Assembly: GCA_012034075.1 (NCBI GenBank)
Contig: JAAURD010000012.1
Location: forward strand, 1-46,950
Reading direction: 5' to 3'
DNA length: 46,950 nucleotides
Source of the DNA: Chloroflexaceae bacterium
GTDB lineage: Bacteria > Chloroflexota > Chloroflexia > Chloroflexales > Chloroflexaceae
Of the stretch, positions 1-46,950 are shown in pieces; position 1 is the stretch's first letter, and every line of letters starts with the position of its first letter. The notes under the pieces were generated by a model. That model worked only from the letters and a program-made list of their open reading frames with translations. It was not told where the DNA came from and searched no databases. The translations under genes were made by a program, and so were the position numbers.

Positions 1-439
1 GCCCTTCATCAGCGTCACAGAGAACGTGGCTTTCGCCCCCTGTCGCCTCCAGGAAAAAGTCATTCCGCATCCTGTTGTTCTCTTCTCGTGAGCAGAACGA
101 GTACTTCTGCTCACCTTTGGATAGGGGTTGCCTATCTAGCTCTATCTCCCAATCTGTTATGTATACACGGATAGGTATAGAGCGGGACGGCTGCTGCTAC
201 CATTGAGCAAGACCGTGTTCTGCCCAGTGTTCGGTGCTTGCCGTAAACAGGCATAAAAACTGCGTATGATACACCTCTCTACGGTATCATTATACCTCAT
301 TTCGTGATATTTGTCACGTCGCCTTTTTGTGAGCGAAGAACAGGGTGCTGGGTACTGCGTTCCTGCTGGGAACTGGTGTTCAGCGCATCACGTTACGCCG
401 CTCCGGATTGCCGTATCTAGCACTAAGCACTCTGTAGTA
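1..439. other. Gap at window start without a recognisable gene
   Basis: No reading frame here looks like a protein. The plus-strand frames that are open from base 1 end within about 60 codons and have low-complexity, Ser/Cys-rich translations. It may hold the tail of an upstream transcription unit, because a hairpin lies at 88-114. A smaller inverted repeat, GATAGG/CCTATC, follows around 121-137. Confidence 0.5.
88..114. terminator. Perfect 10-bp hairpin, possible terminator
   Basis: GTGAGCAGAA (88-97) pairs perfectly with TTCTGCTCAC (105-114) around a 7-base loop. It is followed by CTTTGG, not a proper U tract, so a rho-independent terminator for a gene left of the window is only a guess. 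It could equally be a regulatory or repeat-derived hairpin. Confidence 0.35.
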
Positions 440-727
440 TCAGGTCCGTTGGTTCTGATCATCCCAGAATGCTTGCCAGATATCTTGCAGGGTGGTTTGC
501 ATATTGGCAACAGTCTGGGTCACCGGGTCGGGGGAGAGCCGGGCGTCCAGACGGATGCGAGCATCATCGAGCACCTGATTAAACATTTCATGCGCATAGA
601 CGGCATGCAATTGAGCGATGCGGTCGGCATAAACATCGAGCAAGTAGTCACGACTGATCGTTGAGCGATCATCGAGCATATGGTTGAGTAGGTTGCGAGT
701 GTGACTGCGAAATGATTCGGTAGACAT
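440..727 (-). CDS. Small hypothetical protein (95 aa)
   Basis: I do not recognise this protein. The ATG at 727 is chosen because GGAG lies about 10 bases upstream; an in-frame ATG further upstream (781) lacks a site and adds a Pro/Ala/Arg-rich stretch. The product is soluble, mostly helical in appearance and charged, with no membrane segment, cysteine motif or signal peptide. The sequence around MSTESFRSHTRNLLNHML resembles small helical-bundle proteins, but no family can be named. It reads on the same strand as the panE gene that starts to its right, with about 170 bases between them, so it may be the last gene of that unit or stand alone. Confidence 0.6.
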   Translation of the reverse strand: MSTESFRSHTRNLLNHMLDDRSTISRDYLLDVYADRIAQLHAVYAHEMFNQVLDDARIRLDARLSPDPVTQTVANMQTTLQDIWQAFWDDQNQRT

Positions 728-897
728 GGGTCTTTTTCTCCGGGCTGTTGCAGGTGCTTCTGGAACCAGCATCATGGGCATGAGCGATACGGTATGTTTG
801 CTTCTTCTCTGTATCAGTATACCATGATTTTATGGTTTGATGCGGTCGTGATGCCTGGAGTACCTGAAGCGAGTCACGCGCGGGACTGCTGCTGCAT

Positions 898-1857
898 TCA
901 ATGTGCGGGTGGCGTGAGCTGACCGCGTGCCTGTTGTTCGCGTGGCAGGAGGCTGGCGTAGAGCACGGTGTGCAACGGGACCTCTAGCCCGGTTGCGTGA
1001 CCAAGGCGCACGACCGCACCGTTCTGGGCTTCGAGTTCGGATGGACGACCCTGGGCGATATCCCGTTGCATAGAGAATGTGTTGTGGGGAGGCATCCCGT
1101 CGATAAAGGCCATGGTGCGCTCGAAGATATCAGTGGGGAGCCGGATCTGGCGTTTGTGTGCCAGGTTGATGATTTCTTCGATAGCTTGCACAATCATCTG
1201 GCGGGTTTGTGGGATCTGGCGGGTGATGCCAATGGGCATTTGGGTGACGGCGCCAACGCCACTGACGGATGCAATAAAGAGAAACTTTTCCCAGATAGCC
1301 GCTTGAATATCGGTGACGAGATCGACCTGAGTGATGCCAGCATGCAGGAACATGTGCTGGAGGTGTTCAGCACGTGGGCTGGTTGGGGCATTGAGTTCGC
1401 CAAAGACGATACGTGGTTCCACACCGGTATGGCGAATGACACCGGGGGCTTCAATAAAACTGACAATCCAGCAGAGGCCGCCAAGCAGATGGGAGCGGTC
1501 AATAACGCTGGCAAGCAGGTCAATGGCCTCGACACCATTTTGCAGGGGGATGATCATGGTGTTGTAGCCGATCATGGGCGCCAGCGTTGTGGCAGCGGCG
1601 GCAACCTGCCAGGCTTTGACGGTGACCAGAATAAGATCGACTGGTCCAATGGTAGCCGGGTTATCGGTTGCTGCAACCGCTGGCAAGGTGATATCGCCGC
1701 GTATGCTGTGTACGGTCAGGCCGCTGGTTTGCAAGGCGTGGAGATGGTCTCCACGTGCCAGAAAGTGAACTTGATGGCCTGCCTGTGCCAGGCGAGCGCC
1801 AAAATATCCTCCAACACCGCCAGTACCAACAATGGCAATGCGTAACGGTTGTGTCAT
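898..1857 (-). CDS. panE: 2-dehydropantoate 2-reductase (ketopantoate reductase, PanE/ApbA family)
   Basis: This 319-residue protein would reduce 2-dehydropantoate to pantoate with NADPH, a cytosolic step of pantothenate and coenzyme A synthesis. Residues about 4-20 form the Rossmann loop (IAIVGTGGVGGYFGARLA). NPATIGPVDLILVTVKAWQ follows near residues 66-84, and the C-terminal helical domain starts near WEKFLFIASVSGVGAVTQ, where the Lys after Trp-Glu fits the catalytic lysine of the family. Length is close to the usual 290-320. The start at 1857 is preferred because AGAGG lies just upstream and the Rossmann strand begins three residues later; an upstream in-frame start at 1890 adds a Lys-rich tail. 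The gene follows the B3/B4-domain gene by 29 bases, so they are probably co-transcribed. ApbA/PanE paralogues with other 2-oxoacid substrates exist, so the exact substrate is inferred. Confidence 0.88.
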   Translation of the reverse strand: MTQPLRIAIVGTGGVGGYFGARLAQAGHQVHFLARGDHLHALQTSGLTVHSIRGDITLPAVAATDNPATIGPVDLILVTVKAWQVAAAATTLAPMIGYNTMIIPLQNGVEAIDLLASVIDRSHLLGGLCWIVSFIEAPGVIRHTGVEPRIVFGELNAPTSPRAEHLQHMFLHAGITQVDLVTDIQAAIWEKFLFIASVSGVGAVTQMPIGITRQIPQTRQMIVQAIEEIINLAHKRQIRLPTDIFERTMAFIDGMPPHNTFSMQRDIAQGRPSELEAQNGAVVRLGHATGLEVPLHTVLYASLLPREQQARGQLTPPAH

Positions 1858-1886
1858 AACCTCTTTTTTCTTTCTAACATGTGGCT

Positions 1887-2582
1887 TCAAAAGGTGATAC
1901 GAGGGGCAGAAGCACTCAGGAGACCCTGAGTCTGTGGTGGTGTCCAGAGATCACTGATTGCCTGAGCCAGTGCGTCGATCAGAGCGGAGATGTCGGCTGT
2001 GGCTTCGTCGTGCAGGGCCTCGCTGATGATGAGTACGCGGCTGGTTTGGTCACGAACGGCCGATTGCCCGCTCTGGCGAAAAGTCCAGCGACGGGCATGG
2101 GCATGCTGCTGGGCATCAGCAAAGATGATTTCGCCCGGATCAGGGTGTTCATGGTCACCGTTGAGGGTGAGATACTCCTCGTGGCCGGTAGCGTGGCGTA
2201 TTTCAAGATACTCGGCAATCTGATCAAGGTCAAAGATAGCGACAGGCAGCGCAAAGGCCAGTGAGATGGCATTGCCCAGGTCTACCAGCGGGTGGAGCTG
2301 GGGCAGGGCCTGGTCACGACGGAAGCGGCGGAGCAAAGCTTCGGCGGCGGAGCGGTATTGGGTGGGTTTGAGGCCCATCTGGGTATAGGCCTGGCGCCAG
2401 GCACGAATGGATGGCAAGGTGGACTCGGTGGTCTGGGTGAGCCGTTCGCGAGCCTGCTGCAACCAGGGTGACTGGTGTTGGCCACTCTCGACGTGAGGAT
2501 GAATGCCATCAATGACCAGTACGCCCACAACGAGCTGGGGAAATTGGTGCCACAGGGCTTCGCTATGCTGAAGATACATCAT
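1887..2582 (-). CDS. B3/B4 tRNA-binding domain protein
   Basis: A stand-alone protein (231 aa) with the B3/B4 domain found in the beta subunit of phenylalanyl-tRNA synthetase, where it edits mischarged Tyr-tRNA. The family pattern is visible: GLKPTQYRSAAEALLRRF (mid-protein) followed by LPQLHPLVDLGNAISL, then FADAQQHAHARRW and a C-terminal ALAQAISDLW stretch. Free-standing versions are presumed to deacylate mischarged tRNA or free amino-acyl compounds, but their substrates are mostly unknown. I place the start at 2582 (a second ATG follows directly at 2579). The open frame continues upstream, but that part reads as a spurious hydrophobic extension, and a strong promoter lies across it. panE follows 29 bases downstream. 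Confidence 0.8.
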   Translation of the reverse strand: MMYLQHSEALWHQFPQLVVGVLVIDGIHPHVESGQHQSPWLQQARERLTQTTESTLPSIRAWRQAYTQMGLKPTQYRSAAEALLRRFRRDQALPQLHPLVDLGNAISLAFALPVAIFDLDQIAEYLEIRHATGHEEYLTLNGDHEHPDPGEIIFADAQQHAHARRWTFRQSGQSAVRDQTSRVLIISEALHDEATADISALIDALAQAISDLWTPPQTQGLLSASAPRITF

Positions 2583-2588
2583 GTTTCC

Positions 2589-2617
2589 ATTATACTCGCG
2601 GATGATCTGATTTGCAA
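2589..2617 (-). promoter_or_regulatory. Promoter for the B3/B4-panE unit, placed for a leaderless start
   Basis: On the minus strand TTGCAA (2617-2612) is followed after 17 bases by TATAAT (2594-2589). Only six bases (GGAAAC) separate this -10 box from the ATG at 2582, so transcription should begin on or beside the start codon. That predicts a leaderless mRNA and also fixes the start of the coding region. Confidence 0.55.
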
Positions 2618-2830
2618 ACAGCTGGACAATTGCATGGGCAGATATTGGAGGTATGCCAAGAAACAGGTATAATAAAAGCATAAGACGACCAGTACATGAC
2701 ACCACGAAATGAGAAGAGGAGTAGTCTGATGTATCTGGATTGATGCATCATTGAGAAGAGGCAGTCTCTGACTGTTTATGGTAATGCCATCGTTAAAAAA
2801 TGGTTTGAATACAGCACGGAGCAAGATGTT

Positions 2831-3403
2831 ATGCGACAATTATACCGACTGATATGGCTGATGTTGTTGGGTTTGAGCATCACGTTGGTATCATGTGGAA
2901 GTAGTACTGCAGAGCCAGCATATAGCGTTATACGGGAACCTGAGCTACAACCCGGTGACTCCATACCTGAGCCACAGGGTGAAGTGATATTGACGCTGAC
3001 GGGTAAAATCAAGAGAACCAATCAGGGAGATGAACTGGTGTTCGATATGGAGTTGTTGGAAAGCCTGGGAGTGATTGAATATACCGTCCAGAACCCTAGT
3101 CCTGAGCGTGAGCAAGCTGATACCCATCAAGGTGTTCTCCTGGAGAACCTGTTTGCTCTTGCCGAGATTGATGCCGATGCAACCAAGGCGCATGCGATTG
3201 CTTGGGATGATTATACAGTGGATATTCCTATCAGTGTGACTCAGTGGCCGGTGATGATTACAACAAGAAGAAATGGAGAACGGATTTCGTTCCATGATTT
3301 GGGACCACTGCAAGTTATCTTTCCGTATCATCGTTTTGATATTGAACCGGTGATTTATGATCCAATGTGGATACATCAAGTCCATACATTGGAGATACAG
3401 TAG
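2831..3403 (+). CDS. Lipoprotein with molybdopterin-oxidoreductase-like (sulfite oxidase) fold, likely sensor component
   Basis: A 190-residue exported lipoprotein. Residues 1-21 are a signal peptide ending in the lipobox LVSC with Cys22 as the lipidation site. The rest resembles the small sulfite-oxidase/YedY-type molybdopterin-binding fold: LTGKIKRTNQGDELVFDMELLESLG, then a VLLENLFALA segment, WDDYTVDIPIS, and the ending HDLGPLQVIFPYHRF with WIHQVHTLEI. The mature part contains no further cysteine, so the cysteine that ligates molybdenum in true oxidoreductases is missing and a catalytic role is unlikely. The stop TAG (3401-3403) abuts the ATG of the SpoIIE phosphatase gene, so the two are surely co-expressed. 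I infer a ligand- or redox-sensing partner at the outer membrane face for that phosphatase. GGAG about 9 bases before the ATG supports the start. Confidence 0.7.
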   Translation: MRQLYRLIWLMLLGLSITLVSCGSSTAEPAYSVIREPELQPGDSIPEPQGEVILTLTGKIKRTNQGDELVFDMELLESLGVIEYTVQNPSPEREQADTHQGVLLENLFALAEIDADATKAHAIAWDDYTVDIPISVTQWPVMITTRRNGERISFHDLGPLQVIFPYHRFDIEPVIYDPMWIHQVHTLEIQ

Positions 3404-5824
3404 ATGTTTTCGCGTGCCATAGTCATTCAATCCTTAATAATCATTGGTATTATGGTAGGTATAGCCGCAAGTATTGGGTTTACGCTGCAGCTTTCGCGTG
3501 TCTTAACTTCACAAAATCTGTCGCCAGGCTGGGGTGTTTGGGGACCTTATGTCAATGAACGTGAATTGATAAGCTTACATGAACTCTTATATCGGATCAA
3601 TCTGGGTGATACAGTTGATGCTGAGGTGTATGAATGGCAACGGAACCTGGTGAGGCGTCGTATCGACATTTCCTATGATTTTATGCCTGATATCCCAGCA
3701 CTCATCGATGCTGAACTGACCAATATTCGGCGTCTGGATGCGTTAATGGAAGAGTATACCGCTATCGAAGGAGGAAAAATTCCAGACCGTGAGACGGTAC
3801 AACAGTTGCTTCCGATTGTAGATGATATGGTGGTTGTCAACCGTGAGATCCTTCATACGCGGCGACAGGCCGGCGATATCGTCTATCATGATACGATCAA
3901 AGCCACTCAACAGTTACAGATCGTACAGATTGTCACGCTGGTGTTTTTTTTGATTTTGGGGATACTCTTCTTTTGGATGACGCGTAAAACGTTCAAGGCG
4001 GATATTGAGATGGTACGAGCCTATGCACGTCAATCGGAGCGTTATGCGCTACGTATTGCCGAGGTGAATCGGTTTTCACTCGTCATGAGCAGTCACCTGA
4101 ATCAGACGGAGATTCTCGATATTGCAGCACAGGAAATAGCACGACTGTTTGATATAGAGCATGTGAGCATTGTGTTATTTGATGTGCAGCAGCAGATTGG
4201 CACGCTGGTAGCAGAATACCCGCTTACGCAACTCCATGGATTGCAGATAACGCTGCCGGCTGATCCTAGCTCGCAGCAATTGCTCCATTCGGAGCAAGCG
4301 ATTGTGATTGAGGGAGCTACGACTGATCCACGCACCAGTGTGATTCACGATATTCTGGTGGCTTCGGATGTCGGTTCGTTGATGCTTGCCCCATTGCTGA
4401 ATCGGGGGTGTACTATCGGCCTTATCAGTCTGGAGAGTGTGCATCATCAGCGAACGTTTACACGCGAGGAACAGGATCTTATTGTGACCATTGCTACGGC
4501 AGTTGCAGCAGCCGTAGAGAATGCGCGACTCTTTGAAGCAGAACAGATTGCCCATATTCGCGCCGAGACGCTGGGCGAAATAGCACGGGTGATCAGTTCG
4601 TCGTTTGATTTGGATGAGGTGTTGCGGCTGATTCTGGAAGAGTTGTGTAAAGTGATTGCGTATGATAAAGCCTCGATTATGCTGCTGGACGATCATCAAA
4701 CGTTACGGGTGGCGGCGTTTCAAATCGATCATCAGCCATCGGTCAGTGTCAATGGCATAGGTCAGCAGGAATATGTGAATTTGAAACCGGGTCAGCACAG
4801 CGCCGCCCGAATTGTCCTCGAACAGAGAACGGCAATGCTCATTGATGATACACGCCTATCACTGCACTGGTTTCAGGCACAAACAACCCATGAGATTCGT
4901 TCGTGGTTGGGTGTACCTTTGCTCTTAGGCGGCAATAGCCTGGGAGTACTGAATATCAATGCATTTGAGCCACACCAATTCGATACGAATGATCTTGATG
5001 TTGCGCTGACTTTTGCGAACCATGCAGCAGTGGCGCTAGAGAAGGCGCAGTTGTATCGTGAGTCGGTGACACGAATTGAGCAAGAGATGGCAATTGCCGG
5101 TCAGATTCAGCGGCAGCTCTTTCCGCGCGCGCTGCCGCAGTTGGATGGAATAACACTTTCGGTGTTCTGCCAACCGGCTCGTGAGACCGGGGGCGATTTT
5201 TATGATGTGTTGCGTCTTAATGATGGACGTATGGGTATTATGGTGGGCGATGCATCGGGAAAGAGTATTCCGGGCGCAATGCTGATGGCAATTGCGCGTT
5301 CAACGGCGCGTTCGGCAGCGTATAATCATACTAGGTCGGAAGCGGTTGTTGCCGAAATTAACCGCTTGATTGTTGATGATGTGCCATCGTTTTCGTTTGT
5401 CGCGCTCTGTTATGCCATTTTTCATTTGGGGAGCGCCTCGCTCGCATTGAGTAATGCAGGGCAACTGTCACCGATTGTGCGCCGTGCTGATGGGTCATTG
5501 GAGTATCTTGAAATGCACGGACCAACGTTGCCGCTGGGAATGGTGATGGACGTTGCGTACCAATCAATCGAATGCCAACTTGCGACGGGTGATACCGTGA
5601 TTTTTTATACCGATGGTGTGGTCGAGGCGCAGACGGGCGATCATCAATTGTTTGGATTTGAACGGTGGGAAGGGTTGATCCGCCAGTATGGTCATCTGCC
5701 GCCACAGGCGTTTATTGAACGGGTGAACCAGGAGATTGCCGATTTTGTTGGTAGTGTACCGCAACATGATGATATCACGCTGCTGGTGTTACGGGTCGAT
5801 GAACTGCCTGGGCCTGTGCACTGA
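3404..5824 (+). CDS. Membrane-bound GAF-GAF-SpoIIE (PP2C) serine phosphatase
   Basis: An 806-residue signalling phosphatase of the RsbU/SpoIIE type, expected to dephosphorylate an anti-anti-sigma (STAS) protein. Membrane helices lie at about 7-30 and 172-193, enclosing a roughly 140-residue extracytoplasmic helical sensor rich in paired Glu/Arg. Two GAF domains follow (about 225-370 and 395-545), joined by helical linkers, then a short coiled coil and the PP2C domain (about 575-800). Metal-binding motifs of the phosphatase are intact: GGDFYDVLRLNDGR, MVGDASGKSIPGAMLMA, FYTDGVVEA and QHDDITLLVL. The gene starts immediately after the stop of the lipoprotein gene, and the extracytoplasmic loop is the natural contact for that protein. 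No STAS or kinase partner is encoded in the window, so the downstream target is elsewhere. Confidence 0.87.
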   Translation: MFSRAIVIQSLIIIGIMVGIAASIGFTLQLSRVLTSQNLSPGWGVWGPYVNERELISLHELLYRINLGDTVDAEVYEWQRNLVRRRIDISYDFMPDIPALIDAELTNIRRLDALMEEYTAIEGGKIPDRETVQQLLPIVDDMVVVNREILHTRRQAGDIVYHDTIKATQQLQIVQIVTLVFFLILGILFFWMTRKTFKADIEMVRAYARQSERYALRIAEVNRFSLVMSSHLNQTEILDIAAQEIARLFDIEHVSIVLFDVQQQIGTLVAEYPLTQLHGLQITLPADPSSQQLLHSEQAIVIEGATTDPRTSVIHDILVASDVGSLMLAPLLNRGCTIGLISLESVHHQRTFTREEQDLIVTIATAVAAAVENARLFEAEQIAHIRAETLGEIARVISSSFDLDEVLRLILEELCKVIAYDKASIMLLDDHQTLRVAAFQIDHQPSVSVNGIGQQEYVNLKPGQHSAARIVLEQRTAMLIDDTRLSLHWFQAQTTHEIRSWLGVPLLLGGNSLGVLNINAFEPHQFDTNDLDVALTFANHAAVALEKAQLYRESVTRIEQEMAIAGQIQRQLFPRALPQLDGITLSVFCQPARETGGDFYDVLRLNDGRMGIMVGDASGKSIPGAMLMAIARSTARSAAYNHTRSEAVVAEINRLIVDDVPSFSFVALCYAIFHLGSASLALSNAGQLSPIVRRADGSLEYLEMHGPTLPLGMVMDVAYQSIECQLATGDTVIFYTDGVVEAQTGDHQLFGFERWEGLIRQYGHLPPQAFIERVNQEIADFVGSVPQHDDITLLVLRVDELPGPVH

Positions 5825-6016
5825 CCTTGACTGCTCCTCAGTAGGTGGATAGGTTGTTTTTTCCTCTTGCCTGAATCCTGTTCTTGTATCTGAAGTGATG
5901 TAACGTTCTGCTGGATACTTGCATCCAAGGCATAGAACAATAAAAACCTGGGCAAGTGGTGCAACAGGTGCAAAATGGATCATCACTCAATAGACAAAAG
6001 CAGGAGGAAAAGAGAA

Positions 6017-7297
6017 ATGGTTCGTCATATGACCCGTCTGGTCACGTTGAAAAAGGATTTGGGAGAGTCATACACACCGGTCTATTTTCTGGCCGCTTTA
6101 GGGAATGGTGGCATGGCGGTTGCCTTCTTTATCTATCTGAACTTTATGGTGCCGCATCCCAACACGCCGATTATCACCTTTGATGGCCTGGCAGCGTTTA
6201 TGAGTGGGGCAACCTTGCCAATTCAACTGCTTATTCTGGGGGCAATGGCTGGTATTCTGTTTTTTGGTATTCGTCACTTCTGGTTACTGGCCTGGAATTT
6301 GCGTGAATATCGGGCCTATCGTCAGACCTTGGCGTATCAGGCGCTGCGTCAGGGCAATCATGAGATCAAGCTGATCGGGGTGCCGTTGGCGCTGGCAATG
6401 ACAGTGAATATGAGCTTTGCAGCCGGGGCGGCCTTTATACCGGGCCTGTGGAATATCGTTGAGTATCTTTTTCCCGTGGCAATGGTGGCCTTTCTGATTA
6501 TCGGTCTGTTTGCGCTGTCGATCTTTCTCTCGTTCTTTAGCCGGGTGCTGGCGGGAGCACAGTTTGATTGCAGCCACAACAATAATCTGGGGCAGCTCAA
6601 GGCGGTGCTGACGTTTGGCCTGGTGGCGGTTGGTTTTGCGGCCCCAGCGGCCATGAGCGAGAACACGGTGACGGTTGCCGCCAGTATCATTGGCAGCCTG
6701 TTCTTTATGAGCGTGGCAATGGTGCTGGGGCTGATCCTGTTTATTCTGGGCTTCCGCAGTATGTTGGCCCATGGGTTGACCCGTGAGAGCAGTGTGAGCC
6801 TGTGGATCCCGTTGCCTATTTTGACGGTGCTGGCAGTGGCGGTTATCCGCCAGGTGAATGGTCTGACCTTTCTGTTTGGCGTGCCGGAAGGCGCGGTGAA
6901 TACGCTCGCGATACGCACGCAGTCATCACCCGCTTTGATGCTGGTGTTAATCACCTTTGTACTGGCCTTGCAGATTCTGTTTGCAGTGCTGGGGTATGCG
7001 GTGATGCGACGGGTGAATTACTTTCGGACATTTGTCTCTGGGCCGGAGCGCAGCGTTGATAGTTATGCAATGATCTGTCCTGGTACGGCCCTGTTTGTCT
7101 TTGGGATGTTCTTTATCCACCTTGGTCTGGTGCGGACGGGCCTGTTGACCAAATTCTCGGTTGAGTATTTTGTGCTGCTTGTTCCGTTTGTGGCATCGCA
7201 GATCTTTGCTATCCGTACCATGCTGAGGCTGGATCGCAAATTGCTCAAGCCAGAGCCGGTGACACAGACAAGCACGCCAACGGCAGCAGTGGCATAA
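6017..7297 (+). CDS. Polytopic membrane protein, tentatively TsoY-like
   Basis: A 426-residue integral membrane protein with roughly ten hydrophobic helices spread over its length and a short Thr/Pro/Ala-rich tail. The start at 6017 is set by a full AGGAGG at 6002-6007, nine bases upstream; an in-frame ATG at 5975 has no such site and would place the Shine-Dalgarno inside the gene. Motifs such as LGNGGMAVAFFIYLNFMVPHP near the N-terminus (about residues 28-48) and ICPGTALFVFGMFFIHLGLV near the C-terminus recall the TsoY family, some members of which carry selenocysteine; here the residue before PGTA is an ordinary cysteine. That assignment is from memory and unverified; a transporter or tellurite-resistance-like permease is the fallback. 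It is followed by a clear terminator and is probably monocistronic. Confidence 0.6.
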   Translation: MVRHMTRLVTLKKDLGESYTPVYFLAALGNGGMAVAFFIYLNFMVPHPNTPIITFDGLAAFMSGATLPIQLLILGAMAGILFFGIRHFWLLAWNLREYRAYRQTLAYQALRQGNHEIKLIGVPLALAMTVNMSFAAGAAFIPGLWNIVEYLFPVAMVAFLIIGLFALSIFLSFFSRVLAGAQFDCSHNNNLGQLKAVLTFGLVAVGFAAPAAMSENTVTVAASIIGSLFFMSVAMVLGLILFILGFRSMLAHGLTRESSVSLWIPLPILTVLAVAVIRQVNGLTFLFGVPEGAVNTLAIRTQSSPALMLVLITFVLALQILFAVLGYAVMRRVNYFRTFVSGPERSVDSYAMICPGTALFVFGMFFIHLGLVRTGLLTKFSVEYFVLLVPFVASQIFAIRTMLRLDRKLLKPEPVTQTSTPTAAVA

Positions 7298-7354
7298 GCA
7301 ACCAGTACAGGATGAACAAGAGCAACGTCGCTCGCTGATGAACAGAGATCCAGA

Positions 7355-7388
7355 CCCCAGGCTGCTGCAAGCAGTCTGGGGATTTTTG
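7355..7388 (+). terminator. Rho-independent terminator after the membrane protein gene
   Basis: CCCCAGGCTGCT (7355-7366) pairs with AGCAGTCTGGGG (7370-7381), twelve pairs including one G-U, around the three-base loop GCA, followed by ATTTTTGG. This separates the 6017-7297 gene from the haem operon. Confidence 0.8.
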
Positions 7389-7498
7389 GGCGTAGGAGCG
7401 GAGTGTTTGCATGAGTTTGGAACATCAGCGTGACTATTGCCGCTTGTGAAGCAGGGAACACTCTGTTATGACAAATTATACACATAGGATCGTACCAT

Positions 7499-7527
7499 TT
7501 GACAAAATACGAACCCTATGCTAAAGT
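7499..7527 (+). promoter_or_regulatory. Promoter of the haem operon
   Basis: TTGACA (7499-7504), a 17-base spacer and TAAAGT (7522-7527), with TG one base upstream of the -10 box (extended -10: TGC-TAAAGT). The predicted leader before hemA is about 70 bases and contains two short T-rich repeats (TAGTTTTCGG / TAGTTTTTCG). It is the only strong promoter seen upstream of the whole hemA-hemN run. Confidence 0.6.
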
Positions 7528-7606
7528 TTTCAGCGAGATTTGAGTAGTTTTCGGTAGTTTTTCGCAGCTTTGATACCAAATATACAGCCATACCAGGGAG
7601 ACGGTC

Positions 7607-8929
7607 ATGAATTTGTTTGTAGTCGGTCTCGACCATACTTCAGCTTCGGTTGAAGTTCGGGAATGTCTGGCTTTTAGTACGACCGACTTGCCATCTGCAT
7701 TGACGCAATTGACGGCAAAACACGAAGGAGTTGCCCCGCTATTTGATGAGGCCGTTATTCTCTCAACCTGTAACCGAGTTGAGATTTATGGTATAACCAG
7801 CGATGACGACCTGGATGTAAAACAAGCGGTTGTCGAGTTTCTCGCTGATTTCCACAACCTGGATGAAGAGCAGTTTGCCTCCTCGCTCTTTTGCTCCCAG
7901 GGCGATGAAGCTATCTTCCATCTTTTTGAAACAACAGCTGGTCTGCGTTCGCTGGTTCTGGGTGAAGCCCAGATTCAGGGTCAGGTACGCAAGGCATTTA
8001 ATATGGCTCAGCGGTTACGCAGTGCCACTACGGTTATGCCACGCCTGTTTGTCCAGGCTATCAACACTGGTCGTCGCGTGCGCAACGAGACGAACCTCGG
8101 TTGTGGGGCAGCCAGCGTCTCACAGGCCGGAGTAGAGTTAGCCCGCCACCGTTTTGGCAGCCTTGAGGGATGTTGTGTGTTGCTGGTGGGCAGTGGCCAG
8201 GTGAGTGAACTGGCTGCTCAGAACCTGATAGCCAACGGTGCCGATGATTTGCTGGTGGTCAATCGCACGTATGAGAATGGGCTTGATCTGGCGGCTCGTT
8301 ATGGCGCACGGGCAATGCACTTTGAAGATCTGATTGACGCCATGGCAATGGCCGATATTGTCATCAGTTCAACTGCTGCGCCCTCAACCGTTATTCATCG
8401 TGCCCATGCCGAAGCAGCATTGCAACGCAAGCTCGCTCTGTTTCATGAACAGCATATGCAGCATAGTGCATTGGAATTGCAGCCAGAGTTACTGTTAATT
8501 GATCTGGCCGTACCACGTGATATTGATACTGATGTTATGGAGCTTGCCGGGGTTCACCTGTGTACGGTAGATGATCTGCAGGAAGTAGTACAGAAGACCC
8601 TGGCTCAACGTACCAGTGCGATTGCGGCTGCTAGACAGATTATTGCTGAGGAATTTGATACGTTTCAAGCCTGGTTGCGCAGCCAGGACACCTTGCCGAT
8701 TTTATCCTCATGGCGCCAGCAAGCTGAAGCTCTCCGCAGTGCTGAACTCAAACGTGCCATGCGTCACCTTGAGTCACTCTCGCCCGAACAGCAATATGTG
8801 GTAGAGGCATTTAGTCGCAGTCTGGTCAATAAACTTCTCCATGAACCCACATTGCGGACACGCCATGCTGCTGCTACTGGTGAAGGCAAGCGGTATGCCG
8901 CAATGTTGCGTGACCTTTGGGAGCTATAG
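7607..8929 (+). CDS. hemA: Glutamyl-tRNA reductase
   Basis: Reduces glutamyl-tRNA(Glu) to glutamate-1-semialdehyde with NADPH, the first committed step of the C5 pathway to 5-aminolevulinate. The 440-residue length is normal. The catalytic domain shows VVGLDHTSASVEVRE (5-19) and the nucleophile Cys55 in STCNRVEIYG. LVLGEAQIQGQVRKA spans 116-130; the NADPH-binding loop LLVGSGQVSELAAQNL begins near 192, and the C-terminal dimerisation helices end in LLHEPTLRTR. The ATG at 7607 is supported by AGGGAG upstream and by the conserved N-terminal strand. It opens a six-gene haem operon. The stop codon TAG overlaps the AGGAG ribosome site of the next gene, which starts 14 bases later. Confidence 0.96.
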   Translation: MNLFVVGLDHTSASVEVRECLAFSTTDLPSALTQLTAKHEGVAPLFDEAVILSTCNRVEIYGITSDDDLDVKQAVVEFLADFHNLDEEQFASSLFCSQGDEAIFHLFETTAGLRSLVLGEAQIQGQVRKAFNMAQRLRSATTVMPRLFVQAINTGRRVRNETNLGCGAASVSQAGVELARHRFGSLEGCCVLLVGSGQVSELAAQNLIANGADDLLVVNRTYENGLDLAARYGARAMHFEDLIDAMAMADIVISSTAAPSTVIHRAHAEAALQRKLALFHEQHMQHSALELQPELLLIDLAVPRDIDTDVMELAGVHLCTVDDLQEVVQKTLAQRTSAIAAARQIIAEEFDTFQAWLRSQDTLPILSSWRQQAEALRSAELKRAMRHLESLSPEQQYVVEAFSRSLVNKLLHEPTLRTRHAAATGEGKRYAAMLRDLWEL

Positions 8930-8943
8930 GAGTAGAGAAATTC

Positions 8944-10716
8944 ATGTCCCAGGTACTTATTATTGGCACACGTGGCAGTCAACTTGCCCGTGTGCAGGCT
9001 GAATATGTTGCTGCAACGCTACGACAACACCATCCTGCGTTGATGGTTGAGTTGCGTATTATCAGCACCAAAGGGGATCGTATTCTGGATGTTGCGCTCT
9101 CTGCGGTGGGTGATAAAGGCCTGTTTGTGAAAGAAATTGAAGTTGCGTTGTTGCAGCACGAAGCTGATCTAGCGGTGCATAGTGGCAAAGATTTGCCTTC
9201 GATCACCCCGTCCGAACTGGTGATTGGTGCTTTCCCGCGCCGAGTTGATCCACGTGATGCATTGGTGTTGCCAGATTCGTTTATCGAGCCGCTCAGTCCT
9301 CTGGATGACCCCTTGAGCATTTTACCCAGGGGCGCCCGAGTGGGCACCAGCAGTCTGCGTCGTGCATGCCAGGTGCGGGCGGTACGACCCGATCTGGAGT
9401 TGCTCGATGTGCGCGGCAATGTTGAAACACGTCTGCGTAAACTGGATAGCGGCGACTATGATGCGCTGATTCTCGCAGCAGCCGGGTTAACGCGCCTTGG
9501 TTTGCAACAGCGTATCAGCCTGTATATCCCCGCCGATATGTTGCTGCCAGCAGTAGCGCAAGGGGCGCTGGCGCTTGAGGCGCGTGCTGATGATACAACA
9601 ACCCTCGAACGGATGGCGGTGCTGGACGACGCGGAGACGCGGGTTGCCGTGTTAGCAGAACGGGCATTCCTACGTAAGCTCGAAGGTGGCTGCCAGGTGC
9701 CGATTGCTGCGTATGGTGAACTCATCCCAGCCCAGGATAGGAAGGGCACCGTTTTGCGTCTGCGTGGCCTGGTTGGCTCGCTGGATGGCACCATCATGCT
9801 GCGTGATGAACTGACCGGTGCTGCCGATCAAGCAGAGCAACTGGGTGATCACCTGGCTGAACGGTTGCTTGATCGGGGTGCTGCGGACCTGGTGGGTGCG
9901 ATAAAGACCAACCATACCGGTGTGGCGCTCCCGGCTGAACAAGCACTGTTGCATGGCTGGCGTGTTGTCGTCACCCGTTCGGAAGAACAGGCCGATGGGC
10001 TATCGCAACTGCTGCGTGAACACGGTGCCGAACCAGTGGCCTATCCAACGATTGCCTTTGCGCCACCAGACGATACCGGGCCACTGGATACAGCGTTGCA
10101 ACAACTGGCTCAGGGTGGCTATGACTGGCTGGTGTTGACCAGTGCCAATGGTGTGCGTTTTGTGCAAGAACGTCTGACAGCGCTTGGTCTGTCCTTGAAC
10201 AACGAGATGAAATTGGCAGCAGTAGGCCCAACCACCGCAGCTGCATGTGCTGAACTGCTCAATCGTACCGCAACAACCGTGCCCGATAAGTTTGTGGCCG
10301 AGGCATTGGCCGAGGCGTTGGGCAACCTGGCAGGCCAGCGGGTATTGATTGCCAGTGCGGATCTGGCGCGGCCGGTGCTTGAGCAGATGTTGCAAGCGGC
10401 CGGTGCAGAGGTAGACCGCGTCATTGCCTATCATACCGTACCGGCCTCAGGCGGGGTCGATCTGCCCGGTATGCTCAAGGATGGTCGTATCAATGCAATA
10501 ACCTTCACCAGTGGTTCTTCGGTCACATACTTTATCGAACGAGTAGGAAACGACCTCCTCGATCAGGTTCGCCAGACGGTGATTGCGTGCATTGGGCCAA
10601 TTACGGCAAAAACGGCAGAAGAAGCCAACCTGACGCCCACTGTGGTTGCAACGACCTCGACCGCCGAGGGCCTCGTACAAGCGTTGGTAGATTGGCAAAC
10701 AAGGAGAAATGTATGA
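8944..10716 (+). CDS. hemC/hemD: Fused porphobilinogen deaminase / uroporphyrinogen-III synthase (HemC-HemD)
   Basis: A 590-residue bifunctional protein for two consecutive steps: polymerising four porphobilinogens to hydroxymethylbilane (HemC) and closing the ring to uroporphyrinogen III (HemD). HemC covers about residues 1-322: IGTRGSQLARVQAE (7-20), VHSGKDLPS with Asp83 equivalent to the catalytic aspartate, GTSSLRRACQVRA (134-146), and KLEGGCQVP with Cys250 as the dipyrromethane cofactor attachment site. HemD begins near residue 338 (GWRVVVTRSEEQADGLS) and contains the LVLTSANGVRF and ITFTSGSSVTYF motifs. The start at 8944 has AGGAG upstream; an in-frame start at 8917 lies inside hemA. 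The last codons overlap hemB in an ATGA junction. The fusion is known from several lineages; usually the two are separate genes. Confidence 0.95.
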   Translation: MSQVLIIGTRGSQLARVQAEYVAATLRQHHPALMVELRIISTKGDRILDVALSAVGDKGLFVKEIEVALLQHEADLAVHSGKDLPSITPSELVIGAFPRRVDPRDALVLPDSFIEPLSPLDDPLSILPRGARVGTSSLRRACQVRAVRPDLELLDVRGNVETRLRKLDSGDYDALILAAAGLTRLGLQQRISLYIPADMLLPAVAQGALALEARADDTTTLERMAVLDDAETRVAVLAERAFLRKLEGGCQVPIAAYGELIPAQDRKGTVLRLRGLVGSLDGTIMLRDELTGAADQAEQLGDHLAERLLDRGAADLVGAIKTNHTGVALPAEQALLHGWRVVVTRSEEQADGLSQLLREHGAEPVAYPTIAFAPPDDTGPLDTALQQLAQGGYDWLVLTSANGVRFVQERLTALGLSLNNEMKLAAVGPTTAAACAELLNRTATTVPDKFVAEALAEALGNLAGQRVLIASADLARPVLEQMLQAAGAEVDRVIAYHTVPASGGVDLPGMLKDGRINAITFTSGSSVTYFIERVGNDLLDQVRQTVIACIGPITAKTAEEANLTPTVVATTSTAEGLVQALVDWQTRRNV

Positions 10717-11723
10717 GCCTGTATCCCGCGTTACGCCCACGGCGATTACGCCGCAACCCCAACCTGCGTCGCATGATCCGTGAAAGCACACTGAGCGTAG
10801 ATAACTTGATAGCACCGCTCTTTATTCGTACTGGTCATGACGTGCGTCATCCCATTGCCTCGATGCCAGGGCAGTTTCAGCTCTCTGTTGATACGGCGAC
10901 CCGCGAAGTTGAGGAGCTTGCCGAGATGGGTATCCCTGCTGTGCTGTTGTTTGGCATCCCGGCGACGAAAGATGCTGTGGGCAGCGATAACTACGATGTT
11001 GATGGCATTGTGCCCAGCGCCATTCGGGCGATCAAGCAGGCGGTGCCGGAAATGGTCGTCATCTCGGATATGTGTTTCTGTGAATATACCGACCATGGTC
11101 ATTGTGGGCTGCTCAACCAACCCGATTCGCCACACTATGATGAGCACTTACCCGAAGGCTACCTGCTCAATGATGCGACGTTGACACTCCTCGGTCAGGC
11201 CTCGGTGGTGCATGCCGAAGCAGGCGCCGATATCATTGCGCCATCTGGCATGATTGATGGCATGGTTGCAACCATTCGAGCGGCGCTCGATGACGCCGAC
11301 TTGAGCCACACGGCGATTATGAGCTATGCTGCCAAATTTCACAGCAGTTTTTATGGGCCGTTCCGAGATGCTGCCGAAAGCCCGCCCTCATTTGGTGACC
11401 GTCGCCAGTATCAGATGGACATCGCCAATACACGCGAGGCTTTGAAAGAGGTCGTTTTAGATGAAGGCGAGGGCGCCGATATCCTGATGGTCAAGCCTGC
11501 CCTGCCCTATCTCGATATTTTGCAGCGTATGCGTGAGTACTCCAATCTTCCCCTTGCTGCCTATCAAGTCAGTGGTGAGTATAGCATGATCAAGGCCTCG
11601 GCCGCCCATGGCTGGTTAGATGAACGCCAGGTAGCGCTTGAATCGCTCATGGCTATTCGACGCGCCGGAGCCGATATGATTATCACCTACTTTGCCCGAG
11701 ATGTTGTACACTGGTTATCCTAA
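10713..11723 (+). CDS. hemB: Delta-aminolevulinic acid dehydratase (porphobilinogen synthase)
   Basis: Condenses two 5-aminolevulinate molecules into porphobilinogen. The 336-residue protein has the family hallmarks: RPRRLRRNPNLRRMIRE at the N-terminus, the zinc-type active site DMCFCEYTDHGHCG with Cys121, Cys123 and Cys131, the first active-site lysine K208 in MSYAAKFHSSFYGPFRDA and the Schiff-base lysine K261 in MVKPALPYLD. The cysteine triad marks it as a zinc-dependent form, not the magnesium type. ATG at 10713 overlaps the stop of hemCD (ATGA), with AGGAG at 10702-10706; a longer open frame starting at 10587 lies within hemCD and is not used. Translational coupling should keep HemC/D and HemB in step. 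Confidence 0.96.
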   Translation: MSLYPALRPRRLRRNPNLRRMIRESTLSVDNLIAPLFIRTGHDVRHPIASMPGQFQLSVDTATREVEELAEMGIPAVLLFGIPATKDAVGSDNYDVDGIVPSAIRAIKQAVPEMVVISDMCFCEYTDHGHCGLLNQPDSPHYDEHLPEGYLLNDATLTLLGQASVVHAEAGADIIAPSGMIDGMVATIRAALDDADLSHTAIMSYAAKFHSSFYGPFRDAAESPPSFGDRRQYQMDIANTREALKEVVLDEGEGADILMVKPALPYLDILQRMREYSNLPLAAYQVSGEYSMIKASAAHGWLDERQVALESLMAIRRAGADMIITYFARDVVHWLS

Positions 11724-11803
11724 GTTCGATATGTGGGTTATCCCTGTGGGGGATTGAAATAACCTAATGGTCGCAATCCAGACCTGGAAATGAATGGAAA
11801 CGA

Positions 11804-12847
11804 ATGAAAAATGATCGGTTTTTGCGAGCCTGTCGCCGTGAACCCGTTGACTGCACGCCTATCTGGCTGATGCGTCAGGCCGGACGGTATATGCCCGAAT
11901 ATCGAGCGATACGCAAACAGTATGGCTTTTTGGACATGGTGAAGACGCCAGAAGTTGCCGCCGAAATTACCATGCAGCCGGTGCAGGCGTTTGAGATTGA
12001 TGCTGCGATTATTTTTGCCGATATTTTGCCGCCCCTCGAAGGGATGGGCATCCATCTGACCTTTGAAAAGGGAGAGGGACCGGTTATTCATAACCCGATT
12101 CGCACGCTCGATGATATCGAGGCGTTGCGTCAGCCCAACCCTCGTGAGAGTGTTGCGTTTACGCTGCGCGCAATTGGTCTGGTCAAACAAGAACTGGATC
12201 AGCGTATTCCCTTGATCGGCTTCAGTGGAGCGCCGTTTACCCTGGCGAGTTATGCCATCGAAGGTGGTTCATCGCGTGATTTTCGTCATACCAAAAAGCT
12301 CATGTATAATCATCCGACCAACTGGGCCTTGTTGATGGACAAACTGACCACGCTGGTCAGTGATTATCTGCTGGCACAGGCCGAAGCCGGTGCCGATGCG
12401 TTGCAGATTTTCGATAGCTGGGCGGGTGTGCTTGCCCCAGGCGATTATCAGACCTATGTGCTGCCCTATGTCCAACGCTGTGTTGAACGGGTGCGTGCCA
12501 GTGGCGTGCCAATTATCTATTTTGGCGTGGGTATGAGTGGGATGTTGCCTCTGTTGCCGCAGGTCGGAAGTGATGTCATCGGCATCGACTGGCATGTCTT
12601 GCTTGACCAGGCATGGGAACACCTTGGCCCAGAACGAGCGGTTCAGGGCAATCTGGATCCGGTGGTGCTGTTTGCGCCGTGGGAAGAAATTCAATCACGT
12701 GCAGATGATATTTTGCAGCGAGCGAACAATCGTCCAGGACATATTTTCAACCTCGGTCATGGTATCTTGACCGAAACGCCGGTTGAGCATGTACAGCGTC
12801 TGGTCGAGTATGTCCATAGCGCATCGGCCCGCAATGAGTCGGCATAA
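11804..12847 (+). CDS. hemE: Uroporphyrinogen decarboxylase
   Basis: Removes the four acetate carboxyls of uroporphyrinogen III to give coproporphyrinogen III. This is the first haem-branch enzyme, which argues that the operon serves haem or chlorophyll-type tetrapyrroles and not only corrinoids. The 347-residue protein has the signature [14 protein letters not shown] (21-34), [12 protein letters not shown]-like substrate loop (here [12 protein letters not shown]), the [17 protein letters not shown] segment and the C-terminal [15 protein letters not shown]. The start is the ATG at 11804 with only a weak upstream GGAAA; an 80-base gap separates it from hemB and contains no terminator that I can see. 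Confidence 0.95.
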
Positions 12848-12887
12848 GCAGTGAATCGCACAAGAAAGTGAGCATAGGAGGACAGAG

Positions 12888-13211
12888 ATGGGTGAATCCA
12901 AAACGTATGCCCGTTCACAAGCATTATTTGCCGAAGCACAGAAGGTTCTGCCGGGTGGTGTGAACTCGCCAGTACGTGCATTTCGCGGTGTAGGTGGCAA
13001 CCCGCTCTTTATTGAGCGCGGCTCAGGGTGCTACATGTGGGATGCCGATGGTCACCGTTATATCGATTATGTCTGTTCGTGGGGGCCGCTTATTCTTGGT
13101 CATGCGCACCCGGCGGTGGTCGAAGCACTCAACCGACAGGCAGCCCTGGGCACCAGTTTTGGTGCCCCTACCAAACTGGAAACCCAACTGGCCGAAATGG
13201 TCATGACCTGA
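12888..13211 (+). CDS. hemL: Glutamate-1-semialdehyde 2,1-aminomutase, N-terminal part (frame-broken hemL)
   Basis: The first 107 residues of the PLP enzyme that isomerises glutamate-1-semialdehyde to 5-aminolevulinate. AGGAGG stands directly before the ATG. The translation matches the start of HemL ([68 protein letters not shown]) and ends abruptly at TGA 13209-13211, where the family continues. The rest is found one frame over, starting at the overlapping ATG 13211. Reading the last C of ACC twice, or restoring ACCCTGATG from ACCTGATG, rejoins the two parts to a normal 446-residue enzyme. Confidence 0.85.
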
Positions 13212-14227
13212 TGCCAGGGGTCGAACAGGTACGCTTTGTCAATAGCGGTACCGAAGCGACGATGAGTGCGCTGCGATTGGCCCGCGCCTACACCGGCCGC
13301 GATAAGATTGTGAAATTCAGCGGGTGCTACCACGGTCACGCCGATATGCTGCTGGTGCAGGCGGGTAGCGGTGTGGTCACGCTCGGTCTCCCCGATAGCC
13401 CAGGTGTACCCGCATCCACCACAGCGCAAACCCTGGTAGCCGAGTACAACGACCTTGAGGGCGTCCGGGCGCTCTTTGCCGAACACGGCAGTGATATTGC
13501 TGCGGTGATTACCGAGCCAATCGCGGCCAATATGGGGTTTGTTTTGCCCCAGGAGGGCTTTCTGGCTGGTCTGCGTGCTATTACCCGCGAATATGGAGCA
13601 CTGCTGATCCTCGATGAAGTGATGACCGGCTTTCGGGTCGCACCGAATGGGGCACAGGGTCTCTGGGGAATCGACCCAGATATAAGCTGCCTGGGCAAAG
13701 TGATCGGTGGCGGTCTCCCAGTCGGTGCCTATGTGGGTAAACGTGAGGTTATGCAAAAGGTCGCGCCAGCCGGTCCCATGTACCAGGCGGGCACCCTTTC
13801 GGGCAATCCTCTGGCAATGGTTGCAGGTCTGGTAACACTGGAACATCTCAGTCAACCCGGCCTGTTCGACCAGATTGCCGCACGGGCTGCCAGATTGGCC
13901 GATGGCCTTACGTCGGCGGCAACGGAAGCGGGTATTCCGGTGCAAGTGGGACAGGTCGGTACCATGTTCGGTTGCTACTTCCTGCAGGAAGCGGCAGTAG
14001 ACTTGCCCCAGCCGTCCCTCACCAATTACACCACCGTGCGTCAGTATGCCCACCCAGAGCGCTATGCGCAGTTCTTCTGGGCCATGCTTGAGCGTGGTGT
14101 CTATTTTGCGCCATCCCAATTTGAAGCCGCTTTCTTGAGCCTGGCGCATAGCGATGACGATATTGAAACAACCATTCAGGCCGCCCGTGAGGTGCTGGCG
14201 GTTCTGACATCAGGAGAAGCCGCATGA
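13211..14227 (+). CDS. hemL: Glutamate-1-semialdehyde 2,1-aminomutase, C-terminal part (frame-broken hemL)
   Basis: The remaining 338 residues of Hem[25 protein letters not shown], the YHGHADMLL loop, [12 protein letters not shown] with the PLP-contacting Asp, and [17 protein letters not shown] containing the Schiff-base lysine. All catalytic parts are therefore on this fragment and undamaged, with no other disruption. Its ATG overlaps the premature stop in a TGATG junction, so reinitiation on the same mRNA is conceivable, but a half without the N-terminal domain would be unusual. Because no alternative route to aminolevulinate is visible, a functional single protein is expected. The gene ends in an ATGA overlap with hemN. 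Confidence 0.85.
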
Positions 14228-15597
14228 TCGCCATTTCAAATGACTTCCTCGACCGCTACAACCGCGCTGGGCCGCGTTATACCAGCTATCCCACCGTGCC
14301 CTATTGGGATAACGCCTTTGGTGAGGCTGAGTACCGGCAAGCATTGCAAACGCTCTCGCAGCGCAACGATGATGCACTGTCAGTCTATGTCCATCTGCCG
14401 TTCTGTGCCCAACGTTGTCACTACTGTGGCTGCAACGCCACAGTCACCACGCACGAATCGGTCGTTGATGCGTACCTTGACCGCGTTGAGCGTGAAATTG
14501 ACATCGTCATGGATGTCGTTGGTGGTACACGCCATGCCGTTCAGTTGCATTGGGGTGGGGGCACGCCCAACTTTTTGACGAACGCTCAGATGCAACGAAT
14601 GTATGGTATTCTTGAGCGCCACTTTACCATCGATCCTCGGGCTGAAGTTGCTATTGAAATTGACCCACGTATTGCCTCGCGGGAACAGATTCAGTTTATT
14701 CGGTCGCTTGGGTTTAATCGCGTGAGCCTGGGGATCCAGGATTTTGATGTGATGGTGCAAGAGGCCATCGGGCGAATTCAGCCAGAAGCATTGACCCGTG
14801 AAATCTATAATACGTGCCGCGAGTGCGGTTTTGATAGTGTCAATGTCGATCTGGTCTATGGCTTGCCTGGACAGACACGGGTGACCTTTGAACGAACCTT
14901 GCACAATATCATCGAACTTTCACCCGACCGGATTGCCTGCTTTAGTTATGCCCATCTGCCCAATGCACGTGCCAACCAGAGGCGTGTCGATGTCACCTTT
15001 ATGCCTGATCATTATGAAAAGTTTCACCTTTTCCAGATGGCGATTGATGGTTTTATCAACGCTGGTTATGACTGGATTGGGATGGACCACTTTGCTCGCC
15101 ATGATGATGAAATGGCGGTTGCTGCACGTGAATGCAGGCTTCATCGAAACTTTATGGGATACACGATTCGTCCAGCGACCGATCAGATCGCTTTTGGGAT
15201 GAGCAGCATTGGCGATATGGCACATTGCTTTGTGCAGAATGATGCCAAACTAGGCAATTATCAGAAGGCGATTGACGAGGGGCGCTTGCCGATTGTGCGA
15301 GGTATGCGGCTAAGCGATGATGATATGTTGCGCCGTCGGGTGATTACGCATATGATGTGCAACCTGGAACTGCCGTATAACCTGACGATTGCCGATTTTG
15401 GGGCGAGCGTGCCCGAGTTGCTGCCGGATGAACTGGAACGCGTCCAGCCCTACATTGAAGAGGGGTTTTTAGATGTTGAGCCAGACCGTCTGGTGGTAAC
15501 GACGCTTGGGCGATTTTTCATTCGGAATGTCTGTATGGAATTTGACGCCTATCTGGGGCAACAGACTGATCGTCCGCTCTTCTCCAAGACCATCTAA
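14224..15597 (+). CDS. hemN: Oxygen-independent coproporphyrinogen III dehydrogenase
   Basis: A 457-residue radical-SAM enzyme that decarboxylates coproporphyrinogen III to protoporphyrinogen IX without oxygen. The iron-sulfur motif [10 protein letters not shown] gives Cys61, Cys65, Cys68 and Cys70, the true HemN pattern CxxxCxxCxC. YVHLPF precedes it, WGGGTPNFL binds SAM, and [16 protein letters not shown] and GIDHFA-like (GMDHFA) motifs follow; the C-terminal HemN domain runs to the end. The N-terminal [15 protein letters not shown] segment distinguishes it from HemW-type relatives. Its ATG overlaps the hemL stop. Its use suits low-oxygen or phototrophic growth. No protoporphyrinogen oxidase or ferrochelatase follows in the window. 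Confidence 0.95.
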
Positions 15598-15929
15598 AGC
15601 GTGCGGTCGTGCCTACGGTTTCGCTCCTGCCCAGCAAGCGCTCCGTGCGTGTGGAGCAAAAGGACACGGGCGTGTGTCCGCTCCGTGCGTGTGGGATAGG
15701 TTACGCGCCTACGGTTCCCTCCTCTTTTGCGGTGGAAAGGGAACGCGGCTGCAAGCGGACCGCACGCGAGGCGCGAACATCGTAGGTGCGACTTGCAACG
15801 CCGCACGCAAAGCGGCAGCTCCACGCTACCCCTACGATTCACACCTCCTCGGCAGTCCGCTTGCGTTGGAAAGTTAGCGCGGCTACAAGCGTCGCTACGG
15901 TCACTAGCCCGCAAGCGTCGCTACGGTCA
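15598..15929. repeat. GC-rich repeat block between convergent hemN and YIP1-like genes
   Basis: No gene is supported in this stretch. It is far richer in CG-containing words (gcgt, gtgcg, cgc) than the flanking genes. GCTCCGTGCGTGTGG occurs twice (about 15639 and 15679), GCCTACGGTT occurs twice (about 15610 and 15708), and short inverted segments such as GCAAGCG and CGCTTGC recur. It reads like a dispersed intergenic repeat family of the genome, not coding DNA. It sits where two transcription units converge, which is a common home for such elements. Confidence 0.7.
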
Positions 15930-15947
15930 CTAGCCCGCAAGCGTCGC
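15886..15947. repeat. 26-bp tandem repeat, 2.4 copies, running into a gene end
   Basis: CAAGCGTCGCTACGGTCACTAGCCCG is present perfectly at 15886-15911 and 15912-15937 as 26-base units (key elements AAGCGTCGC, TACGGTCACTAG), with a partial third copy CAAGCGTCGC at 15938-15947. The stop codon and last five residues of the minus-strand YIP1-like gene lie inside the repeat. Confidence 0.9.
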
Positions 15948-16727
15948 CAACGATGCGATACTAAAGAGAAACAAGGCACAGAACCCTAAGATGGCCAGGA
16001 AAAAGCCAATCAGCGGAAAGAGAAAGACTGCCAGAGCCGCCCGTCCGGTATCGATACGGTGAACCACACTGGTAGCCAGGATAAAGATAAATAATCCCCA
16101 GACCCAGGCAATCGCGCCGATTAACCCACTCAGACTTTCGATAAAACCAAAGGCATTGGCCAATGCATCGAGCAGATGGGGCGCTACCGATAATGCGCCA
16201 ACGCCGATCATCTGCTGGATGTTGCCCTGTCCGCCAAACCAGCCAGCCGCAATATGCGTAAAGACAACGGCAGTGAGCAGCGCCGCAAGATAGGCCAGCG
16301 GCGTGGAGACGAGCGCCCCCAGGGCATAGGCCAATGCACCGACTGGTCGAGGCAAGAAACCGGGCAGCGTACTGAGATCACGCACCATGGCAATGTAGGG
16401 GTCAAGATTCTGACGTCCAATAGTGACTATCTGGCGTGAAACAAGCAATGATTGCTGCTGCTGCTGGGTGGTATCTTCGTCAACGGCTTCTTGCTCAATC
16501 TGTTGCTCAAAATCATCCAGAAACGATTCGAGCACGCCACGTTGCTGTTCGATGGTTTGATTGATATTGAGCGCAGCCACCAGGATATGGATGCCATCAA
16601 CCGCACCGACAATGATACCAACCAGCAAGACAATCATCATGCCGCGTCGCACCACCTGCGGCGACCCACGCAGTTGCTCAAAAACACGTTCGCGCAGAAG
16701 CAGGGCGCCATTGAATGTTTCCATCAT
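15930..16727 (-). CDS. YIP1-family membrane protein
   Basis: A 265-residue integral membrane protein resembling the bacterial YIP1 family. A short amphipathic N-terminus with RERVFEQLR is followed by a first helix at about 30-52, a large soluble loop rich in Glu/Gln/Asp (about 55-125, including a run of five glutamines), and four or five C-terminal helices. The hallmark segment WFGGQGNIQQMIGVGALSVAPHLL (about 163-186) corresponds to the family core. The function of the bacterial proteins is unknown. AGGA stands upstream of the double ATG at 16727/16724. Its last residues ATLAG are encoded by the tandem repeat, so the C-terminus may have been remodelled by repeat insertion. It is a paralogue of the next gene, which lies upstream on the same strand, 36 bases away. 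Confidence 0.75.
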   Translation of the reverse strand: MMETFNGALLLRERVFEQLRGSPQVVRRGMMIVLLVGIIVGAVDGIHILVAALNINQTIEQQRGVLESFLDDFEQQIEQEAVDEDTTQQQQQSLLVSRQIVTIGRQNLDPYIAMVRDLSTLPGFLPRPVGALAYALGALVSTPLAYLAALLTAVVFTHIAAGWFGGQGNIQQMIGVGALSVAPHLLDALANAFGFIESLSGLIGAIAWVWGLFIFILATSVVHRIDTGRAALAVFLFPLIGFFLAILGFCALFLFSIASLATLAG

Positions 16728-16763
16728 AGCTGACTATCCTGTCGTATGGCTGATTGTTTCAGG

Positions 16764-17489
16764 TTATGCAGCATTTCCAAGACTATCCATAAAAGCTATG
16801 AAACTGAAACTGAGCACACAGGCAAAGAGAACAAAAACGACCAGCGGTACCAGGACGATAGCCCAGAATGCACGGGATGGTGAAAGCTCGTGTGCTTCGC
16901 GAATGGCAATATAGCTCGCAATCAGTCCTAAGAGCAGTGTACCAGCGACCTGGGCAAAAGGGACAATTTGGACCAGGTTCAGCAAATTGGCACTCCAGGC
17001 TAGTGCGAAACAGCCCAGAGTCTGACCGAAGCCTCCCTGGCCGCCGAACATACACGCTATGGCATGTGCTAGACTCCCATAGACCAGCCAGCCCAACAGG
17101 TAAAACATAGGCAGAACAAACACACTGGCAAAACCAGTCAGAATATCCGGGTCGCCATTGGTAAGTTGAATGACGATAGGGGTGATGACCTGAAAATACT
17201 CATCAAAGGCAGCTGGAAAGTCGGGTTCTGCTTCACTCAAGTTCTGGTACCAGGGCATGCCTGTGAGATGTTGATAGACGGTCTGTTCAATCGCTTCACG
17301 GCTGGGTGTCACCAAGGCTTCTATGGTCGTACCGATGAGGGTTGCCAAGCCGACAGCAATGCCGATCAGTGCCACCAGCATTGCTCCCCGTTGCAAGCTA
17401 TCAGCAGCATCACGTTGTTGTCGATACGTCTCAGTCTCTAAAAAGAGACCACCTATGGCAAGTTGTAGATAGTCCAACAACCACCGCAT
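16764..17489 (-). CDS. YIP1-family membrane protein, paralogue
   Basis: A 241-residue membrane protein of the same design as its neighbour: N-terminal amphipathic stretch (ETETYRQQRDAADSLQRG), helix at about 35-55, soluble loop with TPSREAIEQTVYQHLTG and several acidic residues (60-105), then helices near 118-140, 150-175, 180-195 and 205-230. The core motif MFGGQGGFGQTLGCFALAWSANLL matches WFGGQGNIQQMIGVGALSVAPHLL of the paralogue. The two probably arose by duplication and may form a heteromer. GAGGGAAACG precedes the ATG. It is the first gene of a two-gene minus-strand unit. Confidence 0.75.
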   Translation of the reverse strand: MRWLLDYLQLAIGGLFLETETYRQQRDAADSLQRGAMLVALIGIAVGLATLIGTTIEALVTPSREAIEQTVYQHLTGMPWYQNLSEAEPDFPAAFDEYFQVITPIVIQLTNGDPDILTGFASVFVLPMFYLLGWLVYGSLAHAIACMFGGQGGFGQTLGCFALAWSANLLNLVQIVPFAQVAGTLLLGLIASYIAIREAHELSPSRAFWAIVLVPLVVFVLFACVLSFSFIAFMDSLGNAA

Positions 17490-18187
17490 CGTTTCCCTCG
17501 TTCATCTTGCTTGTTTGCCTCCCCAGAGCTTATTGTACCATACCTCATCCTGGGTGTTGAAGCAATGTTGCCCGGAGAGCTATCCTCCTTTATATGTCAT
17601 ATTCTGTCGTATGAACAACGATTGAAACAGTCTTGCTTTTTATGCGCGTTCAGCTGTACGCTAGATGACAGCTATGTTAGAAAAGTATCAGATTTTTTGT
17701 GAGCATTGACCCCGTAACACGCTTATCATAAAAGCGATAGATCGCATCACAATGAGCAGCTTTTCCAGGCATGATCAGGATAATGCATAAATATGAACAA
17801 AAAAAGGACTAGACAATCGGATAATTTGTGATACAATGTCACACTTGTAGAGCACTCGCCTTGATAGCGAAACGAGCCAGGAATGCTCGAAAGAATGATG
17901 TCATTCAACCTGACATTTGTTGCACGTCTATGTCTACTGGCACACTGAGTTCTGTCATAAGACTTGGTCGATAGCAACTATTGCATGCTCTTCAGAGCTT
18001 GTGAGGTATGGTACTAGGATACAAAAAGTAGTCTGGCCCGACTACACACGTGTCCCTGCCTCAGCGGTACAGGTATGGTCTGGAAAGAGGCGCAATCAGC
18101 GCTGCCCCAGCACCTGACCAAGCTGTGAATATGCAATGCATGTTGTCCCCGTTTCAGGGTTGGATGGCAATGAAAAAGGAGTACAAC
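17490..18187. other. Long intergenic region with one candidate regulated promoter
   Basis: About 700 bases separate the divergent YIP1-like and secreted-protein genes. Short open frames on both strands have no ribosome sites and low-complexity translations and are rejected as genes. The A+T-rich segment 17690-17850 contains the palindrome and promoter-like elements described separately. I see no tRNA or riboswitch structure. Confidence 0.5.
17810..17843 (+). promoter_or_regulatory. Candidate promoter overlapped by a TGTGA-N7-TCACA palindrome
   Basis: TAGACA (17810-17815) is followed after 16 bases by TACAAT (17832-17837). The -10 box lies inside TGTGATACAATGTCACA (17827-17843), an inverted repeat resembling Crp/Fnr-type operators but with a 7-base rather than 6-base centre. 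A repressor there would block the promoter. The nearest downstream gene starts 345 bases away, so the target is uncertain. Confidence 0.3.
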
Positions 18188-18862
18188 ATGAAACCACGTA
18201 AGTTTATGTATGGGCTGATTATTATGATTCTGTGTGTACTGGCCACTGCTCAGGTTCAGGCACAGGCACCCGAACCAGTGGCGGAACAGGCAGGATTTGC
18301 GCCAACGTATGAAATCTTTGCGACTCGTCTGGGTCTAGTTGGTCTCACTACCGCCAATGGTCATGTCGTTCAACCACGCGACTATTTTGTCGCACTTCCT
18401 TCGCGAACAGCGCTTTCACCTTATGGCTCCCATGAAAAATCGGTGCGGATTACCTATAAGGACCGCAGCATTGTGGTGCCCGTATGGGATGTTGGCCCAT
18501 GGAATATCAAAGATGATTACTGGTCGCCCAATCGCCACTATGCCGATATTCCAGTGGGCATGCCGATGACCCAGGCAGCTTACTTTGATGGCTACAACGG
18601 CGGCAGGGATGAGTATGGTCGTCACATTGTATTGCCTTCCGGTATGGATATTGCCGATGGGGCTTTTTGGGATGGCCTGGGAATGCCTGATAATGACTGG
18701 GTAAAGGTCTCCTTCCTGTGGCTTGGTGCTGACCCAGGACCGAATGCACCAATAACTGGTGCAGAGCCGTTGCCATCCGATGATTCATCGAGTCCACCAG
18801 AACGAACGGGATCACCATCACCGGATCCAATACCTGGTCCCGATCAAAACCCGCACCAGTGA
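18188..18862 (+). CDS. Secreted double-psi beta-barrel-like protein
   Basis: A 224-residue exported protein. Residues 1-25 are a signal peptide (MKPRKFMYGLIIMILCVLA) ending in AQVQAQ before a likely cut. The mature domain (about 35-180) has the look of an RlpA/expansin-type double-psi beta-barrel: ATRLGLVGLTTANGHVV, RITYKDRSIVVPVWDVGPWN, DIPVGMPMTQAAYFDGYNGG and LPSGMDIADGAFWDGLGM, with conserved Asp and Trp around VPVWDVGPWN. A Pro/Ser/Asp-rich tail ends it. Binding or remodelling of cell-surface polysaccharide is plausible but not shown. The start at 18188 has AAGGAG at 18176-18181; upstream in-frame ATGs would precede the signal peptide. A close paralogue follows at 19246. Confidence 0.75.
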   Translation: MKPRKFMYGLIIMILCVLATAQVQAQAPEPVAEQAGFAPTYEIFATRLGLVGLTTANGHVVQPRDYFVALPSRTALSPYGSHEKSVRITYKDRSIVVPVWDVGPWNIKDDYWSPNRHYADIPVGMPMTQAAYFDGYNGGRDEYGRHIVLPSGMDIADGAFWDGLGMPDNDWVKVSFLWLGADPGPNAPITGAEPLPSDDSSSPPERTGSPSPDPIPGPDQNPHQ

Positions 18863-18995
18863 TGTAAACATCAACTAAGGATGGTTGTGGTTTGGTTGAA
18901 CCGGCTACCAATCCATTCGTGATACCATGACGGCTGATGCCGCAACGTCTGATATATCATGTTCAAGGAGTCTTGTGCTCCTGAATGGAAACGCA

Positions 18996-19045
18996 AACAG
19001 CAGCAACCCGATCAGCAATCTGGTCGGGTTGCTGCTGTTGTTTGT
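18996..19045 (+). terminator. 20-bp hairpin between the two secreted-protein genes
   Basis: AACAGCAGCAACCCGATCAG (18996-19015) pairs with CTGGTCGGGTTGCTGCTGTT (19020-19039) with one G-U pair and a CAAT loop, followed by GTTTGT. It probably ends the 18188-18862 transcript, although it lies 134 bases past the stop and its U tract is poor. Confidence 0.6.
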
Positions 19046-19245
19046 ACGGGCAAATGTATCGGGCCTGCATTGAACTTTTAACCAGCGCAAAACGTCTAGC
19101 ATACGTTAAACCATATTTTGAACCGGTTACGTTTAGCAAGTGAGAACCTTGTTTCACTGTATGCTTATGTTATCTCCGCGGTAGAAAACCACCGAATCAT
19201 CTGAATCATCGCACCCTGTTGTTCGGTGCTCCAGAGGTATATGTC

Positions 19246-20250
19246 ATGAAACCACGTCTGTTACTCAAAACACTGATTGTTATGCTTGTATGCGTATTAA
19301 TGATTGCTCAGGTGCAGGCGCAGCACCAACCCACTCAAGACCAATCGACCGGATTTGCCCCAACCTACGAGATCTTCTGCACCCGTCTGGGTTTAGTGGG
19401 TCTGACCACGGCCAATGGTCATGTGGTTCAACCCCGCGACCGCTTTGTTGCCCTTCCTTCGCCCAGTGTTTTATCCCCCCAGGATTCATACGAACATACG
19501 GTGCGTATTACCTATAATGGACGTAGTGTGGTACTGCCTGTATGGGATGTTGGCCCGTGGAATATTAAGGATGACTACTGGTCACCCAATCGGTATTACG
19601 CCGATATCCCAGTGGGTATGCCGATGACCCAGGCAGCGTATTTTGATGGTTACAATGGTGGGCTAGATGAGTTTGGTCGCCGCATTGTGCTGCCATCGGG
19701 CATGGATATTGCTGATGGTGCGTTCTGGGATGATCTGGGCATGACGAACAATGATTGGGTCAAGGTCTCGTTTCTCTGGATGGGCGATGACCCCGGACCG
19801 GGCGCAGCAGTCGATGTGCAAACACCACCGCCTGACCAGGAAAATACATCTCCTGCACCAGATGAAACGCAATCGCCATCCACCGATCCGGCGCCAGTCG
19901 AAGCCGAACCAACGAGCACACCAACACCAAACAGAGGTCCCCTGGGCGCGACCATCGAGCAGATACAGCACGAAGATAATGGGTACCGTGTGTGGTGGCA
20001 GGCCATCAACAGTAACCAGAATAATACTGCCTATGATGTGCAAGTATGTCAGATGCCAGGCTGCACCTACTGGCGCAACTGGCAGGTTGAGACGACGCGA
20101 ACGAATGCATGGTTTGGGCCGCACGAAGAGCGTGATTTCGGTTTCCGAGTACGTGCGTATGATGAATCGGGTAATAAATCACCCTGGTCTTCGACCAATG
20201 GCCCGGATATGGATACAACCCAGGCGTTACCTGAGCTAGAATCGCCATAG
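19246..20250 (+). CDS. Secreted double-psi beta-barrel-like protein with C-terminal fibronectin-III-like domain
   Basis: A 334-residue paralogue of the previous gene. Signal peptide at 1-26 (MKPRLLLKTLIVMLVCVL ... AQVQAQ), then the same barrel domain (about 33-180), nearly identical through VPVWDVGPWNIKDDYWSPNR and IPVGMPMTQAAYFDGYNGG. After a Pro/Thr/Glu-rich linker (about 185-240) it has an extra domain (about 243-325) with the beta-sandwich pattern GYRVWWQAI, YDVQVCQMPGCTYWRNW and FGFRVRAYDESGNKSPWS, typical of fibronectin type III modules. This module could anchor the protein to a surface or polymer. AGAGG before the ATG at 19246 and the signal peptide fix the start. The pair is a tandem duplication in which only the second copy carries the added module. 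Confidence 0.77.
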   Translation: MKPRLLLKTLIVMLVCVLMIAQVQAQHQPTQDQSTGFAPTYEIFCTRLGLVGLTTANGHVVQPRDRFVALPSPSVLSPQDSYEHTVRITYNGRSVVLPVWDVGPWNIKDDYWSPNRYYADIPVGMPMTQAAYFDGYNGGLDEFGRRIVLPSGMDIADGAFWDDLGMTNNDWVKVSFLWMGDDPGPGAAVDVQTPPPDQENTSPAPDETQSPSTDPAPVEAEPTSTPTPNRGPLGATIEQIQHEDNGYRVWWQAINSNQNNTAYDVQVCQMPGCTYWRNWQVETTRTNAWFGPHEERDFGFRVRAYDESGNKSPWSSTNGPDMDTTQALPELESP

Positions 20251-20343
20251 AGTGACTCGTTCGATGGTCTATTGCCAGTGCAAACACGTGCAAAACCATG
20301 TATACTGAGAGTGAAACAATGAACGAGAGATGGAGACCTGTGT

Positions 20344-21003
20344 ATGATACCCCCTACCCCCCGACCAGTTGTTCAGCAGACCGAAGTCTACCCAGAAAGC
20401 GATGGGCAACCGATGGCCAATAATACCGAACACTTCAGCTGGATTGTGCTGATTAAGGAGAATCTGGAGGCCTGGTTTCAAGATCGCACGGATGTCTTTG
20501 TCGCTGGGGATTTGTTCTGGTATCCGGTTGAAGGACACGCTGAGATTCGCCGTGCGCCGGATACGATGGTCGTGTTTGGCCGACCCAAAGGCCCGCGCAG
20601 TTCGTATTGTCAATGGGACGAAGAGGGCATTGGGCCGCAGGTGGTCTTTGAGATCCATTCACCGGGGAACAAGTTAGCAGACCTCTTTGAGAAGTTTGTG
20701 TTTTATGACCAGTATGGGGTCGAAGAGTATTATCTGTATGACCCCGATAGCTCTGAATTGACCGTGTTCTTGCGGCAAGACGACAAGCTGCGCCTGCAGC
20801 GGTGTGACGATAGCTGGACCAGTCCGCTTCTGGGTATGCGCTTTGACCTGGGTGCGGATGGGTTGCGCCTCTGGTATCCTGATGGGCAACCCTTTGTGAG
20901 TTTCTCAGAGTCGGAACGGCAACGGCGAAAGGCCGAACAGCGAGCAGAGCGACTAGCGACGCGATTGCGTGAGCTTGGCATCGACCCGGATGCTGAGATG
21001 TGA
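20344..21003 (+). CDS. Uma2-family (DUF820) protein, putative restriction-like endonuclease
   Basis: A 219-residue protein of the Uma2 family, which has a PD-(D/E)XK nuclease-like fold and is expanded in cyanobacteria and Chloroflexota. The pattern is visible: DVFVAGDLFWYPV, RRAPDTMVVFG, then PQVVFEIHSPGN followed by the LFEKFVFYDQYGVEEYYLYDPD motif that contains the conserved Lys and acidic residues. The C-terminal 30 residues (SESERQRRKAEQRAERLATRLRELG, read in parts) form a short coiled coil, also common in this family. GGAG lies nine bases before the ATG. Biological roles of Uma2 proteins are unsettled. It stands alone between genes with their own signals; a TATACT box lies at 20301-20306. 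Confidence 0.8.
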   Translation: MIPPTPRPVVQQTEVYPESDGQPMANNTEHFSWIVLIKENLEAWFQDRTDVFVAGDLFWYPVEGHAEIRRAPDTMVVFGRPKGPRSSYCQWDEEGIGPQVVFEIHSPGNKLADLFEKFVFYDQYGVEEYYLYDPDSSELTVFLRQDDKLRLQRCDDSWTSPLLGMRFDLGADGLRLWYPDGQPFVSFSESERQRRKAEQRAERLATRLRELGIDPDAEM

Positions 21004-21487
21004 TGTCGCTCCCTGGGGAATAGGTAAAATACGATAAGAACATTTGTTTTACATGGTATGACACTGATCCGGTCAACAATCAGCGGGTTGATTCATACGC
21101 TCACGCATATTCCATGGTGTATGGGTATGCTATCACTCCCATTTTCCAAAAATCCCACAGATTTCCACAGATTCCCACACGTCTCCACCATGTATCCGGT
21201 CCTTTTTGATCAAACCTGTCAGGCTTATGGTATAGCACAGAGCATGATTATACGGATGAATGGGTAGCATGTCTTGTTTATCAAACACATGTTCTTCTCA
21301 ATACGGTGTTTTTCTTCAGAAATAGGTACATATGTTTTCTTTGTATCGCCCTTTTGTTGCTGGTTTCCATGCTCATGGCATCCATGACACTTGACGATTT
21401 ATCATCAGGGTGCTATGCTTGGCTGCTGAAACGGGTGCGTGCAGAATCACGGTACCCGAAACCATGCTGGAAAGGAGACTGAACTGT
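21004..21487. other. Intergenic region upstream of the epimerase gene
   Basis: No gene is supported. The middle (about 21147-21190) is C/A-rich with three near-repeats of TTCCACAGA/TTCCCACAC at 11-base spacing. The right end contains the promoter described next. No hairpin terminator for the Uma2 gene is evident. Confidence 0.5.
21391..21419 (+). promoter_or_regulatory. Promoter of the epimerase-acetyltransferase pair
   Basis: TTGACG (21391-21396), 17-base spacer, TATGCT (21414-21419), with TG one base before the -10 box (TGC-TATGCT, extended -10). The predicted leader to the ATG at 21488 is about 60 bases. Confidence 0.65.
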
Positions 21488-22525
21488 ATGCGCATTCTGA
21501 TTACCGGTGGTGCTGGCTTTTTAGGGTTACATCTGGCCGGTCAGCTTGCCCGCCAGGGGCATCAACTGGTCCTGCTCGATATACAAGATTTTGTGGAAGA
21601 TGAGTACCCCGAAGGTGTTCGTTGTTACCGGGGTGATGTGCGCGATGTCCGACTGCTCTATCAGTTGATGGAAGGAGTGGACGCGATTGTGCATGCAGCG
21701 GCGGCGCTGCCACTCTGGAAAGCCGAAGAGATTTTGTCGGTGAATATTGATGGTACGCGTATGGTGATGGAAGCAGCGCGACAGCGAGGGGTTGCTCGTG
21801 TTGTTTTTATCTCTTCAACCGCGGTCTACGGTGTTCCCGAAAAGCATCCTATCGAAGAGACCGATCCACTGGTGGGCGTTGGCCCATATGGCATCAGTAA
21901 AATCACCGCTGAGCGAATCTGTGAGCGTTACCGTGAGATGGGACAACAGGTGACGATTATTCGGCCGAAAACGTTTGTGGGGACTGCACGGCTGGGTGTG
22001 TTTCAAATTTTGTTCGATTGGGTGCGCCATGGCAAACGCATTCCGATTATTGGGTCGGGGCGCAATCGCTATCAACTGCTTGAGGTACAAGACCTGGTAA
22101 GCGCGGTAGCACTGGCATTGACTGAACCAACTGAAGCGGCCAATGATACGTTTAATGTTGGCGCAACCCATTTTCAGACAGTGCGTGAAGACGTGCAGGC
22201 ATTGTGTGATTTTGCTGGCAGTGGTGCTCGCGTGTTGTCTACACCAGCTGGACCGATTAAGGCGGCCTTACGACTGTTTGAAGCGATGAAGGTTTCACCA
22301 CTTTATCCCTGGGTGTATGCAACCGCCGACAAAGACTCGTTCGTCTCCGTCGAGAAGATCCAACATGCGCTGGGCTGGCAACCACAGTTTAGTAATGCCG
22401 AGGCGTTAATCCATTCGTATCGCTGGTACCTTGATCATTACCAGGAAATTGAGGGTGTCAGTGGCGTGACCCACCGGGTGGCCTGGGATCAGGGTATTCT
22501 TGGGGTGTTTCGCCGGGTGCTCTGA
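21488..22525 (+). CDS. NAD-dependent epimerase/dehydratase (extended SDR)
   Basis: A 345-residue extended short-chain dehydrogenase. Residues 1-20 give the NAD-binding fingerprint ILITGGAGFLGLHLAGQL; DVRDVRLLYQLMEGVDAIVHAAAALP follows, then the catalytic set with Ser in VFISSTAVYG and the YGISK motif (YxxxK). Substrates may be nucleotide sugars or other hydroxy-compounds; the residues do not decide. The start at 21488 is chosen because the Rossmann strand begins at residue 2 and AGGAG lies 11 bases upstream; the open frame extends left to 21410 across the promoter, which rules that out. The stop overlaps the ATG of the acetyltransferase gene (TGATG). Confidence 0.85.
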   Translation: MRILITGGAGFLGLHLAGQLARQGHQLVLLDIQDFVEDEYPEGVRCYRGDVRDVRLLYQLMEGVDAIVHAAAALPLWKAEEILSVNIDGTRMVMEAARQRGVARVVFISSTAVYGVPEKHPIEETDPLVGVGPYGISKITAERICERYREMGQQVTIIRPKTFVGTARLGVFQILFDWVRHGKRIPIIGSGRNRYQLLEVQDLVSAVALALTEPTEAANDTFNVGATHFQTVREDVQALCDFAGSGARVLSTPAGPIKAALRLFEAMKVSPLYPWVYATADKDSFVSVEKIQHALGWQPQFSNAEALIHSYRWYLDHYQEIEGVSGVTHRVAWDQGILGVFRRVL

Positions 22526-23010
22526 TGGTACAGGTGACCCTAGCTGAATTGACCGATTGGCCTGCAATCTGGCCAATCTTTCACGCGGTGGTGGCCGAGG
22601 GCAACACGTATGCCTTTGCTCCGGATATAGCTGAAGCAGATGCTTTGCTCATCTGGATGACACCACCGGCACGGTGTTATATTGCCCGTGTAGAAGAGCA
22701 GATTGTTGGTACATGTATCATCAAACCGAATCAGCCTGGCCTGGGCGACCATGTAGCAAATGCAGCGTTTATGGTCGTCCAAGATCAATCCGGCCAGGGG
22801 ATTGGCAGAGCGCTCGGTCATTTTGCGCTGGATGAATCACGACGGTTGGGTTTTGTGGCAATAAAGGTTCATTATGTGGTCAGCACCAACCATCGTGCGA
22901 TCAAGCTCTGGCAATCACTTGGCTTTGCAATTGTTGGACAAGTGCCGCAGGCATTTCGACATCAGCAGCATGGTCTGGTTGATGTCTATGTGATGCATCG
23001 GTTTCTTTAG
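22525..23010 (+). CDS. GNAT-family N-acetyltransferase
   Basis: A 161-residue acetyltransferase of the GNAT fold. The acetyl-CoA-binding signature is ANAAFMVVQDQSGQGIGRALGHFAL (strand beta-4 and the Q/RxxGxG/A loop, here QSGQGIGRA), followed by HYVVSTNHRAIKLWQSLGFAIVGQVP, the usual C-terminal half with a conserved Asn and the LGF motif. The acceptor is unknown; relatives acetylate amines of metabolites, antibiotics or proteins. Its ATG overlaps the stop of the epimerase gene, implying coupled translation and perhaps a shared pathway such as modification of an amino sugar, which is inference only. It ends five bases from the convergent helicase gene. Confidence 0.85.
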   Translation: MVQVTLAELTDWPAIWPIFHAVVAEGNTYAFAPDIAEADALLIWMTPPARCYIARVEEQIVGTCIIKPNQPGLGDHVANAAFMVVQDQSGQGIGRALGHFALDESRRLGFVAIKVHYVVSTNHRAIKLWQSLGFAIVGQVPQAFRHQQHGLVDVYVMHRFL

Positions 23011-23014
23011 CGCC

Positions 23015-25420
23015 TTATGAGTCATTCCGCTGCTCTAAAAAACGCGCTGCCAGCCGGGGAAGTTGACGAAGTGCGCCAGTATGAACTCTGGTGGACGGCA
23101 GGGACTCAAGGAAGCGCTGGCCATACTGCTTGGTGATCAGACGCTTGTCAAGCACCACCACAATTCCTCGATCTTCTTTGCTGCGAATCAATCGACCAAA
23201 CCCCTGCTTGAAACGGAGAATACTCAACGGAATAGCATACTCCTGAAAAGGGTCGGTCAGTTGTTCACTGCGTGCGGCAAAGACGGGATCGGTAGGAACG
23301 TTGAAGGGAAGTTTGGTAATGACCAGCACCGAAAGTGCATCACCAGTAACATCAATCCCCTCCCAAAAGCTGCTGGTGCCCAACAGGACGGTGCGCGGGT
23401 TGGCCTTAAATCGCTCCAGCAGGACCCGCCGTGAGCCATCGATACTCTGCCCCAGCACCATAATCTCGCGTTCTTCGAGCGCCTCTTGAATACCACTATA
23501 CGTCTGGCGCAACGCGCTGGTTGCCGTAAAGAGTGCCAGCGTTCGGCCCCCGGTGGCAGAGCAGAGTTGTATCAGGGCATCTTCGACCATCTGTGCATAG
23601 CCCTTCTGGTTGGGTTCGGGAATATCGTTGGGAATGTACAGCATTGCCTGCTGTTCATAGTCGAAGGGGGACTCTAACTGGAGCTCAGTTGCTTCCTCAA
23701 AGCCCAGACGCTCTTTAACAAAAGTAAACGAATCACTAATGGACAGGGTTGCTGATGTCAGAACGCTGGTACTCTTTTGCCCAAACAACTGTGATTGCAG
23801 CAGTTCACCAACCTCCAGTGGAGACGAATTGAGCGTGATGGTGCCACGCACGTGATCATAGGTAATCCAGAAGATACCTTCGTCGTTGCCAAAAATGATA
23901 TGCCCGACTTGAACCCGTACATCCGTGGCATATCGTTTCAGCCACTGGATACGCAGCAACAGGCTATCGTAGTCGAGTAAGTCATCGCGTTTGATGTCTT
24001 CGACCAAGAGCGTCTCAAGCTGGTTTAAGCCATCACCAACCTGTGAGAGAATCAGGTTCAGGTTCTCCCAGACCTGCTCAATGTTAGCCCAAGCTGGTTT
24101 ACGCCGAATGCCTGGTGTCACGCGCAATCGTTCATCATAGACGCGGTCAGTTGAGCGCTGAGCAGTCTGTTCACTGTTCTCTCGGACACCCATCGCTTGA
24201 AACGCCTGAAAGCAGTCACGGGTGGCAGTGCGAGCGCGTTCAATCGACGGAAAGAGGGCTTTGCGCGTCTGCTCCATCCGTGCCATGAGATGGGCGGCGA
24301 TCACGCCTTGCTGGAACGATGTGGGCAGTTCGGTGAGCAGACCCGCGAGCGTCGGGCCATCTTCTTGATAGAGACTATCGAGAAAGGTCAACAGTCCTGC
24401 TTGATCCACACTGAAGCTGAGTTGCCGGGTGGCAACTTCTTCCAGGTTGTGCGCTTCATCTACGACCAGATGATCGTAGTCGGGTAACACCTGGGATGGG
24501 GTCGCCAGATCGGCCAGGAGCAAGGCATGGTTCACGACGATCAGATGAGACTGTTCGGCTCGGCGGCGAGCACGAAAGAAAAAGCAGTCGTGGAAGTCGG
24601 GACAGCGATGAGCCGTACAGGTATCGGGCGTGACGTTCACCCGACTCCAGATGCGCTGTTCTGTATCAACCAGCATCAGTTCATCACGGTCACCGGTGCG
24701 GGTATCGGGTAACCAGATCATCACTTTGAGCAGACCACGAGCATCTTCGGGAGATAATGCCTGATCGGGACGAATCTGTTTATAACGGCGCAAACAAAGG
24801 TAATTGCTCCGTCCTTTCAGCAAAGCAGCCGTAAACGTGTCCGCAGGCGATTCGGTCGCCTGGGCCTCTGGTCCTGCCTGACCCATGATACGTTGCACAT
24901 CAGGAATATCCTTGTGGAACAGCTGATCTTGCAGATTGATGGTATTGGTGGAGATGACCACGCGTTCGCCGCGTTGCACGGCAAACAGGGCTGATGGTAC
25001 CAGATAGGCCATACTCTTGCCCGTGCCGGTACCAGCTTCCACAATCAGGGGCTGACCCGTATTAAAGGCTTGAGCAACGGAACGGGCCATAGCTACCTGC
25101 GCCGGTCGCTGTTCGTAGATGGGCATCGCTTGACTGAGCACACCGCCGGGAGCGAAAACGGTCTCGACATCTGTCAGGTTGATCGGTTCCATGTTGCCAG
25201 TTGGTTTTATCAAACCATTTTTCTGGTAGCTTTCAGTCGTATCAGAAGATACATCCAGACCTTGCCAGAGCGGAGTATCTGCCAGTGTGTTTGCGCTTGC
25301 GGTTTCCGTGGTAGCGATCGGGCCATCCTGAAAGATATGGCGAGCACGGTCGCGAGCGATCTCATCGAACAAATCAGCTACTGGCCACATGGCAATCGAC
25401 ATCAACTGGTTCATATGCAT
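23015..25420 (-). CDS. dinG: DinG/XPD-type iron-sulfur DNA helicase (helicase part of a DinG-like protein)
   Basis: An 801-residue superfamily 2 helicase that unwinds DNA 5' to 3' in repair and R-loop removal. Walker A is GTGTGKS (130-136); the DEAH box is VVDEAHNLEEV. Four cysteines between them (NYLC, DTC, HRC, HDC) fit the 4Fe-4S cluster of the XPD/DinG group. Motifs V-VI appear as LGTSSFWEGIDVTG and FKQGFGRLIRSKEDRG. Its ATG (25420-25418) overlaps the stop of the exonuclease gene in a TGATG junction. In many Firmicutes and Chloroflexota the two are one polypeptide; here the helicase frame remains open upstream of its ATG for some 14 codons (reading ALSQKIRAFEPAQL), which joins smoothly onto the exonuclease one frame away. 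A missing base is therefore suspected. Confidence 0.9.
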   Translation of the reverse strand: MHMNQLMSIAMWPVADLFDEIARDRARHIFQDGPIATTETASANTLADTPLWQGLDVSSDTTESYQKNGLIKPTGNMEPINLTDVETVFAPGGVLSQAMPIYEQRPAQVAMARSVAQAFNTGQPLIVEAGTGTGKSMAYLVPSALFAVQRGERVVISTNTINLQDQLFHKDIPDVQRIMGQAGPEAQATESPADTFTAALLKGRSNYLCLRRYKQIRPDQALSPEDARGLLKVMIWLPDTRTGDRDELMLVDTEQRIWSRVNVTPDTCTAHRCPDFHDCFFFRARRRAEQSHLIVVNHALLLADLATPSQVLPDYDHLVVDEAHNLEEVATRQLSFSVDQAGLLTFLDSLYQEDGPTLAGLLTELPTSFQQGVIAAHLMARMEQTRKALFPSIERARTATRDCFQAFQAMGVRENSEQTAQRSTDRVYDERLRVTPGIRRKPAWANIEQVWENLNLILSQVGDGLNQLETLLVEDIKRDDLLDYDSLLLRIQWLKRYATDVRVQVGHIIFGNDEGIFWITYDHVRGTITLNSSPLEVGELLQSQLFGQKSTSVLTSATLSISDSFTFVKERLGFEEATELQLESPFDYEQQAMLYIPNDIPEPNQKGYAQMVEDALIQLCSATGGRTLALFTATSALRQTYSGIQEALEEREIMVLGQSIDGSRRVLLERFKANPRTVLLGTSSFWEGIDVTGDALSVLVITKLPFNVPTDPVFAARSEQLTDPFQEYAIPLSILRFKQGFGRLIRSKEDRGIVVVLDKRLITKQYGQRFLESLPSTRVHTGALRQLPRLAARFLEQRNDS

Positions 25421-25932
25421 CAGTTGCGCTGGCTCAAATGCCCGTATTTTTTGGGAGAGAGCAAAAACACCTGACGGGTCACATGCGCATCGTTCAGCGC
25501 ACGGTGATCCGCAGGGTGGGCAATGCCGAGATGTTCGGCTACAGCAGCCAGGGTATACTTTTTTAACCCCGGCAAGAGCAGGGTAGACAGATCAAACGTG
25601 TCGTAGGCTGGCTGGGTAAAGGCCATACCCTGGGCCTGAAGCATCGCCAGATCCGAATTGATGGAATGCCCGACCAATGGGTAGTTTTTGATGAACTTCA
25701 CCAGTTCGGGAGCAACGGTATTAAACCGTGGTGCATTGACCAGTTCAGATGGGGTGATGCCAGTGAGACGGGTAATCTTCAAGGGCAGACTCTGACGTGG
25801 CTGCACAAACTGTTGAAACGTCTCCAGAATAGTATCATCGCGGAATTTGACCGCGCCTATTTCAATAATCTCATCCTGACCTGGTTCGGGGCCGGTCATT
25901 TCCAGGTCAATTGCAACATAGATCTGTTCCAT
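25420..25932 (-). CDS. DnaQ-like 3'-5' exonuclease (N-terminal part of a DinG-like protein)
   Basis: A 170-residue DEDDh exonuclease. The four motifs are present: AIDLEMTGPEPGQDEIIEIGAV (ExoI; here D-x-E), LVGHSINSDLAML (ExoII) and HRALNDAHVT (ExoIII, with catalytic His and Asp). GGAG lies upstream of the ATG at 25932. The last dozen residues (SPKKYGHLSQRN) do not resemble the family, whereas the alternative frame does, so the natural protein probably reads on into the helicase to give about 972 residues. If the split is genuine, the pair would still be made together by stop-start coupling. In DinG proteins with this domain the exonuclease degrades DNA or RNA alongside the helicase. Confidence 0.85.
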   Translation of the reverse strand: MEQIYVAIDLEMTGPEPGQDEIIEIGAVKFRDDTILETFQQFVQPRQSLPLKITRLTGITPSELVNAPRFNTVAPELVKFIKNYPLVGHSINSDLAMLQAQGMAFTQPAYDTFDLSTLLLPGLKKYTLAAVAEHLGIAHPADHRALNDAHVTRQVFLLSPKKYGHLSQRN

Positions 25933-25976
25933 AAAGGTTCTTCTCTCTCCTGGGGCAATGCTGAAAGAGTAGCTCT

Positions 25977-28058
25977 TTAGAGACTACCTTGCAGCACCAC
26001 CGATTCAGCCTGTTGTAACACGATATCTTCACCTGCTTCGGCCAGAACGACCTCTTCGGTCGTAGGAATGCGTATGTCGGGGACGACCCCGACGCCTTCC
26101 AGAAAGATAGAACCATCGGGCAAGGTGCTACGACCGGTTGGCACTTGCAAAGAGATGTCTTCTGGGAGACGGTATTGCCCGCGTGCTACTTCGGCGTAGA
26201 CGCCACCAGTAGGAGTCAGACCAACCACCTGCATCTCGGGTACCTGGCTAAACCCATAGGATTCTTCTTCACAGGCACTATAACACGATTGGCCTACCAG
26301 CAACACCATCGAGTTGAAGCGGTATTGATTCTCATTGGGCCAGACACGTTCGCGCGGACCTTCGGGTTCAAACTGACCAGTCTGATCGCTGTAGTATTCG
26401 CGTTGTCCACTGAGGATGGTTTCATCGGTGAGAAACCCCGCCAGACCGAGGGGTGCCCCACCGCTGTTATAACGCATATCAATAATGATACCCGGGACAC
26501 TATTATCTTCAAAGGTTTTTAAGGCACGCTCAAACAGACGAATAATCAGGTTGAGATCATCATAGTTTGAGTTAATGCGAACGTATCCCACACCTGAGTC
26601 AAGCAATCGGAACTCAACAGGCAGAGCATTTGGATCAGCGTTACTCAACGGGTCGGTGACAAAGAGGCTATCGATTTCTTGTTCAGCGGTGAGGGTCACT
26701 GTTTCGGGAGAGTCGCCTGGATGAACGAAGGTGATTTCGGCGGTGTTGCCTGGTGCGGTACGGGTCAGGAAACGCACCTGCTCATACCGTTTACCAAAGT
26801 CGGTGGAGAATGGCCCAATGGGTGGCTGTACGGCGTCAATGGCCTCGCTTACCGGCATACCGTTAAAGGCAGTCACTTCAGCGCCAACTTCCATACCAGC
26901 GGTTTCGGCAGGCGTATCAGGACCAACGTACACGACCAGGACACGTCCGTCATCAAGTTCGCGCAGTGCCAGACCATACCCCCCAATCGCTCGCTCTACC
27001 AGGTAATCGGTACTCAGGCTACCGCCATTCAAGCCGACATGACCATCACGGAAACCATCCGTAAAATCAACCAGCGCTGCATAAAAGAGGTTGGCATCGT
27101 TCTGGTCTTCTGCTTCAGCCACACGAGGTGCGAGCGTATCATACAGGCCATCCCAATCTGGTTCTTTGCCCTCGATGCCATTAAAGGCATACTCACGACG
27201 CACTTGCTCGAACATCTGATCAAAGGCTTCGGTATAGGAGAGATCGGCAAAATTTTTAATGGCGACGTCTTCTGGCTCATATAGAGTCAGGGAGGCTTCT
27301 GAGTCGCGGATTATCGTAAATGGATCAGTGTCCAGATCAATCACTGAGTACCCCGCAGGCAATGTCTGGAGCGGATCATCGTCGGTAAAAAGCAGTTCAT
27401 CGGGCCCATAGCTGCTGGGAAATGACTGCATGGCATCGGGTGCCCAGACAACCAGTTTGCCGCCAATAATTTCATCATCATTTTCCGTGTCAGCCCGAAT
27501 TGATGCGAGATATGCGGGCCACCCCTGACTACGATCATCGCCTTCGGAGTAGGGTCCACCGGTGAGATTAGGCCAATAACTTATGGCAAAGACCTGAACA
27601 CCAGCTGCTGCTGGATTGGCAGGATCGAGGTTGACCATGGTGCCGGTCGGCTGGGCCGGCAATTGCAGCCAGAATGAGCCGCTCATCGCTTCGGGGTTGA
27701 TATCGAGAAAACCCAGGGTCTGTGATTCAAGCGGGATATCCCATTCTTGATCACGCTCAACAAAGCCATTCATATCAACCAGCGCAACCGCATGTTCGAC
27801 ATAATAATCGGTGATAATGCTATTGGTATATTCAAACTCGCCGGTAATCAACACCGGTTGATCGGTGGCTGCTACCAGCGTAGTCGTAATGTTAGTAGGT
27901 TCATCTGTATTGGTTGGATCGTCTGGCGTGCTCAGGCTATCAGGCGATTCGCTAACTAGCTCGGTGGCCTGGTGGCCTGGTATTGGGTTTGCGTTACAAC
28001 TCACCAAGATGATACAGGCGGTGATTGCGAGCAGCACCATGAGATGGTTGTGAAACAT
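25977..28058 (-). CDS. S41-family peptidase, lipoprotein
   Basis: A 693-residue exported protease-like lipoprotein. The signal peptide ends in ILVSC with Cys21 as lipid anchor, followed by a Ser/Thr/Asp-rich linker. Residues about 65-260 form a beta-rich domain of unknown family. An S41 N-terminal helical region follows (270-345), then a PDZ domain (about 355-450; RAIGGYGLALRELDDGRVLVVYV), and the catalytic core with GIIIDMRYNSGG (523-534) and the likely nucleophile Ser594 in QSCYSACEE. The pattern is closer to the tricorn/IRBP-type S41 enzymes than to CtpA. The late motif YRLPEDISLQVPTGR and GVVPDIRIPTTEE completes the fold. AGGAG precedes the ATG. It ends 44 bases before the exonuclease gene on the same strand. 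An extended -10 (TGT-TATGAT) lies at 28125-28133. Confidence 0.85.
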   Translation of the reverse strand: MFHNHLMVLLAITACIILVSCNANPIPGHQATELVSESPDSLSTPDDPTNTDEPTNITTTLVAATDQPVLITGEFEYTNSIITDYYVEHAVALVDMNGFVERDQEWDIPLESQTLGFLDINPEAMSGSFWLQLPAQPTGTMVNLDPANPAAAGVQVFAISYWPNLTGGPYSEGDDRSQGWPAYLASIRADTENDDEIIGGKLVVWAPDAMQSFPSSYGPDELLFTDDDPLQTLPAGYSVIDLDTDPFTIIRDSEASLTLYEPEDVAIKNFADLSYTEAFDQMFEQVRREYAFNGIEGKEPDWDGLYDTLAPRVAEAEDQNDANLFYAALVDFTDGFRDGHVGLNGGSLSTDYLVERAIGGYGLALRELDDGRVLVVYVGPDTPAETAGMEVGAEVTAFNGMPVSEAIDAVQPPIGPFSTDFGKRYEQVRFLTRTAPGNTAEITFVHPGDSPETVTLTAEQEIDSLFVTDPLSNADPNALPVEFRLLDSGVGYVRINSNYDDLNLIIRLFERALKTFEDNSVPGIIIDMRYNSGGAPLGLAGFLTDETILSGQREYYSDQTGQFEPEGPRERVWPNENQYRFNSMVLLVGQSCYSACEEESYGFSQVPEMQVVGLTPTGGVYAEVARGQYRLPEDISLQVPTGRSTLPDGSIFLEGVGVVPDIRIPTTEEVVLAEAGEDIVLQQAESVVLQGSL

Positions 28059-28718
28059 TCGATAACTCCTTCATGCATATCATATGTTGCTGTAAGATAT
28101 CTGGTTCATCTTTTTCGTTCATGTATCATAACATATACTGGGATGGCTCGAACGACCAGCGGGTTGCGAATGAACGGTTCTGGCTTCAATGCTATATAGA
28201 GGCAACGTTCATGGATTGAGGGGATGATTATGCGTCATAATAGGGTATCATTGATTCTATCATAGGACGCTTTTTTGGTCATTCAGGTATGATCAATATT
28301 GTTCACTTGTGGTACAATATAATCGTTATATCTTGCGCAGACAGGAGCATTTTTACAAACTTTTAACCTTGATCGGTGGTACAGATGGTTTTGTCGTATT
28401 CCCTTTCACCATCATTTTTGAGGCATTGTTGCCTTTTCTCATATCAGATTCCGACACAGTGTGGTGCTTACCTTTCCATGATTATGCGTATTCCGGTCGT
28501 ACTATTGAGATCAATACATCATGTTGGTTTATCGTGGAAGACAAACTCAGACGGTTGATGTTATCTACGCTATGCTTGATCAACATAATGTTATCAGAGT
28601 CTCGTTTTACCGGAGTGAACAAATAGACAACAATGTGAGACATACATGATAGACGTTTTTTACTGCTGGTATGGTTCCATTGATGTACCAAACGTCCATA
28701 ACGTACAGGAGTCAGTTT
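28059..28718. other. Intergenic region between divergent peptidase and kinase genes
   Basis: About 660 bases without a supported gene; a 105-codon open frame at 28309-28626 lacks a ribosome site and has a low-complexity, Cys/Phe-rich translation. On the minus strand TGTTATGAT (28133-28125) is an extended -10 for the peptidase. On the plus strand GGTACAATATAAT (28311-28323) contains two overlapping -10 boxes, with TATAAT at 28318-28323, but no good -35 and a 395-base distance to the kinase gene. Confidence 0.45.
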
Positions 28719-30461
28719 ATGCCTCAAGATAGCCATAATCAATCTCAAAATGAACTGGACCCACAAGCCAATCTCAATGCTGTGATCGATATGGATCTGG
28801 TGACCCAGATACTGGCGGCCAGACTCATTGGGAATGGTGGACAGGCGGTCTTTGTTCTTGATGCCGATGGGGTTGTCCAGGATGCAAACCAGCAAGCATG
28901 CCTGCTTATTCAAATTGAACATCATCATCTGCTGGGTATACCGGCCACAGAACTGTTTGATCGGGCCAATCGCAACACGTTTACCCAGTTGTTTCAATCT
29001 GCACGGACACAACCTGGTGCATTGAAAGTCAATAATCTGAGTCTGCAGAGTGCCAATGGTGAACGGATTCCATCACGGTGCGCGTTGCTCTCGCTGACAA
29101 ATTCAACCTTGCCGCTGCTGGTGCTGCCAGAAGCCCTGCAGACAGCTGTTGGTGACAGTACCAACGCTGCTACCGTGATGCAAGAAGAGTTGACCGATAG
29201 CTATCGCAGCCTGATGCGCTTGAGTCAACAACTTTCACAGGAACGGATGAACCTTGCAGTACTCTATCAAATCGCTCATCGTTTGAACCAGAGTCTCGAT
29301 CTAGAGCAGGTGCTGCACGATGCGCTCCATGAAATGATTGAGCTTTTTAAAGCACAACATGCCTTTCTGGTGGTGCTTGATGAGCATGGGGTACCTATCC
29401 GTTCATTAAGTAGTCATGAGATGATGCAGCCTAGTTTGGCTGAGATTGACATTGCGTTGCGCCAGGGTTTACAGGCGCAGGCGCTCAAGCAGCGCCGTGC
29501 CTTGTTTGTGCAGGATAGCCAGCAAGAAGCTGCGCTCCATCAGCAATTATTGCCGGGCCGATCACTGCTCGTCATTCCCTTACTTTCCAGTCGAGGTGTC
29601 TCAGGTGTTTTGACCCTAGCTCACGCCCAACCTGGTGTCTTTCACAAACGGCAAGAGATGATCATTTCGGCAGCAGCGGAGACGGTAGCGCTCTCGCTCC
29701 AGAATGCGCGACTCTACACGCAACTGCGCGAATCAGAAGAGTCTCGTGAACGGATTATGAGTATGCTGGCGCATGATATTCTTGGCCCATTGATGGCCGC
29801 ATCAGCCAGCCTCGATGTCATATCCCAGATTACGGCCCCCCTCAGCCTCGATCCTGCCAACGCCAAAATGTTGAGCGAAGCAACCGCATCGGGCAAGCAA
29901 GGGATTAAAAACGTTGATGTTTTGATTCATGATTTGCTCGATTTTCGACGGCTTCGTGCTGGTCGTTATACCATGACCTTTACACCAGTTGTTGTTGCTG
30001 ACCTCTTTCAAACCATTGTTAACCTCTTCCAATCGCTGACCCAACAAAGACAACAGGCATTAGAATCTACGGTAACACCGCCTGATCTCACAATCAATGG
30101 TGATGTACGGTTGCTGCAACGGCTGTTATCCAACCTGGTGGTTAATGCAGTGCGTTTTACCCCACAGGGTGGAACTATCGCGCTCAAGGCGATGACGATT
30201 TCCGACACTGGTAATGTCTTGCTGGCGGTTGAAGACACTGGTCCGGGCGTTGCAGTAGAGGATCGTGAGCGGATCTTTGGTATTTTTGTCCAGGGCAAAG
30301 GCGAGTCATCACACCGAGGCACGGGCCTGGGTTTAGCGCTCTGTCGTGAAGTAACGATGGCGCACCAAGGGCGTATCTGGGTGGAAGATCGATCCGGGGG
30401 CGGGAGTCGTTTTTGTGTATTGATGTCGGCTTCACTACCACTATCATCTGATACGGACTAA
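28719..30461 (+). CDS. PAS-GAF sensor histidine kinase
   Basis: A 580-residue soluble sensor kinase without membrane segments. PAS-like domain at about 35-140 (AVFVLDADGVVQDANQQACLL), a coiled linker, a GAF domain at about 185-335 (LYQIAHRLNQSLDLEQVLHDAL to AETVALSLQNARLY), then the dimerisation/phosphoacceptor helix with His352 in MLAHDILGPL. The ATPase domain follows with the N box LLSNLVVNAVRF, G1 EDTGPGV, F box FGIFVQGKG and G2 RGTGLGLALCREV. The start at 28719 has AGGAG at 28707-28711; an upstream in-frame ATG at 28671 lacks one. No response regulator gene is adjacent, so it is an orphan kinase. A hairpin terminator lies 52 bases after the stop. Confidence 0.9.
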   Translation: MPQDSHNQSQNELDPQANLNAVIDMDLVTQILAARLIGNGGQAVFVLDADGVVQDANQQACLLIQIEHHHLLGIPATELFDRANRNTFTQLFQSARTQPGALKVNNLSLQSANGERIPSRCALLSLTNSTLPLLVLPEALQTAVGDSTNAATVMQEELTDSYRSLMRLSQQLSQERMNLAVLYQIAHRLNQSLDLEQVLHDALHEMIELFKAQHAFLVVLDEHGVPIRSLSSHEMMQPSLAEIDIALRQGLQAQALKQRRALFVQDSQQEAALHQQLLPGRSLLVIPLLSSRGVSGVLTLAHAQPGVFHKRQEMIISAAAETVALSLQNARLYTQLRESEESRERIMSMLAHDILGPLMAASASLDVISQITAPLSLDPANAKMLSEATASGKQGIKNVDVLIHDLLDFRRLRAGRYTMTFTPVVVADLFQTIVNLFQSLTQQRQQALESTVTPPDLTINGDVRLLQRLLSNLVVNAVRFTPQGGTIALKAMTISDTGNVLLAVEDTGPGVAVEDRERIFGIFVQGKGESSHRGTGLGLALCREVTMAHQGRIWVEDRSGGGSRFCVLMSASLPLSSDTD

Positions 30462-30512
30462 TCCCTGTGGAAGGAAAGAGCTTGTTTGATGCGCTATGAT
30501 GTGGTGTATCAG

Positions 30513-30558
30513 ACCGCTGGTGGTTTGCTCTGCTAAGCAATCACCAGCGGTTGTTTCA
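30513..30558 (+). terminator. Terminator hairpin after the histidine kinase gene
   Basis: ACCGCTGGTG (30513-30522) pairs with CACCAGCGGT (30542-30551); inside it TTGCT (30525-30529) pairs with AGCAA (30536-30540) around a CTGCTA loop. TGTTTC follows, a modest U tract. Confidence 0.65.
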
Positions 30559-30680
30559 TGTGAGCATCTTGCTCCACTATGAGCCAGCCAGCATTCACCG
30601 GGTTCCCTTTCGGTGAATGGATGTTATGTTGTTTTCCAAGTCGCCTGCTCCAGAAACCATGCCGGCCTGCCCAGTCTTTA

Positions 30681-30689
30681 TGGTATACT
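30681..30689 (+). promoter_or_regulatory. Extended -10 promoter element of the antiporter gene
   Basis: TGG-TATACT, a TG-n-TATACT extended -10 box with no recognisable -35 at the right distance. It lies about 100 bases before the ATG at 30788 and downstream of the kinase terminator, so it is the natural promoter for the exchanger. Confidence 0.4.
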
Positions 30690-30787
30690 GGTTCACGTTA
30701 TGCTGCCGCGTACAGAGCAACAACCTCCGGACAAAACACAATGGAAACGTGTAGCACCCAGAAAGCAAGAATAGAAGGTTTGTGATC

Positions 30788-31906
30788 ATGGACGTTCTAA
30801 CCCTTGTACTGTTTGTTATTGGTATTGTCTTGCTCATTGTTGGCGCTGAACTCCTTGTTCGGGGCGCATCCAATCTGGCTCTGGCTATTGGTATCTCACC
30901 GCTGGTGGTTGGCTTGACCGTGGTGTCGTTTGGTACCAGTGCACCTGAACTAGCTGTCTCAATACAGGGTGCATTTGCGGGTCAAAAAGAAGTGGATGTT
31001 GCTCTCGGCAATGTCATTGGGAGCAATATCATGAACATCTTGTTTGTGCTTGGTCTCAGTGCGCTCATTGCACCGCTCGCGATCTCGATGCAACTGATCC
31101 GGATGGATGTTCCATTGATGATCGGTATTTCTTTTATTATGTGGCTCATGGCACTGAATGGACGTGTTGATCGCATCGATGGGTTCATTCTAGCTGTGGG
31201 TATTGTGGGATACGTTGCCTGGACGATCTATAAGAGTCGACAGGAACAACAAGATTCACAAACAGCTGATTCGACCGAAGAAGAGCAGAACGCCAGAGCA
31301 AACAAAGGATTCGTCACTATTGTTCAGAATGTCATTTTTGTCGTCATAGGGCTAGTCTTCCTGGTTACCGGAGCCAACTGGTTGCTCAATGGGGCGGTAA
31401 CGATTGCCGAATACCTGGGCATCAGTTCACTGATTATTGGTCTGACCATTGTTGCAGTGGGAACATCCTTGCCCGAAGTCGCTACCTCGGTTATTGGTGT
31501 TCTCCGGGGTGAACGCGATATTGTCGTTGGCAATGTCATCGGCAGCAATATTTTTAATATTCTGGCAGTGCTGGGGTTTGCCAGTTTACTTGCACCGAAT
31601 GGCATTACCGTTCCAGAAAATGCGTTGCGATTTGATATACCGATAATGGTTGCGGTCGCCCTGGTTTGCTTTCCGGTCTTCTTTACCGGGTACATGATGC
31701 GGCGGTGGGAGGGGTTTCTCTTTATCTGTTATTATATGCTTTATACCACGTTTCTTGTCCTTCAGGCAATAAAAAGTCCTATGCTTGAGCCTTTTAGCTC
31801 CGTTATGATCTATCTGGTTCTTCCATTGACCGTCATATTACTCGTTGCCTTAACGCTGTCTCAAGTATACAAACTTCGTCGTAACCGTGCTCAGCGCAAC
31901 GTTTAA
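30788..31906 (+). CDS. Calcium/sodium antiporter (CaCA superfamily, YrbG-like)
   Basis: A 372-residue cation exchanger of the inner membrane with about ten helices in two inverted halves. Each half carries the alpha-repeat motifs: SFGTSAPELAVS with GNVIGSNIMNILFVLG in the first, and AVGTSLPEVATS with GNVIGSNIFNILAVLG in the second. The acidic residues Glu in SAPEL and SLPEV are the expected ion ligands. A charged cytoplasmic loop (SRQEQQDSQTADSTEEEQN, about 145-165) separates the halves, and the C-terminus is basic. ATG at 30788 is preferred over the GTG at 30782 because AAGG sits nine bases before the ATG but only three before the GTG. Calcium export with sodium or proton import is the usual role; the ion pair is not decided by sequence. 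Confidence 0.9.
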   Translation: MDVLTLVLFVIGIVLLIVGAELLVRGASNLALAIGISPLVVGLTVVSFGTSAPELAVSIQGAFAGQKEVDVALGNVIGSNIMNILFVLGLSALIAPLAISMQLIRMDVPLMIGISFIMWLMALNGRVDRIDGFILAVGIVGYVAWTIYKSRQEQQDSQTADSTEEEQNARANKGFVTIVQNVIFVVIGLVFLVTGANWLLNGAVTIAEYLGISSLIIGLTIVAVGTSLPEVATSVIGVLRGERDIVVGNVIGSNIFNILAVLGFASLLAPNGITVPENALRFDIPIMVAVALVCFPVFFTGYMMRRWEGFLFICYYMLYTTFLVLQAIKSPMLEPFSSVMIYLVLPLTVILLVALTLSQVYKLRRNRAQRNV

Positions 31907-32003
31907 AATCTTTGACCAGACTGCTCTCTTCCTCTTTCATGGCACATATAGCCATTGCATCGCAATCCTGCCTGTGGTATGGTAATAGGAGAGAAGATAG
32001 TGT

Positions 32004-32963
32004 TTGAGCACAGAAACGGGAGAGAAATTGGCATCATTGCAGAAAGAACCACTTCGTTCAGCGTATGAAGTGATTGTCATTGGTTCTGGCATTGGTGGGC
32101 TTACGGCAGCAAGTCTGCTGGCCGCACGCGGGAAAGATGTGCTGGTGCTAGAGCAGCACTATCTGCCTGGTGGTTCAGCACAGACATTTCCCTATCGTCA
32201 GTATCGCTTTGATGTTGGGCCAAAGCTCTTTTTTGGGATGGATGGCTCACGCGGAAACATGCGTTATCATCAGCAGGTGTTCGATGAAATCGGTGAATAT
32301 CCGGAACTGAGCTATTATGATACCTACTACAGCTTTCTCCATCCGCGTGGTGTGCTTCGCGTGACGGGTTCGGTTGAAGCATATATTGATCAACTGGTTG
32401 CTGCATTTCCCGACGATGAGCCAGGCATTCGGCAGTTTTATGCCGTTCTGGAAGAGCTGCATAGCCTCTTTATGGAATTTCCCAATTTTCCCCTCGACTC
32501 GACGAGTGGCGTGATGAGCACGGTGTTGCAAGCTCGACCGGATAAACTGGCACGGCTGATCTACTGGTCCTTTGTGCCCCTCGGAAAACTGTTTGATCGG
32601 CACATTCGCAGTCGTGAGTTACGTGCTATTATTAACGCCGAGTTTGTTGCCTTTTGTTATTCGGATATTGATGATGCCCCGGCCGTGCTGGCAGCGCTCG
32701 TGCTGATAGAACGCCATAAAGGGGGCGGCGCCTTTACCAAAGGCGGCAGTGGCGAACTGGCACGACTTCTGGTTCGCGGTCTCCAGAAACATGGTGGTCG
32801 AATCCAATATCGCACCATGGTTCAGCGCATTATCATTCAAAATGGCCAGGCCAGAGGGGTTGAGTTAACAAACGGCGAAGTCATCTGGGCCGATTATATC
32901 ATCTCGAATGCGGGAGTGGTCAATACGTTTGGCCGTACCGGTACCAATGTACCAGTATGGTAG
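32004..32963 (+). CDS. FAD-dependent oxidoreductase of the carotenoid isomerase/desaturase type, N-terminal part (frame-broken)
   Basis: The first 319 residues of a protein in the CrtI/CrtISO/retinol-saturase-like family. The FAD Rossmann motif is EVIVIGSGIGGLTAASLLA followed by VLVLEQHYLPGGSAQTF; the second dinucleotide-binding region FTKGGSGELARLL and the NGEVIWADYIISNAG strand lie near the end. No ATG precedes the FAD motif in frame; the best start is TTG at 32004 with AGGAG 11 bases upstream. The frame closes at TAG 32961-32963 in the middle of the fold, and the family continues in the next frame. Adding one G (TGGG for TGG just before TAG) reads PVWVDRYWLKP and restores a 521-residue protein. 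Confidence 0.78.
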   Translation: MSTETGEKLASLQKEPLRSAYEVIVIGSGIGGLTAASLLAARGKDVLVLEQHYLPGGSAQTFPYRQYRFDVGPKLFFGMDGSRGNMRYHQQVFDEIGEYPELSYYDTYYSFLHPRGVLRVTGSVEAYIDQLVAAFPDDEPGIRQFYAVLEELHSLFMEFPNFPLDSTSGVMSTVLQARPDKLARLIYWSFVPLGKLFDRHIRSRELRAIINAEFVAFCYSDIDDAPAVLAALVLIERHKGGGAFTKGGSGELARLLVRGLQKHGGRIQYRTMVQRIIIQNGQARGVELTNGEVIWADYIISNAGVVNTFGRTGTNVPVW

Positions 32964-33568
32964 ATCGGTACTGGCTCAAACCGGCCACCCGTAAAAAGGT
33001 CGATACACTCAAACTCACCGATTCGTTTTTTACCATCTTTGCCGGTGTTGACGCCAATGTCTTCCCGCCTGATACCGATGCCCATGTTCTCTATATGGAT
33101 CAATATTACCAGAGTGTTCGTGATTTGCGCCTGATCTGTTTTTGCAATTCATCCTTTAAAGATGCGAAATTAGCACCGCCAGGCAAACATGCCTTACAGA
33201 TTGTTTATTTTGATCCATTAAGTAATGAATATGCCAGTTGGCGACGTGATGAATACTACGCAACCCGTAAACAAGCGATGTTTGATCGGGCCATGACGAT
33301 GGCTGAAGAGGTCTTCCCAGGTATCATCGATTCATTGGATTATACCATCTGCGGAACACCACTGACTTATGCCGATTACCTGGCCAAGTGGGGTGGAGGT
33401 TGGGGCGCACAGATGACGATCGATCAGTTTGCTTTCAATCGATTTCAAAACAAGACAGATATTCGCCATCTCTTTCTTGTTGGGGCTGATACCCACCCTG
33501 GTATTGGCGTTGTCAGTGTCACGATGAGCGGAATCAACTGTGCATACCATATCGCGCCGCCTCGATAA
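32957..33568 (+). CDS. FAD-dependent oxidoreductase of the carotenoid isomerase/desaturase type, C-terminal part (frame-broken)
   Basis: The 203-residue remainder. It holds the substrate-domain part DSFFTIFAGVDANVFPPDTDAH (split here), QIVYFDPLSNEYASW and the C-terminal FAD-contact motif LFLVGADTHPGIGVVSVTMSG, which is diagnostic for the carotenoid isomerase/retinol saturase group. It has an ATG overlapping the upstream stop by seven bases but no ribosome site of its own, so it is a continuation and not an independent gene. Substrate is unknown; a polyene or lipid is plausible. The DUF547 gene follows 39 bases downstream. Confidence 0.78.
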   Translation: MVDRYWLKPATRKKVDTLKLTDSFFTIFAGVDANVFPPDTDAHVLYMDQYYQSVRDLRLICFCNSSFKDAKLAPPGKHALQIVYFDPLSNEYASWRRDEYYATRKQAMFDRAMTMAEEVFPGIIDSLDYTICGTPLTYADYLAKWGGGWGAQMTIDQFAFNRFQNKTDIRHLFLVGADTHPGIGVVSVTMSGINCAYHIAPPR

Positions 33569-33607
33569 GATGGTGTTACGCCTGACAGAAAAGAAATGAG
33601 GAATACC

Positions 33608-34483
33608 ATGAATTTTTTGTTTCACGCACGCGATGCCCTGCTGGGTATGGTGACTGGTGAAGGCTTTGATACGGTGCTCAATGCAACTGACTATCGTGCT
33701 GACGAGAATCAGGTGAACCAGGTTGCTGTGGATATCCAACAGGCATTAACTACCTTCCGTACCGAATATATGGATGAATGGGGCGGCCACGTTGATTATG
33801 CTGGTCTTGGTCAAAGCGCAATCTATCAGTACTATCGCTCGACCATCACGCCACGTTTACAGCGTTTCAATCCCACCCTGCTGGCATCACGCCAAGAGCA
33901 ACTGGCTTTCTGGATCAACCTGTATAATGCGCTGGTCATCGATTCGGTGATCACCCATGGTGTCCGTGAAAGTGTTACCGAAGGGTTCTCAGGTGTCCTG
34001 GGGTTTTTCCGGCGAGCTGCTTACATTGTTGGTGGTCAGCGCTTAAGTTGTGAAGACATTGAACATGGTATTTTGCGCGAAAATCGCGGTAATCCGTATG
34101 TGCCGGGCAACCAGTTTCCCCAGGATGATCGTCGCCGATCATGGATAATGACGCCCATGGATGTCCGCATTCATTGGGCGCTGAACTGTGCCAGTCGCTC
34201 CTGTCCACCGATCCAGGTCTACGATCCCGCTTCCATTGAAACACAACTAGAAACAGCAATGCGTTCGTTTCTGGATAAGACTACCTCTATCGATACACAA
34301 CAGGGCAGTGTCCATCTATCGTCTATTCTCAACTGGTATGGGAGCGATTTTGGTGGTCATAAAGGGGTTCTGTCACTGCTTATGCAACACTTGCCCGATG
34401 ATGAACGACGCCGCTGGATTGTGGGACAACCATCAGTCGATCTTGTTTTTACGCGCTATGATTGGAGCCTGCCCCAGCTGTAG
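33608..34483 (+). CDS. DUF547 domain protein
   Basis: A 291-residue protein with a DUF547 domain, recognisable by the segments RQEQLAFWINLYNALVIDSVI (about 97-117) and VRIHWALNCASRSCPPI (about 194-210), which contain conserved Trp, Asn, His and Cys residues. No enzymatic role has been established for the domain; the His/Cys pattern recalls a papain-like or transglutaminase-like fold, which is speculation. No signal peptide is evident. The start at 33608 has GAGG seven bases upstream; the ATG at 33596 in the same frame provides that ribosome site itself and is less likely. It is probably co-transcribed with the oxidoreductase gene and converges on rex. Confidence 0.8.
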   Translation: MNFLFHARDALLGMVTGEGFDTVLNATDYRADENQVNQVAVDIQQALTTFRTEYMDEWGGHVDYAGLGQSAIYQYYRSTITPRLQRFNPTLLASRQEQLAFWINLYNALVIDSVITHGVRESVTEGFSGVLGFFRRAAYIVGGQRLSCEDIEHGILRENRGNPYVPGNQFPQDDRRRSWIMTPMDVRIHWALNCASRSCPPIQVYDPASIETQLETAMRSFLDKTTSIDTQQGSVHLSSILNWYGSDFGGHKGVLSLLMQHLPDDERRRWIVGQPSVDLVFTRYDWSLPQL

Positions 34484-34554
34484 CGCATGTTCAAGGCCGG
34501 ACATCTGGCGGCGTGCGTTTGCCATCGAGCAATTTCTCTGTCGGGGTCATCAAT

Positions 34555-35238
34555 TTATGCACCATTGTTCATAGGGTTGTGATCGCGAGCCAAGTAGTAG
34601 GTCATGCTATGCAATACCGCGACCGGGTCGATATAACGCACCCAGACCCCCTCTGGAGCACGAACCGTAATGGGAGCATAATTTAAGATGGCATGCACAC
34701 CGGCGGCAACCAGCAAGTCTGTCACACCCTGTGCATAAATTGCTGGTACTGCCACAATCGCCATTTTAATATGATGGACTGGTACCACCGTTGCGATCTG
34801 TTCGCTGCTCAAAATCGTCAGGCCCGCAAATTCCTGACCACGCTTTGCTGGGTCGCTATCGAAGAGTGCCACAATCCGAATACCTTTGCTGCGAAACCCT
34901 TCATAACGCGCGATTGCTTGCCCCAGATGACCAACACCGACTAGTGCCACGGGCCAATCATGATGCAGACCAAGGATCCGTTCAATATGGTCCAGTAGCT
35001 TTTCAACATCATAGCCTATGCCCTGCTTGCCAAATTCACCAAAATACGAAAGGTCTTTGCGAATTTGCGCGGCGGTGACATTGATACGTTCACCCAATTC
35101 CTGGGATGAAACCGAATGAATGCCCTCTTGCAGGAGATAGCGCAAACTTCGTGCATAGAGTGGTAGCCGACGAATGACCACATCTGGTGGTTGTGTTTCA
35201 ATACGTTCCAACGTTTCCTCCGCTTTCCCGATATCCAT
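34555..35238 (-). CDS. rex: Redox-sensing transcriptional repressor Rex
   Basis: A 227-residue repressor that binds DNA when NAD+ dominates and is released by NADH, controlling fermentation and respiratory genes. The N-terminal winged helix covers about 15-85: [42 protein letters not shown] and [13 protein letters not shown]. The Rossmann domain follows with [19 protein letters not shown] and [10 protein letters not shown], and ends in the domain-swapped C-terminal helix near [10 protein letters not shown]. Length and motifs match the family throughout. The start at 35238 is taken from the family N-terminus; the ribosome site is weak. A strong promoter lies 155 bases upstream and two palindromes sit in the leader, so autoregulation is likely. 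Confidence 0.93.
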
Positions 35239-35301
35239 CGTGGTGTTCAGAACGATATCAGGACAGACTCTCTGTGCTTATGCTGTTTGTTTTGATCTTT
35301 T

Positions 35302-35353
35302 GTGTTGAGATCCAGGTGACAACACGAGTCGATGCTGTTTGACTCTCAAACAG
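35302..35353 (-). promoter_or_regulatory. Two palindromes in the rex leader, candidate operators
   Basis: CTGTTTGA-CTC-TCAAACAG (35335-35353) is a perfect 19-base palindrome, and GTGTTG-N12-CAACAC (35302-35325) lies beside it. Both are downstream of the rex promoter and upstream of the start codon. They resemble Rex boxes in having TGTT/AACA arms, but neither matches the classical TTGTGAAnnnnTTCACAA arrangement. Autoregulation by Rex is an inference. Confidence 0.4.
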
Positions 35354-35392
35354 AGACTGCGTCTTTTGAGCAGACACCTGGCATTATGCAAA

Positions 35393-35422
35393 AGTGTAGC
35401 ACCCGAATAGGTCTGCTGTCAA
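35393..35422 (-). promoter_or_regulatory. Promoter of rex
   Basis: On the minus strand a consensus TTGACA (35422-35417), 18-base spacer and TACACT (35398-35393), preceded by TG one base upstream (TGC-TACACT, extended -10). It gives a leader of about 150 bases and lies in the gap between tyrA and rex, so rex is not dependent on the tyrA operon. Confidence 0.65.
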
Positions 35423-35467
35423 GTGGCAGTATGTAACTATTCTGTAACTCTAAATGAATGGTGTGTT

Positions 35468-36442
35468 TCAGGAGGAGTCCTGATCGGGGTCAGTCGGCCG
35501 GCGCCGCAATCGCCTCGCCGCTGTTCTCCCGGGGTGGGAACCTGTTTGTTGCCCTGGATAATGGATTTCCGGCCGGTTAAGCCATGCATCACGTACCTGT
35601 TGCGCATGCAGAAAAAGGGTATTGAGATATGCCTCATCGCCCTGTTCAATATGATCACGGATATCGATCAGGATACCAATGGCATCATTGATCCAACGAT
35701 TGAGCGACGGAGCGTTGGTGAGGCAGATATCACGATGCATTGCCACATCGCCCGAAGCCAAGCGTGAAATATCGCGGAAACCGCTGGCGGCCAGATTAGC
35801 CATTTCATTCCAGGCTGGGCTCTGGCTGGTTGCCTCGACCAGCACTGTAGAGAGTAAAAAGGGCAGATGCGAGATACCTGCAACAAACGCATCATGTTCG
35901 TGGGGATCAATGTAGTAGGGGGTACTGCCAAGAGCTCGTACCAGTGCTTCTACTGTATTGAGTGCCGTTTGCTGTGCATGATTGGACGGGGTGAGGCAAT
36001 AGATAGCGCCTTGAAACAAATCGGCTTCGGCGGCTTCAGCCCCCGATTGCTCCTTTCCTGCCATCGGGTGACCACCGATAAAGCGGCTACTGTCTGGCAA
36101 CAGCGTCTTCGCCCAATCGCACACACTGGTTTTGGTGCTCGATGTATCGGTGATAACACTCTCGACTGGCAAGATAGGAGCCAGTTGCGCAAAGAGTGTC
36201 TGTACCTGTCGTACTGGTGTTGCTACAATCACCAATTGGGCATCAGCAACCGCTTCCTCCAGGGTTCGTGCTTCACGATCAATAGCCTTTCGCGCACGAG
36301 CCATCTTCGTTGCCATCTGCTGATAATCATAGCCTGTAATATGCACTTTATGAAAGGGTGATGTCTGAACCTGTGGCTGTTTGAGTGCAAGTCCCATCGA
36401 GGTACCAATTAAGCCCAGACCAAGAATGCTCATCGTTATCAT
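35468..36442 (-). CDS. tyrA: Prephenate dehydrogenase
   Basis: A 324-residue NAD-dependent enzyme that oxidatively decarboxylates prephenate to 4-hydroxyphenylpyruvate for tyrosine. NAD-binding loop ILGLGLIGTSMGLAL at 6-20, ITDTSSTK and RFIGGHPMAGKEQSG (substrate arginine and histidine region), and GISHLPFLLSTVL with the catalytic His. The C-terminal helical dimerisation domain follows. The last 30 residues (HPGRTAARRLRRRPTDPDQDSS and before) are basic and low in complexity and have no counterpart in typical members. The start at 36442 overlaps the stop of the membrane-protein gene (ATGA); ATG at 36433 is an alternative. It belongs with aroC, two genes upstream, in aromatic amino acid synthesis. 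No ACT domain is present. Confidence 0.93.
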   Translation of the reverse strand: MITMSILGLGLIGTSMGLALKQPQVQTSPFHKVHITGYDYQQMATKMARARKAIDREARTLEEAVADAQLVIVATPVRQVQTLFAQLAPILPVESVITDTSSTKTSVCDWAKTLLPDSSRFIGGHPMAGKEQSGAEAAEADLFQGAIYCLTPSNHAQQTALNTVEALVRALGSTPYYIDPHEHDAFVAGISHLPFLLSTVLVEATSQSPAWNEMANLAASGFRDISRLASGDVAMHRDICLTNAPSLNRWINDAIGILIDIRDHIEQGDEAYLNTLFLHAQQVRDAWLNRPEIHYPGQQTGSHPGRTAARRLRRRPTDPDQDSS

Positions 36443-37152
36443 GACCGTTCGGTCCCTTCAGCCTTCACCCGTGAAAGAAACAAAAGTTCGGCAATAAAGA
36501 TAATTAGTACGACTAAGAGGAGACTGATCCAATGAAATACGCCTAATCCTGCCAACACGGCAATGCATGCCAACAACAGACCGGCTTCATGGGCTTGCCG
36601 TCGCGCACGTCGTAGATCCAAACGGCGTGCCCGTTGCTGAAAGAGCTGTTGACTAGCAGCATAAATAAAAGGTAGCACAATGGCCGACGTACTCCAGAAC
36701 AACGCTACAATGATCAACCCATAGACTGGAAGATCGGGCAATGAAAGCAGCCATTGGCTTGGTGGTGGTACAAAGGCCAGTATATACAGGAGCAATGCTG
36801 TTCCTCCAACTCCCTGTAACGTGATACCCGATAAACCCATACGCTGTTCTAATGGAACAAACGTGAGCAATCCAGCCGTCATGACCAGCACATAAAAGAG
36901 CAACCGTTGCGGCGCTAACGGGTCTGGTTCGGCACGCAGATCAACCAAGAACAACAACAGCAATGCACCTACCCAGCACAGACCCGCCGAAAACGCCAGC
37001 AGCAAGGGTGATCGTGATACTGGTGGACTATTGGTGACCGGCTGTGACCGGCTGGAAACAGGTACCACGACTTTCCGACTCGTCGCTGCTCGTTGTCGCT
37101 GTTTAGAGGACTGTTTTGTCTGTCCCGATGCTCGTGCTGGTGGCATAGCCAT
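36439..37152 (-). CDS. Hypothetical membrane protein between aroC and tyrA
   Basis: I do not recognise this 237-residue protein. It has a basic, Ser/Arg/Gln-rich N-terminus (about 1-48), then six predicted helices: near 50-70, 83-103, 107-130, 142-165, and after a charged stretch (RARRLDLRRARRQAHE, about 173-188) 190-205 and 208-227. The charged Arg-rich stretch would be cytoplasmic. It begins 35 bases after aroC and its stop overlaps tyrA by four bases, so it is co-translated with the tyrosine-pathway gene. A role in exporting or importing aromatic compounds is possible only by position; it shows no transporter signature. Confidence 0.75.
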   Translation of the reverse strand: MAMPPARASGQTKQSSKQRQRAATSRKVVVPVSSRSQPVTNSPPVSRSPLLLAFSAGLCWVGALLLLFLVDLRAEPDPLAPQRLLFYVLVMTAGLLTFVPLEQRMGLSGITLQGVGGTALLLYILAFVPPPSQWLLSLPDLPVYGLIIVALFWSTSAIVLPFIYAASQQLFQQRARRLDLRRARRQAHEAGLLLACIAVLAGLGVFHWISLLLVVLIIFIAELLFLSRVKAEGTERS

Positions 37153-37187
37153 TTACTGTCGCTTCAGATAAACCACAAAGGCCCAAT

Positions 37188-38276
37188 CTATTCAGCCGAA
37201 GTCTGATGGAGACGGGCAACACGCTGGCGTAAGAGGTGATCAGCCAGCACAAGCGCCAGCATTGCTTCGGCGATAGGTACCAAACGCGGCAGCACCGTTG
37301 GGTCGTGGCGTCCTTTTACGACAATGGTCGCTGGTTCGCCCTGACGATTGACCGTTTGCTGTGGTTGGGCAATCGACGCAGGCGGTTTGGCCGCCAACCG
37401 GACTACGATCTCTTCTCCTGTACTAATTCCGCCCAAAATTCCCCCATGATGATTGGTTGCGGTCGTAATACGTCCATCTTCACCTGGTAAAAAGGGATCG
37501 TTATGGATTGAACCAGTCATCTGAGCAGCATCAAAACCTTCACCGAGCTCAACCCCCTTAATTGCGGGAATACTAAACATTGCCTTGCCAATATCGGCCT
37601 GCAACTTATCAAAAACCGGTTCACCCAGACCTGGTGGCACCCCACGAGCCCGCACTTCGACAATACCGCCGAGTGAATCAAGATCACGCCGTACCTGGTC
37701 AACTCGTTCAATCATCCGAAGTGCTATCGTAGCATCTGGGCAACGCATAATATTCCGCTCAATTTCTGTTTCGTCAATGACCTGGGCCCGTAAATCGCCC
37801 ATCGCCAACGTATAGGCAATAATACGAACACCTTCGGTAGCAAGCAACTGTTTGGCGATAGCACCACCTGCTACACGCCCAATTGTTTCACGCGCACTGC
37901 TACGACCACCACCGCGCCAATCACGAATACCATATTTCATATCCCAGGTATAATCGGCATGACCTGGCCGGTAGAGGTCTTTAATCGCCTCATAATGGGC
38001 CGGCTTTGCATCCATATTCATCACCAGCATACTAATCGGTGTGCCCGTCGTCTGCCCTTCAAAAACACCTGAGAGCAATTGTACAGCGTCTGCTTCCTGA
38101 CGCGTTGAACTTACCCGACTCTGGCCTACCCGCCGACGATTGAGTTCATGTTGAATCATCTCAGTCGTTATCGGTAAACCAGCGGGACAACCATCAACCG
38201 TGCAGCCGACCGCCGGCCCATGTGATTCGCCCCAGGTCGTTAATCGAAAAAGGTGACCAAAACTGTTTCCCGGCAT
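37188..38276 (-). CDS. aroC: Chorismate synthase
   Basis: A 362-residue FMN-dependent enzyme that makes chorismate from 5-enolpyruvylshikimate-3-phosphate, the last common step of aromatic amino acid synthesis. Signatures: [20 protein letters not shown] (12-31), [58 protein letters not shown] and [15 protein letters not shown]. These include the FMN- and phosphate-binding Arg and His residues. Length is normal. The ATG at 38276 lies five bases after the stop of the TPR-protein gene, and that upstream gene is the start of the operon TPR protein-aroC-membrane protein-tyrA. Confidence 0.96.
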
Positions 38277-38280
38277 AATC

Positions 38281-38679
38281 TTATGATCCCTGTGCTTCTT
38301 TAGCGGCCTCTATCTTGACATCAAGCAAGGCCAGACTTTGCTGTACGCGAGGGTTATTGTTTGAAAGTGCGAGCGCTTTATTCATTGATTTTCGTGCATC
38401 ATCAAAACGGCCCAGTTCGGCATACGCCAGTCCCACTGCATGATGATAGTTGGGGTCTTCCGGACTCTGAATCAATGCTGCTTCCCACTCTTTTGATGCC
38501 ATATACCAGTATCCCTTTTTGCCTAGATGCGAGCCATTTCGGTAATGTACGGTATGATCGCGAAATGGTACGACTTCCTTCGTCGTTTTTTCAGAAAGCA
38601 AACGGCGTTTGGGACCGATATAGTCGCTGATACTAAAGATGGTTAAGAACAGCTGGATCAACGGTGGCACCAGTGACAC
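38281..38679 (-). CDS. TPR/zinc-ribbon membrane protein, C-terminal part (frame-broken)
   Basis: The 132-residue end of the gene that starts at 39692. It opens with a hydrophobic stretch ([18 protein letters not shown]), which is the second half of a membrane helix whose first half ends the other fragment, then a soluble tail with a TPR pair ([47 protein letters not shown]). The only start is a GTG at 38679 inside the other frame, without a ribosome site. Adding one G to the CTGTGTC at the junction gives [15 protein letters not shown] in one frame and a 470-residue protein. Confidence 0.7.
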
Positions 38680-39692
38680 AGGGTAATCGTGCCAATGGCC
38701 GATGTTACTCCCATGCGAGCGTCATCGAGTTGATCCGCTGGCATTGCACTAGCAAAGTCTGGTGATGATGTCACCAGCGAAAAAAACAACTCGACCAGAA
38801 CAATCTGCAAAACAAATATGAGCAGTGCAAGCCCAAGGTTTAGCAGGAGCGACAACCAGTTCAGAATGTAGGCCCAGAGTTGCCGTTTGAGCAAACCCAT
38901 CCCAATGATAATCGAGAAAATCGGTGTGATCAGACATGGTAACATGCTCGATATAACGTTCCCTATCGATGGCGTATCAGCAGTTGCTGCCATCTCTGGG
39001 GATATTTCAACTTGCGATAGAGTGTATGCAGCGAAGCCAATCACACCAAGCGTCATCAACAATGGTAAAACCCCGCCGATAATCCAGAGCACACCCAGAA
39101 TCATCAGCATGGGTGAGCGCCCCGGTTCGGGCGGATAGCGTACACGGAGCTTTTTAAAACAATTCGGGCAGGTACGCTGTGCTTCGGTTACCAGTTGTCC
39201 ACATGAAGGACATGCATGGGTCAGTAAGGCTTCATCGCTCTCATCTGGTGCATCTGTGGCTGCGGCAGGGCCGGCTGCTGCTGGCTGTTTCGCTGATTCC
39301 GATGCTGGTGCGAGTGCAACTGTCGGCCCCGTTGCGGCTGGCTGTTGCGCCGGTTCTGGCGTCGCGGGTGCAGCAGGCTGTGGCGTTGCGGGCGTGGCTT
39401 CTGTTGATGGGGTACTGCTCTCGGTACTGGACGTCGGGGCCGGTGGCAGGTGTTGTGCATTGAGCAACTCCAACCCGCGCAACGCATGGGTACTACTTGG
39501 ATTCAACGTCAGTACATTTTCCAGACAGACGCGTTTATCTTCGGGGGTCTCAACCAGACTCGATATCCACAGCCAGGCCAGTTCATTGCGGTCATCTTCT
39601 TCGACCACCTGCGTCAATAGCTTCAGTGCCTCTTCACGCTGACCAGCTTTGGCCGCATCTATTCCCTGTTTCAGCAGCTCTCGGGTACCCAC
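38658..39692 (-). CDS. TPR/zinc-ribbon membrane protein, N-terminal part (frame-broken)
   Basis: A 344-residue fragment of a protein with an unusual order of parts. Helical TPR-like repeats (about 5-78), a Pro/Ala/Thr/Gln-rich linker (82-155), a zinc ribbon with Cys161, Cys164, Cys175 and Cys178 (CPSCG ... CPNC), then membrane helices near 194-218, 245-265 and 272-300. The last residues CHWCHR before the stop are not family-like. GTG at 39692 is the start, with AGGAGG six bases upstream. TPR-plus-zinc-ribbon membrane proteins of this type are frequent in Chloroflexota but have no assigned function. It heads the aroC-tyrA operon. Confidence 0.75.
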   Translation of the reverse strand: MGTRELLKQGIDAAKAGQREEALKLLTQVVEEDDRNELAWLWISSLVETPEDKRVCLENVLTLNPSSTHALRGLELLNAQHLPPAPTSSTESSTPSTEATPATPQPAAPATPEPAQQPAATGPTVALAPASESAKQPAAAGPAAATDAPDESDEALLTHACPSCGQLVTEAQRTCPNCFKKLRVRYPPEPGRSPMLMILGVLWIIGGVLPLLMTLGVIGFAAYTLSQVEISPEMAATADTPSIGNVISSMLPCLITPIFSIIIGMGLLKRQLWAYILNWLSLLLNLGLALLIFVLQIVLVELFFSLVTSSPDFASAMPADQLDDARMGVTSAIGTITLCHWCHR

Positions 39693-39742
39693 CCCACACC
39701 TCCTGAAATTGGTCTCCTGTTTGTATCAGAATCTCTTGTCTC

Positions 39743-41047
39743 TTATGATACCAGGGACAACAAAGAACGCTTAGATGATGCTGATGCCTGGGTCCAGGTC
39801 CCCTCAAAGCGCCAGTCACTCATCATCCAGGCACGAAAGACAGTTTTATAGGTCATCATGGTCTGACGCGCAATCTCTGGCCAGTTATAACGCGTCTGGA
39901 TGTCATTGATCGCATTGATAGTCAATGCACGTGCCCAGTCCTGATTTTGAAACGTCATAATCAATGCCCTGGCAAGATCATGGGTATCACCAGGTTCAAC
40001 GGTCAGACCCGTTTCATGCGAACGGATTACCTCGCGCAGACCTCCTGTGCGGGCAACAATCACGGGACATCCAGCTGCACTCGCTTCCAGGGCTACAATG
40101 CCAAAGGGTTCATACAACGACGGAAAGACGGCTGCATCAGCCGTGTGATATAGTCGAGTACGATCCTCGTCTGAGATGAACCCGGCGAAATGAACGCGCT
40201 CGCTGATCCCAAGTGCTTCGGCCTGTCTTTTGAGATCGTCAATCGAGGGTCCCCGACCGGCAATAACAACACGCACCGGTACCTGTTGTAACACATCTGG
40301 TAATGCATCGATTAGTACATGGAGACCCTTTTCATAGACCACTCGACCAATAAAAAAGGCCATGAACTCGTCATCAGCGACAAAACGACGACGAAATGCC
40401 TGTCGTTCAGCTACATTGTCAAACGGATTTTCGGGAAGATAGACCCCATTCGGAATAATGTCAATCTTGTCTGCTGGTACCTGAAAATAATCTTGGATTT
40501 GCTGCTGCATAAATGCAGAACAAACAATGATGCGCCAGGCTTCATAGCTCAGCTGCCATTCCTGATGCTCGATCTGATGACCATGCTCACCATGGATCAT
40601 TCCACGCCCACGTCCACGTTCGGTTGCATGAATAGTCGCAATCAGCGGAATATGCCAGTATTGTTTCAGTGTCATGCCCGATAGTGTCGTCAACCAGTCA
40701 TGTGTATGAATAAGATCAAAAGGACCGGTCTGTTCAACGAACTGCAAGGCCGTATGCACGAAACGGATATTTTGTTCCGCAACAAACGCGGGACCGGGGG
40801 CATTGGCTAAGAAACCATCGCCAGGAGCCGGTAATGGCGGAACACGGACAATACGAACGAATGGTGCAATCAGTTCATGCTCTTGACCATCACCGAGCAA
40901 CGGTGTCATAACCGTAACATCAACGCCTTCATGGGCCAGTGCCGGCACCAGGTCGGCAACATGCTTGCCCAAACCACCAATCAAGTATGGTGGATACTCC
41001 CAAGAAAGCATTAAAACACGCAATGGTCGAGATTCGTCGGATTGCAT
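39743..41047 (-). CDS. GT4-type glycosyltransferase, glycogen-synthase-like
   Basis: A 434-residue retaining glycosyltransferase with two Rossmann domains. The N-terminal domain contains RVLMLSWEYPPYLIGGLGKHVADLVPAL, the donor-acceptor KxGG-like (IGGLG) loop typical of glycogen synthases and related GT4 enzymes, and HTHDWLT. The C-terminal domain has FFIGRVVYEKGLHVLIDALP, VIAGRGP and the E-x7-E motif in SLYEPFGIVALEASAAG. It is shorter than GlgA of E. coli (477) and closer to the actinobacterial GlgM/GT4 type. It sits in one strand with two glgC-like genes, so using ADP-glucose to extend glucan is the likely job; whether the acceptor is glucan or maltose-1-phosphate is not decided. AAGGA lies before the ATG. 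Confidence 0.87.
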   Translation of the reverse strand: MQSDESRPLRVLMLSWEYPPYLIGGLGKHVADLVPALAHEGVDVTVMTPLLGDGQEHELIAPFVRIVRVPPLPAPGDGFLANAPGPAFVAEQNIRFVHTALQFVEQTGPFDLIHTHDWLTTLSGMTLKQYWHIPLIATIHATERGRGRGMIHGEHGHQIEHQEWQLSYEAWRIIVCSAFMQQQIQDYFQVPADKIDIIPNGVYLPENPFDNVAERQAFRRRFVADDEFMAFFIGRVVYEKGLHVLIDALPDVLQQVPVRVVIAGRGPSIDDLKRQAEALGISERVHFAGFISDEDRTRLYHTADAAVFPSLYEPFGIVALEASAAGCPVIVARTGGLREVIRSHETGLTVEPGDTHDLARALIMTFQNQDWARALTINAINDIQTRYNWPEIARQTMMTYKTVFRAWMMSDWRFEGTWTQASASSKRSLLSLVS

Positions 41048-41191
41048 CGGTGATTCCTTTCATTGATCAACAAACACCACCATACCAGAGAGCATACCAT
41101 TGACTGTGCTCAATGCTATCTGGTTATGATGGTGGTTACCTGTTCTGCTCATCGGATTGTAAAACGTAGGATAACACATTCAGTTTGCACG

Positions 41192-41222
41192 TAGGGAAAG
41201 ACTGGCCCTGGTGCTTTCCCTA
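41192..41222 (-). terminator. Hairpin downstream of the glgC-like gene
   Basis: TAGGGAAAG (41192-41200) and CTTTCCCTA (41214-41222) are a perfect nine-base inverted repeat around 13 bases, 37 bases past the stop of the 41259-42503 gene. There is no U tract in that direction, so it may attenuate rather than end transcription before the glycosyltransferase gene. An extended -10, TGG-TATGCT, lies beyond it at 41099-41091 and may give that gene its own promoter. Confidence 0.4.
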
Positions 41223-41258
41223 TGTTCTGCAATCATTTCTTCAAAAGGACGTAAAGAC

Positions 41259-42503
41259 CTAGCCGATAGTGGCACCACTGCCAACGGCTCGTTCAACACC
41301 AAAAGCCTGTTCACCAGTGCGGGGACGAATCACCACGTTCCGACCAATGCGGGCTTGTGCCGGTATCGTTGTCCGGGCACCGACCAAGGTCAAACCAGTG
41401 TTCAAGCTACTGTACGCTTCGGTATTGGGCGTATTATCTTCCCCCATGCCAACCATGGCTTCAGCCCCGATCCGTACATCTTCATCAATGACACAACGAT
41501 CAACCTCAGCTCCTGGACCAATCCAGGCATTGTGCAGAATAATCGAATCACGCACGGTTGCCCCAGGGCTAATCACCGCTCCGGGCGAAATCACCGAACG
41601 CGACACCGTACCTTGAACACGGCAGCCATCACTGAGCAGGCTATTCTCAAGGTTCGCGGTTGCGGCAATTTCGACACCAGGCAACTGGGCACTGGTAGTA
41701 TGGATCACCCACTCTGGATCATAGAGATCGAGTGCGGGTGTTTCGGCCAGTAGCCCCATATTGGCTTCGTAATAGGCCTGTACTGTGCCAACATCTACCC
41801 AATATCCCTGAAAGTTATAGGCATACGCATTGACTTTGCCAATGAGGTTGGGCAGCAGTTCACGACCAAAGCTTACTTCACGGCCGCGATTCAGCAGATC
41901 GATCAGGAACTCCTTATTGAAGGCATAAATGCCCATTGATGCCAGACTGCTGCTGGTTCGGCGTGGTTTTTCCACAAAGCTACTGATATTGCCATTGGCA
42001 TCTACCGAAACGATGCCATAGCGATAGGCCTCATGCGGGCTCACACTATGCACACCCAGGGTAATATCAGCCTGACGCTCCTGGTGTAATTGCAGCAGCG
42101 GACGATAATCCATCTTATAAATATGATCGCTTGCGAGAATTAAGACCGTATCAACAGATTGATCTTCAATAAATTCAAGGTTGTAGCGAATGGCATCAGC
42201 GGTGCCTCTTTGCCAGCCACCACCTTCGGGCGTAGGAGAGGGATGCATAATGCGCAAACCGCCCTGAGTACGGTCAAGATCCCAAGGGCTTCCGACGCCA
42301 AGATGGGCCTGGAGTGAACGCGGTTGATATTGGGTGAGCATGCCCACATTATAGATGCCTGAGTTGACACAGTTTGAAAGGGTAAAATCGACAATACGGA
42401 ACTTCCCGCCAAATGGAAGGGCAGCACCAGCCCGTCGGGCCGTTAAGACACTCAGTTGCGGTGATTCACCACCGGCCATGATCAATGCAAGTGTACGTAT
42501 CAT
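41259..42503 (-). CDS. Glucose-1-phosphate adenylyltransferase-like protein with degenerate nucleotide loop
   Basis: A 414-residue homologue of GlgC, which makes ADP-glucose for glycogen synthesis. The fold is complete: nucleotidyltransferase domain ([34 protein letters not shown] with the metal Asp, [15 protein letters not shown]) and a C-terminal left-handed beta-helix. The key signature is damaged, however: where GlgC has GGxGTRL this protein reads GGESPQL (11-17), and where GlgC has RAKPAVPFGG it reads RAGAALPFGG. The arginine and lysine that act in catalysis and ATP binding are thus absent, while the neighbour at 42544 retains both. I infer a non-catalytic, regulatory subunit, comparable in logic to GlgD in Firmicutes. 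GGA precedes the ATG. Only 40 bases separate it from the upstream intact copy. Confidence 0.88.
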   Translation of the reverse strand: MIRTLALIMAGGESPQLSVLTARRAGAALPFGGKFRIVDFTLSNCVNSGIYNVGMLTQYQPRSLQAHLGVGSPWDLDRTQGGLRIMHPSPTPEGGGWQRGTADAIRYNLEFIEDQSVDTVLILASDHIYKMDYRPLLQLHQERQADITLGVHSVSPHEAYRYGIVSVDANGNISSFVEKPRRTSSSLASMGIYAFNKEFLIDLLNRGREVSFGRELLPNLIGKVNAYAYNFQGYWVDVGTVQAYYEANMGLLAETPALDLYDPEWVIHTTSAQLPGVEIAATANLENSLLSDGCRVQGTVSRSVISPGAVISPGATVRDSIILHNAWIGPGAEVDRCVIDEDVRIGAEAMVGMGEDNTPNTEAYSSLNTGLTLVGARTTIPAQARIGRNVVIRPRTGEQAFGVERAVGSGATIG

Positions 42504-42543
42504 TCATCAGTCCTTACTTTTCATTTCAAGCCTTGTGCCATCC

Positions 42544-43803
42544 TCAAATGGTTTCACCACTGGGAATATCGTTGCCAGGAAAATCTTCTGCATCACGATC
42601 GGCATTGATCAAAACATTGCGACCGATGGTGATAGAGGGAGGGATATGCGCATTTTTGCCGACAACACTAATACCTCCGGTGATCTTATCTGGCTGTACT
42701 CGGTTCGGTGTATCAACATCATCACCCGATCCCAGACGTACTCCCGGACCAACAACCACCTGTTTATCAACAACTGCACGGTCAACAATAGCGCCCGGAC
42801 CAATCCACGTATCATTCATAACAACACTATTACGAACGATAGCACCCGGTGAAACATAAACGCCTGGTGAAAGCACTGAATGATCCACTGTTCCTCGAAC
42901 AATAGAGCCGTTACAAACAATTGAGCGATGGATTTGAGCTTGTGGACCAATTTTCACTGGCGGTCGCTCTTCACTGCGTGTCCGAATAATCCAATCCGGA
43001 TCAAAGAGCTTCAGTTCGCATTCCGGATCAAGAAGTTCCATACTGGTCTGCCAGTAGGCTGGTATCGTTCCTACATCAACCCAATAGCCGCTAAACTCAT
43101 ACGCCATAACGCGGTCACCAGAACCACCAATCATAGCGGGCAGCACATGCTTACCAAAATCAATCCGAGGATTCTCTTCACTTCCCTCGCTCAAACGTCG
43201 GTACAATACGTCAGCCGTAAAGACATAAATCCCCATCGAAGCTAACGTGCCCTTATCGCGATCTTTCGGTTTTTCGCTAAACTCAACGATCTCATTCCGG
43301 TCATTCGTCGTCATAATCCCAAAACGATGCGTTTCTTCTAACGGCACATGCATCACGCCAACCGTAACATCCGCACGGTTGCGCTGATGCTGTTCAATCA
43401 TATCACTATAGTCCATTTTGTAAATATGATCACCCGAAAGAATCAAAATAAGATCAGCTCGATGATCACGAGCATAGTTGAGATTTTGATACACTGCGTC
43501 GGATGTGCCGCGATACCACGATTGATCACCACGGGCGAGATAGGGCTGTAAGAGCACTACCCCTCCGCGGTTGCGATCAAGGTCCCAGGGCTTGCCAATA
43601 CCGATATGATCGTTTAACGAGTGTGGTCGGTATTGGGTCAGCACTGCTACATCATAGATGCCTGAATTGACGCAGTTTGAGAGCGTAAAATCGATGATAC
43701 GAAACTTCCCGGCAAATGGCACCGATGGTTTTGCTCGTTTTTCCGAAAGAACACTCAAGCGTGTTCCTTCGCCTCCTGCCATAATCATAGCCACAACGCG
43801 CAT
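42544..43803 (-). CDS. glgC: Glucose-1-phosphate adenylyltransferase (intact copy)
   Basis: A 419-residue ADP-glucose pyrophosphorylase, the rate-controlling enzyme of bacterial glycogen synthesis. All catalytic signatures are intact: [35 protein letters not shown] (split: GGEGTRL and [11 protein letters not shown]), [10 protein letters not shown] with the metal-binding Asp, IVEFSEKP for glucose-1-phosphate, and GYWVDVGTI. The C-terminal beta-helix repeats ([30 protein letters not shown]) are the allosteric/oligomer domain. The start is taken as ATG 43803, matching the family; an in-frame ATG at 43821 is equally possible since ribosome sites are weak for both. It is the first gene of the cluster and is followed by the degenerate paralogue and the GT4 enzyme. 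Confidence 0.93.
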
Positions 43804-44009
43804 ACTGAACCCACTCTCCATCTTTCAATCGATACGAATATCTCTCTATTTTGCCCTGATTGTAACCCGAAACGAGAGAGAACGCAACACAACGCCTTCA
43901 GCGAAAAATCCGAGACCGTATCGAAAGAAGGGAAAGAGTTTGGCAGAAAGGGCTTGCCACATACCTACCAATGCTAGTTAGCATACGTTAAAGAGATATG
44001 CTGATGAAT

Positions 44010-44047
44010 TGATTAGGATGTATCACAGTTGTGATACATCCTAATCA
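44010..44047. promoter_or_regulatory. Perfect 38-base palindrome between VOC and glgC genes
   Basis: TGATTAGGATGTATCACA (44010-44027) and TGTGATACATCCTAATCA (44030-44047) are exact complements around GT. No U tract follows in either direction, so a simple terminator is not certain. The core TGTATCACA-GT-TGTGATACA looks like a dimeric-regulator site, about 200 bases upstream of glgC. A related half, TGTGATACA, occurs in the palindrome at 17827. Confidence 0.6.
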
Positions 44048-44124
44048 CAGTGAATTATCGATCAATTATGCCAATTATGCCGCTGCTTCATAGCCCGGTG
44101 GCGGGTCCGCAACAGACATCTGAA

Positions 44125-44892
44125 TCACATTGAAAACGCACCCTGTGGGTCTTGTAGTACCGCAAAACGGCCAGTCTCAGGAATGTCGGTTGCACCCATC
44201 AACATGGTAGCCCCCAATTCCTGTGCTTTTGCTACCGTCGCATCACAGTTCTCTACCGCAAAATAGATCGACCAGTTTGAAGGAACATCGCCCCATTCAG
44301 CTGTTATCTGCATCATACCAGCAGCCATACGACCCTGATTTTGATAACTGGTATATGTCATGCCCGTAGCCATCTCCGTATCCTGTGTTTCCCAACCAAA
44401 GAGCGCTGTATAAAACACCCGCGCCTGCTCACTATCGCGCGTTGCCAGTTCGTTCCAACACAAACTACCAGGAATATTCACCAGCTTTGCACCAATATGC
44501 TGACCCGGTTGCCAGAGCGCGAAACGTGCGCCGGTTGGGTCCTGGATCAGCGCCATTCTCCCTGCATCCATTACATCGTATGGGGCCTGCACAATCGTCG
44601 CTCCCAGCGTTTGCGCCTGCTCAACCAGAGCATCACAGTTATCCACCGATATATACGAGAGCCAATGTGAAGGGGTCTGCTGAGATCGTTGCTCAGCATC
44701 CATCTGGTAGAGCGCAGCAACCTCATGGTCTTCAAGCAGCAACATGGTGTAAACGCCCTCTGGACCAGTTGGCATGTCGTGAGACTGCCAACCAAACAGC
44801 TCGGTGTAGAATTGCTTTGCCCCTGCTGCATCAGTTGTGACAAGATCTACCCATGAAAATGTACCCGACGGATATTGTTTGACTACTTGCAT
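44125..44892 (-). CDS. VOC-superfamily protein with two glyoxalase-like domains
   Basis: A 255-residue protein made of two vicinal-oxygen-chelate domains (about 8-122 and 128-250). Each has the pattern W-x-(D/E)L-x-T-x-(D/A)-x-(E/Q)A-x-x-FYT-LFGW (WVDLVTTDAAGAKQFYTELFGW and WNELATRDSEQARVFYTALFGW), the central SYISVDNCDALVEQA / IYFAVENCDATVAKA strands, and the closing ALIQDPTGARFALWQPG / AVLQDPQGAFSM. The second domain lacks the last strand of a full unit, so the gene may be slightly truncated at its C-terminus. Relatives include glyoxalase/fosfomycin-resistance-like and hydrolase-like proteins; substrate is unknown. AGGAG precedes the ATG. Confidence 0.85.
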   Translation of the reverse strand: MQVVKQYPSGTFSWVDLVTTDAAGAKQFYTELFGWQSHDMPTGPEGVYTMLLLEDHEVAALYQMDAEQRSQQTPSHWLSYISVDNCDALVEQAQTLGATIVQAPYDVMDAGRMALIQDPTGARFALWQPGQHIGAKLVNIPGSLCWNELATRDSEQARVFYTALFGWETQDTEMATGMTYTSYQNQGRMAAGMMQITAEWGDVPSNWSIYFAVENCDATVAKAQELGATMLMGATDIPETGRFAVLQDPQGAFSM

Positions 44893-44993
44893 GGTTCATT
44901 CTCCTTGTATCATCAGAACGTGGAACACGTTGCAACGAACGCGACTCATGATAACACACGTGATACTCGGTCGCTCTCTTTCGCTACCACCCT

Positions 44994-45022
44994 ATTATAC
45001 ATGATTACGAACAAATGTTCAA
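44994..45022 (-). promoter_or_regulatory. Promoter of the VOC gene
   Basis: On the minus strand TTGAAC (45022-45017), exactly 17 bases, then a consensus TATAAT (44999-44994), about 100 bases before the ATG at 44892. It lies between this gene and the end of the GalT-like gene, so the two are separately transcribed. Confidence 0.65.
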
Positions 45023-45047
45023 GTCTTATCTGCCATGGCTGGTGGTA

Positions 45048-46166
45048 TCATGGGTACGACTTCTCATCGCGCAGCAGTGCCGCAACCTGAAATGGATCGG
45101 CGGTCACCACGCTACTGGCAAAGACCTCCATCGCCCCAACGTTGACCATTGGCGAAAGCGGATTGCCCCGATCCACGATCCGTACACAGATAGGCAAGTC
45201 ATCCCACGGTTCTTGTGTTGGCACCATCGGCGGCAAATACACCGCCAGATTGAAGCTCCGTACTCCCTGCTGATCGATCAGATGGCGTAATGCTGTATAC
45301 GCTGCATCCCAGAGCGGTTGTAAATCGACCACCGAAGCTGGAGCAAACAGCAGTAATTCCCGATCCTTGATGGGTGTGAGTGAAGCATATCCCTGGACCA
45401 GATCATGATCACAAAACGTCAACCCCAGATGACGGCATAACCGTGCTATATCTGAAAAATACGAACGACCCAGATCTACCCGATACTGCGCTGTCACCCG
45501 CCGCCATCGTTCAACCTGACCCGCTGGCATACCCTGCGATAAAATCATCTGCATATGCCCATGAGTAATCGTTGCCCCACTCTTCCACAGGCAGTTCCAG
45601 GTAATTAGGGGATAACATGCCGCTGGATCATGGCGATGCGCGGTTTGCAGCCATCGTAGGGCGACATCGATATAGTCATGAAAATGGTCACGATGAACGT
45701 GCAACGGATGAAACGTATCAAAGATGACCAGACCATGCCAGCCATCATATTTTGCAACATTAGAGGCGCTCATACAGTGCTTTCCCCGAATGCGCCCAAA
45801 AACATCGGCGGTTGTACCGTGCAACGGGTCACTAAACGTATCATTGTCGCCACTATCGGCAGCTATCCGTTCTTCCAATGCTGCATCAGCTATCGGATCT
45901 GCATTGACCGCATTGGGACGACGTGCTCGCAACGGGTTGTACAGCGTCGCTTCCAACGTCCAGCGGTTCGTAACCTTGACAATGGTCTGATCGATCACCG
46001 GCTCAAGTGCCCCAAAATGATGCAGGATCCAGGGATGCATCGTATCTGGAGGACAGGTCTTACCCTGGACTCGTTCGATAAAAAAGAGGTGGTCGAAAAC
46101 TGTGCGCAGATCTATTGGCAGTTGCCCTCTTCTTTCTGGTAGATCTGCAATCGTATACTGTAACAT
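45048..46166 (-). CDS. GalT-like nucleotidyltransferase / HIT-superfamily protein
   Basis: A 372-residue protein with the histidine-triad signature of the galactose-1-phosphate uridylyltransferase branch: ATITHGHMQMILS gives H-G-H-M-Q, the HxHxQ nucleophile motif of GalT. Other GalT-like parts are the N-terminal WTLEATLYNPLRARRPN, KYDGWHGLVIFDTFHPL and LITWNCLWKSGATI. Zinc cysteines typical of E. coli GalT are not evident, although GKTCPPDTMH and GKHCMSASN hold single cysteines. It may move a nucleotidyl group between sugar phosphates and so connect to the glycogen genes, but the substrate cannot be read. The start at 46166 has GGAG upstream; the open frame continues to 46313 across the divergent promoter region, which argues against it. 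Confidence 0.72.
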   Translation of the reverse strand: MLQYTIADLPERRGQLPIDLRTVFDHLFFIERVQGKTCPPDTMHPWILHHFGALEPVIDQTIVKVTNRWTLEATLYNPLRARRPNAVNADPIADAALEERIAADSGDNDTFSDPLHGTTADVFGRIRGKHCMSASNVAKYDGWHGLVIFDTFHPLHVHRDHFHDYIDVALRWLQTAHRHDPAACYPLITWNCLWKSGATITHGHMQMILSQGMPAGQVERWRRVTAQYRVDLGRSYFSDIARLCRHLGLTFCDHDLVQGYASLTPIKDRELLLFAPASVVDLQPLWDAAYTALRHLIDQQGVRSFNLAVYLPPMVPTQEPWDDLPICVRIVDRGNPLSPMVNVGAMEVFASSVVTADPFQVAALLRDEKSYP

Positions 46167-46266
46167 CCTCGCTCCAATAAGCTGATCGCGTTGCTCCTCA
46201 CAAGCATTATACCTGTATCCAGCACGGCTTTTGTATCGAAAGATGACCCTGACCGAATGAAGCACC

Positions 46267-46295
46267 TTTCGTTGTGTGGTGACACATGCTATACT
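46267..46295 (+). promoter_or_regulatory. Promoter of the SPFH gene
   Basis: TATACT at 46290-46295 preceded by TG one base upstream (TGC-TATACT, extended -10), with a weak TTTCGT (46267-46272) 17 bases away. It lies in the 206-base gap between the divergent GalT-like and SPFH genes, and the leader to ATG 46373 is about 70 bases. Confidence 0.5.
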
Positions 46296-46372
46296 GATAT
46301 GGGAGACGAGCATGTGAAGAACACCTTCTGCTCGCCCCTGTTAGATGAGAGAGCAATGGAAAGGTACTCTCT

Positions 46373-46950
46373 ATGAGTAAAAACAAAACCACCGTTTCTG
46401 GCGGAGCAGGTGCGGTTGGCATTCTTGTTGTCATCGGATTCATCCTTGTTGTTGTCGGGTTTCTGCTCCTCAACTCGTTTACCGTTGTTGATGCAGGTAC
46501 TCGTGGCGTGGTACGCACTTTTGGCGAAGTTACTGATATCTATGGTGAAGGTCTGCATTTTCGGGCTCCCATGATTACCGATGTTATTGTTGTTGATGTG
46601 CGCACACAACGTCATCAATCAGATTCGTCGGCTGCTTCACGTGATCTGCAAATTGTTCAGGCCCAGGTTGTACTGAATTATCGACCAGATGCAACGAAAG
46701 TAGATAGCCTGGTACGTGATATTGGCACCGATTATGTCAATGTCGTGGTAGATCCAGCCATTCAAGAATCGGTTAAGGCTGCCACTGCCAAGTTTACGGC
46801 CGAACAACTCATCACTCAGCGACCGGAGGTCTCCGGTGAGATACGCGAAGTGCTTGAAGCTCGCCTGAGTTCACGCGGCATCATTGTCGAAGACTTGTCG
46901 ATCACCGATTTCCAATTTAGTGAAGAGTTTCGCAAAGCGATTGAGGCCAA
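46373..46950 (+). CDS. SPFH/prohibitin-family membrane protein (N-terminal part, cut by window end)
   Basis: The gene runs off the right edge after 192 codons. AAAGG lies nine bases before the ATG. Residues 1-12 are a short polar head (MSKNKTTVSGGAG), followed by one membrane helix (about 14-35, GILVVIGFILVVVGFLLL). Then comes the SPFH domain: VDAGTRGVVRTFGEV, YGEGLHFRAP, VVDVRTQRHQ, the QVVLNYRPDA segment, VNVVVDPAIQESVKAATAKFTAEQL and the start of VEDLSITDFQFSEEF. This is the usual prohibitin/stomatin order. Such proteins form ring or cage assemblies in the membrane and associate with membrane proteases. The C-terminal coiled coil is outside the window. Confidence 0.88.
   Translation, partial: MSKNKTTVSGGAGAVGILVVIGFILVVVGFLLLNSFTVVDAGTRGVVRTFGEVTDIYGEGLHFRAPMITDVIVVDVRTQRHQSDSSAASRDLQIVQAQVVLNYRPDATKVDSLVRDIGTDYVNVVVDPAIQESVKAATAKFTAEQLITQRPEVSGEIREVLEARLSSRGIIVEDLSITDFQFSEEFRKAIEA

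Follow-up and report, generated by a model that had tools for sequence, protein, structure and literature searches.

A PruR-homologous lipoprotein paired with a membrane SpoIIE/PP2C phosphatase in Chloroflexota

A probable two-gene receptor of the PruR kind

Two adjoining genes in a 46,950-nt stretch of Chloroflexaceae DNA (hereafter, the window), encoding a lipoprotein and a membrane phosphatase, probably constitute a single receptor of the PruR kind, in which a pterin-binding lipoprotein would dock on the phosphatase and switch its SpoIIE/PP2C domain, the most likely target being a STAS protein. Both halves are homologous to those of the PruR/DcpA receptor, the catalytic motifs of the phosphatase are intact, and the pairing of the two genes is invariable within the order Chloroflexales. 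As described in a 2026 review, PruR is a periplasmic protein with a sulfite-oxidase fold that lacks the molybdenum-binding cysteine, has reduced pterins as its ligands and acts on DcpA at its outer part (PMC13259868). Pterin signalling through PruR is described there only in Pseudomonadota, where it involves c-di-GMP enzymes or histidine kinases (PMC13259868). The initial annotation had suggested that a pairing of such a domain with a PP2C phosphatase may be new, and this arrangement is indeed undescribed in the review (PMC13259868). Judged against that review, and within our sample of Pseudomonadota and Chloroflexota, PP2C and STAS are outputs new to PruR-type receptors, and Chloroflexota is likewise new as their phylum. 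A literature search found no paper on pterin binding together with SpoIIE, or on pterins together with partner switching. The features of the locus are as follows.

2831..3403, forward strand: PruR-homologous lipoprotein of 190 aa, with the lipobox LVSC including Cys22, and with Asp126, Tyr128, Trp180 and His182
3404..5824, forward strand: membrane PP2C phosphatase of 806 aa with the order TM1, sensor, TM2, GAF, GAF, SpoIIE (from Pfam, hydrophobicity and structure prediction)
3494..3916, forward strand: predicted extracytoplasmic four-helix sensor domain of the phosphatase (residues 31-171), DcpA/DTB-type, with W46-x7-E54
5081..5797, forward strand: SpoIIE/PP2C catalytic region of the phosphatase (Pfam match to residues 607-798)
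3391..3403, forward strand: putative Shine-Dalgarno box GGAG and the lipoprotein stop codon abutting the phosphatase ATG (from the sequence and inference)

Both open reading frames were confirmed as adjoining, in agreement with the initial annotation: the TAG stop codon of the lipoprotein gene occupies positions 3401-3403 and the ATG of the phosphatase gene begins at 3404. The GGAG box lies inside the lipoprotein gene, 9 nt before this ATG, and the layout of the junction suggests that the two genes are likely to be translationally coupled.

The lipoprotein and its ligand pocket

With its hydrophobic N-terminus, its lipobox and its length, the lipoprotein resembles PruR proteins, which have an N-terminal export signal and about 170 aa. 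A phmmer search against the PDB matched it to the solved PruR proteins from Klebsiella (7rkb, with neopterin; E 1.5e-18) and Agrobacterium (7kos; E 9e-14), and a seven-sequence profile recovered PruR among the solved structures at E 5e-32 and 1e-29, whereas the best sulfite oxidase reached 1.6e-4. The best seven Foldseek matches of the predicted model are all PruR structures as well; the model is of low confidence (pLDDT 46) because the alignment is shallow, and the fold assignment rests mainly on the sequence profiles. Sequence, profile and fold all identify the lipoprotein as a homologue of PruR with a SUOX-type fold closest to the solved PruR proteins, as the sulfite-oxidase-type fold proposed in the initial annotation had anticipated. 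Since it is homologous to 7kos and 7rkb, we know which class of ligand its relatives bind. Many further matches across the phylum, at E values of 1e-7 to 1e-11, were taken as sulfite-oxidase-type proteins.

The sole cysteine of the lipoprotein is the lipid-anchor Cys22, i.e., a molybdenum-ligating cysteine is absent, as had been noted from the outset. This bears on the scenario of an active molybdenum enzyme whose gene precedes that of the phosphatase by happenstance. Such an enzyme would agree with the weak PF00174 match of the lipoprotein, which scores 18.2 bits against a Pfam cut-off of 24 bits, but the lack of any cysteine beyond the anchor, the scores of the PruR structures, far above those of any sulfite oxidase, and the invariable pairing with a sensor make it scarcely credible, and it was rejected.

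Of the 11 PruR homologues from Chloroflexota, 10 have a lipobox, which a simple motif detects in no more than 3 of the 36 remaining aligned sequences. Chloroflexota cells are generally regarded as having no classical outer membrane, and a lipoprotein version of the receptor would suit such cells.

The pocket residues were compared with those of Agrobacterium PruR, equivalence being set by the chain offset, in an alignment of 47 homologues (36 from outside Chloroflexota and 11 from Chloroflexota). Tyr128 corresponds to Tyr104, a pterin-contacting tyrosine, which is thus kept, whereas His182 replaces the pterin-contacting Trp160, a change from TGG to CAT that takes three base changes. A tryptophan stands at this position in 46 of the 47 sequences, including all 36 from outside Chloroflexota and 10 of the 11 from Chloroflexota, the window protein being the sole exception. 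Trp160 has been described as mostly conserved (PMC13259868), and hence it is not strictly defining for PruR. Because of the replacement by His182, binding of the usual ligand by this lipoprotein is not assured, and its specificity may differ from that of its PruR relatives. The natural Trp160-to-His variant, set against its Trp-bearing relatives, makes the ligand question testable.

The same receptor architecture might accordingly serve a changed ligand, with a pocket formed by His182, Asp126 and Trp180 that takes up a different pterin or some other small molecule. In addition to the histidine that is unique in the alignment, Asp126 would agree with such a change, since it occupies the position of Asn102, where Asp is found in 7 of the 47 homologues and where, according to the review, a swap to Asp may alter pterin specificity (PMC13259868). 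On the other hand, Tyr128 and the remaining core motifs are kept, and Trp180, which is invariant in Chloroflexota and lies two residues from His182, could substitute for the missing tryptophan. We regard a changed ligand as unlikely, and a pterin of the kind bound by PruR as the preferred reading.

The phosphatase and its sensor domain

Two hydrophobic stretches of the phosphatase, centred at roughly residues 5-29 and 171-193, bracket some 140 residues that lie outside the membrane, which matches the size of the extracytoplasmic sensor in the initial annotation. This sensor is predicted to fold as a bundle of four helices flanked by two long membrane helices, with a mean pLDDT of 80 over residues 1-215 and values above 90 across most of the outer helices. 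On the cytoplasmic side, Pfam recognizes two GAF domains and a SpoIIE domain (E 5e-46) in which the metal-binding Asp motifs of PF07228 are intact; the catalytic motifs are GGDFYD at residue 596, VGDASGKS at 614, FYTDGVVE at 734 and HDDIT at 788. The best family match of the phosphatase is NCBIfam SiaA, yet at 61 bits against an equivalog cut-off of 700 bits, and the nearest solved relative of its catalytic domain is 6k4e (E 1.2e-14), which we take to be SiaA. SiaA from Pseudomonas aeruginosa, a member of the SiaABCD partner switch, resembles the window protein as a signal-responsive PP2C phosphatase, the comparison covering the catalytic domain. It dephosphorylates SiaC, which resembles anti-sigma-factor antagonists, and a PruR partner goes unmentioned in the available part of that source (PMC7647112).

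The hallmark of the DcpA-type domain is the motif WX7E, carried in Pseudomonadota by the membrane protein whose gene follows pruR; in Agrobacterium, PruR binds the periplasmic part of DcpA (PMC13259868). The window sensor possesses this motif as W46-GPYVNER-E54. Its tryptophan is present in 43 of the 44 aligned sensors, the glutamate being less constant. When six Chloroflexota sensors were aligned by hhalign with 34 Pseudomonadota partners, the probability reached 97 over the full region; for the outer part by itself it was 91, with a score of 40.4 as compared with control maxima of 15.7 in 100 column shuffles and 21.6 in 100 shuffles of seven-column blocks. A sensor profile built from Pseudomonadota outer domains only was run over 983 open reading frames from all loci and recovered three Chloroflexota partners (E 2.7e-5, 4e-4 and 1e-3), which rank after the Pseudomonadota partners themselves and above the best unrelated frame (E 0.12). 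The window sensor has no direct match to this profile and is tied in via close relatives. At 37 further PruR loci outside its training, the profile located the sensor in the gene directly after pruR in 34 cases and one gene further in one case. In Pseudomonadota, distances among PruR proteins are correlated with distances among their partners (r 0.65, Mantel p 0.0005), although shared ancestry alone could give such a correlation. These profile comparisons show remote homology between the phosphatase outer domain and the DcpA/DTB domain on which PruR docks, the window protein being included through its close relatives.

A search of solved structures with the sensor profile yielded no match below E 0.01. 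In fold comparisons the sensor matched generic helical bundles, and thus no named fold is claimed for it. Among these weak matches is the QseG-QseE complex of Enterobacteriaceae (Foldseek E 0.08, with a Z of 10.7 that is usual for unrelated helical bundles), a solved lipoprotein-sensor complex in which a lipoprotein likewise targets a membrane signal transducer at its outer domain, QseG activating the histidine kinase QseE by direct contact (PMC12691602, available part). It provides a precedent for a lipoprotein that would act as a ligand-free structural accessory and hold the phosphatase in one state. QseG is a different lipoprotein, its partner has a kinase output, and a small-molecule ligand goes unmentioned in the available part of that source (PMC12691602). 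In contrast, the lipoprotein family studied here has solved pterin complexes, and the equivalent of Tyr104 and most pocket motifs are kept, so that a purely structural role appears improbable and a ligand-binding receptor is preferred.

The receptor shares with PruR-DcpA of Agrobacterium tumefaciens and its relatives in Pseudomonadota a homologous pterin-binding-fold protein, a WX7E outer domain and the position of the receptor gene in front. It differs in having a PP2C output rather than GGDEF-EAL, a lipoprotein as receptor, a histidine in place of Trp160, and a different phylum of origin. The PruR-DTB pairs of Pseudomonadota, with histidine kinases of the TorS/BaeS type, show the same kind of outer domain and a gene pair with a swapped cytoplasmic output, which is a kinase there and a phosphatase here. 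Since its output is SpoIIE instead of GGDEF-EAL or a histidine kinase, the phosphatase is not a DcpA or DTB protein.

Conservation of the gene pair and its outputs

Within the order Chloroflexales, the lipoprotein was found in 10 of 82 genomes, all of which have a matching sensor gene directly downstream, at a distance of -1 to 15 nt; the conserved co-occurrence that the initial annotation had proposed to look for is thus present in every lipoprotein-bearing genome of the order. The reverse search with the sensor in 61 relatives returned the same ten genomes, one extra copy in Herpetosiphon aurantiacus and one weak match to a protein-kinase-like reading frame (L138), which was judged to be a chance hit, as was a weak lipoprotein match in Herpetosiphon (L021). 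The extra copy (L137, 4074-5228, reverse strand) is a second H. aurantiacus sensor protein with a STAS-type tail by similarity and a WX7-type motif, and no lipoprotein gene adjoins it.

As demonstrated by tblastn with the window genes, the lipoprotein-sensor pair is the sole part common to the compared loci, while their flanks differ. That two independently acting genes are joined here by chance or by a shared promoter is a general possibility only, and a most improbable one, since in the order the lipoprotein never occurs without the sensor, across differing neighbourhoods and with three output domains. The view of the initial annotation that the two genes form a two-part receptor with a retired enzyme fold as ligand sensor thus stands as far as a conserved two-gene receptor is concerned; what it left unnamed is the family, PruR, a known pterin binder.

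The outputs in the ten genomes are SpoIIE in three, STAS in six (Herpetosiphon) and a HisKA_3 kinase in one (L019). The GAF-SpoIIE form is found in the window, in L012 and in L020, where it is split into two open reading frames in a draft assembly. STAS was assigned in one of the six Herpetosiphon-type genomes by Pfam and in the other five by the same 379-aa protein. Among 73 PruR-linked partners from Pseudomonadota (34 and 39 from two alignments, four of them plasmid-borne), Pfam detected neither SpoIIE nor STAS; their outputs are HisKA/HATPase and GGDEF/EAL. The diguanylate-cyclase pairings cited as known in the initial annotation do exist as GGDEF-EAL pairings, but this account was too narrow: histidine kinases are also partners of PruR, and in the Pseudomonadota sample they are commoner than GGDEF/EAL. 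If correct, the PP2C and STAS outputs of Chloroflexota would mark the receptor as an input module, either old or mobile, that serves several types of output.

Several further PruR-like genes were observed. In a distant Chloroflexota genome (L057, 4191-5576, forward strand), a PruR-like lipoprotein goes together with a histidine kinase as well as a receiver-like gene, the sensor being without the motif tryptophan. A marine metagenome-assembled genome has a PruR homologue with no adjoining sensor gene (L027, 5860-6441, forward strand), and at L099 (2-1510, forward strand) the PruR homology lies inside an open frame of 502 aa, possibly a fusion or a misread start. Among plasmids, 586 records encode a PruR-similar protein (PruR or sulfite-oxidase-type), 263 of them from Klebsiella.

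Proposed signalling pathway

In the proposed mechanism, the PruR-homologous lipoprotein, located on the outer side of the cytoplasmic membrane, would bind a small, probably reduced, pterin and, once loaded, would dock on the outer four-helix bundle of the phosphatase. The signal would pass from this domain through TM2 and the GAF domains and switch the SpoIIE/PP2C domain, which would most likely dephosphorylate an anti-sigma-factor antagonist of the STAS type within a partner-switching pathway. The ligand, the docking, a switch in one direction or the other (on or off) and the STAS target are all suggested by analogy with known systems. Phosphorylated STAS proteins are the usual substrates of SpoIIE-type phosphatases, and the presence of STAS directly on the same sensor in Herpetosiphon points to the same partner-switching pathway.

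The genome contains several small RsbW-type kinase genes and 51 STAS matches that include small stand-alone proteins, and therefore candidate members for such a pathway exist; the window itself showed neither a STAS nor an anti-sigma gene. The genome also has folE, encoding GTP cyclohydrolase I, and a search for a PruA-type pteridine reductase gave matches below the cut-off only, as in most control genomes. As a tentative generalization, for which we see nearly as much chance of holding as of failing, PruR-kind receptors in Chloroflexales may feed partner switching and not c-di-GMP, with a phosphatase entry in Chloroflexaceae-type genomes and a STAS entry in Herpetosiphon. If the partner-switching reading is true, extracellular pterins would set the activity of sigma factors or similar proteins.

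Neighbouring genes in the window

Downstream of the phosphatase gene, between it and hemA, lies a gene for a TsoY-family membrane protein (5975-7297, forward strand; NCBIfam NF047644, E 8.5e-136), which does not stand beside the lipoprotein-sensor pair in the relatives compared. A hemL-like reading at about 12850-14227 (forward strand) shifts frame near 13200, its N-terminal part being in another frame, which indicates an assembly error or a broken gene. A carotenoid-desaturase-like FAD protein (32004-33568, forward strand) is divided between two open reading frames that overlap around 32957-32963, a probable frameshift. Finally, a B3/4-domain protein (1887-2705, reverse strand), whose domain is also found in PheT, is encoded divergently from the lipoprotein-phosphatase pair, and its gene overlaps a ketopantoate reductase-like gene by 4 nt.
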